Of a stretch of DNA of 64,000 nucleotides, positions 1 through 64,000 are shown piece after piece. Each line of letters begins with the position of its first letter. Position 1 is the stretch's first letter. Both the position numbers and the translations under genes were made by a program. The notes under the pieces were generated by a model that was not told the origin of the DNA, did not search any database, and was given only the letters and a program-made list of their open reading frames with translations. The stretch is from Rhizopus arrhizus (Eukaryota; Mucoromycota; Mucoromycetes; Mucorales; Rhizopodaceae): assembly GCA_024220505.1 (NCBI GenBank), contig JAKZZE010000024.1, positions 124,001 through 188,000 of the forward strand. The letters are read 5' to 3'.

Positions 1-168
1 CCTTTGTCTTTGAAGTAGCCTATCCGAATCATCAACCGGCTATCTCAACAAAAAAAAAAAAAAAGTACTTACAGTGTTTACAGCTTGATTAATGTCATTT
101 TTAAGATTGGTGTTGCGTTCACGGAATTGAGCTTCCATTTCAGAGTTTGTTATGTTTTCACGATCCAT
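1..168 (-). CDS. 5' end of an unidentified gene, truncated by the window edge
   Basis: The start codon is at 168. Exon 1 (168-73) encodes 32 residues beginning MDRENITNSEMEAQF and ends at a GTAAGT donor. After a short T-rich intron, an acceptor (GATAG) allows a second exon from 39 down to base 1 in the same phase, continuing PVDDSDRLLQRQR. The visible peptide is hydrophilic and helical-looking, with no signal peptide or membrane segment. A longer upstream Met exists in frame, but it precedes a lysine-rich stretch that looks like leader, so the Met at 168 is preferred. I do not recognise the family from 45 residues. The rest lies left of the window. Confidence 0.5.
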
Positions 169-442
169 TTTTTTCTTCTTCTTTATTTGATGATTATAAA
201 GAGTCATTAAAAAAGTAAAGGGTTTATATAGTGACACTGAATATTCATGCAGACAAAAAAAGCTACGTCTTTGGATAACAATCATTACATCATGATTGGC
301 TCTCTCTCTTTTTCTCTACAAAGACAGTAATGAGGATCATGACATCATATTGAAGTATTCAAATACAAGCTTTATTGTGATGATTAAATATTAAGAAATT
401 ATGATAGTACGATACGATATATAGAATCTAAGAAATGAATCA

Positions 443-949
443 TTATTCATTCAAGAGAATAGATTGAGAAGGAGTTAATTCCAAATGAGAATCATTCACT
501 GAAGAAGCATCTGTGGATAGACTGATAGAGGACGACAAACAGGGAAGAATATAAGGCTGGGATTGAACAAGAGTGGAAGGTGTAAAAAAATCATGCTTTT
601 CAGTCCAGTGGCTCGTCAAACATCCAGATTGCGGCAAATTAAATTCCATGTCTTCTGTGACATCAATCCAATGATCTCTTTTACCTTCTAATGTAGGTGA
701 AGGTGGCATGTATATCCCAGAAGCATCCACTGTAGACAACTTGTAGACTTCCTTCTTGTCTGATTCAACCCAGGGGACTGCATCTGGTTTCTTGACTTGC
801 TTTTTACCAAAACTTAAAAAACGATTGCTCTCTGGGTGGTTGTCTTGACATTCCTCACCTCCTCTCTGGTTGTCATTTGTAGACTTTTGCCAAAACTTGA
901 CAGGTCGCATGAATGATTTGTATTTGGGTTCATTGATTACTGTTGTCAT
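443..949 (-). CDS. small hypothetical protein, 168 aa, probably disordered
   Basis: This is a single open frame without introns. The longest frame begins at 1024, but a TATA-like ATATAAATAG at 1008-1017 (minus strand) lies inside that extension. The Met at 949, about 60 bp downstream of the TATA box, is therefore taken as the start (MTTVINEPKYKSF). The protein is polar and low in hydrophobic segments, with a HWIDVTEDMEF patch near the middle and a Ser/Thr-rich C-terminus. No signal peptide, membrane segment or known domain is visible. Its neighbours are the truncated gene at the left edge and about 1 kb without genes on the other side. The open frame and TATA position support a real gene; the function is unknown. 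Confidence 0.5.
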   Translation of the reverse strand: MTTVINEPKYKSFMRPVKFWQKSTNDNQRGGEECQDNHPESNRFLSFGKKQVKKPDAVPWVESDKKEVYKLSTVDASGIYMPPSPTLEGKRDHWIDVTEDMEFNLPQSGCLTSHWTEKHDFFTPSTLVQSQPYILPCLSSSISLSTDASSVNDSHLELTPSQSILLNE

Positions 950-1007
950 TTGTAAATTTTCGTAGGAAAAATGAAAGAGATGAGAATGAATGAGATCAGG
1001 GGAGGTT

Positions 1008-1017
1008 CTATTTATAT
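1008..1017 (-). promoter_or_regulatory. TATA box of the 443-949 gene
   Basis: The minus strand reads ATATAAATAG about 60 bp upstream of the preferred start codon at 949. The spacing fits a fungal TATA-type promoter and is the reason the shorter start was chosen. Confidence 0.5.
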
Positions 1018-1024
1018 CTTTCAT

Positions 1025-1919
1025 CAGTCATAGGCCATTGTCGGGTTTATTGTTCATCTTTATGAATTGTAACCAGTATGACGTTTTAAAGTGAAAAAGA
1101 AGGTTATTTTATATTAACCAATACAATTTAGGTTCCTTTAAAGTTAAATCACATAAATTAAGGGAATCTGTTGCGATAGAAACAAAAGGATCACTTTTGG
1201 ATAGTTTAATTTGAAATAAACTTTATTGAATAAAGGAGAATATGCGCTGATTTGTTACAAAAGGTTAAACTATTAAACATAGTACGTCATTGAATAAGGG
1301 ACAACAAGGGAAAATATATTTGCCGATTGTGGACTGTTAGCCTACTTTATTGTCTTTCACCTTCTTTTTCAAACAAAAAGAAAGATTCAATAAACCATTG
1401 CCCTCTTTCCTCTCATATTTAAGTCATGAAAAAACCTATAAAACATTGTCATAAACGGATTGAGTAACATTCGGATAGGATGGCGAGACCTTTTTACAGC
1501 TGACATAAGGTCACTTTTTTTTTAACTTTTTTTCACACACATGTGCCCCTTCCTCTCTCATTTGATTTTTACTTTCCAATGCAGTAATAAAAACAAGAGT
1601 TATGTGCATTTTGTGCTGTTATTTTTTGAAAACTGAAACAGAAAATGAGTTGCTTGAAAATAATTGAACCAGTTTGAACCGATCACAAATGAATTAAAAT
1701 CAGGTTAAGATTCAATGAAATACCATTCCTTAATGATACGATTTCATTCATAAATACAAGCCATTTAAATTGAATAAAAAAGAGAGAAAAAAATAAAGAC
1801 GATAGAAGAAGTATAGACTTTGAATGTCAATGAATAGTCTTGTAAAATTTCCGATATGATCCTTTGCCAAGACATCACTAAAAAGAACTATCACACACTT
1901 TGAAAAAACAAAATGTGTA
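1025..1919. other. AT-rich spacer without recognisable genes
   Basis: No frame with splice-compatible exons or recognisable protein similarity was seen on either strand. The stretch is AT-rich with scattered poly-T. Confidence 0.6.
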
Positions 1920-2132
1920 CACTGCAAATAATTTGAGAAGTTTTACTCCAATATTACACATGCCAAAAAAAAAAAAAAGAAAAAAGAAAAAAAAGGACTT
2001 GAAATTTCTGGCTTTACATTGATTTCATCTAAAAAAAGGCCCGGTAAAACTCGATATCATAGATTGGGTTTTTAAACCATTTAAAGGCTCCACCTCTTGA
2101 AATTCGAGTAATAATCCGTATTATTTGCAGTG
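1920..2132 (+). mobile_element. MITE-like element, copy A
   Basis: This 213 bp non-coding segment begins CACTGCAAATAAT and ends ATTATTTGCAGTG, giving perfect 13 bp terminal inverted repeats. It is homologous along its length to 4753-4990 in the opposite orientation. Shared blocks include the end after the left repeat (TTTACTC-AATATTACAC), a central purine-rich A tract, CTTGAAAT, CTTCATCTAAAAAAAG-like sequence and GAGTAATAATCCG near the right end. A TA precedes the left end, but no clear matching TA follows the right end. It carries no ORF. It is most simply a non-autonomous DNA element of Tc1/mariner type. Together with copy B it could instead form the long inverted ends of one larger element. 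Confidence 0.7.
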
Positions 2133-2188
2133 AATAATTTATCTTTTGCCGAATCAAATATAATAACTGGCTAGTTGGAGTAAACATC

Positions 2189-2620
2189 GTGCCTTTTCAA
2201 CTATTGCAAAAAAACATGAATAATCCTACCACATACAAATTTGTTTATGAAAACATAGCCGATGCTACACAAGTAGATAGTTCTGTAGAGGGGATGGATT
2301 TGGATACTGAGTATAAAGTTAAAACCTTGATGTTGATGAGTGAGTATCAGTTTTTTGCTACGCCTTATGATATCGAAAAGAGCAGGGATAAAAGCGCAGA
2401 ATGTACGACAAAATGTGAAGAGGGAGAGTATAAAGACGAAGAGGTTGTAATGAAAACTCGAGATAGTCAACATAGAGGTGGTTACAGAAACTAGACTGAA
2501 AATCAAATTGAAGACTTGATATATTATAGATATAAGGAACAGTTACCTGCTATCGCTACTGCTAGAAAAGTAGAAACAATTAAAATTCCGTTCCAAGCGA
2601 TATGTCAAACAAAGGCTTGA
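2189..2620 (+). pseudogene. decayed N-terminal part of an IS630/Tc1-like transposase (tentative)
   Basis: There is an open stretch to 2494 with no good ATG at its front (it begins at GTG), followed by a stop and continued similarity-like reading in the same frame to about 2620. The segment around the stop reads like RGGYRN, then TENQIEDLIYYRYKEQ. This resembles the N-terminal helix-turn-helix region of mucoralean IS630/Tc1 transposases, where a tyrosine-threonine-x-x-x-isoleucine motif opens the domain. The identification rests on recalled family resemblance, so it is tentative. No catalytic domain follows; LINE-like sequence takes over at about 2690. It lies between the two inverted MITE copies, suggesting the inside of a decayed composite region. 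Confidence 0.35.
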
Positions 2621-2689
2621 AGTCTTGCTGGAAAAACTTTATAGCTCTTGACAATGACTAGATAGTGCCACTAAGAACACAATGCCAGT

Positions 2690-3540
2690 GAAATTTCCAG
2701 AGTGATGAAAAGGCAAGCCCTAAAGGGCGAATATGTTCTGGGCAAACTGTATACCGATTATCAGGAGAAGAGCAGACCACATAGAGGTTGCGTCAGGAAA
2801 TTGGTCTGTCAGGCTAAACAAAAACAGCTCGGAGAGCCGGAGTTACCACCTCAGTGGACACCCTACCATAAAATGGAATGTGTCTTCAACATCACTATGG
2901 CAGATACGGCATACAGGGGAAGCACACAGCGTAACGTTTCTCTGGTGAAGTGTAGATGCCACAGACAGACTATCATGCAGCAATCTCCACCAGGGAGTGA
3001 GGGCAGAGCTTGAAATACCAAAGTTCCAGAATTCCTTCCAGGACGAAACAGGTAGACGCAGTCCGGGGGTCACACGATAGGGTGGGCGTAGAAGATTGCG
3101 AGAACAAGCCAGAAGAGGATACCATGAGCGACATAACTCTCCAGGGGAATTGATGCCACTGGGACCTGTTTATGGGGAACAAGACAGCAAGACCAATGAG
3201 AGAATTGTGGAGGCCATGTATCGAAATACACTGTAGTCGATACAGGCATTCAAGGAAGGTCCTAGGATAGCTTGATGCACCAATCAAAACGGATGATGGC
3301 GTCTGCTTGACCAGAAGACGGGAATAACTCACGAATGACAGCACGAGTTGATGTAGTAGTTTGAGCTACAAGCTGATTATTATCATAATTCCATATAGCG
3401 ATGTCAGACAAGATATACAGAAACGGAAGAGAAGAAGGTATGGCATTGGGTACGCTACCCGAAATTGGCAGGTTATGGAGTAGACAGCCAGATAAAAGGA
3501 GGTCTAGAATCTAGCGTGATGTCCAACTAGGGATAGGAAC
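2690..3540 (-). mobile_element. degenerate LINE (non-LTR retrotransposon) ORF2 3' fragment
   Basis: On the minus strand several frames, shifted relative to each other, read like the C-terminal part of a LINE ORF2. Upstream, a stretch ends ...AIIRFDWCIKLS at a stop. Downstream, at 3073-2843, comes a zf-RVT-like module containing WWRLLHDSLSV and CRICHSDVEDTFHFMVGCP (C-x2-C...H-x4-C). That module is typical of the region after the reverse transcriptase in LINEs. Frameshifts and stops separate the blocks, so this is a dead fragment without the RT core. It is clearly older than the LINE at 58.9-63.6 kb and looks like a different family, although that copy lacks the same C-terminal part for direct comparison. 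Confidence 0.65.
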
Positions 3541-3652
3541 TAGCTGCGGCAACTTCTTGACTAGGACACAAAGCGTTTTCAAAGTAAGCACTTTTCTGAC
3601 CATTGCCAACATCTTTATCTTTGTAATATATTTCAATCTGAGTGATGAAAAC

Positions 3653-4516
3653 CTAGTTACTTTCTCGTGTTACAGTAAATGAATGAATTAACAATTCTTT
3701 TAGTTTTTCAATAGCATGTTTAATTGTATGATTGTTGATAACTAAGTCCTTGTCAAATGGATCATAATCGATAGCTGCTTTATATTCCTTTAAGAATTCA
3801 GGGAATTTATTGAAAATAATGCTGGGTAAAAAGCCTTCCGGTAAAATTGCTGTGTATTTCATTCTATTTTGTATGAGAGAAGTGCTTCTAATTCTTGATC
3901 AAATAAATTTCGTACAGGAGAAGGGGGTTCGAATTCTTTTTATTCTGCAATCAGCAGAGGATTTCTCTGATAATTCCACGAATTGTCGTTTCTTTTCTTT
4001 CTCTTTAAGTTTCTCTATTACGGGCAATCAGTATATTATGTACAAGTATTTCACGTAAGGATAAAATAAAAATGCATATACTTGTATTCTTATTATTTTT
4101 ACAAATGACTTACAACTGTATTAAACAAGACCTTGCATGAACACTCAATACAAATAATTCTTTTGTGTTCTCATTATCCACATAAGTTTTCTCTAAGCTT
4201 CCGGAAATATAACAGATCAAGGTTTTTACTGAGCTAAAAGATGTGAAACTTATTTCTGAAACGTCCATCGTACGTAAATTTTTGAATTTTTCAAGATAAT
4301 CATCATCAATAGTTTCAGATACTACTTTTATCGACACGATAATTTTAAATAAAAATTTTGCAGTTTGGTAATATCTGTCCAACGTGAAGGTAAAAGTACA
4401 ACTAATCCCAAAAAATATGGAGTTCTCTTGGCTGCTCTCTCAGTGCATTCCCCAACTACAGTGCCTGTCTCCTCGTTAAAAGGTAAGACCGTGCAGTTGT
4501 TCGTAAGCGCTAACAA
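3653..4516 (-). pseudogene. unidentified decayed coding sequence
   Basis: Three consecutive minus-strand blocks appear to belong to one former protein. The first is 4516-4328 (contains GTVVGECTERAAKR). The second is 4382-4110 (contains VKTLICYISGSLEKTYVDNE), overlapping in another frame. The third is 3862-3653 (contains LPEGFLPSIIFNKFPEFL). A GTAAGT donor follows block two, and a lysine-rich region (KEKEKKRQF) lies between blocks two and three. Block changes require a frameshift near 4370 and a stop near 3870. I cannot name the protein; the style and setting suggest a repeat-family or transposon-associated gene. Start and end are approximate. Confidence 0.4.
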
Positions 4517-4752
4517 ACTAGGATAGATTAAAGACTTACATTAATGAACTCCCCCCTCCAGATCTTTCAAATCTAATAAAAGATTTTGAAGTAAAAAGAA
4601 GTACGTGAAAAAAAAACTTTGATTTTTATAAATGTTGTATTGTGCTAAAAGAAGCAATCATATTTGAAAGCGTAGAAATATTATACAATGCATACAGATC
4701 CTGTAGAATATGGTCACAGCCATTTATATCTGGGTGCTTCTGGATAGGGGTC

Positions 4753-4990
4753 CACTGCAAATAAAACGGATTATTACTCAAATTTCAAGAGTCTGGAATC
4801 ATTAAATAATTTAAAAAAAGTTTATAATATCAAGTAAAATGTGAATTTTACAGTGTCTTTTTTTAGATGAAGTCAAAGTAAAACCAAATATTTCAAGTGT
4901 TTTCTTTCTCTTTTTCTTTTTTTTTGGCGTGTGTAATATTCGAGTAAAACTAAATTTTTCTGTCTTTTTATTCTCAAATTATTTGCAGTG
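4753..4990 (-). mobile_element. MITE-like element, copy B, inverted relative to copy A
   Basis: This 238 bp segment starts CACTGCAAATAA and ends TTATTTGCAGTG. Its reverse complement follows copy A (1920-2132) almost base for base through the first 13 bases, the AATATTACAC block, the A/G tract, CTTGAAAT, the TTCATCTAAAAAAAG block and the AATAATCCGT end, with a few indels. It has no ORF. The two copies are inverted and face each other across about 2.6 kb of decayed transposon sequence. Flanking dinucleotides (TC and CT) give no obvious target duplication. Confidence 0.7.
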
Positions 4991-7890
4991 CTATTCTATA
5001 TTTACTCTTTGCGTATTTTTAAAGATAAAATAGCCAACGTTTTTTACTGTTATTATTACAAGCATTGGCAATGAACAGATTTCGTATTGAAAAACTTAAA
5101 CTGAACCACATAACCTTACTAGCATCAAATCCAACTGATCAGTTTTATGTGTCAGTGTAAACTGAAGGCGAATGAATAAAAGGGAATTCAAGTTCATTCA
5201 AGGTACTGCAGCAAAATTCTTATTTGCGTCTTTTTCAAAAGGTACTGTATAGAAAAATTATTTAAGCTAGATGAATGCTCAGCGCTTTTTTACTGACGCA
5301 TAGATTGCGCAAAAATATAAAGCGCTTTAGCCAAGCCAGCCTGATCCTTTCTTGATCTATCCTAGTGCTGTCAACAAGAACAAACCCCCCCCCCAAATTG
5401 AGGAAGTTATGAAAATCCAGTGAATTCTATATCAATCGAAGATGGTAATACAACTCAACTCAAGGATCCAAAGTAAGCTGTCCTTTAAATATAACAAAGA
5501 ATAAGGAGTTGCAACTTTAAGCCATCCATGCTTCCAAAACTCGCAAATACATCACAGCCTTCTTCATAATCCAGTTGCTATTTTACCGAAAATAATATCT
5601 ATCAAATTTCGTAATTACCATTTGAATTTTTTTTTTGAAAAGATGTGGTTTTATTAAATAAAATAGAAAGCACATGAGAACAGAAAAAACACAAGATTTG
5701 TGAAGATCGTTCTCTCTTTCTCTTCAGGGCTCTGTCATCTTCTCAAGTCATCCTTAGCCCCTCAAACTGTGTATTCACTCGGACATTGCTTCATAGAGCC
5801 TAGGGGAGCATGAAGGAATCGATTGAGTGTAGCGATTGGACTCTGACTCTTCTATATCCCATCAGCAACAGCCAGGAAAGGATCCATTTCTGCGGTCGAG
5901 AGAAAAGATCAAGTTTGCCTACTGCTTTTATTTCAACAAATTTCACCATCGACTTCAATTCATGCGTTATATGAATTATTAGATAGGAAACATGCGCTTT
6001 AACAAAAAAAAAAAAGTTTGGGGATGTGATTGGCTTCGAATATGCTCATTGTGGAATATTCTGCTCAGGAATCATACATTGCTAATCATTTTGCTATCCA
6101 TTCTGTGGGCAGAGGAAGAAGAGAATGAGTGTAGTTGATCTCGAGCATCACAGTAGTATGGTTGATTATTTCAAATAGGAAAGAGATAATTTTCTTGAAG
6201 CTATAAACTCTCTTCATCATCCTTGTTCTTTTCTTGTCACACACAGACATCCTTCGTGCTCGCTTGACCTTCTATGCCACCTGAAACTGTACAAAAATAG
6301 AAATTGTGGGTCAGCGGGCATGATTCAGTGCGCTTTTGTAACGGATAGTCCGATCGACTGTAGTCGTTATTGATCATAGATTAACAGTAAGTCATTAAAG
6401 TTGAATAATCTAAGAAATATCAAAGTCTGTTTTTTCAGTGCAAAGAAGAATGAGAGGGAAGTGTGTTTTATAAAATGATAGACTGGGGATATTGTCATTT
6501 GAATATCAATCGTAGGCTTGGATTATTGAGCAGTCTAGGATCGATCTTGTTGAGTGTCCTCCCAGTTCCTTCCAAGGTGAAATATGTAGACTGCTGAGGA
6601 CAAAAAGGCGGTGCGCTGCAGATGGCATGGCTCAATGTAGACTTGATCTCTTGACATGTCAGTAGACAGAATAATTCGATCATGGATAAAGCCAAAATAT
6701 AAAATAGGAAAATGTGAGGATTAAAGGATGATACATAAAAATGATAGTTATCCTTAAGCAATATACTTTATCACTCCTTTCAGTATCTTCAAAGTCATGG
6801 CTGTACAAATGACACCTCATCGGAAAAAACAAAATTCATTTTTTTCCGTGGTTTCAGATTCATTCGCAGTTTATTGAAAGACAGTATGGACTGCCAAAAA
6901 GAGACTCAGGATGTCCTTGCTGTATTTTAGATAATAGTCAATTTTACAGAAGAAGAAAAAAAAAAAAGGGGGGGGCTAAAATCAAAAGGGAGCATTTTGA
7001 ATCTTTCGTTATAAACAAAAAAGGGAGACAGTGAATTTGTAATCTAGTCATAGTGATCTTGAATGGGTCACGTTCATTGGAGATTCCATGGTGGAAGATT
7101 GTTGTGAATTTGTGTCAAGAGGCTTCTTTAACGTACCTTTAAACTTGATATAAAATGAGTAGAAGATACAGTTAGATTGCTTTTTGTACCATGCTTTAAA
7201 AGTGCTGAAAATAGACTCTCGAAATTTCCTAATTGGTCTTATCCTATCCTTAGTCAGTATAATGTGTAAAACGCCAGATGCTGAATCTCATTTCGTATTA
7301 CGTGTCATTGTCCAAATAAAGAAAGTAATTTATGATTGGATACAAGCATCATTTTTCATTGCTATCCCCACAATATACGGCAACCAGTTATCATTCAGTG
7401 CAACATGAAATAAAATCATCTTATTCTTTACCAATAACACATACAAGCGCATTACTTTCCCAAGTGACTTGTATCCCCTTCTTCTCCCCTTTTTCTTCTC
7501 TTTTTAAGAAAAAAAAAAGGAGAGAAAGATTGCGTTGAACGTTTTATTCAGACCAGTGTGTTTTCTTTTCGCTTTTTGATTACTTAAGAAAAAGAAATCA
7601 GTGTAACTTTTATTTTTATTTTTTTGATTTGCTTATTTTTCACCTATCAAAAAAGGTATGTCTGTACTCTTTGTCGTGTCATTTCCTTTCCCGCGGAAAT
7701 GGAACTGGTTCTTTTTGTCCAACCTTGATTACTTAAGCGAAGGGAGAAAAGGAAATTCCGTTTTCCAAGATCATCCCAACCAATATAAGTAATCCCCACA
7801 TTTTATAGCTGGGTCATAGTGACCTTATGTGGGAATAGACAGTGGTTCTCCGAGAAATACATGCACGTTACAATTCGTTTGGATTTTTCT
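4991..7890. other. long gene-poor spacer
   Basis: About 2.9 kb has only short frames, none with splice logic or recognisable motifs. It contains a C9 run near 5386, A runs near 6004 and 6955, and a G7 run near 6970. A minus-strand frame at 6761-6495 is open for 88 codons but has no supporting features. The mixed-composition parts around 5700-6350 may be remains of decayed genes or transposons, but nothing can be named. Confidence 0.5.
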
Positions 7891-7903
7891 GATTTGTACA
7901 AAG

Positions 7904-7911
7904 TATAAAAA
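7904..7911 (+). promoter_or_regulatory. TATA box of the hexose transporter gene
   Basis: TATAAAAA lies about 80 bp before the start codon at 7989, in a region that is otherwise T-rich. Spacing and sequence are typical of a strong inducible fungal promoter. Confidence 0.6.
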
Positions 7912-7988
7912 GAGGTCCCCTTTTCCCTTCTTTTTCATGTCAATCATACAGCTTGCTTAAATAATAAAATCACTTCTTTGCTTGTATA

Positions 7989-9701
7989 ATGGGATACATG
8001 ACAAGAATTACCAGCAATGTTTATGTAAGTCTTGATATATACTGATCTCCATTGTACTCACACACTCTTTTTAAATACAGTGCATTGGTGGATTTGCTGC
8101 TATTGCAGGTATTATGTTTGGTTTCGATATTGGTTCCAACTCGGGTGTGATTGGCACTAAACAGTAAGTTGCATTACGACTAAAAAAAAAAAGAGTAGTT
8201 GCTGATGTATTTTTGCAGATATCAAGATTATTTCCATAAGCCTGATTCCCTATTACAAGGTGGCATCAACGGTGCTCTTTCTGCTGGTTGTTTTGTAGGA
8301 GCTCTGATTGCCGGTTACCCTGCTGATCGTTTTTCTCGTAAATATACACTGATTGCCGCCTCTTTCTTGTTCATCATCGGCTCTATCCTTCAAGCTGCTG
8401 CTAATGGTGTACCAATGCTTTGTGTGGGTCGTGTGTTGAACGGTTTATCAGTCGGTGTGACATCCATGGTTGTTCCGCTTTATCAATCTGAGATTTCACC
8501 TAAAGAAATTCGTGGTCGTATTGTCTCTGTACAGCAGTGGAGTATTACCTGGGGTATTTTCCTTTCGTAAGATTCATTCATAAAATAGTAAAACAGTGAC
8601 TGATGACTTATACCCAATCATAGTTTCTGGATCCAATACGGCTGTCAATTTATCGACAACACTGCTGCTTTCCGTATCCCATGGGCCATTCAAGCTGTTC
8701 CCGCTCTTATTCTTGTCTGTGGTATGTGGTTCTTTCCCTTCTCCCCTCGTTGGCTTGCCGACAAAGGCCGTATTGAAGAAGCTCGTCAGGTGTTGGCTGA
8801 TATCCATGGTAACGGAGACCCTAACCACCCTCGTGTTCAATTGGAAATGGAAGAAATCAATGCAACCATTCATTTCGACAAAAACATTGCCTCTCACCGA
8901 TACACCGATCTCTTCAAGCCCGGTATGGCTTACCGTGTTTTCCTTGGTGTCTGTCTTCAGATCTGGCAACAATTGACTGGTATGAACATCATCATGTTTT
9001 ATGCCGTTTTACTCTTTGAACAAGCCGGTGTGGGTGACACTCAAGAGGCTACTCTGCTTTCATCTGGTATTTCTTATGTGGTAAATGTTGTTATGACTGT
9101 ACCTGCCATCTTATTTGTTGACAAGTGGGGCCGTCGTCCTACCTTGATCTTTGGTGCCTTGGCCATGTCTATTTTCTTGTGGGCTGTTGGTGGCATCTTG
9201 GCTACCCAAGAATGGTATATAGATGCTGCCGATGGTAAGTGGAAGGTACATATTGATAGTAAAGAAAAGATCAATGGCGTCGTTGCCTGTATCTATCTCT
9301 TTGTTGCTTCCTTTGCTACCACCTGGGGTCCCCTTGGTTGGGTCTACCCTGCCGAAATCTATCCTTTGCGTGTACGTGCCATGGCTGTTTCTTTATCTAC
9401 CGCCTCTAATTGGCTCTTTAACTGGATTCTTAACTTTGTCGTCCCTCTTCTCATGCAGCGTATTCATTACGGTCTTTATCTCTTATTTGCCGCTTTCAAT
9501 TTCTTGATGTGTTTACATGTCTTCCTTTTTTACCCTGAAACAAAAGGATATACATTGGAAGAAATGGATGTTGTCTTTCAATATAACCCAAGAAAGAGAG
9601 TACCACAGGAAGTCTTGGATCAATTCATGGCGGATAGGAATGAAACCCGTGGGAGTGAATTGGCATCATCTGATGCTTCTGAAAAAAAGGTTGAAGCTTA
9701 A
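7989..9701 (+). CDS. MFS sugar (hexose) transporter, 514 aa
   Basis: Four exons (7989-8024, 8081-8163, 8219-8566, 8624-9701) join in phase. The product is a sugar-porter family MFS protein that would move hexoses across the plasma membrane. Visible signatures include FGFDIGSNSGVIG in helix 1, GYPADRFSRKY in the loop between helices 2 and 3, and VGRVLNGLSVG. PLYQSEISPKEIRG follows helix 4. Also present are QIWQQLTGMN in helix 7, DKWGRRPTL between helices 8 and 9, WGPLGWVYPAEIYPLRVR around helix 10, and the PETKG motif before the C-terminal tail. Length and order match the family (about 500-550 aa, 12 helices). A TATA box lies about 80 bp upstream. Exact substrate cannot be read from sequence. 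Confidence 0.95.
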
Positions 9702-9796
9702 ACCTTTATATCTGTATACATATTTTTTAAATCATCTTTTTAATATTACCCTTTAAATTTCTTCTTTGCTGCAAAAAGACAGCATATATTTTTATA

Positions 9797-9802
9797 ATAA
9801 AT
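9797..9802 (+). terminator. candidate poly(A) signal of the hexose transporter
   Basis: AATAAA lies about 95 bp after the stop codon at 9701, followed by an A tract at 9811-9823. Confidence 0.4.
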
Positions 9803-10886
9803 TCAAGAAAAAAAAAAAAAACATGAATTCTTTTCTATTGTAACCTTTTAGTGAAAAAGTTGAATAGGGCAGGAATAAAATGCAAAATGATTTTATTTAC
9901 TTTCACAATGAAGATTTTTGCAGTTGGGCAAATTATGTATGTATTATATCAGATTTCTACATAATCTAATATAATTATTTGTCCTTCTATCACTAGTCTA
10001 TTTTGGTAAGGCATACATATTAACAAGTCTACATTTCCTTATATCTATACTGCTAAATTTTAATAATGCATGATTGCTATACAATGGCTATCTGTGGAGC
10101 ACGACAACTATATATACAATAAAGAAAAGGCAAGTTGAAAATGAATGTAAATGTAGATAAAAGTGCTTTATGTAAAAACATCCTTCAAAAAAAAAGTTCA
10201 ATTGCTGCATATTCAACAGCAAAAGATATGAACTGTTTGAATACCACATGGAATTATAGGATTATAGTTCTTATAAAGGGCTAAACGCTTGCTTGTACAA
10301 CCACCATAAACAAGTTGAAATTCAAGATATGCTTGGTCCTTTGCTTTGATCTACCTGTCATATCATATGTACGTTGATGAAGGATGGTATCTGTAGACTA
10401 TCGTTTTTCAGATATTTTTTATAGGATCAGAAAATCAAGATTTGAGCCACCTGGTGTTAGTTATTTGATTTGCAAACTAAATTTACAAATGCTTTTTAAT
10501 CTGTAGATCAATTCTTTGCTCACATTTTGTTAGGATATGTTCTTATTTCATCTACATTCATTAATTCTCCCCACATAGATTAGCAAAGTTATCATTCTGT
10601 TTTGGTTTAAAATAGACTTGAAAAAACTAGCGCATCGTTTTTTTCAAAAAATAACTTTACAAAAGATACAATAAAGGCCCCTTGAATAATACAAAAATAA
10701 AGAAAAGCTCAATGTACAAGTTGAAACAAGAGTATGCAAACAACTGTTGTGTGTTGGTACCCTTTTTATACGCATTCGCCACAGTCACGAACTTTCTCTT
10801 TCATTTTTTTAAAAAAAACACGTAACTTTAAACTGACTAGAAACACCTTTCTTTTTTTTTCATTCACACAAACATATACATAAAAA
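9803..10886. other. AT-rich intergenic spacer
   Basis: Just over 1 kb between the hexose transporter and the HIRA gene. No spliced or continuous frame of substance was found on either strand. The last 50 bases carry the T-rich leader of HIRA. Confidence 0.6.
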
Positions 10887-13800
10887 ATGATTATTTTCAA
10901 ACCAGAGTGGGTCTCACATTCAGGTATAGGAAAACAAGTATTTATTTGTGTATACGTATTAAGCAAATTCTATAGATAATACAAAGAGACCGTGCATTTA
11001 TTCGGTTGACGTTCACCCTGATGGATCACAACTTGCTACAGGCGCTTTAGGTAGAAAGAATGATTCTCATAAAAAGTCCTCTGACTCACCTAATAAAATA
11101 TAGATGGTACCATAAAAGTTTGGAATACAGCACCCATTTATTATGAAGCTGCAGAACAAGATCCCAATTGCCCCAAGTTAATTTGTACACTCTCATTGCA
11201 TAAAGGTAAAATTGAGAGAATATCAACACCCTGCAAAACCTAATTTTTTTTCAAGGTGCCGTGTCCTGTGTGCGCTATTCAAATAAAGAAGGACACTATT
11301 TAGCTTCTTGCTCGGATCAAGATAATTTGATTATTGTTTGGACAAGAGGCAGGTAAAATACACATTACTTTATTATTGTTATGGCTGTGACTAAAAAAAA
11401 AGATATAGTGAATCACATAAAGAAGAGAGTCAGGAGCATGCGTGGCTTCCTAGTCATCATTTGATAGGACACAAGGCTGGTAAAATAAGATTTTATTTAT
11501 ACACGTTGAAGAGGAATTAAGCAGGAATATAGATGTACAAGGTTTAGCTTGGTCAAAGGATAATGGATGTTTAGCTTCTTGTGATTCAGATGGGACGATC
11601 ATTATTTGGGATGGAAAGACATTTGGTAGGCATACAGAGAGGGAGAGAGAAAGGATAAGAAGGCTAATAAGTCAATATAGAGCAAGTAAAAAAGATTGAT
11701 AAACACGAAGGGTCTGTTAAAAGCATCATTTGGGATCCAGCAGGAAAATATTTAGCTTCTCAGGTATATTCACGAATAGTGGAAACAGCACAAGAGAATA
11801 ATGAATTCTATGCAGTCTGATGATAAAACAGTAAAGATATGGAGAGTATCCGACTGGGGGTTAGAAGCGAGTATTAAAAATCCTTTTATTCATTCACCCG
11901 GAACAGCTTTCTTTAAAAGACTAAGGCAAGATACTTTTGATATGATCATAAACATACAAGCTAATATTTTTAACAGCTGGTCTCCTGACGGCGGCCATGT
12001 AGCAGCAGCCGATGGGATCAATACTCATAAACACGTAGCTGCTATTGTAGCCAGAGATGATTGGAATACGGATGTATCTCTTGTTGGGCATAAACATCCT
12101 GTGGAAGTCACTGTAAGTATAAGAAAGGTAAACAGGACTCTCGTATTCATCTTTATTCTAGTCATTTAATCCTAGGCTGTTTTATATGTATGATGATGCA
12201 AAAAAACAAAGATCGATATCCTCTATTTGTGCATTAGGAAGTCAAGATAGAAGTGTATCTATTTGGGTGACCAAATTTAGTAAGCCCATTTGTGTGGCGG
12301 CTGATATATTTGATAATAATGTTTATGACATTGCATGGTACACGCTTATGATATGCATAGTATGGATGCAAGTTTAACGATTGATGTATAGGGCTCCTGA
12401 CGGTAAGAGCTTATTTGCTTGTTCACAAGATGGTACGGTTGCTTGTCTTCAACTTCAAGAGGAATTGGATGATGCAGTGCCTGAAGAAATTGTTGTAAGT
12501 TTATATGAAAATTGTAACTGCAATTATTAAATAAAAAAGGGGAGAAAATAGATGACTGAATTAGTGAAATACGGTTATGGAAAGAATACAATCAAGAGAA
12601 CACCAGTGCAAGAGAAATCAGCAATAGAAGGAGTGCAACAAGGAGATATATCAGTAAATGAAAAAGAACAAGAAAAGATTTCCGCTGTGAAAAATGGTGA
12701 AAAACCAGCTCAGCCTATACCGTCAAGTTTAGTTAGTAATGGAGTAAAAGAGGTAAATAAAAATGTAATTATTGTTGTTATTGCTACTTACATTTCTTTT
12801 ATATAGAAAAATACATCCAATAATATAGAAGTGACAAGTAACAAACGAAAAGGAATTGAAGAGTCAGAATTAGAATCAAAATCAAGTAGAGCAAAACCTA
12901 ATTGGATAGATTCACCTGTTGTTCCTCCAATTGTACAAAAGAGTCAAATCAAAATGGCTTTACCTAAAATAAGACCTACAATAAGCATCAAATCAAAAGA
13001 GGATGATTTAATATTAGAATGCCAAAATACATTAGCCGATCAAAGTATGTTTTTATGATTATGATGACATAAAATCACTCATATCTTTAGTAGACTCTGT
13101 TCAATCTAAAGTATCAGCAACAAGGCAAGGTACGACCGTGTGGACAGATTATTTGTCCAGTGCATCACTTGTATTAGCAAGCAACAAATTCTTTGCAGCT
13201 ATTGGCTGTGAAGATGGATCCATTCATACTTACTCACCTGCTGGCAAAAGACTTTTACCTGCTATCGTCTTGGAAAGTCCTGGAGTCCTGCTTCAAAGCT
13301 ATCACAGCTGGCTTGTCTGCATCACAGCCACTGGATTACTCTATTCTTGGGACGTGCTCAACCTCAAAAGTGCCATTGAAGGCATCTCGATCGCACCCAT
13401 CCTTCAAGTTGCTCAGCTCGAAGCTGGTAAGATGCATGAGGGGCCACGTATAAAGGCAATTCGAATTCAAAAGGACGGCATGCCTATCTTAGTGACCAGT
13501 TCACACCAGGCTTTTGTATATCATGTCAGGATGAAGGTTTGGCTTCGTATTTCGGATGCTTGGTATATTCTATCTGAATTTTGGGGTATCAGTGGACGAC
13601 ATAGCAGTGAGGATCATCCACTGGCTTGGCTTTCTTCGCACGTTGTTGCCACTACTAGCCATCAAACATTATTGGATATGTCTGCTACAACCAAGGTTCT
13701 TACAATTAGTCATATCGAAACACAGTTGGCAGTGGCTGCCTTGTTGAATTCGCCCGCAGAATACAAAGATTGGATGATATATTATGCGAAACGATTATCA

Positions 13801-14122
13801 GAAGAGAATGCAAAACAAAAGGCAGAAGAGTTATGTAAATGGTTAACAGGTCCACCTTACACGTAAAGTATACATAATGTATATAAAGAACACTACTAAC
13901 TTGTACTGCTAACAGTCCATCATCTGATCTTGTCAAATGGGAGCCAACTATCATGGTAATTGCATTGTATGTGATACTGTACAATTCAAGCTAATATATG
14001 TTTAACAGGGAGAGATATCAAAGAAGGATTTATTAAATGAAATATTACCCTTATTAGCAAAGAACCGACAATTACAAAGAACAGTGATTGAATTTACTAA
14101 TAAATCAGCTATTACTTTATAA
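10887..14122 (+). CDS. HIR1: HIRA/Hir1 histone H3-H4 chaperone, WD40 protein, about 815 aa
   Basis: Sixteen short exons were traced. They run 10887-10923, 10976-11050, 11104-11205, 11256-11352, 11409-11479, 11533-11625, 11681-11763, 11816-11925, 11977-12112, 12162-12337, 12392-12494, 12552-12752, 12807-13044, 13091-13862, 13916-13955 and 14009-14122; phases agree throughout. The N-terminal half is a WD40 propeller (YSVDVHPDGSQLATGAL, DGTIKVW, ASCSDQDNLIIVW, LAWSKDNGCLASCDSDG, SQSDDKTVKIW, FFKRLSWSPDGG). The middle is a polar linker with a KMALPKIRPT-like B-domain region. The C-terminal Hira domain is well preserved (VWLRISDAWYILSEFW). HIRA proteins deposit H3-H4 independently of replication. 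One intron (11926-11976) begins GC rather than GT. Exons 9-10 and 13-14 boundaries are confident by phase only. Confidence 0.93.
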
Positions 14123-14197
14123 TTTGCACAAGGAACCTGTCGCAGACAACAAGCATCTTTTGTGTTACGTCAATGCCACAGCTTTTTTTGTACCCTA

Positions 14198-14248
14198 TTT
14201 TTTTTTTTTTTTTTTTTTTTTTTCTTTTTTTATCTTCTTTTTTTTTTA
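14198..14248 (+). repeat. T-rich tract directly before the LRR gene start
   Basis: An almost uninterrupted run of T with a few C lies immediately upstream of the ATG at 14252. Similar coding-strand T tracts precede many other genes here. Confidence 0.9.
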
Positions 14249-14251
14249 ATT

Positions 14252-15368
14252 ATGGGGCAACAACAATCAAACAAAATAAACGAACCATTGACGTTTGGTT
14301 ACTATACACCACATATACCAGAAAGTACGACCGATTCGATCTATTCAATAGTGGGAGATACCGTGTCTATCGCAAGTGATTATGAAGACACATTAAAAGA
14401 TGAAGAAGGATGGTCTAAACTGACAGCCATTGATTATAAGCGGATGAATTCTATTTTAGATTTATCCAGTCAATCATTAATAAAGCTTAGTTCAAGTATT
14501 GCTTCACTGGACAACCTCACCAAACTAGACCTGTAATGTATTTACCCTACTGTTATCATCATAATACTAATACTTTTAAGGAAGATCCAATAATTTAATG
14601 ATCACTCTACCTCGAGCAATCGGCCAACTTGTCAATTTGGAAATATTAGATGTATCTAAAAATCAATTAGAATTTATACCAGACAGTATACAATACCTCA
14701 AAAAACTCAAAGCACTCAATCTCAGCAAAAATAAACTCACCCACATACCCAAAACATTCGGTCAACTCCTCCACCTCACCGTGCTGCTTTTAAATCATAA
14801 TCACTTGACCGAATTACCCAATGAGATCGCTCACCTCCATCACCTCGAGCATTTTGATATCTCTCATAACCGTCTGAAATCCATACCGGCTGAGATCACC
14901 GCCATCAGAGCGCTCAAGAAATTCTTGGCAGATGATTGTCCATTTGAGACCGAATCTAGTTACAAGCTGAGCCACAATCCACCAAGTCTATTCGAGATTT
15001 GTGCTCGACAAATTTACCTTCACAAGATACCCGTTCCCAACAAGGAATTAGCAGACTATTTGAAGGTGGCCAAGCGGACATGCTCGTTTTGTTCTGGTCC
15101 CTTTTTTGAGTCGTATGTGTCTCGTAAACGTATGATAGAGAAGCAGCAGGTAATCACGTTGGATTATGCGTTGTGTAGCGCACATTGGACAGATGAAAAT
15201 GATCGTCTCTTGGTCATGTTCTCCACTGGTAATAATCATAACAGTGAAGAAGAAGACATGAGCAGTGATGACGGACTGGAAGAGAGCTTTACACATGTTA
15301 AACATAATTTTACTCAGCTAGGCTCTCGGTTAAGAAGTAATAGTAGTATTAGTAATGGATCATCTTGA
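14252..15368 (+). CDS. leucine-rich repeat protein with possible N-myristoylation, 354 aa
   Basis: Two exons (14252-14532 and 14585-15368) join in phase. The longer upstream Met is in a poly-Phe stretch that is only the T-rich leader, so MGQQQSNKI is taken as the start. Gly2 with Ser6 fits an N-myristoylation signal. Residues about 75-210 form six or so typical LRRs (LEILDVSKNQLEFIPDSI, LKALNLSKNKLTHIPKTF, LTVLLLNHNHLTELPNEI, LEHFDISHNRLKSIPAEI). A conserved-looking C-terminal region has a CSFC pair and an acidic tail. LRR proteins of this type are scaffolds, often membrane-tethered. I cannot assign a specific ortholog; it resembles short LRR proteins related to the Ras-suppressor and SOG2-type families. 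Confidence 0.85.
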
Positions 15369-15416
15369 CTATAAATAAATCTGGTTTCTATTATTTTAAT
15401 GCAGGGACGCCGCCTA

Positions 15417-15516
15417 CACTCTTTCCAGAAATTGAAGCCGCCGTGACTTGTCGCAATTACATATAAATTGTATTATAAAACTTTACAAAATGCGACTTTA
15501 ATTTCTGGAAATAGTG
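15417..15516. mobile_element. 100 bp MITE with TA target duplication
   Basis: The element begins CACTCTTTCCAGAAATT and ends AATTTCTGGAAATAGTG. The terminal inverted repeats run about 25 bp with three mismatches. It is flanked on both sides by TA (15415-15416 and 15517-15518), the target duplication of Tc1/mariner-type elements. The interior has no coding capacity. It sits in the 174 bp gap between the LRR gene stop and the OS-9 gene start, so it probably contributes to one gene's 3' end and the other's promoter. It is not the same family as the two CACTGCAAATAA elements. Confidence 0.7.
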
Positions 15517-15542
15517 TATATGTGTAATATTTTAATTGTCCA

Positions 15543-16714
15543 ATGAAATTAAAAAACGAATTTATTGCTTTTTCTTTAATGAAAACTACCGTTAGTTTAT
15601 TCTTGTTATTTAATTCAGTCTTAGCCAATTATTTTATTGGAGATGACATTTTAAACTTGCCTCGATATAAAGTTTCTTTACTTGCTGATAATAAATTACC
15701 TCACTCACAATTACAACAAGTATGCATTATGATTATATAACCATATGACAAGTTTTTCTTATTCACCTTTGTTTAGTTTTCCACTGAACAAAATTTGATT
15801 GTAAGAGATATTTCCGGTCAACCCTTTTTATGTAATATACCATTCATTACAGACGAAAAAGAAGAAGAACATAAAGAAGAAAAGGAAGAAGAAGAAGAGG
15901 AAGACAAGATTATTGAAAGAGGATTAGATTTATTGAAACCTTTGGAAAATAGTTGCATTCACTTTTACAAAGGCGTAAGTCTTGCTTTTGTAATACAAAT
16001 AATAGTTACTAATGTTCTGTAAAGGGAGATCAATATTGGTCCTATGAATATTGTCATAATCAATATGTTCGTCAATTTCACATTGAACGCACATCTGAAG
16101 GAAAAATTGAGCGAAAACGAGAAAAAGAATCCAATCTGCTCGGTCAATACAAGAAGGCAAAAACCACTCTCAAGCAAGTAGGTGATCAACGTGTACTAAT
16201 ACAACAGTGGAACGAAGGATCAATATGTGACTTAACCAAGAAGCCAAGAACAACTGTGGTGCAGTATCAATGCGATTATCAACAAGCCAATGATCGTGTT
16301 TCCTTCTTCACAGAGGTCTCCAGCTGTCAATACCAAATTATCATATCAACACCTAGATTATGTGAGGAAATGAAGTTGTCTCATTTACATAAACAAACAG
16401 TATATCCTATCGCGTGTAAGCCCATTGTTTCTGACAAGTTAATTGAAGCAGAAAGGGAACAAAAACAAATTGAAGCAGAACAATTAAAAGAGATAGAAGA
16501 GCAGCAACAACAAAAGATACTTGAGGAAGTAAAGAAGGACAAGGAAGAGACACTTTTAGAAATGGTTCAACGTTTAAATGAGCAATTAGATACATTAAAA
16601 AGTCAAGTACAAACGTACTTACCCAATCAACAACAGGAGGTTATGACTGAAGATAACGCTATTGAAAAGATACTCACCAAAAAGAATCTTCAAATCATTG
16701 ACGGTTTTAATTAA
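15543..16714 (+). CDS. YOS9: OS-9/Yos9-type ER lectin (ERAD), MRH domain, 342-354 aa
   Basis: Three exons (15543-15719, 15777-15974, 16025-16714) join in phase. Two in-frame Met codons are possible. The second, at 15579, gives a cleaner signal peptide (MKTTVSLFLLFNSVLANYF). The mannose-6-phosphate receptor homology domain spans about residues 115-245. It shows the expected CIHFYKGGDQYWSYEYC opening, LGQYKKAK, the Gln-Trp-Asn-x-Gly-Ser-x-Cys block and the closing CDY...CQYQIIISTPRLC. OS-9 proteins bind trimmed N-glycans on misfolded glycoproteins in the ER lumen and hand them to the Hrd1 ubiquitin ligase. A highly acidic K/E insert precedes the lectin domain and a Q/E-rich coiled coil follows it. 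No HDEL-type tail is seen. Confidence 0.9.
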
Positions 16715-16785
16715 AACACCGACTATTTTGAGTTATTGAAGGGGGTGCCGCTCTTTTTTTTTTTTTTTTTTACTACAAAATAAAA

Positions 16786-17419
16786 ATGGGTTTAACACAA
16801 TCAAAAGTTGAAGCAGAGCCAATTGTCTTTATTAACCCTAATGTACCTGTTCAAGTAAATAATAATAAAAAAGAGACTATTTCTTCCATTGTAATTCTTT
16901 TTTCTTTTACGAGAGTAGTTTACCCCAAGCTTTATTCATTCATTAGAAAAAAAAGTTGAAAAAACCGAGGCAGGCCAAGTAGAGGCCCTTGTTCGTGAAA
17001 GAGTAGCCGAGGAATTAGCAAAAATGAAACAAATAGAAGGAGAAATTAAACAGACGCTTGTTGATGAAAATAAGCAAACCGACGTGATTGAATCTAACAG
17101 TCATATTGAAACCATGATTAAAAATATTAATAGGTAAAAACACAATATGCTTATGGCGTACTTTTCTTCTCTAATATCCACTATTTTACTTTAGAGCTGG
17201 TGCAAAGGATTTGCCTTTAGAAATTAAAGAAAAACAAGAGAAAGTGGTTGCTTGTTACAAGTAAATACATATTTAAAGAGAATAGTGATAATACAGTAAG
17301 TTAATAACTATTTTCATAGAAACAACAAAGATAGATCTCTTGACTGCTGGCAAGAAGTCATTAATTTTAAACAGGCTGTGCTTGAAGAGCAAAAGAAGTT
17401 CATATCAAAAACTCAATAA
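16786..17419 (+). CDS. MIC19: MICOS subunit MIC19 (CHCHD3-like), 149 aa
   Basis: Four exons (16786-16854, 16919-17133, 17195-17260, 17320-17419) join in phase. The N-terminus MGLTQSKVEAEPIVFINP has a Gly2 myristoylation context and the VFxNPNVPVQF motif of MIC19. The first intron was placed so that exon 2 opens FTPSFIHSLEKK, as in the family. A central coiled coil follows. The C-terminus carries one CX10C pair in VACYKNNKDRSLDCWQEV, the reduced CHCH form seen in fungal MIC19. The protein acts at cristae junctions in the mitochondrial intermembrane space with MIC60. A T tract precedes the start. The gene converges with TAF4; stop codons are 25 bp apart. Confidence 0.88.
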
Positions 17420-17444
17420 ATAACTTGCTTGTGTGTGGCATATT

Positions 17445-19295
17445 TTATTCTGATGCAAAAGTATTATAGGCTTTTAGCAAGGTACGTCGATTGGTACCTC
17501 TTCCACCTTGTACATCTCTTTCCATCACGAAGATTGCATCTTCTATTGTAATTTTTCTTTCTTTTTCCTTATTGGGTAAAGGGTGTCTTGATTGTTTTGA
17601 ATACCATCCCTCACTTATATCCGGCATGTCTTCGTCCTCTGATGTTTGATGAGATTCTACTTTCTCGATTGCCTTCAATTGATCCTTCACTCTTTGCTTG
17701 ACTTGAATCTTGTAGTGACATCCTTCTGGTGGCTTTTTGAACACATTCTGTGTACGATGTCTAGAAGCGCGAACCATATTTTCCATCACGGTTCGAATTC
17801 TATCTTGAGTTGCTAACGCCACATAAGATACAAAATCGCTGTCAATTTTTTTTATATTTACACTTTTTGCTAAAAACAGAAAATAGAATAGATGAGTTTA
17901 TACAGAGTTAACATGTACTATTGATTTACCGTATTTAAGAATCTTGTCCTTTAACATGGTAGGATTCATGAAGTCTTGAAATTTAGATCGGTCCATACCA
18001 TCAGGCAAAACTGTACCAGCCATATCTTCCTTCATAAAATGTTCTGCTTCCTCTTTCAAATCAACGCCCGCATATCCCATCACATCCGTTAATGCTTCAT
18101 AATCTACTCTGTCTCCACCACCTCCACCACCTCCTGTTGTTGGTGTCCCACTTGTCATATTTTGAGCAGCCGTCGATGCTGGTTTACTAGACACAAAAAA
18201 TGAGAATGTCACCAAACGAAATATGATTATTATTTACCTTGGAGGAGTTGGAGCATTTGATTTTGAGGGTATTTGCAATATAGGAGTTGGACCAGGTACA
18301 GCAGGTGTTTTGAATACTGGAGGTTTAACAATATTAGGTGTAACCATACTAGGTTGAATATGTTGTTGTGGCGGTTGTGATTGTTGCTGTAACTGTAGCT
18401 GTTGCTGCTGCTGTGATAATATATTTTGTTGTTGAGGCATCCTTGGCGGATAAATAGTCTGGTTGTTGTTTGGTATATGCTCTGATTTAGGTCTTTTTAG
18501 TTGAGGTGTATTCCTATACGTATATAAGAAAAATAATCTCCCACGCGTATATAAAAGAAACCTACATCAAATGATTCGTAGTTTCGTTTAGTTTTCGTTT
18601 CCTTTGGTCCTCTTCCGACAGTTGTTGTGTAATAGGTTTACTTTTAAGGTCTTCTAATTGTCGATATTGTTGTTGTCCCAAAATAGTCTTGGCTTGTGAC
18701 ATGAATTGTGCTGCAGAAATAACACTTGTTTGTAAGTCTCTGAAGAGTTGAAGAAATCTTTCCTTTTTATCAGGCGTTAGCTGCGATGTAATATTATCCA
18801 ATAAAGTAATAGGTGAAGTTGTCATTCCTCCTTCTTTCTCTTGTATTAACTTAAATGACAGACTAAAGTATATAAACACGTACCTTGAGATGATGAAGAA
18901 ACAGGAGGTTGATTAACAATAGGTGATTGAGGTGGGGGAGGTGTCAAGTTAGCTATGAGTGGACTATTGTTTGATATCACATTGGGTTGTAATCTCATTG
19001 CTGCTGGCTGTTGAATAAAAGGTGGTTGTGATTCAAACAGAATATCCGCGTGTTGATTTGATAACAAGTCATCTGTTTCGCTTGCACTAAAAAAATCTTG
19101 AAGTTCAGCAGGCAAATGAGCAAACGAAGGCGGCGCGATATTAGGATCATGTCCAGTATCAGGAAAACCTTGTACAATTGACTGAAAAGAAGCGTTTTCT
19201 GTACTTCCATTCAATATATCGTTCAATGAAAAATCAAGATCCTCTGGCACCAATTTCTGTTGCTGCTGTTGTTCATTAAAGCCTTCTTCCGCCAT
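17445..19295 (-). CDS. TAF4: TFIID subunit TAF4, 547 aa
   Basis: Five exons on the minus strand (19295-18884, 18839-18566, 18513-18238, 18186-17930, 17869-17445) join in phase. The N-terminal part is acidic and Q/P-rich. Residues about 140-180 hold a helical segment, DNITSQLTPDKKERFLQLF, like the TAF4 TAFH-proximal region. A long Q/P-rich linker and a Gly7 run follow. The C-terminal TAF4 domain (about residues 335-547) contains DRVDYEALTDVMGYAGVDLKEE, DFVSYVALATQDRIRTVMENM, a charged helix, and the ending DAIFVMERDVQ...RTLLKAYN. TAF4 forms a histone-fold pair with TAF12 inside TFIID. Length is moderate compared with animal TAF4. Confidence 0.92.
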
Positions 19296-19639
19296 GTTAT
19301 CTGGTGAGAGAGAAAAAGAAAGAATTTTTTGAATGTGACAAACAAACTACGAGGCGTATGCGGATGTTTAATTAGGTTGACGTCATAAAATTGTACAACC
19401 ATATTTTTACAATGTTTCTACTTTAAATTCAGACGATATTAGTATTTTTTGGACGAACCAAAGCTAACTTTCAGATGTCTAGCTTACCCTTGTTGGATGA
19501 AACAAAAATAAAAATCAGACGAAAAAAATTAGTTTTGAGACGAATGGAGGTTTATGTTCAGATTTTTTTTTACCTGTAATGATCTTAATCCTTTCAGAAG
19601 AAAGGAAAACCATGTTTGCTACGGCGATACTTGGATTGG

Positions 19640-20309
19640 AAATGCGATGTAACCTGCAAAGATTTAACTAGGGTGATTCAAGATGATAACTTTAGCAGTG
19701 AAAGAATCAACTTTTTTAGCAGGATTTTTCTTGAAGTCAGAGCAGATGTTACCACGACGGATATCCTTGACGGAGACGTGTTGTCATCAGGTATGTAATT
19801 ACCGTGTCAACCAGAAATGGGGATGAAAGGAACAGATTTGGGATTGAAGCCAATCTTCTTGATGAAGAAGGAGATCTCCTTGACAATGTCGTTGTAACGA
19901 GCTTCGGACCACTTGGATCTTGTTGATAGCAATAACCAATTGACGGACGCCGAGGGTGAAGGCATTAAGAGCGTGTTCACGGGTTTGATCATCCTTAGAA
20001 ATATCAGCAGCATCACCAACAATGATAAGAATTATATGATCGGTTTGAGAAAAGTACCAGTAAATATGGTCTTGATGGGATAAGAGCGTTGAATTCAGCA
20101 ATGATAAGAATAACACGATCGGCCTGAGAAGTACCAGTAATCATGTTCTTGATGAAATCTCTGTGATCAGGAGCATCAATGACAGCGTGGGGTTTCGAGC
20201 TTCAAGAAAGCAATATCGATGGTGGTAATCCGTTCACGTTCGGCCTTAAGCTTATCGAGGACCCAAGCGTACTTGAAAGGGCTCTTACCAAGTTCAGGAT
20301 CTTCCTTCA
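19640..20309 (-). pseudogene. translation elongation factor EF-1alpha pseudogene, rearranged
   Basis: Minus-strand frames match EF-1alpha in order but with frameshifts and stops. The match begins [20 protein letters not shown], followed by a TIDIAF block, [17 protein letters not shown] in another frame, and [49 protein letters not shown] and, after a deletion of roughly 100 residues, [10 protein letters not shown] come next. The first about 45 residues with the P-loop are missing. A block around the ITGTSQAD region is duplicated: about 20020-20075 and 20098-20154 match each other. The upstream end abuts the Fanzor C-terminus without a gap, and the Fanzor frame uses a stop inside this sequence. 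No introns are visible. The left limit is approximate. Confidence 0.85.
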
Positions 20310-22779
20310 CCATCGTTTTTCTTCGGCTTGAAAATTTCCGGTCGTCCTTCTCCCATCCAAACTGACTCAGAGATCGTCATCATATTAGTAGCGACGTTGA
20401 CGTCTCGTTGCCAAACCTTCTTACATTTAGAGCAACCTAGAACACCTTTGCCCTTAAAACAGGGTATTTTGACTACTTTAAGATCATCGAAAAAACAGGA
20501 ACTACACGTCTTTGATGTTTTAAATTCGTCGATCGTCACGACGATCAACTCACCAGCAGCTTCACGTTTTTTCAACGTTGCAAAAAGTTTTCCTATCACC
20601 CCACACCGAAGCCCTTTCATCTTGACCATATCCTTGCCGAAAACACCGGCACCAAAAACGACCAACGGACACTTTTCTTTGTTTTCTTGGAAAGGAAGGG
20701 GTCTTCACTTCAACCTTTCAAAAAAAAAAAAAAAGTCAATAATGTCTATTAAAGAAAGGCTAATTGCTTACTTCTTTTCGTCAGTGCGCAATGATAACCC
20801 TTCATCTTCCTTCTTATCATTCTTGTCTTTCTTCTTCTTCTTTCGCTTTCTCCGTGATCTGTTGTACTTAGCTGTTCCATGAGTCAACATGTTAGCCATC
20901 ATTTCCGGTGCCCTCTGTCGGTCTTGATAAAGCTGGAATCGGTGATGCACAGTGTCTTTGCCATAGAAATCCAGGAGCTTGTCAAGGTGTGTTAGCATGT
21001 GTTTAACATATTGATCGTATGATCCAACTGCTGCTGTTTTTGGTGTGGGAATTTAGGACTCGATCGTCTTGATGCCAGAACACTTTTTTTTTAATTCGAG
21101 TTTTTTGCTATAGACAGTACTACCTGTTAAATGATAATATTCTTTTACAGAGAACTTCCGGATCTGCTTGGCTGAAGCTACGCCAACAACTGCCGTGAAT
21201 AATGATTTACGCCCAGGGTCAAGGAACATTGAATGATATTGATTGTGAACTTCTTCGTAGTTGAAGTCTTCGAGGGTTAATTCAACGTCAGAGCCATGGT
21301 TCATTCTTTCCTTTCGATAAAACACAAAGTCAACAGAAAAGCCATCAGATTTGATTGTATTTCCGAATAGTATATTGTTGTTTTCATTGGGTGTGAGATC
21401 GTCCATACTATTGTAAATTTAAGTAAAAAAGTCTATTATATAATATCATATCATACTTTAAACGTAATTTTTTAAAATTAAAAACACGGTAAAACATATT
21501 AAGTTGATTCTGGTAGCCTTGTGGCAGGGTTTCCTTAATAAAGGGTGCTAATGTACTGTCACTTATATTCACGAACCTCCAATGCATACTCGGAGTTGGT
21601 AACAGGGAAACCAACCTTGGCAGCGGCAATCGCCTGATGTCATAGGCTTTGTGATTGTTGTGCTCGATCTCATATTCCGATAAGATGTTCAGCAGACAAG
21701 GAACAAAGATGTTAGGAGATTCAGACAGAGTTGTAAGAGTCACTCGAGTTGGTATAATATTCTTTAGCGGCAAGAAGGTTTCATCAATAATTTGTTTCCT
21801 TTCTTCGGTAAATACAGGACCTTGAGGCCACACAGAAACTCCTTGACAAACATGTTGGTAAACGTAAAGGACAATTTTTACAACATTTGAACGATCCATT
21901 GACTATGTAGTCTTAGTTATACGTGCTTTTTATAATAGTATCATACTTACTATGAAGATATTTTGTGTTTATAAAATATATACTTGCATATTCTTCATTC
22001 AAAGAGTTCTACTACGTTGTTAGTGTATGTTGTTTGTAGTTGTTTGGACGCTTCCGATATACAATGGCTAACACCACTAGCAAGTTTCTTGTCATAAATA
22101 ATAGTAGGGTAACTTTTTTTAAAACTATTCCAATAATCAAGTAATCCGTGCTGTAAAGAGATGCCATTCGTGACTCGTTGGTTTCTTATAAGTTGTGATA
22201 TTAAATACCAAAAATCCTGTTCATATATTTTATGAGGAATAGGACTATCTAAACGGGCCAAACTGAGTATATAAAAATTCACGAAAAGCTGTGATCTGAC
22301 TATAATATTTCGCACGTCTTCACAAGCAGAGATAACTTTCGATTTAAGTTTAGTTTGATAAGTGCTTTGTACGCATTGGTCAAAAGGTAGCTTTCGCGTA
22401 TATGCCTTATAATTAGGCCCCAAGTGCCTCAGAAACGTTTCTTTTTTTGTTTGTATATGGTTGGGGTAAGCAGGTGAACGAGATGATTTATGTCCTTCTT
22501 GTTTACAGCTACTACAGTTAGCTCAGTCGTATTGCTACCAGTTCTGGGTCTTTTCGCCTTTTTCTTGTCCTGTTTTATTTCATTGGTCTGTTTTCTTTTT
22601 CTAGAGGTACCAACTTTTTAAATAGAAAAATTAGGAAAGGCATACATGAAAAGAGTATAATGCTTACCATCATCTGCGGTGGCTTCGACATAAAATTTGC
22701 ACTTATAAAACTGTTTACTATAATGACCTGGTTCTTTGCAGTCTTTGCATAATGAGTCTTTTTATAACGCGTTAGCTAA
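20294..22779 (-). pseudogene. Fanzor (eukaryotic TnpB-like nuclease) gene, disrupted
   Basis: The minus strand encodes a Fanzor in pieces. At 22779-22668 there is a zinc-knuckle exon (LCKDCKEPGHYSKQFYKC). From 22613 a KR-rich stretch leads into a second knuckle (CSSCKQEGH) and the helical REC-like region down to 21995. From 21899 to 21457 comes a further helical block. A good 49 bp intron (21456-21408) joins it in frame to 21407-21053, which holds LFGNTIKSDGFSVDFVF and the RuvC-I motif LDPGRKSLFTAVVG (Asp codon about 21218-21220). The stretch 20998-20768 is basic, and 20720-20294 holds VTIDEFKTSKTCSSC, GCSKCKKVW and the RuvC-III QRDVNVATN (Asp codon about 20402-20404). Lesions are a 1-nt deletion near 22520, a TGA at 21995-21997, a TAA at 21053-21055 and a probable TGA near 20715. 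The 3' end runs into EF-1alpha sequence. Confidence 0.85.
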
Positions 22780-23520
22780 CTGAAATATCGCGTTTTTTTA
22801 TTTCTTACCACTACTACTGCTTGAAGCGCTATATTATTCTCGTTTTTTAATGACTTCAGATTTTTTATGTTGTATGATTGATTTATATATGTTGGTACAA
22901 ACTGTGGAAAAAAAAGGGTGATTATACGGACATCATTTTTTTAATAACATTATAAAAACTCCCCTTAATTTGGCGTACTTGTTTATTATTTTTAATTACT
23001 ACCCAAATACCTCTCTTAAGTGTATACCCAGTACACGTTTGTACATAAAATTTCACCTTTTTCGTGAGACATATTAACTAATTGTTTATGACAGACATAA
23101 AAACTAGTGAAAACATTAGCTTTCTACATTCGCCATAATCCGATCCTATATCACTATATACGTTTAAACTTTGATTTTTATTTGTAAAAAACTTAATAAC
23201 CACTTTGAGCGCATGATGTCTAATATTGCATCGTTTTAGCCCTGATCAGATCAATAAAAAGTTCAATGGAAGCTAAAAACCCCTTTGGGAATCAAAGGTA
23301 AAAAAGATATGGGAGGAAGAGTGAAGGAAACAAGTGAATGTTACTAGTGAGGGGAAGAGGGTAGCCAATCGAGGAATCTTTGCCCTGATTGGAATGGCGG
23401 TGACGGTTGGTCCTTATCATGGAACAGGTAGTCAAGTTCATAAAGTATAATACAGATGACCGGCCATCGAATAAACCATGGAGAAGCGGAGTGAGATAAA
23501 CATGCTATTCTGTTTGATAA
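22780..23520. other. AT-rich spacer between Fanzor and IS630-like remnants
   Basis: A short open stretch just right of the Fanzor knuckle exon (about 22850-22800, minus strand, ending at a GTAAGAAAT donor) could be a further Fanzor 5' exon. The rest has no recognisable coding sequence. Confidence 0.4.
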
Positions 23521-23522
23521 TT

Positions 23523-24171
23523 TGCTCCTGCCAAACGAAACTCTCCTGACGTTATTGAACTAAGATTTAGAGCTGTTGAGGCGTGAATTAAAGACTCCAA
23601 TATCAGTTTTATGCAAAACTGTATCTTCATTCATGAAGCTGAATTTAATCTTCATACTGTAAGAGGTCAGGGCAGATCAAAGAAAGGTGAGCCCGCAAAA
23701 GTTGTGGTAGCAACCACCAGGGGACCGTCAGTTTCCATACTAGGCGCAATTTGTTCCCTTGGTGTCGTCAATGTTGGGCTGAAGGTAATTAAAGCTGGTA
23801 CAAAGTGGAAAGGATTCATGGCATTTCTTATACACGTCATGAATGTCCTTGATAAACACAACTTGAAGGGTTGTAATTTAGTCATGGATAATGCACCTAT
23901 CCATAAACCTGAAAATATCACAGAGGAGGTCAGCAAGAGGGAGTATAGAATAATATACCTTCCATCTTACTCCCCTTTCTTAAATCCAATAGAAGAGTTT
24001 TGGGCCAAGGTAAAGACACTTGTTCGCAGATCTCCAATGACAAATCGCGATAACTTAGTAGCAAGGATAAGAGAGGCTGCAGAGCAAGTGACTCCTGAGG
24101 ACTGTCAAGGCTGGATTAGGCACGCCGAATCCTTCTTTGAGAGTTGTTTAAATAAAGAAGAACTTCTTTAG
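23523..24171 (+). pseudogene. IS630/Tc1-mariner transposase, catalytic part, inactive
   Basis: The recognisable region begins around 23523 with AKRNSPDVIELRFRAVEA, then a TGA where a Trp is expected. It continues as an open frame from 23611 to the stop at 24171. The DDE_3 fold is clear: NCIFIHEAEFNLHT, SILGAICSLG, LVMDNAPIHKPENI, the YSPFLNPIEEFWAKVK motif and the ending WIRHAESFFESC. The position that is normally the first catalytic Asp (FIDEAGFN in the family) is His here; the second Asp (MDNAPIH) and the Glu (NPIEE) are present. The N-terminal helix-turn-helix domain is missing. With a nonsense codon and a lost catalytic residue it cannot be active. It points away from the Fanzor remnant 0.75 kb to the left. 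Confidence 0.85.
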
Positions 24172-24213
24172 TTCGACCATGCAGTTGAAAGCTCATTGCA
24201 GCTTGGTCGAACT
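24169..24213. repeat. imperfect inverted repeat after the transposase stop
   Basis: AGTTCGACCATGCAG and its near-complement TGCAGCTTGGTCGAACT flank a short loop. Further GTCGAA words follow within 100 bp. It may be part of a transposon end, but no partner repeat was found on the left side of the transposase. Confidence 0.4.
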
Positions 24214-24899
24214 TATTTTATTTTTAGTCGAAATAAAGGTACACAAATGGACAAAACAAGCAAGTTCATTTGGTCGAAATGAGACGTCGAAATTGAAGTG
24301 AATTCGATGGTCGTACCTTCTGGCCCGACGAAGCTGCTGCACGAGCAACGCAAGCAATCAAACGTATACATGACGAAAACTCCTATAGAGAAATCCAGAA
24401 ATCACTTCGATCAGACTAATGCAACCTTTTTTTTCCCTTTTGTTTCATGCTTCTATTTTTCTTTATATTCTTTAATAAGTACAAGCCAACTGGCGATACT
24501 TGAATAAAATATACCATTTACAAAAAAAAAAAAAATTGAAGTGGAAATACTGTAATATGATACTGAGTAAAGCAGACAGAAAAGGCTAATTAGACTTGTT
24601 CAAGCGCTATAGGATAACCAGCCATGCGATGGTATTCAGTAAATGCATAATTTTAACTCTAATAAAATCAATCCATATGTATCGCTGGGGGGCCATCAGA
24701 AATACTCTGTCAAGAAAATGCAAAGGCTCGACTCAGTAAATTTTATTTAATTACATTTGATAATCAATGATATTCTGAGAAGCCATGCTTTTCAAACAGG
24801 CGCAAACTTCTTTCTAAGAGTCATCTATAGTCGTCTATGGTGGCTTTGAATGTGCCAGTCATAATAAAAGGGGTATAGGTTTATTAATATGTAGCAAAT
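24214..24899. other. spacer with a short unidentified exon-like stretch
   Basis: Between about 24297 and 24415 the plus strand can be read as FDGRTFWPDEAAARATQAIK and onwards to a stop. It looks more protein-like than its surroundings, but it has no recognisable family or splice partners. Nothing else was seen. Confidence 0.35.
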
Positions 24900-25997
24900 T
24901 CAAGTTGTTTTTCTCTTTTTTGCCCTTTTTCTCCAAAACTTTCTTTTAGGTTTTGCAGTGGTTGTAGTTGCAGTAGGTGTAGTGACCCTTTTCTTCCTTT
25001 TGGACTTATTCGCACTCGGTTCGAATTGAGCCAAATATGGATTGTCACCTTGGATATCCAAGATATTAGTAAAGCCTTCTAAAGGTGACAAGTAACCATC
25101 ATCATCTTCTTGAGGATTACATAAGTCTACTACACTGCAATCTGATTCACTCACCAAGTCCTCTATCAACGTTTCTTCTTCCTGATGTTGATCGTTTTCT
25201 ACTTCCATTTCTTCTTCAACATTACAATAAGGAAGATGTTGTTGTGCTGATAATTCATCAACAAACCATTGATCACATACTGGACATTTTATATTCTTTT
25301 CAATCTATTATCGTTATATGTTAGTGCATAAATGAATAGTTTCATACAGTTTCCTTACTTGTTGCACTGTAATGTTTGGATTGGGAAGTATAGCTATTGA
25401 TTCAGAGTTTATAGCTACTGGACTATGCTTTGTAGTTTTTGTTTTACGAGATGATCTTGGTTTAGTGTTTGTAATTTTTGGCTTACGAGGCGTAGTCTTT
25501 GATTTACGAGGCGTAGTCTTACTTGTTGTTTGATCTTCATGATCACTTTGTAAAAATTCTGTCAGGTTTTCAATGACTAATTGCTGCTGTTCTTCAGGAT
25601 CTTCCTTCTTCAAAAACATGGACAAATCTTCAATCACTAACGTTCCTTCCTTCTCTTCTTCTAGTTGTTCCTTTTTTAGAAACATAGATAGGTCATCAAT
25701 GATCAAACTTTCTTCTTGTGATTCTGTTTTTATTTTTCTACTTCTTTTTGGTTTAATTGTAGTAGATTTTGGTTTAACTGCAGGTGCACGATAAGAAATA
25801 GTTTGAAACCAATCATCATCGTCGTCATCCTTTGATTGCTGTTGCTGCTGTTTGAGTAGTTCAAAAAGTCGTTTTTGTTCCAAAATATGTTCCTTTTTAC
25901 TTAGTTCAAGAGCCAGCTTGAGTTCTTGTTCTTCCTTATTTTCTTTTGGCTTCTTTCTTTGATATAAATCATATAATTTATATTGTTTTTTTGACAT
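24900..25997 (-). CDS. UIM- and UBZ4-like-domain protein of unknown function, 347 aa
   Basis: Two exons (25997-25359 and 25304-24900) join in phase. The start is MSKKQYKLYDLYQRKK; an upstream Met at 26045 lies in the leader. Residues about 20-35 (EEQELKLALELSKKE) fit a ubiquitin-interacting motif. Three degenerate repeats follow (LIIDDLSMFLKKE, LVIEDLSMFLKKE, LVIENLTEFLQSD), then basic KTTPRKPK-type linkers. A single zinc finger, CPVCDQWFVDELSAQQHLPYC (C-x2-C-x12-H-x4-C), has UBZ4/Rad18-like spacing. The C-terminus has LSPLEGFTNILDIQGDNPYL and a strongly basic tail. UIM plus UBZ4 suggests a ubiquitin-binding DNA repair or signalling adaptor, which is inference. Start codons of this gene and the ELMO gene are only 46 bp apart. 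Confidence 0.75.
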
Positions 25998-26043
25998 TAA
26001 ATAAGAAAAAAAAAAAAAACCAAAGAATTTTTCTGTTTTCTTC

Positions 26044-27028
26044 ATGAATTATTTTATTTTTGTTTTTCTAAATAAAGTCTATCAGACGCCCATTTTACTA
26101 TCTTTTTATAAACTATTTAAATATGTTTATAGACAAATTACTCAAACAACAGAAGTTAATCGATTGCTACATCAATCTACAAGATACTATCGTTTATATC
26201 GCTTAGGTAATTGTTCATAGTACAAGGATAACAATGAATAACATTAAGTAGATAAATCCATTAGTTATTCAAAACAGCTGTTTGAAGAAAATTTGCAATT
26301 AAAAGAGCTCGACTGTGATCTCGAATCAATTAAGCAAAGTATTATTCAAAAGAAACAAATCGAGATTTCTTTACAGGACATTCTCAGCGATGCTGTTGCT
26401 TCTATTTACGAAACCAACATGTTACTTTACCGTATTAGTCAATCAGTCTCAACACCATATGACACTAATAATAAGGAACATGAAGATAAATTATTGGAGC
26501 TTTGGAATAAGATGATGCCCAATACACCTTTAGAATCACGCATCTCAAAACAATGGGTTGATGTAAGTCCAATCAGTTTACTAACACACGAACAAAAGTA
26601 ACAGTATGTAGATTGGTTTTCAAGGAAATGATCCAGCCACTGATTTTCGAGGTATGGGTATTCAGGGCCTCAACGACTTGCTTTATTTTGTCAACCATTA
26701 CCCTGATCAAGTCTACTCGATTCTGCAGCATGCCAGCCATCCCGTCTATTGGTATCCTTATGCTATCGTAGGTATTAATATCACCCGATTTGCTTATCGA
26801 TTATTGGAAAGCAAGAAATTGCAAATGTACTTGTTTAAATATGGATTGGCATATGAAGAATTTTATTGTTATTTATTTTATCATTTCAATCGCTTTTGGT
26901 CCTCCTTCTCAGTCATCGAATTCGAACAAAGGTTTATTGAATTTCAAGGAGTGATTGAAAAAGATTTAATACAACAAAATATAAAACCATTGAATACATA
27001 TAATAAGGAATATACAAATATACAATAA
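26044..27028 (+). CDS. ELMO-domain protein (ELMOD-like), 296 aa
   Basis: Three exons (26044-26206, 26252-26562, 26612-27028) join in phase. The ELMO/CED-12 domain occupies about residues 120-280. Its diagnostic motif WVDIGFQGNDPATDFRGMG spans the second splice junction, followed by GIQGLNDLLYFVNHYP and WYPYAIVGINITR. The N-terminus is short and hydrophobic (MNYFIFVFLNKVYQ), as in ELMOD proteins. ELMOD proteins act as GTPase-activating proteins for Arf-family GTPases, so a trafficking role is likely. It is divergent from the UIM/UBZ gene with very little space between starts. It converges with the GATA gene; stop codons are 7 bp apart. Confidence 0.92.
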
Positions 27029-27035
27029 AAAAAAA

Positions 27036-28637
27036 TTAGCAATAGTTGGATAATACATCTTCTGTTGTCATGTTGGTTGCCATGCTGCTTGTTGTCATGG
27101 TATTATTGGTTGTCAGGTTGTTATCTGGGAATATATCATCAATAAACATAAAAGAGTCCTGCTGTTGCTGCGGTTGTGGTTGTGTTCGTGGTTGTGTTTG
27201 TGTTTGTGTTTGTGTTTGCGGTGGTAGTTGCGTATTGGGTGTGTATTCTTTGGATTTTTTATTACTTTTTCTAGGTTGGTTCACATTATTGCTTTCATAT
27301 CTTTGCCTCTTTTTAATAATATCAGTCTTCATCGAAAGTGGACGTCGTTCATGGTGTAACTTGAGACTATTTAAAAATTGTTAGCATTTTTGTTATCTAA
27401 CCAATGTGATACTTTACTATAGACCACATGCATTACACAGTGGTGCACCTTCATCATCCCTTCTCCATAAAGGTGTTGTTGTAGTTGAACAATTGGAACA
27501 AACCAACTGCGAACCTTCATCATCTTTAGATTCCTTTCTCGCATTATGAGGCTTTAGTGTCTTTGGTCTAGGGGCATTATGTAATTTTTGACTACACCAG
27601 CGTATTAGTACACTTTTTCTCTCTCTCATATAAATATAGATATACTTTACTATAAACCACAAGCATTACACAATAGCTCATCTTCTGCAGATCTTCTCCA
27701 AAGAGGCGTCGAGGTCGCTCCACAATTTGTACATATCGGTTTATTCTCTAAATGACTGCTAGACGGCCTTTTGCCTGATTTGTCATGGTGATGAGGGGAA
27801 CTGGGTGCACTCATTGAATAATTATTAGGTATATGACTACTTTTTACTATTAGCACTCTTTCCCTTCCTTTCTCACTGTATTTACCTTTCTTCTATTTGT
27901 GGTTGTATAGATGTTGATGTAAATCCTTGATGATTTGTAGTAAACTGCATAGGTACATTTTCTAATAATTTGTTATGTAATGTGGCTGTGGGAGGTGGAG
28001 GCGGCATAGTTGTATTAGCAACATAAACAGCATCGTTATTGTTATTGTCTTGAAGCATGATGTTTTCAAATATCAACATGTCATTTGCTGTACCTGTATT
28101 GGTGGGTGGTGTCAAGTTGGATTGAGTAGGCGAGTAATAAGGATTAGTGGGTGAAGGATATCCAAAATCCCAACCGTCGGCCATATCAGCCATGGTACTA
28201 GTATAATTTGCTGGATTAAAGTTTTGTGTTTGTAACTCAAAACCTGTAAAAATGTCATTGATCTGTACAATATCATTGTTTGTTTGATCTGAAGTAAATT
28301 GTGGTAAAGTAAATTGGTAGTTGGGTAACAAATCAGTCATCACATTATCAACTTCACACTGAGGAAAACTGACGGACGCCTTTTGTTTGGGCAAGACAGT
28401 ATTTATACTTAATTTTCTTGCCGTCTTTTTAGATAAACCTCGAAATTTGCTTTCAGTGGATATATGATGTCTAAACCATAATCGCCATGATAAATTCTCG
28501 AGTCGAGAACCATGCTCCAGAGAATCCTTTATTTTAGTACATACTTTCCATGTTTGTGATAATTCATCTTCTGAATTGATAGTTGAAAAGGGTGAAAATG
28601 TTTGGTTACCCTTGATTGTCAATAAAAGTGGAGCCAT
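27036..28637 (-). CDS. GATA transcription factor with two zinc fingers, 481 aa
   Basis: Four exons (28637-27886, 27839-27651, 27591-27418, 27366-27036) join in phase. The N-terminal [12 protein letters not shown] motif belongs to the fungal GATA N-terminal domain (DUF1752) found in AreA/Gat1-type nitrogen regulators. Two GATA fingers follow, [20 protein letters not shown]...CNACG and [20 protein letters not shown]...CNACG. Each is encoded by its own exon and followed by an intron at exactly the same codon (between the second and third bases of the Tyr after CNACGL). The C-terminus is a Q/T/P-rich activation-type tail. AreA-type factors usually have one finger; siderophore regulators have two, but with a Cys-rich spacer not seen here. 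Pathway assignment is therefore open. Confidence 0.92.
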
Positions 28638-28754
28638 TCACACAAAATAATTTCGGGGCGGGAAAAAAAGGGTAAAACAAATAATTTGGAACAACAAAAG
28701 AATATAAAAAAAAATTTTTTTTAGTAGGAGATATAAAATTTGCCAATGAAATAT

Positions 28755-31251
28755 TTATTCATTTCGATGTTGGATGATGGGTGTTAAAAACGTGTTTCCA
28801 TTCAACATTTGTGTGGTTGCAACTAAATAATCACGTCCTACAACGCACAGTTTTAGATTAAAATTAGAAAATCTTATTCTTTCTTTACCTTCGTCGTGTT
28901 GTGCTAGGAATCGAATAGCAGACACTTCTGTATGTGTGCAACCACCTAAAAAGAAAACAATAGTCGTCTTACCATGCTGAAGTCCGTGCTTCTTGGCTCT
29001 TGCCATGGCTGCATTTGTCTCAGGTCCATATTCAACTGTCTGCTTAACTTCAAATGATTGTCCAGGCAACAGCTTTAAAATATCCTCTGATCCCGAACGC
29101 CATCCAGTTGTATTAACCAGATTAGCCGTATTACTCACATATGAAAACAAGCTGGCTGTACTAGCTGTGCTAGGAGGCGCTTTTTGCATCGCACTTTGAA
29201 CAAGTCGTATGCTGAGCGGAGCGTAACCTGAATAAACGTATGATATATCATTTGGATGAAATTCGTCTACATCATCCACAATCAACTTTAACAAACGTCG
29301 ACACTGTGCAAAGCTAAACTTGTTGTTACTGTTGGGACGCTTCTTAATCCAGAGTCCCAATTTTTCAAGACGATGTAAGGTTTCAATATGCTCATAACCA
29401 TAGGTTTGTGTAATTTCTCTTTCGAAATGATCAAATATCTTGGGCTTGAGTCCGCCTTGAGCCAAGGACATCAGACAGAGTAATCGGAGTACTTGGACAA
29501 GTGGTTTTTGACGATTAATCATTTCTTCTATATATTCTGACTCTTTATTGCCATCAATACCAGCCACCACATCTAACAAGTGTTAAAAGGTAAAATAAAT
29601 ACTAATATCTTATTTTTACTTTGTTGCACTTCTAATACTTTGTTAAATTCGTCTGTTACTGTATTTGCAATAATCTCTTCTGCTATTCCGGTATCTATCA
29701 TCACACAAAGATAAGCTACTTTACCTATAAGTTAATTATTCTTTCTTTACGTATTCTTAAGAACTGGTGTTCCTGTTGAAGTTCCCCTAATCTACCCACA
29801 AAATCACGTATCTGAGCTACCGTCTTTGCATTATGCCTTTCCTAAAATTGGCTTTAGAACTACAAATGCCGCAAACATGTTTTTGTGTACCTCATAATTT
29901 TCATTGATTCTTTTAGCTACTTTGTTTAATATCCCACCCACTACAGCAAAATTTTGATCCCTTAACTGTGCAAATAGCTTATCTGACGAATTCAAGACAT
30001 ATTTTTTCTTTTTTGCAGGTGATGCAGAAGAAGTGGGTGGTCCCTTGGGTGGAGTAGTTTGATTAGCATTGACTAAATTAGCATCTAACTCTACAAAGCC
30101 TATGTCAATCTGTATTAACAACCGCATAAAGAAATAGACAGAGGACCCTTACAGTGTTTAACGCCCATTATTTCATCGATTAAACCTTCATAAGTGAGTT
30201 GAGTACAAAGCGGTGTGACAAGATCCAGATTACGGTCAATGATAATGATTTGATCCACATGGTTTGATATTGTGTTTAATAATGTGTTTGTCTTGGTTGC
30301 TTCAGTCATGACATGTTCTCTTCTCATACGCAACAACATATCCGCCAGTTGCTATCATACAGTCAATATTGTTATAATAGGTATACTATTTAGACTCATA
30401 CCTTGGCTGCATCTCCTTTACCAATAATCCTAGGAAATAGACCATAGATGGATTGAAGTCTCATTATTGACTTTGCTGCATAATAAATAGCAGTTTGATC
30501 TCCGTCCTATACAATTATGAATACAATAGTCATCAATGTAGGATTAGTAACCTATATACCAAATAAATTTCTTTCCAAGTTGAAGGGTCCAATTCCATTG
30601 AGATCAAATCATCTTCACAAGGTATCCAATCCATAGCATAATCTCCAATAGTTATATCTCCCTTGACACCTTCTTCTTCTAACACGCGTTCACAAATCAT
30701 TGTACGTTCAGGTACAAAATAAAGCCAGCAATCAACTTTACTTGATTTTGAAAAATGCTTAATATGACCTACACACACAATTATTTCACAAGTGATAAAG
30801 GGAATTTTCTAAGTGACTTACTGGCAATATAACGCATATATTTTAGTTTTGGTCTACAAATATAAATTAAACCAGGACATTCTGTTTCAAGCGTATCTGA
30901 TTCGAGATGATAAATCTTTTCAACACCGTGATCCTAAGAGAAAATGAAAAGTAATGAATACGATTTATGAAACAAGTACAAAAGTGTATGTACCTTAAGT
31001 AGAGTGAATTCTGCAATTAAGCTAAGTGGTCCTGTTATGGTTGGATCCAGTACAAGTCCCTTTTTTCCTCGTACCTTTTCCAGCAAATTAACCAATTGTT
31101 AAATTTAATCTTTTAAGTTTACTTTGTCTAGTATTTCAGGTAATTCCTTTCTTGATAATTCTCGAAGTTTAGCTAAATTCAAAGGCGTGTTTCCTAAATG
31201 ACTTGCTGTTGGTGCTGATGCTGCAGTTGCTGTATTATTATTTGTATTCAT
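28755..31251 (-). CDS. VPS33: VPS33, Sec1/Munc18 subunit of HOPS/CORVET, about 675 aa
   Basis: Ten exons join in phase: 31251-31123, 31074-30994, 30933-30822, 30768-30560, 30506-30402, 30351-30153, 30099-29891, 29841-29751, 29694-29620 and 29572-28755. Family signatures include KGLVLDPTITGPLSLIAEF near the start, HVDQIIIIDRNLDLVTPLCT and QLTYEGLIDEIMG. GGLKPKIFDHFEREITQTYGYEH, DISYVYSGYAPLSIRLVQ and the C-terminal TTIVFFLGGCTHTEVSAIRFL are also present. VPS33 clasps SNARE bundles during endosome and vacuole fusion. Placement of the exon 6/7 junction uses a second AG after an in-frame stop would otherwise result. The gene is divergent from the RWDD2-like gene, with 130 bp between start codons. 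Confidence 0.95.
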
Positions 31252-31381
31252 TCTAGCACCAAAAATGAAAAAGAAAGAGGATGTTTCAAAATAGAATATA
31301 AACTCCTCCTCAAACTTGACACACACTCTCTTGAGCAAGTCACTCTCAAAGATTATCTAAAATCTCTTTTTCTTTTTTATA

Positions 31382-32300
31382 ATGTTAAGTTATTGTCAAG
31401 ATGTTATTGACACTATAGAATTATTAAGATCTATCTTCTTTGATGAAGAATTTGAATTTTCTAGTCAAGAAGATCAGCAAGTTTTCGAGTCCCTGATAGA
31501 AGAAGTGATACCAAAAGAAAAGGAGTATTTGGAGGTGACTATTAAGACACCTGTCGCCGAGAGTGACGTACACTTGGTATTTTACTGTCAGATAGCATTG
31601 ATGGATTCAAAAGGATATCGATTGACGCTTCCATCAAGCGAAAATGGGTGGTTGAACAGGCAAGATCATGAACAATTAACAGCGTACCTGAATGAAAAAA
31701 ATGACAAACAAGAGGACAGAGCATCAGAGATCCTGGAAAACATACAACAAGTAAAATCTGTAGCGGAATCTATTGTCATGGAGCAACAAGAGGAAAAGAA
31801 AGAAATGATAAAGAATGACAAGAAGCCGATTGAGTTTTTAAGAGAGTGGATTTGGTTTCCAATGATTTATACGAGAGAAAAGGTAATTTGAATGGTAACA
31901 AAGACCAATGCTAATGAATGGAAGTTAGAGAGGACACATTATCGATTGGGCACCGAGCTATCAAATCACAGGCTTTTTATGCCCAGGCAAACCAGGCTGC
32001 ATGTGTCTTGAAGGAAGCAAAGAAAAAGTAGCTCAGTTTATACATGACATCAAGACCATCAGCTGGTCTGATATCCCACCTTCTCATAAAAAAATGACAT
32101 CTCAATGGAAAGAACACGTTGAATGTGACAGTAAAGCACAATTTGAGTCAAATCGACTATTTAAAGACATGACTGAAATTAAATTTGATATTCACGGTAA
32201 ATTCGCCAACCACAATGATTTAAACAAGCTACAAACATGGATGGAAAAGAAAGGTTGTGGAAAAGCTTTTGATTATTTATTTGAATGCCGTGAAACGTAG
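31382..32300 (+). CDS. RWD domain protein, RWDD2-like (RWD + DUF1115), 290 aa
   Basis: Two exons (31382-31882 and 31929-32300) join in phase. Residues about 5-130 form an RWD fold with VFYCQIALMDSKGYRLTLPS. The C-terminal DUF1115-like part contains EWIWFPMIYTREK, then DWAPSYQITGFLCPGKPGCMCLEG and KFANHNDLNKLQTWMEKKGCG, as in RWDD2 proteins. Biochemical function of RWDD2 is not established; RWD folds usually mediate protein-protein contacts. It shares a short divergent promoter with VPS33. Confidence 0.88.
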
Positions 32301-32411
32301 ACTATTTATTTGTGTATTTATTTTTGCATATAAAAAAGGGCTTCATTTCTTCTTTTCTTTCCTTTTTTTTTCTTTTTTTTTTTTTTTCTTTTTCTTTTTT
32401 TAATTGGAAAA

Positions 32412-33938
32412 ATGTTATTTTGGACAAAACTATTAACGACAAGCCATGCTTGCTCAACAAGCATTCATCCATTTTTAATTTTATATTATTTTTATCATTT
32501 ACATCTCAATGTGTCTATAATTTGTTTATTATTCACTTCAACTGTTTTGATAAGGATACCTTCTGCCATGATTTGGATACGACTGATTGATCGACATCCT
32601 CACCTTCATGGAGTCTTGACTGGTTTATTAACTGCCATTGGCACATTGGGAATTCTACTTGTATTGTCTATACCGCCTCTTTGGACTGTCTTCATCTTAC
32701 CAGCTGCCATTGTTTCATGTGTGTTGGACGGACTGTTTTTTCAACCCATTGAGGTCGTGATTGATAGTGCTATCGTCAAGATCTTGGGTGAATATAAAAT
32801 ATTGTATGGTGAGACATTCAAAGCAAAAGCAAAATTCGAGTTCTTTCTTCAAAAAGCTAACAATGTTGCATGTGTGTGTAGGTCATGAGAGAAAGTGGGG
32901 TAAATACACATCTGCTTTAATGACACTTGCCATTGCTTATTTCTTAAAGGATGATCATGACTTTGACACACTTATAGTCATCCTACTTGTTGGATCGGTC
33001 GCCCTCTTCTTACTCTCACTCTCCACTAACGTTCAACCTGCAGACCCTACCTTATTGTTAGGCCGTCAGGTACAACAACAGCAACCTCTTTTGAACTCCG
33101 AAATTGTCTATAGACCTTATCATCTCTTTGGCGAGCATCTTTCTCACATCTCAGAAGAGGATGCAAGCATGTTGCAGCGTATGACAACTACACACTCGAA
33201 ATTGATTGACACAACATCTTCCATTACAGACGAATATCCTTCATTTGAATTGGCTCGCTTACCTTATCCACCTATTTCTTGCTTCATTGTCAGCCTATCT
33301 CTCTTTTATTATACAGAACAAGAAGAAGAAGAAGAAGACAAAAGAAAAGAAAAAGGGATTTTGTATTGTTTGTTCTTTTTAGGTATTGTGTTTGGTATGA
33401 CACAACCTTTCATGTATCTTGTATTGTATGATACATTCAAGGTGTCTATGTCCATCATTGGTCTTGTAGGCTTCATGTCTATTATGTCACCTTTACTAGC
33501 AGATCATTTATTTAAACATCTACAGTGCTGGATCAAGTTGACGACAGTACTCTCATTCTTGGGCTTACTTTTATCTTGTCTTGCATTCATGTTTTTAATC
33601 CCTGATTCTATTTCAACTCAAATCATCGTAGTTCTTTTACAACTATGTCAAGGTAAATTATAATGTTGTGTTTTATGATATAATACTAGAGTAAAAGAGT
33701 AGGCCTTTCATTTCAACTGATTTGGTTATCAGCTATTCATCAAGTGAATACAATGTTATTCACAGACGACAAACGCATGGTATTAAAAGGTAGCATGTCT
33801 ATGGCTTACAATTATCTGGGATTTGCAATGGGTATGATGGTGTCTAGTTATTTATTATCCAATCAAGTTTATACCTCTATTTATCAATATTCCATTCCAT
33901 TCACACTTGCCAGTGCCCTCGTACGCTTTTTTATTTAA
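32412..33938 (+). CDS. MFS-like multi-spanning membrane protein, 467 aa
   Basis: Three exons (32412-32808, 32882-33652, 33703-33938) join in phase. The protein has roughly 10-12 hydrophobic segments and an internal loop rich in Gln and acidic residues (about residues 200-290), the layout of MFS transporters with a long central loop. The motif DGLFFQPIEVVIDSAIVKILGEYKILYGHERKWGK, in helix 3-4 territory (only parts are diagnostic: VIDSAI...G...YGHERKWG), resembles the MFS_1_like group, where an acidic residue in helix 4 and YGxxRxWG follow each other. Substrate unknown. A T-rich leader precedes the start, and the first Met is followed by a hydrophobic stretch, so the exact start could be a later Met (MIWIRLIDRHP, 32571). 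Confidence 0.75.
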
Positions 33939-34023
33939 TGTCCGACATTCACCTACTTCATATATCCCCTTTTCTCTCTCTCATCACCTTCCTCCCCCTC
34001 TTACTTTTTCTTCATAATAAAGA

Positions 34024-34433
34024 ATGGTAAATTATCGATTTACAAAGAATATGACAGATGGATGAATAAGCGAGATGGATGGATGTATTAATTTATTAAG
34101 TAGACCAAAGGTACCAGTTCATTCGGTAAGCGTCACACCAAGTCTCACACCTTATGTCGTCGTTGTGGCAATCGCGCCTTCCACAAACAAAAGAAGACCT
34201 GTGCTCAATGTGGATACCCTGCTGCCAAGATTAGATCTTTCAACTGGTCCGAAAAGGGAAAGAGAAGAAAGACTACCGGTACCGGTCGTATGGCTCACTT
34301 GAAGGAAGTTCACCGTCGTTTCAAGAACGGCTTCCGTGAAGGTAATTAGGTCATGTAGAATTATATTATTTTGAAATTAAACGAGCTTGAAATAGGTTCT
34401 CAAGCCAAGAAGCAAGTTGCCGCCTCTGCTTAA
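34024..34433 (+). CDS. RPL37: 60S ribosomal protein eL37, 92 aa
   Basis: Three exons: the start codon alone (34024-34026), then 34104-34341 and 34396-34433. The ATG is directly followed by GTAAAT, and exon 2 opens [15 protein letters not shown], the universal eL37 N-terminus. The zinc ribbon is intact (LCRRCG...CAQCGYP), as are [20 protein letters not shown] and the [10 protein letters not shown] end. A one-codon first exon is common in fungal ribosomal protein genes. Codon choice is strongly biased, fitting high expression. It converges with the G-alpha gene. Confidence 0.97.
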
Positions 34434-34594
34434 AGAGTTCAACAATCGATATCGACAGTAAACAGCAACAAATAAAAAAAAAGGATGAAAAAGAGAAAAT
34501 GTGATTATTATGATTGTAAAAAGAAGAAAAAATGAGAGAGGAGAGGGGAGGATTTATACAAAGGTTTAGTGAAAGAGAAAGTGAAGGAGAAGGA

Positions 34595-35956
34595 TTATAA
34601 GATGCCTGAGTCTTTTAAATGATTTTCAATAATGGTTTTTTTGATTGCTTTAAATACGTGAGAAATCTATTTAAATTAAGTTAGTTTTCTGTGTGAAAAG
34701 TAAATATTATGCGCCTACATTGGATGTATTTGTTGCCTGAGTTAAACTAGAAAAGAAAGATGAGTAAAGAAAAGATGTTGCTAAATTGAGCTTACTGTGG
34801 ATAGATGACTAATTTTGCTCTATTAGCTTGACTAAATCTCCACAAGATATATTTCGCTGCCTTATTCTGATCAGGTCCACCGCCATAATCAGGAAAGAAC
34901 TTTTCCATTGGTATTTTCTTGATCTTTTCTTGGAAAATGTCAATTTTGTTTAGAAATAGAATGATGCTTGTCCTCAAAAACCATCGACTATTCACCACGG
35001 ATTCAAATAACACGAGACTTTCGAGCATACGATTCTACTGAACATATTAGCTACGAGTAAAAAGCTTATTATCCAAATTACCTGACGGGATTCTTCAAGC
35101 AAGACTTGATCATATTCTGATAGTGAAACACAAAACATGATTGAATTGACTGCTTCAAAACAATGAATCCATTTTTTTCTTTCTGATCTTTGTCCTCCTA
35201 CATCAAACATGCTTCATGATTATTAATAGAATAGATCATGGTTGAATTTCTTATAAATGCTTACTGTATACTGGTCTCTTTAATCATGAATCTTGTTTCA
35301 GCAATACCCGTCGTTTTTGCTCTTGCACACAATACATCTTGTTCAGTAGGGATATAAGTGGGTTGACATAATCTTTTGATTTCATTAAAGAAACTATGAC
35401 ACATTTTATAAATATAAAAGGAGAGAAATTATAAGGAGAAAGTAAGACTTACTAGGGCGCAGAATCCATCAAATAGAATTCACTTGACCTTTCTTCCAAC
35501 AATAAGCTGGTGACTGGATCTTTCCAAACAGAAACGATCGCATCCACAACAGAAGGATCAAGCGTGTCGTTAAGGCGAAAGTTGAGGATGAGCTGTGCCT
35601 CATACTGAGATTTTTCAGAAGAGAGTTGATAATGAAATTGATCGAGTGCGTTGACAATGGCCTGTGCGGATTGAATTAAATTTCGATAAACTATCAGTTT
35701 CCAGTTGACAAGTTCTTCTTTTGTGTATCCATTTTGATGAATGATCTTCATTTGTTTGAATATAGTTGATTTACCCGACTCACCACTACCTATGTTTATG
35801 ATGAGCCTTTTTATGACTTCTATCCTCTATTAGGTTACCTAACAGCAGTATCTTGTATTCTCCTTCTAATTTTTTACTATCTTCTTCAATAGAACGATCA
35901 ATTGTGTAACTACGTATTTTTTCAGCTCTTTCTTCACTTGATATACATACACCCAT
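34595..35956 (-). CDS. heterotrimeric G protein alpha subunit, 350 aa
   Basis: Seven exons (35956-35839, 35789-35453, 35393-35265, 35211-35082, 35034-34796, 34746-34719, 34666-34595) join in phase. MGVCISSEE carries Gly2 (myristoylation) and Cys4 (palmitoylation). The P-loop GSGESGKST is split by the first intron. Switch I has RAKTTGI, including the Arg that stabilises hydrolysis. Switch II is [12 protein letters not shown] and the guanine-specificity motif is NKID. The usual TCAT motif reads TQAT. The C-terminus ends NHLKDSGIL, without the Cys at position -4 targeted by pertussis toxin. It couples seven-helix receptors to effectors at the plasma membrane. Length matches the family. Confidence 0.96.
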
Positions 35957-36086
35957 AGTAAGAAAAATGTTTATAAAAAAGAAAAAGAGAAAAAGAAAAA
36001 AAAGGGGAAAAGAGAGATAATAAGGAGTTTTATTATTACACTGGCAAAAAAAAAGACAAAGGAAAAAAAGAGGAGAAGCAAAATAT

Positions 36087-36715
36087 TTAATCTTGTTCTC
36101 CTTTTGATTTCTTTAAATAATCATCAAAACTACCAAAATAATTCTCAACACTAAAAAAAGAAGGTTTTTTTTAGTTGATTTCACAATATTACGTTGAGTG
36201 CTTACTTTTTGTAGCCTCTTTTTGAAAGATAGTCAGCTGCACTGGTACTTCGAATGCCTTTTAAACAATAAGTAACCATTTTTTTCATCTTTTTGTGGTT
36301 TTTCAAATCCATAGTTTTCCTCAAAATCCTTTTCAGAAAGATCCCAAGCAAAGTGAAATTGTTTCTATCAAATGAGAATCAATCAATGCACTCTTGTTAC
36401 TGCGTATGTACATGCGCGTGCTTACGAGTGGGACATTTTTAGCTGTTGGAATAAATCCTCCTTCAAGTTCCTTAGGTTCTCTTACGTCAAGTAAAATATA
36501 ATCCTATTTTCACAAATGAATGTCTGAGCCATATTGTATGTGCACAGATTATTTACTTGTGTATCGCTTTTAATCAACTGTTGAATATCGTCATAATGGA
36601 TTATTTTGGGTGTGCTTGTATATTCACGTCGAACAAACTTGTTAAAAGGACAAAGCACCGAACCTGCTTTTGATGGCTGCTTAAAGAATACTCGTGTTAA
36701 CATTATGGTTGACAT
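36087..36715 (-). CDS. single-domain rhodanese, probably mitochondrial, with a frame break at the active site
   Basis: Four exons are visible: 36715-36557, 36503-36426, 36364-about 36204, and the last ending at 36087. The start MSTIMLTRVFFKQPSK looks like a mitochondrial targeting sequence. The rhodanese fold is clear: YILLDVREPKELEGGFIPTAKNVPL, then FHFAWDLSEKDFEENYGFEKPQKDE. The catalytic loop VTYCLKGIRSTSAADYL (Cys nucleophile) is one base out of frame with this. The lysine codons before it lie in a run of seven A where six would keep the frame. The last exon (VENYFGSFDDYLKKSKGEQD) agrees with the loop frame. Either a single-base assembly error or a recent inactivating insertion explains this. 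Family members transfer sulfane sulfur. Confidence 0.8.
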
Positions 36716-36841
36716 TTTACACGAGAAAAAAAAGAAAAGGAAAAAAAAAAAATTTAAATTCCCCGCGTTCTTATTCATCAAGAATATTTGTCACAAAGTT
36801 ACACAGTCTACGCATGAAGAAGGTAGGATATCTATTATTTA

Positions 36842-37582
36842 TTATTTAGAGGGTATAGTATGATGGCATATTTTATTGGCATGCCGTATAACCATGACTA
36901 AGCCATCCACTGTACAGCTCATCACGGCTTCCATCAAGATATGAGTATGCCACAAAAAATGAAACTTGACGATCATCTCGGAGGACTTGACGAGTTCCAG
37001 ATGATGTTTAACTATCGCCTGGTGTTCAGGGGCTACAAATTCAAGCACATTCTGGCCAACGCATTCAATTTGATTCATCTTGCCTATTTCCTCACATTGC
37101 CGAGTGGCAAACACAATCAGAGCCTGTTCTGAATAACGGTTAAGGATCAAGCAAAACCTGGGCTCAGGTTCTACCGTGGACCAAATATCATTTTGAGGTA
37201 TCTGAATATTGGATTCCATTTGCCCGTTGAGATGAACTATAAAGCGCTCCTCGACTGAGCTGGCACGCAGTTCACTCCATTCACCAAAGACGGTGGCGAT
37301 AATCAGGTCATGGCACCAATGCAAAATGGAATTGCATCGTACGTAATGTCCATCTTTGTGACGAAGATGATAGCTAATCCAAAACGAGAAAGATTGTTGA
37401 GCATTGCTGTAATTATGGATAAGTCGAAGTGAATTTCTTTCATCTGGATGAGTTAGTGAGTAACTATCGATGCTGAGTAATTCTATAGGTGAATAACCAA
37501 GGAATTCCTGTACTCCTTCAGAGGCGTAAAGATACTTGGCATTGTTTGTGTTATCATATATTGCAATATAACTCGTATTCAT
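36842..37582 (-). CDS. PAS-domain protein, 246 aa, intronless
   Basis: One uninterrupted frame. The first PAS fold spans about resid 8-100, with YLYASEGVQEFLGYSPIELL, then SIDSYSLTHPDERNSL and FSFWISYHLRHKDGHYVRC. This is the classic PAS core with the PAC-like strand. A second, weaker PAS-like region follows (residues about 138-240: LILNRYSEQALIVFATRQ, QIECVGQNVLEFVAPEHQ). No histidine kinase, zinc finger or GAF domain is attached. The flavin-binding Cys motif of LOV domains (GRNCRFLQ-like) is absent, so it is not a blue-light receptor. It could be a small ligand- or redox-sensing adaptor. Divergent from ARP8, with a run of A then a run of T between the two starts. Confidence 0.85.
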   Translation of the reverse strand: MNTSYIAIYDNTNNAKYLYASEGVQEFLGYSPIELLSIDSYSLTHPDERNSLRLIHNYSNAQQSFSFWISYHLRHKDGHYVRCNSILHWCHDLIIATVFGEWSELRASSVEERFIVHLNGQMESNIQIPQNDIWSTVEPEPRFCLILNRYSEQALIVFATRQCEEIGKMNQIECVGQNVLEFVAPEHQAIVKHHLELVKSSEMIVKFHFLWHTHILMEAVMSCTVDGLVMVIRHANKICHHTIPSK

Positions 37583-37749
37583 TTAATTAAACATTGACAA
37601 AAAAAAAAAAAAAAGAAAAAGAAAAAAGGTAAAGAAAAGAAAAAAAGAAAAAAAAAAAGAGGAGGAGAAAATGGACTGTTACTTTTTTTTTTCCCTACTT
37701 TTACTCTTTTTCTTTTTCTTTTTTTTTTTCTCTCTCTCTTTTCACTTAA

Positions 37750-39956
37750 ATGACGGAACAAAGCCAAAACAACATTTCACATACAAACAGTTATTTAAAA
37801 AACTTGTCTCAAAAGAAATATGCTTGGATGGAAGAAGCAGCAGCAGCCATAAAACCAATGGAAATTAAACCTCAACAACAACCACGTAAATCAACGGCGA
37901 ATAAAAAGAATACCAAAAAGAGACCATCTTCACCTTCCACTGAAGAATCTCCCAAGAGATCCAAGCCAGCAAAGCAATCATCGAAATTAACGCAAGTGCA
38001 ATCATCCGAAAAACAGGAAGAACAGCAACCACAGGAGACTAAAAGGCACAAGCAACCTAGATTCAAATATACAAATTTTCCAGTCAAAGGATATCATATT
38101 TTACCTACACGTAATATCACAAGTCACTTTGCAAGAGCAGACACAAGCTTTATTCAAGGCAACAAGGCAGGTTCAGAATCCATTTTGCCTCAGGTAAGAG
38201 TTTATTCTCACTGAAACAAACATAACACTTTGATTAGGCAGATGAAGATTGGAGAGATATCATTGTCATCCATCCTGGCTCACGTAACTTGCGTATCGGA
38301 TTTGCATCGGAAGCATTTCCTTTATGTATACCTCATGTTATCGCTCGACGTATCCACCAGCAAACTACAGATATCACTGAGGAAAAAGAAGAAGAAGGTT
38401 TAACAGAAAAGCAAGAGGAAGCATTAGAAGAAATTAAGAATGAGCTAAAGTGGAGGATGAAGAATGCGAAACGTAGGGCGGTGCCTAATGCAGAAGGACA
38501 AGTGATTGGGTTTAATACGAATGCTCCCAAGGAAACGATCTTGGATCATAATGACCCTTATAAAGTAGAATGGACAGACGTGAGCCAAGATAATGAATAT
38601 TTTGTGGGCGAAAAGGTAAGCTCCTTGCTTTTGTTAAAGAAGAAAACTCATGTCTGTAAAAGGCGCTTCGTTTTCCTATCTCAAAAGATTCAGAATATCA
38701 ATTATCCTATCCTTGGAAACAAGGCACTTTGAACAACACGAGTTCTTTGAATGCTGTCCTAGGTGACCTTGAAGCGATTTGGACAACGGTGGTCACAAAT
38801 GATTTGGAAGTTGAGAAATCTGATTTTAAAGTAAAAAAAAAAAACCCTGATAGGGTGTATGATAGACATACAAATATTATTAAACACGATGCATATAGAA
38901 TTATAATGTTGTGTTGATCGTTCCAGATTTGATTGATAAAAGCTATCTTTGTGAACTCACCAGGATGCTCTTGGTTCATATGAACTTCAAGGCTGTCCTG
39001 GTCCAGCAAGAATCCGCTTGTGCCACTTATGGTGCTGGTCTGTCGACGGCCGTCGTGGTTGATGTTGGCGCCCAACGCACCAACATCACCTGTGTTGAAG
39101 ACGGTGTCTGTCAAACGGATTCACGCCTGTCGATTGCAATGGGTGGTGACGATATCACCGAGACCTTTGCTGATTTCTTGAAGGCCAACAGATTCCCTTA
39201 CAGCATGAATCTATCTTACCCTTTTGATTGGCGATTGGTGGAGGAACTCAAAGAAAAGTGGTGTACGATGAATGAGGCTGAAGTGAGTATTCAGGTCTAT
39301 GATTTCTTTGTAAGAACACCGTTTACGCAGACAACCAAGTATCAATGCAAAGTATACGAGGAGGTGTTTTTGGCACCTCTTTGCTTGGTGTATCCGGGCG
39401 TCTTGAAGAATAAAAAGGCGGTGACTTGGTCCAATAGAAAGAACGTGACGGATGATGTGATGGACGATGCCAACGTATGTTCCTCAATTGGCTATTGTAA
39501 TGTTTTGCTTATTATTTTTATAGGCACAGCAGAATAAAAATGTACTAGTAGATCCTTATCCTATTGATGTGGCTATTGCAGAATCCATTCAAGCAGCCTC
39601 TAATGGATCAGAAGAGAAATTAAAGCGTTATTTTACTAGCATCATTCTTGTTGGAGGAGGAGGTAAAATTGTGAATTTTAGTAAAGTCTTGGAAGACAGG
39701 TAAATAGATTATCATCATTTTTCTTGTTTTATAACATCTATATTATAGAGTCTTGTCTACAATCATCGCTCAACAATCCTTTATTGAACGTGTGGAGGTA
39801 TTACCGGCACCACGTGAATTAGATCCTGAAGTGATTGTTTGGAAAGGCGCGACAGTCATGAGTAAATTGGATTCAGCCAAAGAAATGTGGATTGGCGCAA
39901 AAGAATGGGAAGAAGTGGGTGCACGATGTTTAAAAGACAGAGCAGTTTTATTATAA
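37750..39956 (+). CDS. ARP8: actin-related protein ARP8 (INO80 complex), 649 aa
   Basis: Six exons (37750-38193, 38238-38615, 38663-38830, 38899-39474, 39524-39699, 39749-39956) join in phase. The N-terminus is basic and disordered, typical of Arp8. The actin fold begins at IIVIHPGSRNLRIGFASE and continues with YNVVLIVPDLIDKSYLCELTRMLL. It then has QQESACATYGAGLSTAVVVDVGAQRTNITCVEDGV, read across the central ATPase core (only short parts are diagnostic: ESACATYGAG and VVDVGAQ). ILVGGGGKIVNFSKVLEDR follows and it ends WKGATVMSKLDSAKEMWIGAKEWEEVG. ARP8 binds nucleosomes and DNA within INO80. The stop codon overlaps the last codons of the convergent DUF1749 gene by 6 nt. Confidence 0.94.
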
Positions 39957-40843
39957 AGATTGAATAAAATCCTTGACTAGGCTACAAAAATAACTCTGAG
40001 CATCCAAATGTGTTATTAAATGATCCCCATCAGGTACAATGGTCACCACTTTAATGGCATCACAAAGGGATTGATATCTAATCATCACCTCCTTTGGATC
40101 GATGCTTGATGTGTAACATTCATCTTTTTCAGAATAAACCCAACAGATGGGTCTGTGAATGTTCTGATAGAGTGTACGAATTTCTTGATCTGTCAAATCA
40201 GTGGAAAAGACATCATCATCCCCACCTTTTATTGCAAGGGATAAGAATCGATCGACCGTGATGGGTACATCTGGGTATGCAGATCGAGGTAACAATTCAG
40301 TTCCCTTGTCCTGTTCTTTTAAAGAGATAGCTAATTCCACTGTGGTTTGAAAGTGAGGAAAATTCTTGGCCATGTATTCACGATCCGAGACGGGAGCTTG
40401 TAAAATATAACCCAAAATTGTTTGATTGTATTGGCCACATTTACTATGCCAAAAACAATCCTGGCAACCTTTGAAGTCAGATTAGGTTTAGTGCTAAACC
40501 ATGCTAGCTTATTTTATTTACCTGTTGAATGACCTAAAAAGAGAATTGACTTTTTACCACGCTTGGTTGTCAAATAATGGACTAACTTATCTAATTCACT
40601 TGTATCTTTTTGTAAACTGGATATACCATAACCACTGACAGAAGAAGAAAGTTGTACTTGAGTCAAAGACCAACCAATAGACTTTAATGTGGTTTCAAGT
40701 GGTTTTAAATAAGGAACAGCATTTAAGCCATCGCCTAACCCACCAATAAAGACAATGGTCTTATCAGATTGTACAAGACCAGATTCAAATGCTATTAATC
40801 TAGCATCTTCATCATAGGTGAATAATTCACCAGAAAAGTTCAT
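39951..40843 (-). CDS. DUF1749 alpha/beta-hydrolase family protein, 279 aa
   Basis: Two exons (40843-40522 and 40468-39951) join in phase. The protein has IVFIGGLGDGLNAVPYL (oxyanion-region HGG-like turn), then LSSSVSGYGISSLQKDTSEL. The nucleophile elbow FLGHSTGCQDCFW has GHSTG with Ser. A later GGDDDVFSTDL acidic patch and VTIVPDGDHLITHL (catalytic His) complete a plausible Ser-Asp-His set. DUF1749 proteins are found across fungi and plants and are usually described as uncharacterised lipase- or esterase-like enzymes. The start is followed upstream by a 42-nt A run on the plus strand, i.e. a T run on the coding strand. The 3' end overlaps ARP8 by 6 nt tail to tail. Confidence 0.9.
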
Positions 40844-40849
40844 TTTTCG

Positions 40850-40891
<42 letters not shown>
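40850..40891. repeat. 42-nt poly-A tract (poly-T on the coding strand of the DUF1749 gene)
   Basis: An uninterrupted run of A begins 7 bp upstream of the minus-strand start codon at 40843. Confidence 0.95.
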
Positions 40892-40893
<2 letters not shown>

Positions 40894-41142
40894 TGAATGT
40901 GGTTTATGTGTAATGATATCAATGGTGTAAATGCTGACTTTTAAACAATAACAAATGAATGAGAAGGAAAGGATATAAGGTTAATAACATCGACTGTGGA
41001 CATTGGTTGGTAAAGTACAAGTGATTGAAGATATTGACCTTGGTTGATAATTTAATAATTTTAAATGTTCAAGTGGTTTGTTATCATTTCTTGATTTATT
41101 TGTAATGAATTCACGAATACCTATTGCAGATGAATAATTAAA

Positions 41143-41286
41143 TTATAAAGCTTCTTTTTTTTTTTGTTTAATTTTACTTTGAGATAAAGTTGAACGAAAA
41201 TAAGTAAATGCTGCAGTTCCAAATACTGCACCAACACATAATCCAACCGTATTCAATTTCAATTTAGGATAAATTACAGTTTTCAT
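41143..41286 (-). CDS. small single-span membrane protein, 47 aa
   Basis: A short frame, below usual ORF cut-offs, runs from ATG at 41286 to TAA at 41143. It begins MKTVIYPKLKLN, has one hydrophobic span (VGLCVGAVFGTAAFTYF) and ends with a basic tail QSKIKQKKKEAL. A short N-terminus, one helix with small residues and a basic tail is the layout of small subunits of mitochondrial inner-membrane complexes. No family can be named. It lies alone in a gap of about 1.3 kb. Conservation in relatives would decide whether it is a gene. Confidence 0.45.
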   Translation of the reverse strand: MKTVIYPKLKLNTVGLCVGAVFGTAAFTYFRSTLSQSKIKQKKKEAL

Positions 41287-42055
41287 TTTATAAAGTGAAA
41301 GAAAAGGATGAAATAAAGGGTTTCAAACTCCTTTTTATATTCATCTCCCTAAAAAAAAAGGACTTCATTCCTCTTCATTTAGCCACAATAAAAAAAAAAA
41401 GGACAATATGTTTTTTGCAACATGAATAACTTTTCGATAATCAATAGATGATAATAAATAAAATTCATGATTGCAAATACGAAAAAATATAAGTTGCCAA
41501 AAAGGGAAAATGTGAGAATGGAATTCATTTCTTATTCAACCACACACAGAGATCTTCAAGGACAAGTGCATTCATTGTCTTGGCTACCCCTTTTCTTTCT
41601 CTTTATTGTTGCTGATAAATCTTATTGGATAACGCCGCATTTGATGATTGACAACAAAAATAGAATGAAGAAATAGTTTTTATGCATACATTAAGATCAT
41701 TTTACTAAAGAAATGAGTCAACTATTTTATTTCTCGATTGATAAAATAAGAAAGACAGATCACTTGTCGTGTTTAGTGAATCTGTGACATATGGAAAGAG
41801 AGAGAGAGAAAGAAAGCTTGTAAAGGATGCTCAATTCATATGAATCTCATACAACTGACATTTTTTGATCTGTTTGAGACTAAATATAACTCAAATATTT
41901 ATAATTAGAATAAAGTCGTATTTGCATGAAATTAGCATTCACGAGTCATTTAAAGCAATAAGGCAATTAATCAATAAAGTAACACAATTCATTTACAAAA
42001 AAAAAAAAAAAAAAAAAAAAAGCAATCCCCTTTTTTCTTCTTTCTCCTTGGTTCG

Positions 42056-42086
<31 letters not shown>

Positions 42087-42159
42087 GTTCCCCTCCCCTT
42101 TTTTTTTTGTTCTTTCTCCCTTCTTTTTTTTTGGTTATTCTATGCTTTAATATATAATA
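41287..42159. other. AT-rich spacer with poly-A and CT repeats
   Basis: No convincing gene. A plus-strand frame at 41467-41676 lacks supporting features. A run of A (41998-42021) and CT/T tracts (42058-42131) lie before the UPF0658 gene. Confidence 0.55.
42061..42086. repeat. (TC)13 microsatellite
   Basis: Perfect TC dinucleotide repeat in the T-rich leader of the UPF0658 gene. Confidence 0.9.
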
Positions 42160-43559
42160 ATGTGGATCATATCTCGAGTTGTAAAAAAAAATACATCAAA
42201 TCAAAGCAGAAAACACAAACTTATATTCTATTCTAGTTTGGTGAATCACGGTGGACGCGAGCTATTTTTTGTTTAATTGTTTTACAGGCAATATTCGCTA
42301 TTGCATTTGAAGTAGTCATCTTTGTTTTTCATAACAACGAAATCAACTTGATCAACCATTTAAACTTGTCTGACAAAGAATCAGATGAACTTTACATTGC
42401 CTTTGCAAATGCAAGATCACTCTTGGTTTATTTTGTCTTGTTTATGATTGCTCAACTTTTTACAGTTGGATTAGTAGTAGATGCTGTAAGTTTTTTTTTT
42501 AAAAAAAAAAATTGTGCCTGAGTGACAAACAAAACAAAAAAAAAAAAAAAAGATTGAAATTTACCCATTTAAAAAATATAGATTTATCAAAGGAATACAA
42601 TTCAGTTGATTGCGCTGGTCGCTTTCGAATTAGGCATGACAGCCTATAGTTTTATTCAATTTCATCAATCATCTACATTATTTAGTGAGGATGGAAGTGG
42701 ATTATCGCATTATTTGGGTGATGCGTATCATAATTCAAAGTGGGCTCAGATCACACAGGCATGTACTATGTGTATATCGACTTGTATCTTTTGCTTTTTA
42801 GCTTACAAACTCTATTTGGAATTTGGTTGGCATATTTATAAAAAGATTGGTGCTGATTTAGCCATGCGAGGTAAGTACATTATGGCCGTAATGATATGAA
42901 TACTGAAATGAATAGGATAGATCGTTATAAAATGTACCAAATCTTTATGATGCTGCTCAAAATTGACTTCTTTTTCTTTCTTGGGTTTTCAATACAATAT
43001 TTAGCTTTATTGATTGTCGCGTGGTGGCCAGCATCAAAAAATAGTGGATCAACATCAAGCATTGTAAAAGAGCTGATTGAACACATTATACTCAGTTGTG
43101 TCATCTCTATTCTTGCCTTAATATCAGCCTACTGGGGATTAAGAAGAGAAAGAAAACCACAGATGTACATGTTCTTTTTCTCATGTTTGACAAGTATGGC
43201 TTATTACATTTATACTCTTGTTCAAATTGCTCAAAACCCTTCAAAATTCTTGGGCTCCAAGGCCTTTTTAACTTTCTTTTGTAAATATATTACCTTTTCG
43301 TATATTATTATTCATCCTTCTTTTATAGTATGTGTGAATTTAGTATTAATCTTGGTTTCTGTACCTATCGGTGTAATTTGCCTTCGAAATTTTAATCTTG
43401 GATTGATGAATCACAGTAAGCATCAAACGATGATCAAGATTTACAGAAACTCATATCATTTTAGTATCTCATGCTACAGCTTCAGCGACATCAGCTCATT
43501 CCATGGCACCTTTAGGACTGGAAAAAGCAAATTCAACTAGAAGATGGTCTATTGAATAA
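42160..43559 (+). CDS. UPF0658-type Golgi membrane protein, 366 aa
   Basis: Six exons (42160-42180, 42237-42485, 42582-42870, 42921-43280, 43329-43415, 43465-43559) join in phase; the first encodes only MWIISRV. The protein has seven predicted membrane segments. Key family-like stretches are [19 protein letters not shown], then [17 protein letters not shown] and [19 protein letters not shown]. The most conserved part is [20 protein letters not shown], split by an intron. It resembles the fungal UPF0658 group annotated in fission yeast as Golgi membrane proteins of unknown function. Assignment is by pattern recall, so moderately sure. The tail after the last helix is Ser/Ala/Thr-rich and cytosolic-looking. 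Confidence 0.7.
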
Positions 43560-43692
43560 TTATTTTGTATAATTTAATGAAAATAAAACGTTTTTATATT
43601 TTTTTTATATTGATTAAGCTGTAATTATTTTATTATTTGTGTGAATAGACTATAATAGTACAAAAAAGGTGTAATCTAAATAGATGCAATCT

Positions 43693-46600
43693 CTATCGTC
43701 TAGGCTTTCTACGAAGATAGACAAACGATAAAAAGACAAAGCAATTGAAAACAAAAAAGGCAATCAAGATACCAAAGTTACGCCACTTGTGTGCCGCATC
43801 CCAATCAAATCGAGTAGAGTAAAACTCGGGTCCGGAGCTATAGGCACAGTAACCGCAGGTACCTGTGGCCTGAGGATCAGCTATATATCCAGGAGCACCA
43901 TAAGAAAAGTAAGCCTTGGTATATTCTCCGCAGGTGGTATTCGGAGGTGCTTGGAAAGTGATGAGATCTTCGTTAGTACAAGTGACCTTTAGGTTGGCCA
44001 ATTCATTGACAGCAAGGCCTTCAATGTAATAGTGAAAAGGATCGAGCCAGTACATCCATGAGCTCCAAAATTTAGGCATTTGTGAGGGTGCTTGCATCAT
44101 ACCGGCAAACAAGATGAGCATTGACATGATCAGTGGGTTAATGACCGAGGCCATCAAGGGAGATTCAGAAAATGCAGCAATCACAAAACCAAGTGAGACA
44201 GCCCAGCAGACAAGGACAGAGAAGGTGATGTAAAAGTAACCGGCGGCCTCAGAGGCAGAACTCATACCTGAGGTCCAATAGAAGCCAAACATGAAGCAAG
44301 CCGAGAAGAAAAAGATATAGGGCAACTCAACCAAAAGAGCAGAGATACCCCAGGGCAGCCAACTGTAATAGCGAGAGGCGTATTCCCTTCTAAAATACAA
44401 TCGTTCAGTGATAAATTTGGGCTGAGCCAAGATGATGAGTGTCATGGCCATGATAAAGGTACCAAAGAGAGCAAAGAGCTTGTTCAGTAAATCAGAGGAG
44501 GAGGAACCAAGCTTCCAATAGGTGAAACCGGTGACGAGGGCAGTAAACATCACGTTCAAGAAACGACCAATGTTGTACTCAGGTGAACGCCAGTAGGCAA
44601 GGGCCATTCGCTTGTGAACCAACTTGAATTGGGTCCACATTGGGGTCGCATAAGTCTGAGCTTCTCGCGTAGGGTTCGGGTCGGAGGCTTGATGGATGCC
44701 TTCGAGTTCTTGAACAAGAGCCTTGGCCTCTGCGGATCGTTCCCAAATGTCGGCCCAATCTGCCTTGGCCTTACCAGCCGTACCGGCACCGACACATTCA
44801 AGGATATATTCAGCAGGATTGGCATCAGGAGAACAGATCGGCCCACCGTTGGACTGGAAATAATCGATCATTGTCTGAGAGTCCTTGCCGATCTCACCAT
44901 AGTAAGCAGTACGACCACCACGCACTAAAAGCAAGAGGTGATCAAAGTGTTCAAAGAGAATAGCAGAAGGTTGGTGAATGGTACAGAGCACTGGCCATCC
45001 AGAGTCTGCCAATTTACGAATGAAGCGAATGATGTTGTAAGAGGATTGAGCGTCCAGACCAGAGGTGGGTTCATCCAAAAAGAGCAGCTTGGGCTTACCC
45101 ACCAATTCCATACCGATCGTCAATCGCTTGCGTTCCTCAACCGAGATACCGTAACCCATCTCGACCAAACCGATCTGAGCATCGCCAATGTCCTCCATTT
45201 CCAAGAGCTCCAAGATCTTTTCAACATAGGCATCCTTTTCTTCCTTGGGCACCTCGCTGGGCTGACGCAGGTAAGCCGAGAATCGAAGGGCCTCACGGAC
45301 CGTGACGGCAGGTTGGTGGACATCGGTTTGTTCACAGTACCCAGTGATCCGTTCGAAATCGGTCATCAACGCCTCATTGTTCAAATACACGCGACCTTCG
45401 ACCTTGCCGATCGTCTTTCGACGTGCCAGGACATCCAGCAAGGTCGTCTTGCCCGCGCCCGAGGACCCCATGAGGGCCGTGAGATGACCGGGACGAACGA
45501 GACCGCTGACGTTGTTCAAGAGCTGAAGTTGACCGCCCTTGACAGGCACAGTGTAATTGATATTTTGCCAAGAAAACGTGGTTCCGGTCGAGACCTGGCC
45601 CATCTCACTGTTGATATTCGCCTGCTTTCGACGACGTTCAGCCTCTTCTTCTGCCGTTCGAGGCTTAGGCGCCTTTCCTGGCAGGTACAACTTGGTCACC
45701 GTCCCGGCCTTGCTGAGACCGCCGAATTCCATCATCATGGCCGTCAGGGCGGTGAAGAACAAAAAGAAGGCAATGACCACAATGAAATCGGGAGCCCACA
45801 TTTGTTCGGGCTTGTAGCTCAAGTAATCGTTCAGGTAATCATCTCCCGCCACAAAGCTGGATCCAGGACGACCCCCGGCCATGGTACACGTCTTGTAGTT
45901 CCAGTCGTCGTATCCGGGACCATAAGGGACAGCGTTCCCCATACCTTCACAACTGTATTCCTGGCCGTGAAGCTCGTTGATCAGCAGCGCCTTGTAGCCG
46001 TAGGTGAGCGGATTGATGTAATAGATCCAAAAGAGCCAAGGATGCATCTTGTTGTAGGGGATGGTGTAGCCTGTGTAGGATGTGACAGCGATCAAGACCA
46101 CGCCTGAGAGTTGGGTGGCCAAGAAGAAACTCGAGGTAGAGGATCCAAAGAAACGGAAGAAGCCGTTCATACACATGTTGATAAAGAAGAGAATGATAAA
46201 GAAACTAAAGAAGGCGCCTGCTGTCAGTTTGAGACCCATCATAAAGTAAGCACAGATCTCAAACAGCAAGACTTGGACGACCGCATAGGGCACGTCCATC
46301 ACGACTTGAGCAATGTAGAATGCAGAGGGACGGTAGAGGGCATACTGTTTGTGTTTTTCCAAGATCGGTCTACCCATCAAGAAAGCAACCAGTTCAGATT
46401 GTGAGATGAAGGCATTAAATAGCAAAGCAAAAAAGAGAGCACCACCACGCGAGAAGGCACCGGCTCCATCAGCTTGCATTTTAAAAAAACAAGAGGCGGT
46501 GATCAAGGATTGGATGAGAATCGTACCGTAACGAGAGATGAGGGCGCCGATATCAGTCAGGTTGAGGTAATATTGACGAATGGTCAGCGCCTTGACCTGC

Positions 46601-48144
46601 TGGTAGAACGAGGCTGTATAGGGCGCTCGTTTATTGGCGCGCTTTTGATGTTCAGCATCCACCGCCTGTCGGAAGAGATCGCCGGGTTTTTCATTCTCCA
46701 CCGATCGTTCATAGGCTTCAAAGTCTGAAAGCATCTGCTTGTGAATCTCAGACTGCAGATAGAGACGTTCGAAATCCTGTGCAAACTGGGGCGCGGTCGC
46801 TTCGTAGCCCTCTCGGATCTCACGTTCGTTGGGGTTACACAGACCGGTCAAATAGTCTGGGATGCTCTTACGCTTGGGGCAGTGGAAACCAAGAGACTCA
46901 AAATAGGACTGCGCCAGCTCGGTCGGACCAAAATAGATGCATCGACCCTCATCGAGCAGCAAGACTTTATCAAAAAGAGCATAGATACTGTTTGAGGCTT
47001 GGTACAAGGTCGCGATCGTTGTCTTTTTGAGCACGTCGGTCATGATACGCAGGGAGCGAGTGTAATCCAGGGCAGAGGCAGCATCCAGACCACGCGTGGA
47101 GCAATCCCAGCAGTTGATCGAACTCGAAGTCGTCATTTGTTCAGCAATTGACATTCGCTTACGTTCACCGCCTGAAAGACCACGGACATAGGCATTGCCG
47201 ACCATGGTGTTCATTTGCTTTGTTAAACCCAGCATGTTGCCAAGCATATAAAGTACTTTATTCACAAATTCAGCACGCGTCTCGTTCGGCAGACGGTTAC
47301 CGGGGGTCTTCATGCGAAGGGCAAATTGAAGGGTCTGTTTGGCGGTGAGGGTAGGATAATGCTGATCTTCTTCTTCATTGTAGCAGACTTGGCCACGGAA
47401 CCGCTTAGCGAACGTCTGGGCATCAATACCGCCGTAGCTGACCTGTCCGTCCACGTCGGTATATGAACCACGCATGTTGGCCATTACTTTTAAAAAGGTT
47501 GTGCAACCTGCACCGGGACGACCGAGGACGAGTAACATTTCGCCTTCTTTGCAGTGGCCCGTCAAGTCGTTCAAGATCACCTTTTTGTTCTTGCTGACAC
47601 CCAAGCCAAACATCTTCCAGAATTGAAGAAAGGTAAAGACGGTAGGGATAGTATGAGCATCCGCTGCTTGGCCCTGTTCAAACTCGATGAGGTCTGGAAA
47701 GTGGTTTTGATTTTTACAAGCCCTACCTTGACTGTTAAATTTTTCCAAGAAATACCCAAATTTTTAGGCAAATGACCTGCTGAAGCATGTTCATCACGCA
47801 GACCGTTTAAAAACTCATCTAGATTGAATTCATTGGAAGTAGCGTTGCCTTCTTCAAGTGAATTGGCATGAATAGAAGATTTTCGACTGATCCTTGATAG
47901 TTCTCGTTTCAGATCAACATATTCTTGTTTCGCAGCTAAAGCGGTCATTAGAATAAATTTTTTTTATAATTTTGTGTTTGATCTTACATTCAATATCAAC
48001 AGCATTGGCTGTAGGTTCACCAAAGGTACCGTCTTCTTGATTGTTTGTTTGATAAATCGTCTTGGTTGATTCATCTGTTGAAGAGGTCTGATCCATTTCT
48101 TTCGCATATCCTCCAAAAGATGGAAGATCTTGATTCAAAGTCAT
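43693..48144 (-). CDS. full-size PDR-type ABC transporter (ABCG), about 1448 aa
   Basis: Three exons (48144-47988, 47935-47727, 47673-43693) join in phase. The long frame opens farther upstream at 47748, but that reads through an intron; the true junction gives NLTVKGQAADAHTIPTV, as in PDR proteins. Order is NBD1-TMD1-NBD2-TMD2. NBD1 has the PDR-type Walker A GRPGAGCTTFLKV, signature VRGLSGGERKRMSIAE and Walker B INCWDCSTRGLDAASAL. NBD2 has canonical Walker A GSSGAGKTTLLDVLA, degenerate signature GYGISVEERKRLTIG and Walker B LLFLDEPTSGLDAQSS. Both TMDs end in CDR-type extracellular Cys-rich loops. Such pumps export lipophilic drugs and lipids at the plasma membrane. Codon use is GC-richer than neighbours, and the antisense strand is open for up to 389 codons as a result. 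Confidence 0.96.
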
Positions 48145-48917
48145 AGGCACTGCTCTTTGTAAGGAAAGATGTAAAGAGAGTAGATGACTAGAAGAAGAAG
48201 AAGAAAAAAAAAAAGAAAGAGAGAGAAAGATAAAGAAGAAAAAGACAATAGAGAGAAAGAGAGAGAGAGAGAGTCTATTTATAACATGTTACTCCATCAT
48301 AATCTTTGAATTGCTCTGTTTGACAGAATGCCGTCTGATTCTCCGCGCCCTGTTGTCGGGTATGATAACGGCCCGAATGAAAGTTAACTCATCAGTACTC
48401 ATGCCATGAAAAGAAAGCTGCCGTATCAGTGCCCGGTCTAAAGCAAAAACCGAGACTGACCGATCAAAAATGACGAAAATAGTCTTCAAGATCTCGGTCC
48501 AAGGTAATACAGTTAGATGAGCAACAAAACAGAAATGTTGGATTCTGTTTCCAGAAACTACAGATCCATGTTTGTAAACACATCGTTTGCCAGGAAAAAA
48601 AAAAAAAAAATAAAAAAATAAAAAAAAAAAAGGAAAGGAAAATTGAAAGGTTGAGGTAGAAATCTATTGAGAAGAAAAAAAAAAGTTTATTTCTGCCATA
48701 TCATTGTACGCGGATGAGTTACCTATCACCCCCTTAGATACAGTAATGTTACTTAAAATAACGTATTCATGGGGGGGGCGTACCTTTCACCCCTTCTCTT
48801 GCTCTCCTCATTCTTCACTGCCACTACTCATTGGCCAGAAATAAGCCAATCAAAAACACTAATGTGTTTTTATTTTGCAATGTTTTTTTTTGTTTTATTT
48901 TCTTTTCATCTTGTCGA

Positions 48918-49759
48918 ATGTCAAGTGTTCACAAATTAACGGATAGTGAAGAAAGCGATTCAAGTGAAATTCCTTTGGATTCTTTAAAAAAAAGAAAAAG
49001 ACTAGAAGATGATGAAAAAAGTTCTCTGGTAGAAAATGAAGGTAAAATAAAGCATTAAAAAAAACGTTCTCCTCTCTTCCCCCCACCCCCTCCTTATTCT
49101 CCTCCGCTCTCTTACACACCTACACAGACTCAATAGCAAGTGAACTAAGAAAGACAAAGAAAAAAGTAAAACAAAGAAAGAAAGGTGAGTGGTCCAATAA
49201 GAATCTTGTAGTAAATAACTTGAAAAAAAAAAGCGCCTTTGAATTTGGATAGACAGTGTGGTGTACTTATTCCACCGACAAACGAACCATGTACGAGAGC
49301 GATTACTTGTAAAATACATTCTGTTGGAGCCAAGAGAGCAGTGACAGGTCGAAGTCAATCATTCAATGATTTGATTGCAGTCTATCAAAAGAAAGGTATA
49401 GGAAGGCCACAAGGTACGAATGATGAGGATGAGATGCAGACAAGAGACTGATCTATCGAGTAGTACCTGATAAAGAAGATCAATTAAAGGTCATGTTGGA
49501 AGAATCATCATCTACGGGTAATCATGTTTCGGAATTGAGCCATACAGAAGAAGCAGGGACAGCTGTGGACGATGTGGATTCAGATGAAGAAACACAGACG
49601 ATATCAGCCATATTGAAGAGCATGAAGCCCAGACCCTTGGGAGAAAGACAAGTGTTTTATGTTCAGAGAAGAAGAAAATATTTTAAAATAAGAGATATTT
49701 TATTGGAAGCAATGACACCTAAATCATCTCAGTGTCAAATACCACATATGGATATTTAA
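48918..49759 (+). CDS. SGF73: SCA7-domain protein, Sgf73/ataxin-7-like SAGA subunit, about 214 aa
   Basis: Four exons (48918-49041, 49128-49184, 49234-49413, 49476 or 49479-49759) join in phase. The last acceptor is a tandem AAGAAG, either AG keeping frame. The SCA7 domain is unmistakable: LDRQCGVLIPPTNEPCTRAI, then TCKIHSVGAKRAVTGRSQSF and NDLIAVYQKK, with the Cys-Cys-Cys-His zinc site. An acidic, basic-rich N-terminus comes before it. After it a C-terminal region has SDEETQTISAILKSM. Sgf73 anchors the H2B deubiquitinase module to SAGA. The protein is much shorter than yeast Sgf73 and lacks a visible N-terminal Ubp8-binding zinc finger, so it may be a shorter SCA7 paralogue. Confidence 0.85.
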
Positions 49760-49884
49760 CAAAACACCCAACATCACCTATACCCCCCTCCTTCTCTTTC
49801 CATCCTCTCTCTCTCTCTCTCTCCACTCCATCCTTCTCTCGTGTCCACCTTACGCGACACATCATGCACTGAACAACACCTTTA

Positions 49885-50463
49885 TCAATCTTTCAAGTAA
49901 TGAAGTAAAGCGACCCTTTCTTTTGATTCCAATCTTGCCTTTCTGGCCCACTCTTTTCCCTTCTCCTTTGGTTGCCATTTTTTTTCCTTTTCGATTTCTT
50001 CATGACTGTGTGTCACTCGTTTACGACTCCTTTGTTCTTTATGGCCAAGACAGAGTCGATCTCGTTTGAGTACCGTCGCCACAGGGTGTCTCTTCCCCTG
50101 TCCTTCTTTGCCTAAACCCTGTTCATATTGCCAACCTTGCGATCGTAGCATGTGAAAACCGACATTGTCGCCACGCAAGACCAACATGTCGGCTGAAGGC
50201 ACTGTGTCTTGGCTGACCATGTGTGCCGTGCCTTGAATATGTCGTTTGTGATCCTTCCGAGGAACAGAGAGTTGACAACTTGAACACCAGAGACTGTCTT
50301 GATTAGTAGATGCTGTCTTTTTTGTTTTGGTTGAGGTGATGGATTGATAAAGTGAGGCAATCTCATCTCCACTGGACCCTTTTCTTTCTTTCACTACTTT
50401 CTCTTCTTCTTTTGCTTTTATAAATTCAACCGGGCGTGCATATTTTGATATGGTTTTCTTCAT
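49885..50463 (-). CDS. G-patch domain protein with C2H2-type finger (GPANK1-like), 192 aa
   Basis: One intronless frame begins MKKTISKYARPVEF. A zinc finger CSSCQLSVPRKDHKRHIQGTAH (C-x2-C...H...H; only short parts are diagnostic) lies at about residues 60-82. The G-patch follows, with NVGFHMLRSQGWQYEQGLGK and GQGKRHPVATVLKRDR. The tail is rich in Lys, Glu and Arg. Finger-then-G-patch order resembles GPANK1/BAT4, without ankyrin repeats. G-patch proteins activate DEAH helicases in splicing and ribosome assembly. A 20-nt poly-A run on the plus strand lies 15 bp upstream of the start. Confidence 0.85.
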   Translation of the reverse strand: MKKTISKYARPVEFIKAKEEEKVVKERKGSSGDEIASLYQSITSTKTKKTASTNQDSLWCSSCQLSVPRKDHKRHIQGTAHMVSQDTVPSADMLVLRGDNVGFHMLRSQGWQYEQGLGKEGQGKRHPVATVLKRDRLCLGHKEQRSRKRVTHSHEEIEKEKKWQPKEKGKEWARKARLESKERVALLHYLKD

Positions 50464-50694
50464 TGCAAAAAAGAAGAAAAAAAAAAAAAAAAAAAAACGA
50501 GTGACTGTGAATTAAGGGTTTCACAAATCAATTTGTATTAATTTTAATACTTTTCGTTTCATTTGTATTTAAGGATGAGACTTGTTGCCACTTTTTATCA
50601 AGAAAATTCATCATGCGTTTCCCTGACCTCCCAAATAAAATCCTCTGTTCTCCTGAATACTCCCTATTGCAAAAAAGTAAAAAGAAAGAGAAAG

Positions 50695-50720
50695 AGAAAG
50701 AGAGAGAGAGAGAGAGAGAG
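50695..50720. repeat. (GA)n microsatellite
   Basis: A perfect GA dinucleotide run in the spacer between the G-patch and ankyrin genes. Similar GA/CT runs occur near 48250, 49805, 52600, 54370, 55081 and 55190. Confidence 0.9.
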
Positions 50721-50857
50721 GAGGAGGAGGGAAAATGTTGTGATTTCCATATTCAATCCACAGACTATCGGCCTTGAGTAAATGATTTAAAAAAAAGATG
50801 GTAATACACGTTTTTGTTCCCTTTTTTTTATTTTTTTATTTATTTATTTACTTATAA

Positions 50858-52329
50858 ATGTATTTATCAGCCATCAATAATTACTTAACACCCAGTGAAG
50901 AAGAAGACAAGACAAGTCAATTGATCAATCAAGTAAAAGACACAGCCCTTCGACTCTCCCTGCAAGAAGAATATCAATCGATCCAAAAAGACCATCAACG
51001 TATCGTCAGTCTACTTTCACAAAGATCCGATACACTTTATCAAGAAAACGAAGAACTGAAGCTGATTGTTCATGAAAGTCAAAAGAGATATGAAAAGGCT
51101 GTAAGGGAGATGCAGTTTTATAAAAAGAAGTGTGAAGATGATTCTGAAGTGTTTTATGAAAGACAACGCAATAATTCAGGCACAAGTTTATTCAGTGCTA
51201 ATTCAAGTCAGAGTACCGAAGGAAGTGTGTATTCAGCCAAAATGTCCTCTCAACGCTCCTCGGTCTATCAAACAGGAAATTCAATCATTCAGCAGCGCAA
51301 GTTGGATCCGTTGGGATTTGGTGGATCGGATGCACTTTGGGATACGATTGCTAAAAGTCAAGGGAGTAGTGATGTGACAGTAGAGAAGATAATCAGGTAA
51401 GAAAAAAAAAAGGGGGGGATAGGATCAAAGAGGAGGAAGGAGAGAAACTGATGAGATCATTTAGCAATTTTTTACGTCGAGGTGGGTCACCTAATACAGC
51501 TAAACAATCGGCCACAACTCATGCTGTCAAGTATGGTTATGGTATGATTCATGCATTGATTGTCATCAAAGCACCTCGTCCACTTGATTTACTCTTACAG
51601 CAAGGAGCGAATCCGAATGTCATCTCACTCGGTCAGATAGAGGAAGACAAGGTAAAGGAAGAGTTGAAGAGAGGATGTGAACCTGATGTCTGTCTAGGTC
51701 TCGCCGTGTTACTTGGCAGCCAAGGTGGGGTGGCTTGCCGGACTTCAAAGATTGGTTCAGGCAGGTGGAGATTTGATGTCTGCGAGAGGTGAAGGGATGA
51801 AGAAAAAGACGGTATTGCATGTAGCAGCCGAAGAGGGTCATCTTTCTTTGGTTGAATACATCATTCATCACACCCAAGATGTATTGAATCATGAAACAGA
51901 TAGTGAAGGTAAGTCAGGATTGTCTTTTTGATTTCTTGTTCTGAATGTTGTTTAGGTGCCAATGCTTTACACTATGCCTCCGCATCAGGTCATACAGACC
52001 TTGTATCTTACATCATCCGAACCTGTCAGCTATCCGTCGACACGCTTGACAACCGAAGCGAGACGCCACTTCACTGGGCCGCTCGTGCAGGACAGTTGGA
52101 GGTGGTCAAATTGTTGGTAGAAAAATACAAAAGTGAGGTGAATGCGTATCTGACAAAGAAAGTGGGCACACCGTATGATTTAGCTAAATCAGCTGGAAAT
52201 AAAAAGGTAGTGGATTATCTCAAACAAATGGGTGGTATGACATCAAAAAAGATGGATAAAAAGAAAGAAGAAGAAGTACCCAAACATTTGGAATCTGCTT
52301 TGACAAGAAATGGATTCTTTATGGATTGA
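50858..52329 (+). CDS. coiled-coil and ankyrin-repeat protein, 436 aa
   Basis: Four exons (50858-51396, 51465-51651, 51698-51908, 51956-52329) join in phase. The N-terminal third is a coiled coil (ALRLSLQEEYQSIQKDHQRI, then SQRSDTLYQENEELKLIV). A Ser-rich linker leads to four or five ankyrin repeats. Among them are RPLDLLLQQGANPN, KKKTVLHVAAEEGHLSLVEYI, ANALHYASASGHTDLVSYI and ETPLHWAARAGQLEVVKLLV. The C-terminus is Lys/Glu-rich. Proteins of this build are adaptors; no catalytic domain is seen. The start is the only Met upstream of the coiled coil, preceded by an AT-rich leader. Confidence 0.88.
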
Positions 52330-52676
52330 AAAGAAAAAAAAAAAAAATTGTAAAAATATTCAAATTAATTTGTATAAAAGAGTTTTCTCTCTCCTTTTTT
52401 TTTTTTTGGCTTATGAAATCATATGTTTATATTTTATAGTAAAAAGTATACTATTTATATATAAAGGGTTGATCAACCTTATAAAATATTTTATTATTCA
52501 TAAATGCATTTATAATTTTTTTTTTTTTTTTAAAAAAAAAAAGGATGTAAAACAAGGGAAGGGACGTGTCATAAGCATGAAAGAATATGTATAGAGAAAC
52601 GAGAGAGAGAGAGAGAGAAAGAAAGGAGGGCATAGAAAGAAATTTTACAAAAAGATGAGAAATAGAATTAGTTTTT

Positions 52677-53627
52677 TTACGCATTTAAATGTCTCAATAC
52701 TTCAGTGTCTTCGATAATGACTTGTGATTGTTGTTGATCACTAATAAATGAGACGACAGCTGAATGTTGATTTGACTGAATGTCATGTTGAGATGGACAT
52801 TGAATGATAAAAAAAGGTAAATCGATTCTATCTGTTGAAGGTTGTTGTTGATTTCTCCAAATGATGTTACGAATATGTACATGTTTTGACATTTTATCTT
52901 TTACTACACCACGTAATAGATCCAAAGAGTTCATCAAATCAACCTGTCTTTCTTGTTCTTTTCTTATCTCTTTCAATAGCAGATCATCACTCGTTGTCTT
53001 GTAGCATTCTGGAATACCAAGCCATTTGATGACCTTTTTATCTTTGGTGATAATGTTCATGGCCATAAGAACATTGAGTGCATCATAGACTCGACGTCTT
53101 ATATTCTTTTGATCGTAACTATGCTTCTGCTGATAATAAGTAAATGAATTAAAGAAAAAGAAACTTACATTGGTTGTACCCAAGGATTTTTGAATATCCA
53201 TGGCCAGTTCATCTGCCACTTCATTGTAAGTGGTTATTTTCTTTTGAGCCACTTTATCACATACTTGCTTACTAAAATGGCGTAGTCCTTTTGTGGCGCG
53301 AGGCAAGAAATCGGCATGATTTGTCTTTCGTTTGACGATACCTTGTCTTGGTCTTCCTCTTTTGATCACAGGTGTTGGTTCTGTGTTGAGTAGTGAAGCA
53401 ATTGAGTTTTTACGCAAAGGTGTGAAATCTAATTCTTCACTGGATGGACTAGAAGAAGGTGTCAGGACGTATTGAATAGGTGGCAAGTAGTAATAATCAT
53501 CCTTTTTTGGTGATTTATTTAATAAAAAGGGTCTTAGTTCTACATTATCATCTAATACATTGGATCGCTGATTGGATAATGGAGGAGATGGTAATGAGAA
53601 GAGGATATTAGGGAATAATGCAGACAT
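52677..53627 (-). CDS. DP protein, E2F dimerisation partner, about 303 aa
   Basis: Two exons (53627-53169 and 53129-52677) join in phase; a tandem CAGCAG acceptor gives two in-frame options. The longer upstream frame runs through poly-Phe coded by T-rich leader and is rejected. The winged-helix DNA-binding domain reads GLRHFSKQVCDKVAQKKITT, then YNEVADELAMDI and QKNIRRRVYDALNVLMAMNI. The RRRVYDALNVL signature with GLRHFS is DP-type rather than E2F-type. A dimerisation-like helix (EIRKEQERQVDLMNSLDLL) follows. DP pairs with E2F to drive G1/S genes. The intron is a multiple of three and lacks in-frame stops, so retention would be translatable. Confidence 0.92.
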   Translation of the reverse strand: MSALFPNILFSLPSPPLSNQRSNVLDDNVELRPFLLNKSPKKDDYYYLPPIQYVLTPSSSPSSEELDFTPLRKNSIASLLNTEPTPVIKRGRPRQGIVKRKTNHADFLPRATKGLRHFSKQVCDKVAQKKITTYNEVADELAMDIQKSLGTTNVSFFFFNSFTYYQQKHSYDQKNIRRRVYDALNVLMAMNIITKDKKVIKWLGIPECYKTTSDDLLLKEIRKEQERQVDLMNSLDLLRGVVKDKMSKHVHIRNIIWRNQQQPSTDRIDLPFFIIQCPSQHDIQSNQHSAVVSFISDQQQSQVIIEDTEVLRHLNA

Positions 53628-53752
53628 ATGGTTTTTCTTCTTTTGGTTGGGAACTGTAGACAATGGAAAAAAAAAAAAAAATTGAAAAGGATTGTTGAAC
53701 GGAGAGAGAAAGAGAAAAAGAGTGGGTGAGTAAGTGATTGGAAAAAAGAGAG

Positions 53753-53799
<47 letters not shown>

Positions 53800-53836
53800 T
53801 AAAGAAAAAAGAAAAAGTTTGTTGAATAAATAATAA

Positions 53837-53867
<31 letters not shown>
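53753..53867. repeat. two long poly-A tracts (poly-T leader of the DP gene)
   Basis: Runs of 45 A (53753-53797) and about 29 A (53839-53867) separated by short A/G sequence. They sit 126-240 bp upstream of the DP start codon. Confidence 0.9.
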
Positions 53868-55079
53868 CAACTTTAAAACATGTTTTCATTGCACTTTCTG
53901 TCAAACGCGACTTTTTTGTTTATCCCCTTTCTCGGAATATCCGTGCTCAAGGTTTTGATTTCAATTCCGACTCATACCTCCGGAACACTTTTATTTTTCA
54001 ATAAGAAAAGAGAAATTGAAAAAAAGAAAATATGAAATAAGCGTGTTTTATGTGAGCTGTTGATGATTGTCGCGTCATTTCACACGATTTGATCCTCATT
54101 TTGTTTAAAAGAAAGAAAGAAAGAAAGAAAAAAAAAAAACTATGTTTTGTTGGGACACAGACATTTCACATGTAAAAAATAGCTTTTTTTTTTTGTTTAT
54201 ATTGAAACTCTTTTAGATGTCGTTAGTCTAATATTGTTTCGGAACCACTTTTTAGGAAAGAAAACGCTTATTTTTTAGCCCGCCAAAAAAATAAAAAGAT
54301 GATGCATTGAAAATTTGAGTAACAAATACCTTCTTTTTATAGAAATAAACAGCTCGTATCAAAAAAGATGAGAGAGAGAGAGAGAGAACCCTTAACTCCT
54401 TGACATGTCTAAAAAAAATCCAAGGTTTCAAAATATGCGGGTTCCCTCCCTTTCTATCAGTGTTCTTGCTCATCTCCGAAACGGGAACATAGTCATAGGT
54501 CTACTTGTAAAAAGATGTAGTCTCATCAAAACCAACAAGAAAGACTTTAGCATCACCCATCTTGTCTGTGCAGTGATGATTAAAAATAAAAAGTAAGACA
54601 GAGTCACTGAAAAAGGTTAAAGTTTATTTTTGTTTTTTTGTTTTTCTGTAGGATGACTGTCCCTCTATTTATTTTTTAAAACGCGCGCGCGCAAAAAATG
54701 CGTGTGTATAGGTTTGATCTGGCACACACCAAATGAAATCTCGAATGTTTATAAAATGTGTATTTTATCGGAGACTCAAGTTTTGTTATGCATTTGATGA
54801 CATTGAAGTAGAAAAAGAAGTTTATTTCAATGTGTATTGCATATTTCAATTAAGAATATCTTTTTTTTAAAAAAAAAATAAAGTTTAAAATCATAATTTA
54901 TTCATTTTAATGTAGGCTTCATTCAATTTTTTTTCTTTCTTTTTCTTAGTGATCTACACATCTCAAACATATTTATTCTCTTTTTCTATTGACAAGAACC
55001 CTGTTTGTAAAAAGAAAAAGAAGATCATCTAAAGCACCTTTTATAGTCCGATGTTTACATAAACAAAAAAATCTGATTT

Positions 55080-55114
<35 letters not shown>

Positions 55115-55514
55115 TTTTCTTGTTTTATTCTGTCAGTGTACTAAGTAATAAAAGAGAAAGAAGGGTGAAATAAACAAGAAAGAAAGAAAGAGAGAGAGAG
55201 AGAGATGGCTTGCCCCTTTATAGAGTTTGAAGACTCAAGTTACACAATTGACTCACGTGGCAATAATGAAGGACCTTTGACTGAGTCTCGCGTATTAAGA
55301 ATTAAATGAGGTGTTTAATAGATAAATACATGTGCAGAGGTATAATAAGAAGAGTGAAAATCTATCTGTACTTATTGTATGATGAATCTATAAAACAGGT
55401 TCATGTAATTCTATGGCAAGAAACCGGAAATAAAAAAAAATAAAATTGAGACACAAAATAAAGAGCAAAATAGACTCTTTTATTTTTTATTTTTCTTTTC
55501 CTTTCATAAAGAAA
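53868..55514. other. low-complexity spacer without genes
   Basis: Poly-A/T, GA/CT repeats and a (GC)n-like stretch near 54682 (acgcgcgcgcgc) fill 1.6 kb. No frame has coding character. The last 30 bases are the T-rich leader of the next gene. Confidence 0.65.
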
Positions 55515-56246
55515 ATGCCTGCTATTGTCAATACATCACCCATCATCAATTCTAAAGAATTATCTTACAAAGAAATGATTAAACAATTAGCCGCTCAAAC
55601 AATCAATAAACCCTATGGAGATATCCCACCACTCACAAAACGCAAAAAGAAGAAAGAGCCAACGATGAGACGACGGATGTCTCATATTGAAGATTGGATC
55701 ATGGTTGACAGTAAAGAATCACTACCAGACGAGCAAGAGCTTTTATCCACAGATGATTTCTTTCTTACTCATGTTTTACCTTTACATATGCCACCTCCTT
55801 CTCTAAGTGAAATAACAAAACAAAATGTCTTGCTCGGTCGGTCACTGACCACCACACAGTCTTGTACAATAACTACCTCACCACCTCTACTGGCCAACAC
55901 AGATCAAGAATTATGGAATGAGACAATAGCCAAATTAAAGAAATCTCTTCTTATTTCACCGCAGCAACAACAACCCTCACCATCAAAACTACCTTTAAAA
56001 GTAAAACACCGTCGACGTTCAGAAGCAACAACACAACCAAGATTTAATCCTCTGACCAATACTTATACCAGAGATACAAGATCCAATTCAGATCATTTAA
56101 GAATCATTTCTGCTGAACTCAACATGATGCGTTCACGTAAATTACTAAGTCCTTTAAAGCCCAGAGGGTTTCTTCCGAGAAGAAAAGATGTTTTTATACG
56201 TGGAACTTGTCGCAAAGTGTCTCCACTTGTATTTGAAATAAATTGA
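55515..56246 (+). CDS. hypothetical basic protein, 243 aa
   Basis: One intronless frame. The Met at 55446 lies in a poly-Phe-coding leader; the Met at 55515 (MPAIVNTSPIINSKELSYKE) follows a T-rich tract and is preferred. The protein has a KRKKKKEP patch near residue 45, a short acidic motif HIEDWIMVDSKE, and a Q/P/S linker. The C-terminus is basic and has RFNPLTNTYTRDTRSNSDHLRI and RKLLSPLKPRGFLPRRKDVF. No known domain, membrane segment or signal peptide. The layout fits a nuclear or cell-cycle regulatory protein with short linear motifs, but that is inference. Confidence 0.65.
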   Translation: MPAIVNTSPIINSKELSYKEMIKQLAAQTINKPYGDIPPLTKRKKKKEPTMRRRMSHIEDWIMVDSKESLPDEQELLSTDDFFLTHVLPLHMPPPSLSEITKQNVLLGRSLTTTQSCTITTSPPLLANTDQELWNETIAKLKKSLLISPQQQQPSPSKLPLKVKHRRRSEATTQPRFNPLTNTYTRDTRSNSDHLRIISAELNMMRSRKLLSPLKPRGFLPRRKDVFIRGTCRKVSPLVFEIN

Positions 56247-56940
56247 TTTTATTTGTAACTTTCCCCTTTTCCATGTCTTTTTTTTTTTTTTTTTTTTTAC
56301 TCTAGTAGACTTCAAGTGTCTTTTCTAGAGTGGTTGGCTATTTTTTTTTTCTTTTAAAAAAACACACACACGCAAGGTTTACAGCATGATTTTAAAAAAG
56401 AGAGAAAGAAAGAGGGCTGTCAGTTTTTTTTTTTTTCTCAAAGAGTCAATTAAAAAAAAAAAAAAAAAAAAAGGCTGAAGAAAAGCTGAATCAACTCAGC
56501 CCATAAGCATAAAAGTGAATTTCAATCAAAGCAAATAGATTAATTAGTTTCAATTTATTAAATCATATTCCGTGTATCCTTTTGATTTTAAACAAATTAA
56601 AATAATATAAAAGACATGAAGGGAGAGGTGAATTGGATTGGATCTGCAAATAGCAGCGAAAAGGGGAGGGAGGGAAGAACGAGGATCCTGTTGTCATCAC
56701 GACAACAAAAAGGTCAATTTAGTATCTCCCTTTAACTATTTCTCTTGGCAAAAGGATATAATTTTAAATGGACTAGAGATAGCCTACAGGGTGATATCCT
56801 CATTCTTGTTGGCTTAAACTACATTATCAAGATCATAAATTAGTATAGAAATTATTTTTAAACCTATTTTTTTTTTTTTTTTGTTCTCCATTATTTTCCC
56901 CCCTCTTTTTTTATTCTCTCTTTTCTTTTTTTATATATCA
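56247..56940. other. homopolymer-rich spacer
   Basis: Several poly-T and poly-A runs (56280-56299, 56425-56437, 56453-56472, 56870-56882) and no coding frame. The right end forms the T-rich leader of the NIPA gene. Confidence 0.65.
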
Positions 56941-58172
56941 ATGCCAATACAAAATGCTGTTTGGGGCCCTTTGACGATTGCGTTAATTGCCAGCATGACT
57001 CAAGCTTTTGGCATTTCCATTCAAAGAAAATCACATCTTATCACTGACAATTCTATTCCACTTTATAAACGACCTCTTTGGGTCTCTGGCTTTTTGATTT
57101 ATACCATTTCCAACTTGGTAGCGTCCACATGTACCATTGGTTATTTACCGATTGTCATCTTGGCTCCTGTGGGTGCTATTGGATTAGTATTCAACGCTCT
57201 CTTTGCCAAGTGGGTCTTGGGTGACCCGTTCAGTCAACGGACAACGATCGGAACCGGTTTGATTGTCACTGGTGCCATCTTGATTGCTGGATTTGCAGTG
57301 GTGCCTGAACCGAATCACAGTCTAGAGGACCTCATTCAACTTTACAAACGACCTTCTTTTATCGTTTATTTTACCCTACTGGAAACATTTACCTTTTTAG
57401 GATTATTAATCACACATTTAATGGAATATCTTTTAAAAACGAAACCAATGTTTTATTCTCCGGATTTGAAAATGTATCTTGGTATAAGGTAAATAGGAGA
57501 GTCTCTGTGAAATCATATCAGATGATTTATTGTCCATTCTATAGCTATGGTGTATTAGGGGCTAATATTAGTAGCCAAGCCATGTTGTTTGCTAAAAGTG
57601 GACTTGAACTCTTGTTGTTAACAGTCGTTCATCATGACAATCAATTCATCTATCCACTCACTTGGGTTATTTTATTTGCATTGGTATTCACAGCCATCTT
57701 ACAGGTAAACAAGCAGTAGATCATACAAAGTTTAAAAGCACTCACCGTGTTCTAGTTGTATTACTTGAACCGAGGTGTTAAACTATGTGACACCATCATC
57801 CTTGTCCCCTTAAACTTTTGTTCCTTCAATGTCTCTTGCCTCTTTAACGGACTTGTCTATTATAATCAGTGGGATCGACTGTTTTGGTGGCAAATCATGG
57901 CTGTCCTTTTCGGCATCTTTCTCTTGGTTTGTGGTGTACTCGTGATCTCCATTCAACCCTCCATCACCTTGCCCGATTCACCCAAACTGAGCGCGGTGCG
58001 ATCGATGCAATCCGACGATTCGCACCCCTTTTTGAAATCAAGTCATTCTTCGCTGGACGAAGCAGTGGATTACTCCCTCAAGAAAAAATGGTGGACGAGA
58101 ATGAAGCGATTATGTAAAAGAAACCAGAGAGATCAAACGGATGAAAACACGGGTTTATTGATACATACATAA
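56941..58172 (+). CDS. NIPA-family magnesium/cation transporter, 374 aa
   Basis: Three exons (56941-57488, 57545-57704, 57756-58172) join in phase. The start is MPIQNAVWGPLTIAL; an upstream in-frame Met is in the T-rich leader. Nine hydrophobic segments are present. Family motifs: QAFGISIQRKSH after helix 1, LAPVGAIGLVFNALFAKWVL, LIVTGAILIAGFAVVPEP, then SYGVLGANISSQAMLFAKSG and LYYLNRGVKLCDTIILVPLN. NIPA proteins move Mg2+ and related cations in endosomal or plasma membranes. The C-terminal cytosolic tail is charged. It converges with the small gene on the minus strand; stop codons are 7 bp apart. Confidence 0.92.
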
Positions 58173-58179
58173 TAAAGCC

Positions 58180-58413
58180 TTATTTTTCTTCATCCGACAC
58201 AAGCCAAGAAGAAAAACTTGGACAGTCCTCTTCTTGCTCCTTTTGATCCTCTTTCGATAACGTAATCTGTTCGTTAGCCACCAAAACGGTCGCTACAATC
58301 GGCAGCAGTTCTCTAAAGTTTCGTTCTTCTTGCGCTCGTGTGATGTAGGACAGATGGTTTAAATCGGTTATGCTGGGATCAATGAAGACAAATTTGGATC
58401 CTTCTTGACACAT
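58180..58413 (-). CDS. small hypothetical protein, 77 aa
   Basis: One intronless frame begins MCQEGSKFVFIDPSITDLNH and ends FSSWLVSDEEK. It is acidic and helical in the middle (AQEERNFRELLPIVATVLV), without a membrane span or signal peptide. The tight convergence with the NIPA gene and the good codon character argue for a real gene, but I do not recognise a family. An additional upstream exon cannot be excluded. Confidence 0.5.
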   Translation of the reverse strand: MCQEGSKFVFIDPSITDLNHLSYITRAQEERNFRELLPIVATVLVANEQITLSKEDQKEQEEDCPSFSSWLVSDEEK

Positions 58414-58619
58414 TCAAGTTGAAAAAGAAAAGACAACAAGCCTGCTTTCAGGCTCTCTTTTTTTTAAACAACAAATGATGTGTATTTCTGGTACCTCCCC
58501 CCCCACCCACCTTTTTTTTTTTTGAAAGAGAAGTGAGCGTCTAGTGATGTTGCTGCTATCCAAGAACGTTTGGATATGCTTTCCATCTGATGTTGGAAAG
58601 AACGCGACGCATACTCATT

Positions 58620-58802
58620 TTACAGAGCTTGCTGAATACCCAATCGTATCAGGCTCTTTTTTCCTACAACTCCAAACACTGTCGGTAATCTTTTTGAACC
58701 AGTCCACATGAAAATGTCTTCTGTTTTTATGATGCGTTGTTGGATGGTCCTCGGACTGTCTATCGTACCATGACGTATGCCTAAGTGGCCAATTTCAATC
58801 AT
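58620..58802 (-). CDS. doubtful small ORF, 60 aa
   Basis: The frame starts MIEIGHLGIRHGTIDSPRTI and ends LIRLGIQQAL. It lies just upstream of the LINE and could be an exon of a gene broken by the LINE insertion, LINE 5' sequence, or chance. No motif is recognisable. Confidence 0.2.
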   Translation of the reverse strand: MIEIGHLGIRHGTIDSPRTIQQRIIKTEDIFMWTGSKRLPTVFGVVGKKSLIRLGIQQAL

Positions 58803-58860
58803 GAATTATATAGTCCGCTTCCTTTTGAAATAAATTAATCACTAATTTTAAGAGGACGGC

Positions 58861-60264
58861 ATGGTTCTTTCCAATATTCACCACTTGGATACAGAGGGTG
58901 TCCCTAGGGATTCTCCCAACTCTACACCAACGGTTCTCTTCAGTACATCTGCCACAGAGATCTCAACACCCACATCTGGTTTTCGTGATGCTGTCCAGGG
59001 CACGCTTCCCACCCACGCACCTCGAGTTTTCAAACCTTCCTCCTCCCGACATGCCAATTCCAACAATCGCCCCGCCACCTCTGCTACCTCTACTCCTACC
59101 TACATTTCAATCTTCACCGATGCTCTATCCCCTGCCACTCCTCTGTCTTATGCCACCGGTTCCTCTGACTGCTCCGTCACTTACACTGTTCCTGCCAACC
59201 TTCGCCATTTGGACGTTCCTTTGCTCAACAAACTCCGCCAACAATTTCCTTATGGTGTTGGCTACGCCATTCAACATAAGGAACAAGGCCACTCATTGTC
59301 GATTGAGATTGCTTTGAATTCCAATGAAACTTGCAACAAAGCCATTGCCGAACCCATTGTGATCGACGAAGTCCCTTTCCCGGCCACTCGTACTTTCTCT
59401 ACTACACTCACACGCTTCAATTTTAGTGGTGTACCTATGGAGTCCCCCGTCGAAACGCGGGACACCATCCTGCAGTTGTTTTCCCGTTATGGCACTGTCA
59501 TCGATATCGTATTGCACCTTGACGATATTTCTTCCCAATGGTTCCGCGGTAATGGCCACGTCCTCGTTGATTTACAGGACACTTCCAACGACTGTAGTCC
59601 ACAGTACAAACTTGACTATAACGACAAGACGAGTATTCTCGTCACTTGGTCCCGTATGCCAAAGCATTGCCGCTATTGCAAGGCTATGGGCCACACTCGA
59701 GATTCCTGTCCTGAACGACCTCGCGAAAATCGTACCTGTTTCACTTGTGGTGTTCGCGGACACCTCAGCATCGACTGTACTAGAGCACCGCCTTCAGAAC
59801 TCGCTCATTCCAAGCGTTCTCGTCAAGTCGCTCCGGAATCCCGCATCTCTTCCCGCAACATTGTCACTCCCACGTCCATCCTACAACGTGAAACCACATC
59901 GATCGCCGCTCCTATAGACCAACCTACCCCGTCCAGCACCCCTAGTACTGCAATCCCAGACTCAACCATCAATTCCAGCAAATTCTCCCCGTCAAATTCA
60001 GTTGACACCAACACCTCCACACTCCCTGATAACGCAAATCTACCAGTATTATCCGCAACTGAAGATCATGACATGGACATTAACGGCAATATCAGCACCA
60101 CCTCCAGTCATTCTGATCTACACCCTCCTACATCCGCTGTCGAAACCAACGCAGTGCTTAACACTATCAACTCACAACAGCCCAGCCCAGCCCCAGCCGC
60201 CCCTGTTCGCCGATCCACTCGGGCAAACTTTGGTAAGCCCGGAGTCAGACTAGGGGACGAATAA
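58861..60264 (+). CDS. LINE ORF1 protein (gag-like, two CCHC knuckles), 467 aa
   Basis: An uninterrupted frame from MVLSNIHHLDTEG. The N-terminal 110 residues are Ser/Thr/Pro-rich. Residues about 190-260 have an RRM-like layout (TLTRFNFSGVPMES, ILQLFSRYGTVIDIVLHL, GNGHVLVDL). Two CCHC zinc knuckles follow, CRYCKAMGHTRDSC and CFTCGVRGHLSIDC, both with perfect spacing, then a long S/T/P tail. LINE ORF1 proteins bind the element RNA and chaperone reverse transcription. No stop or frameshift is seen, suggesting recent activity. Confidence 0.9.
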   Translation: MVLSNIHHLDTEGVPRDSPNSTPTVLFSTSATEISTPTSGFRDAVQGTLPTHAPRVFKPSSSRHANSNNRPATSATSTPTYISIFTDALSPATPLSYATGSSDCSVTYTVPANLRHLDVPLLNKLRQQFPYGVGYAIQHKEQGHSLSIEIALNSNETCNKAIAEPIVIDEVPFPATRTFSTTLTRFNFSGVPMESPVETRDTILQLFSRYGTVIDIVLHLDDISSQWFRGNGHVLVDLQDTSNDCSPQYKLDYNDKTSILVTWSRMPKHCRYCKAMGHTRDSCPERPRENRTCFTCGVRGHLSIDCTRAPPSELAHSKRSRQVAPESRISSRNIVTPTSILQRETTSIAAPIDQPTPSSTPSTAIPDSTINSSKFSPSNSVDTNTSTLPDNANLPVLSATEDHDMDINGNISTTSSHSDLHPPTSAVETNAVLNTINSQQPSPAPAAPVRRSTRANFGKPGVRLGDE

Positions 60265-63200
60265 CACTTCCCAGTGTTCTCTTCCTCCACTCCTTATATC
60301 TAACCATATGCATATGAATAATACTAATACTATGAACTATAACCAATACGATAATATTACTAACCTTTCCTCTCCTAACAATTCTACTAACCTATCCCCT
60401 CGATCTACCTCCCACCGTTCAATCCCGCTCCAAATTGGTTCTCTCAACTGCCGACATCTGCTTAAAACTAGCGCACCATCCGTTACTTCATCCTTCATTC
60501 ACTACCTTCGCCACCAATCCTTCGATATCCTCACATTACAAGATACAAACTCCTCTTCCTTAGAATCTCAACAACAACTCGACCTACAGTTTCAGACAAA
60601 CTCATCTATTTGGTCTAAATACTGCGGTATAGTTAGCCTTAACCCTGCTCTCATTCTCTCCGACCAATTTGTTACCACTGATGGTCGCTTCATCTGTTGC
60701 CAAGTGTCTCACCAATCCAATTTTTTTGAGCCTTTCCTTCTTATCACGTTGTACGCTCCTCCCTCAGCATCCGAGCGTCGTGAGTTCTTCCATAGGACCC
60801 TTCAACTGCCTCTGTTCTCCCATATTGAGTCTTTCTATAATCCCTTCGAATCTGACCCTCAGTTTACTGCTCCAAGCGGTGACTTCTCCCAGATTATTAT
60901 CACCGGCGACTTCAACTATCATCCCCATTCTTCTCGACAATTGTCCCGCCATTCGGACACTTCTTCCCCTACCACTGCTCAGTCGCGGTGGCATCAATTT
61001 GTTAACACATACCTAACAGAATGTGTCCACCCTTCTTTGGACCAAACTCTACCTACCTTCCGTAGAGATAATGTGTCCACTACCATTGATTACATCTTCC
61101 TGTCACAGTCTCTTGCATCCCATCGCACTCGCTCTTCGGTAGCCTTCATTAATAGCCTTTGGACTGATCATGCCTTACTGAGTGTTTCCTTTAAATTTGG
61201 CAGTTCACAACATGGAAAAGGCTTTTGGCGAGCTAACCCATTTTTAGCAACTAATCGTTTCTTTATTAAGCGCCTGAAATCCACTTTAGACCAATTCTGC
61301 TCTTCTGTACTTGACATTCATCTTCCAATTGAGGGTCCCGCACCCACCTCAGCCACCTCGCCTCAGGATCTATGGGATCAAGTGAAACAGGAAACTAAAC
61401 GAATCGCTCGCTCAGTGGGGCGACGACAAGCATCCTGGCGACAAAATACACTCGATAGTCTACAATCCCAACGTAATCATCTCCTAACAAATCCTTCCTC
61501 TCCCGACTCCTTACATCCCCAGTTATCCTCGATTGAAGCCAAAATTAGTCATATCCAACAGGATATTGCAGATTCCAAAGCGCTTAAGGCACGAAAACAT
61601 TGGCAAGAACATGGGGAACTCTCTGCCGGTTACCTTAAACGCATAATTGATCGTCAGTTTTCTTCCCGTTATATCGAACAACTCCAACATCCAGATGATC
61701 CGTCCCGTATCTGTAAGACACCTGCTGAACTACAGGATGCTACTGTTGAGTTTTACCGTTCCTTGTTCACTCCTTCACCAATCGATCAGGACTCCGTTGA
61801 CAGCCTTCTGGAGACTATTCCCATATCCGATAGTATTACTACAAATGACGCTGATTTGCTTCTTGAACCCTTTACGCTTGATGACCTACTAAACGCTACT
61901 AACCGTACTCCTAGACGCAGCAGCCCCGGCATGGATGGTCTCCCTTATGAAATCCTAAAGCTTTTGTTCTCTCACAACGGCATCTCTCGTCTGGTTGTCC
62001 AGGTCTTCAACGATGCTCTACTCACCGGAGTTTTCCCACCCTCTTGGCAGACTTCATGTGTTTCTCTGTTACCAAAAAAAGGTGATCTGACAACACTCCG
62101 GAATTGGCGTCCAATTGCCCTCATCAATACTGACGCCAAAGTCTTCACCCGCCTACTAAATTCTAGACTCATGAATACTCTTGAAACCAAGATCTGCCAA
62201 CATCAGCTAGGCTTCATGCCTGGGCGTTTCATTGGAGAAAATGGCCGCATCCTCCAACTGGCAATGACCGCAGCCTCCATCAGTCGTTCTTCCGCTGTTG
62301 GAATGCTTTTAGATCAAGAAAAAGCCTATGACCGCGTCCACCCAGATTATCTTTCTCAAGTCCTGTCTCGTTTTGGAGTACCCCCTCAACTGAATAATTC
62401 CATCATGAACCTTTTCTTCTCCACTCAGGTAAGTATTAACGTTAATGGTTTCCTAACCAAACCCTTCCAAGCACAGCGAGGCTTGCGCCAAGGGGACCCA
62501 CTTAGTCCTTTGCTCTTCAATCTCGCCTTTGACCCGTTCCTTCGCCTCATAGATCAAGATGCATCCTTCCAGGGCTTCAACTTTGCCCCGCCCCAATTCG
62601 TAGAACCTCCTCCTCCTCACCCGCCTTATTCAAATATTCCTTCCGCTTCCACACCTCCTGCAGTTAAAGCACTCGCCTACGCCGACGATGTTCTCGTGAT
62701 ACTCAGTTCCTTTCAAGACTTCGACCGTCTCCAAGCTGCCATCAGCACATATGCAGCTGCTTCCAACGCTCATCTCAACTACAACAAAACACAAGCCTTC
62801 TCTCTGAGTGGTGCCACTCTGCCGGAATGGCAGCAATTTCTGACAGACCACCATATCTCCACATGGCACGACGCCCAATCTCTGTCGCCTTTACGATATC
62901 TTGGCTACCCCGTTTACAGCTCCCCTCAACAGCGTAATGTTTTCATGGAGCAACTTATTACGTCCATCAGCAATGCATGCAACATCCACTCCCAACGCCA
63001 ACTGTCTATTCGAGGTAGGGCAACCGTCCTCAACTCACTTATTCTATCTCGACTGTGGCATGTTCTCCGATTGGTACCTCTAGCGAAGTCTCAGCTTTCT
63101 CGTATTCGCAGCATTTCGTCCAGATTTATGAATGGGGGCTCTTTCCCTCGCATTTCCTATGCAACACTCATACTACCGAGGACCGCCGGTGGGGTGAAGC

Positions 63201-63574
63201 TACTTGATCCTGAATCCCAATACAAAGCTCTACAGTGGAGATGGCTCTTGCATCTACTACAGCCTTTGGGCATTGAGTGTACTGTTACTGACTTTCCTTT
63301 ACCTAGCATTCCCTACTGTAAGTATCTTTTACAATTGCAATCTGCTGCGCCCGATGACTTACCATCATCATACATTTGGCCACTGTTGTTTCCCAGCTTT
63401 CGGTCTTCATATCTGTCTACTAAATCCTTGCATAGCTTTTCTACTTTATTCAAATCTATTGATTCAATTACCTCCTCTACTCTTGATGATATTGTACTTT
63501 CCCCTACCACTTATCTGTGCTTACCTTTGTCAATTATTATCTCTCCTTCTTGTACATCTTCTCCATTACTGTTT
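58861..63574 (+). mobile_element. LINE (non-LTR retrotransposon), two ORFs, 3' part cut off by an LTR element
   Basis: ORF1 and ORF2 are intact in succession, with a 43 bp gap. Base composition is C-rich compared with neighbouring genes. ORF2 stops matching LINE sequence at about 63574, where an LTR begins. The C-terminal zf-RVT region, 3' UTR and tail are not in the window. The 5' limit is uncertain and may lie up to a few hundred bp left of 58861. Confidence 0.85.
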
Positions 63575-63592
63575 TGCCAAGTATTAAAATAA
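60308..63592 (+). CDS. LINE ORF2 polyprotein (endonuclease + reverse transcriptase), C-terminally truncated
   Basis: The frame is open for 1094 codons from MHMNNTNTMNYNQ. The N-terminal APE-type endonuclease shows LNCRHLLK, LTLQDTNSSS, IITGDFNYHP, IDYIFLSQSL and WTDHALL. In the second motif the usual Glu is Asp. The reverse transcriptase has NWRPIALINTDAKVFTRLL and GFMPGRFIGEN. Motif A is LDQEKAYDRV, motif B is LRQGDPLSPLLF and the catalytic motif C is AYADDVLVIL. After the thumb region (LSIRGRATVLNSLILSRLWH) the frame runs on to SSPLLF and then into LTR sequence, which supplies the last few codons and stop. The C-terminal Cys/His module found in related LINEs is missing here. Confidence 0.92.
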   Translation: MHMNNTNTMNYNQYDNITNLSSPNNSTNLSPRSTSHRSIPLQIGSLNCRHLLKTSAPSVTSSFIHYLRHQSFDILTLQDTNSSSLESQQQLDLQFQTNSSIWSKYCGIVSLNPALILSDQFVTTDGRFICCQVSHQSNFFEPFLLITLYAPPSASERREFFHRTLQLPLFSHIESFYNPFESDPQFTAPSGDFSQIIITGDFNYHPHSSRQLSRHSDTSSPTTAQSRWHQFVNTYLTECVHPSLDQTLPTFRRDNVSTTIDYIFLSQSLASHRTRSSVAFINSLWTDHALLSVSFKFGSSQHGKGFWRANPFLATNRFFIKRLKSTLDQFCSSVLDIHLPIEGPAPTSATSPQDLWDQVKQETKRIARSVGRRQASWRQNTLDSLQSQRNHLLTNPSSPDSLHPQLSSIEAKISHIQQDIADSKALKARKHWQEHGELSAGYLKRIIDRQFSSRYIEQLQHPDDPSRICKTPAELQDATVEFYRSLFTPSPIDQDSVDSLLETIPISDSITTNDADLLLEPFTLDDLLNATNRTPRRSSPGMDGLPYEILKLLFSHNGISRLVVQVFNDALLTGVFPPSWQTSCVSLLPKKGDLTTLRNWRPIALINTDAKVFTRLLNSRLMNTLETKICQHQLGFMPGRFIGENGRILQLAMTAASISRSSAVGMLLDQEKAYDRVHPDYLSQVLSRFGVPPQLNNSIMNLFFSTQVSINVNGFLTKPFQAQRGLRQGDPLSPLLFNLAFDPFLRLIDQDASFQGFNFAPPQFVEPPPPHPPYSNIPSASTPPAVKALAYADDVLVILSSFQDFDRLQAAISTYAAASNAHLNYNKTQAFSLSGATLPEWQQFLTDHHISTWHDAQSLSPLRYLGYPVYSSPQQRNVFMEQLITSISNACNIHSQRQLSIRGRATVLNSLILSRLWHVLRLVPLAKSQLSRIRSISSRFMNGGSFPRISYATLILPRTAGGVKLLDPESQYKALQWRWLLHLLQPLGIECTVTDFPLPSIPYCKYLLQLQSAAPDDLPSSYIWPLLFPSFRSSYLSTKSLHSFSTLFKSIDSITSSTLDDIVLSPTTYLCLPLSIIISPSCTSSPLLFCQVLK

Positions 63593-63992
63593 GAGACAAA
63601 AACTAAAAAGACAATAGTTGTGAAACTAAAGATTATATGTTGCTTTATTAATAAAAACATTTGAGGCTATTTATACTTTTTGGATGTCTGGATCTTTACC
63701 GCTATTTCAATTGATCGGTTAAAAGAATAATGTGGGAAGGATGGGAAGATAAAGGAAAGATAGTAGATAATCAATAGCCGCTGTCTTCTTGACGAATCAA
63801 GGGACAATGAAGTAGATAAATTATTGATCTAACGATAATTATCGAATAAAGTTGGATTGAACTGCCGTTGTTATAATCAGGTTCCGATATAGTCGTGGGA
63901 ACACCGATAGAGACAACAGGGCAAAGTTGGCTATTGCGGAGATCTCTCGTTTATCCATGAATGTTCACTTTACTAGTTGTGTGGATACAACA
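63575..63992 (-). repeat. 3' long terminal repeat of an LTR retrotransposon (about 418 bp)
   Basis: Read on the minus strand the LTR begins TGTTGTATCC and ends ACTTGGCA (TG...CA). It has a TATA box (TATAAATAG at 63667-63676) followed by an AATAAA at 63644-63649, the U3-R arrangement of an LTR promoter and terminator. It is directly preceded on the minus strand by GGGGGCAA, a polypurine-tract-like primer site, so this is the 3' LTR and the element body lies right of the window. The left boundary falls inside LINE ORF2. The exact left limit is set by TG...CA logic and could shift by a few bases. Confidence 0.75.
63667..63676 (-). promoter_or_regulatory. LTR TATA box
   Basis: GTATAAATAG on the minus strand, inside the LTR and about 20 bp before its AATAAA signal. 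Confidence 0.55.
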
Positions 63993-64000
63993 TTGCCCCC
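63993..64000 (-). other. polypurine tract of the LTR retrotransposon
   Basis: The minus strand reads GGGGGCAA immediately before the LTR start TGTTG. This is the expected plus-strand primer position next to a 3' LTR; the tract may extend beyond the window. Confidence 0.6.

Follow-up and report, generated by a model that had tools for sequence, protein, structure and literature searches.

A broken, probable Fanzor1 copy in a Tc1/mariner-type element of Rhizopus arrhizus, with a captured EF-1alpha fragment and a conserved 3' element

A 2013 report by Bao and Jurka described Fanzor1 from Mucor, Rhizopus and Phycomyces as well as from Mariner elements, and gives the Fanzor motif as D-X(125,275)-[TS][TS]XX-C4-X(5,50)-RD (PMC3627910). 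A DPG motif is found in Fanzors, together with a Glu that precedes the zinc finger by six residues; in typical TnpBs this Glu stands ~50 residues upstream (PMC10711439). In SpuFz1, metal is coordinated by D383, E541 and D606. Its RNA is located between the stop codon and the right end and extends 14-15 nt beyond the conserved region, and guide-matching DNA is cut next to the motif CATA (PMC10432273). Three Fanzor1 omegaRNAs of 75-150 nt with a seven-pair first stem-loop, and an Asn at the third catalytic position of GtFz1, were described in PMC11423790.

We analysed a stretch of 64,000 nucleotides of R. arrhizus (assembly GCA_024220505.1, contig JAKZZE010000024.1, positions 124,001 to 188,000), called the window below. 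An earlier note, made from the sequence alone, had placed a decayed Fanzor on its minus strand at 22779-20294. Our sequence comparison confirmed this observation, and the segment 22890-20294 on the minus strand can be read as a broken Fanzor1 copy. Location and strand stood; the true span is a bit longer and lies inside a larger mobile element. The window copy is a dead member of a known family. The observations made here are the capture of an EF-1alpha fragment and a conserved 3' element with predictive power in the genome.

Identity, active site and damage of the Fanzor copy

A splice model was built on GT-AG motifs common to sister copies, not on transcripts. It predicts six exons and five GT-AG introns, with 783 codons in total:

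22809-22890, minus strand: Fanzor exon 1, without its start codon (splice model from sister copies)
22668-22757, minus strand: Fanzor exon 2, first knuckle-like motif, CX2CX4HX7C (splice model; zf-CCHC 0.031)
21951-22613, minus strand: Fanzor exon 3, second knuckle-like motif and helical region (splice model)
21457-21902, minus strand: Fanzor exon 4, remainder of the N-terminal half (splice model)
20772-21407, minus strand: Fanzor exon 5, SDGFSVDFVF strand and RuvC-I LDPGRKS (splice model; region profile to SpuFz1 1.2e-4)
20294-20714, minus strand: Fanzor exon 6, GAGVFG, the IDEF Glu, C4 zinc ribbon and RuvC-III QRD (PF07282 2.1e-9; SpuFz1 1.3e-7)

The profile search for Fanzor/TnpB proposed in the earlier note was run. 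The last exon matched Pfam PF07282 (Cas12f1-like_TNB) at 2.1e-9, above the curated cut-off, and through this match a C4 zinc ribbon (OrfB_Zn_ribbon/TNB) was located between the RuvC parts. The NCBIfam models IS607_TnpB (9.5e-6) and guided_TnpB (1.8e-5) responded far under their curated cut-offs. Searching solved structures with a single sequence gave weak matches only (the best, 0.024, was an unrelated protein; SpuFz1 0.065). When a profile of seven sequences, all from the source genome, was used, the last exon matched SpuFz1 of Spizellomyces best (1.3e-7) and GtFz1 second (7e-6), and among the matches listed both outranked every TnpB entry. The TnpB-like L79 (1.6e-4) and LaTranC (2.9e-4) ranked above PpFz1 (9.6e-4), the one solved mucoralean Fanzor, which counts against the Fanzor1 explanation. 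The profile of the RuvC-I region matched SpuFz1 at 1.2e-4 and PpFz1 at 0.88; the window RuvC-I piece used alone as query gave no match. An Rfam search of the window also gave no match. In sum, the PF07282 match, the best profile match to SpuFz1 and the presence of the quoted motifs bore out a decayed Fanzor on the minus strand.

The catalytic residues can be read directly. RuvC-I of the window copy is LDPGRKS, so the DPG motif is present, and DPG was aligned in both families compared. Spacings were measured on the sister copy L009. There, 215 residues lie from the Asp of DPG to the Glu of IDEF, and the C-terminal part reads E-x6-CxxC-x20-CxxC-x6-D, with the Glu six residues ahead of the first ribbon Cys and not ~50 upstream. 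The suggestion that the IDEF Glu is the relocated catalytic Glu agrees with the rule for Fanzors in PMC10711439. The L009 spacings lie within the motif of Bao and Jurka; they are x213 and x20 where the narrower expression of PMC10711439 has x(120,160) and x(12,18), and so fall outside it. The DE, the TS, the four Cys and the R of RD are common to three families of the source genome. GAGVFG has Ala in the window as quoted earlier, and this position is Ala, Asp or Leu across the three families. Because the catalytic Glu is relocated and the position is variable, the Ala is no defect. The relative L020 has RN in place of RD at the third catalytic position (L020 5013-5024), where GtFz1 likewise has Asn; L020 is decayed, and this may be chance.

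The zinc knuckles are the weakest part of the Fanzor motif evidence. Two had been claimed. The first is knuckle-like and matched Pfam zf-CCHC at only 0.031; the second has the spacing CX2CX4HX6C in sister copies and is without its last Cys in the window copy.

Once spliced, the window copy still lacks a start codon, and its reading is broken by four premature stop codons and by two indel runs that shift the frame. Judged from its sequence, it cannot make a Fanzor protein, as had been supposed. The earlier count of at least three lesions was right in sum, but the idea that every frame break is a lesion was ruled out, five of the breaks being introns by splice motif.

The mobile element, its relatives and the EF-1alpha fragment

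The Fanzor copy lies in a composite element, for which the following features were assigned:

19408-24554, minus strand: composite element, best inferred limits, Tc1/mariner-type ends (3' end TACAATGTTTC, 5' end TACAGTATTTCCACTTCAA)
19408-19434, minus strand: 3' terminal repeat, with the genomic flank past it as presumed guide
19552-19640, minus strand: conserved element, candidate omegaRNA scaffold core (model R1 8e-16, the window being a training member)
19793-20307, minus strand: EF-1alpha fragment part 1, which holds the Fanzor stop codon (77-82% to five host EF-1alpha genes)
19649-19779, minus strand: EF-1alpha fragment part 2 (80-82% to the same five host genes)
23587-24168, plus strand: C-terminal piece of a Tc1/mariner transposase, DDE_3 (PF13358 6e-25)
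24183-24300, minus strand: mariner terminal repeat, inner part (joined directly to the Fanzor part in L016 and L017)
24536-24554, minus strand: 5' terminal repeat, outer part (separated by the poly-A-tailed insert 24301-24535)

The copy set consisted of the window copy and L009-L019, 12 copies carrying the last exon, with L014, L015, L018 and L019 lacking the 5' part. The exon series was full in eight copies and partial in four. A further locus, L033 (G000:C34:1942134-1942915), has exon 5 sequence and the 3' end without the last exon. It is a likely thirteenth copy that looks internally deleted, and it was left out of the 12-copy count.

The 3' end at 19408 (TACAGTATTTCTACTTTAAATTCAGAC and variants) was reached by 8 of the 11 sister copies (L014 via an inverted second piece), and the sequence past it differs among the copies seen. 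On the 5' side, 24554 is the terminal repeat of a genomic Tc1/mariner element (whole copy L032), and the 5' end resembles mariner ends in L017, L018 and L032. The mariner repeat is found on the 5' side of L017 and at both ends of L018; the window copy has TA at both ends with ~15 similar outer bases. L016 and L017 have one mariner repeat-Fanzor junction in common, a whole mariner adjoins the Fanzor part in L013, and L009, L011 and L013 stop matching the window near 23524. Because other copies carry different 5' parts, the 5' limit (24554) is the least sure boundary, and the mariner piece 23526-24554 could be a separate neighbour. A complete DDE transposase of its own is absent from the element. 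Only the 194-codon C-terminal piece is present within it, and the element would therefore be non-autonomous. The insert 24301-24535 (~235 bases, poly-A tail, flanked by the short direct repeat TTGAAGTG) splits the 5' mariner repeat and looks like a piece of a retroposed transcript.

The EF-1alpha fragment separates the Fanzor gene from the conserved element at 19640-19552. Its match begins at the Fanzor 3' end, at about codon 44 of the host gene, and ~340 bases of host EF-1alpha that would join its two parts are absent. Inside the fragment, read in another frame, lies the Fanzor stop codon (20296-20294). The piece was found in 11 of the 12 copies, being shortened in L013 and L016; in L011 it is mostly lost. 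In the window copy, L009 and L012, the three that were compared, the other side of the Fanzor gene holds no EF-1alpha. It is unusual for a piece of a host gene to stand between a Fanzor and its presumed RNA, and the arrangement tests the need for adjacency of gene and RNA. Among the five host EF-1alpha genes, one (L027 1580-2461) has only 294 codons open versus ~460 in the others, and is either a pseudogene or an assembly error.

None of the 12 copies with the last exon reads through. L009 has a single early stop; L010 and L011 are free of early stops, and each carries one frame-breaking indel run. For nine copies pooled, pN/pS was 0.39 in frame versus 0.75 and 0.89 in the shifted frames; it was 0.68-0.85 in the EF-1alpha part. 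The difference between frames shows that selection acted on the protein as the family spread. Copies were on average ~95% identical in exons and 94% identical in both the introns and the EF-1alpha part.

Intact sister copies had been expected elsewhere in the genome. The search found none among the 12 last-exon copies of the window family. Intact relatives occur in a sister family, FzB, with at least eight loci in which all three exons are open end to end. The genome holds at least 43 TNB matches, of which at least 42 are over the curated cut-off. FzB is ~29% identical to the window family in the last exon; its ends are TACAGT (41 pattern places), and its terminal repeats are related to the 3' end of the window family. 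Eight FzB copies were fetched. Spliced, three give readings of 849-869 residues and two end after 43; the other three were unreadable, the splice mark being missing or beyond the fetched stretch. At least ten FzB loci, including L026 and L039, show a recurrent break after ~30-41 residues of exon 1, which is either a common frame change or an extra intron. A viral relative (L040) was 32% identical over 53 residues only.

Elsewhere in the window, a LINE-like pair of frames, both open, lies at 58852-63592 on the plus strand (a zinc knuckle protein first, 8.4e-7; then an endonuclease with reverse transcriptase, RVT_1 2.4e-34). A long open frame at 43696-47763 on the minus strand corresponds to a CDR/PDR-type ABC transporter (ABC2_membrane 1.8e-87).

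The conserved 3' element

By sequence conservation, 19640-19552 is the best candidate for a guide-RNA scaffold. In L020 (49% identity in the last exon) a sequence like the one that follows EF-1alpha in the window starts 13 bases past the stop codon (match at 0.002 over ten loci). Weak matches were found at the same place in L034 (0.043) and L021 (1.3), and farther on in L023 (4.7).

A covariance model, R1, was made from eight sequences (four of the window family plus L020, L021, L023 and L034). It was tested on 17 stretches outside the training set, each lying downstream of a divergent Fanzor match. In 15 of the 17 the best match was at the end nearest the Fanzor and on its strand (14 within 30 bases, L044 at 118). 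The misses were L041 and L053, the latter showing the motif by eye. Six of the placed matches had E<0.1 and nine, weak alone, had E>0.1; the two strongest, L044 and L046, are apparently close relatives of the training members L023 and L034. A rough binomial for 14 of 17 gave 9e-18, which is overstated since the loci are related. In 199,519 bases from 20 sources, R1 matched below 0.4 only at the window and at four training members. That FzB has the element was rejected: no R1 match up to E 10 was found in L024, L025 and L036-L039, and L035, also of FzB, gave one weak match (0.42) on the other strand.

A 20-base motif pattern was found at 36 places genome-wide versus 11 for the reversed control, and therefore much of the three-mismatch tail is chance. 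With two mismatches or fewer there were 11 places, seven of them from the pattern's own source set. Three of the remaining four directly follow Fanzor remains that were not among the matches listed in the protein searches (best E 1.8e-8, 5.7e-11 and 0.002 versus five short sequences, L060 being the weakest). The fourth, L061 (G000:C21:499945), has a copy of the element with no Fanzor found in the preceding ~790 bases, and is a candidate ghost guide-RNA locus. Four identical motif matches with three mismatches each (L062 at G000:C1:6243, C17:912159, C27:563366 and C32:5693) sit ~5-7 kb from contig ends, and the one that was read scores 0.0053 with R1. They are perhaps a subtelomeric family carrying the element.

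The structural support, which comes from predicted folds, is modest. A two-hairpin structure from the window copy had 84.7% of cells paired versus 80.6% in shuffles (4 of 500 as high), and four double-change pairs, a number that 31 of the 500 shuffles also reached. No double change was found within the window family alone, the fold of the element had a z of -1.8, no stable common fold was found in the wider alignment, and the predicted hairpins differ between families. The likeness of the predicted structure to the known omegaRNA stem-loop is suggestive only. The conserved element lies ~145 bases before the end of the mobile element, and a scaffold running through it would exceed the 75-150 nt of known omegaRNAs.

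Proposed history, alternatives and known systems

We consider it very likely that the locus is a dead Fanzor1 in a Tc1/mariner-type transposon, which when alive would have been guided by its flank, was joined to EF-1alpha before it spread and decayed later. The live protein would bind RNA read from the 3' end of the element into the flank, the flank serving as guide. Its RuvC domain would cut DNA that matches the flank, either the empty insertion site or the sister chromatid, and the catalytic triad would be the Asp of DPG, the Glu of IDEF and the Asp of QRD. Such cutting would help retention of the element through repair, and, the ends being at TA, the guide of each copy would be the site of its own insertion. 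The host EF-1alpha fragment would have been joined to the 3' end of the gene, between gene and presumed scaffold, before the family spread, and the copies would have decayed afterwards.

Several other readings were weighed. The conserved element might be a 3' UTR element of the Fanzor mRNA (for processing, stability or polyadenylation) and not an omegaRNA scaffold. Its place directly after the stop, ~145 bases before the element end in the window copy, and hairpins that differ between families would fit this. The omegaRNA of SpuFz1, however, is located between the stop codon and the right end and continues into the flank (PMC10432273), and copies of the element occur with no Fanzor seen upstream (~790 bases read at L061, ~340 at L062), so that we regard a 3' UTR role as possible and rather doubtful. 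The EF-1alpha piece could also be the flank of an old insertion into an EF-1alpha gene, the chimera having been carried on as a record of a past target and guide. EF-1alpha does begin right at the Fanzor 3' end, near codon 44 of the host gene. This origin is nevertheless unlikely: there is no upstream EF-1alpha across the gene in the window copy, L009 or L012, the conserved element and the 3' terminal repeat sit beyond the EF-1alpha piece, and L020, with no EF-1alpha seen after its gene, has the conserved element 13 bases past the stop.

With regard to the gene itself, five GT-AG introns (predicted from splice motifs), SpuFz1 and GtFz1 at the top of the profile ranking, the relocated Glu and at least 42 TNB loci over cut-off across the same genome argue against a recently acquired bacterial-type TnpB (or Fanzor2) or contamination in place of a eukaryotic Fanzor1. 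Although the NCBIfam models that responded are TnpB models and L79 and LaTranC stood above PpFz1 in the profile search, we give this reading hardly any credence. A more far-reaching proposal, which we consider improbable, is that the broken loci are still ghost loci. Their guide RNAs, each taking its guide from its own flank, would be used in trans by related living Fanzors with the same scaffold core, and the captured EF-1alpha piece would have uncoupled the gene from the RNA, letting both evolve apart. With at least 42 TNB loci, intact FzB copies and the conserved element in one genome, guide-RNA structure, cross-family use and ghost loci are testable in a single fungus.

Among known systems, the best profile match is SpuFz1 (Spizellomyces punctatus, Spu-1 elements, 'ghost' loci). 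It is like the window Fanzor in domain order, in the Glu before the ribbon, in RD, in the C-terminal GRPEVF and in having inverted repeats. In contrast to SpuFz1, the window Fanzor has five predicted introns and N-terminal knuckle-like motifs, and its element has Tc1/mariner-type ends and an EF-1alpha insert and is dead. PpFz1, from the mucoralean Parasitella parasitica, is farther away than SpuFz1 and GtFz1 by its profile matches (9.6e-4 and 0.88). PpFz1 has an FRI domain of ~100 residues (PMC11423790); a lysine-rich stretch was seen in the sequence of the window Fanzor. The Mariner elements PGv-1 and PUl-4 of Bao and Jurka (PMC3627910) are like the element here in their mariner ends with TA and in carrying a Fanzor with or without transposase, and Mucor MCi-2 (PMC3627910) has likewise a common 3' part and variable 5' parts. 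For PGv-1, PUl-4 and the MCi families, the available part of PMC3627910 mentions no host-gene fragment between the Fanzor and the 3' end, whereas the window element has one.
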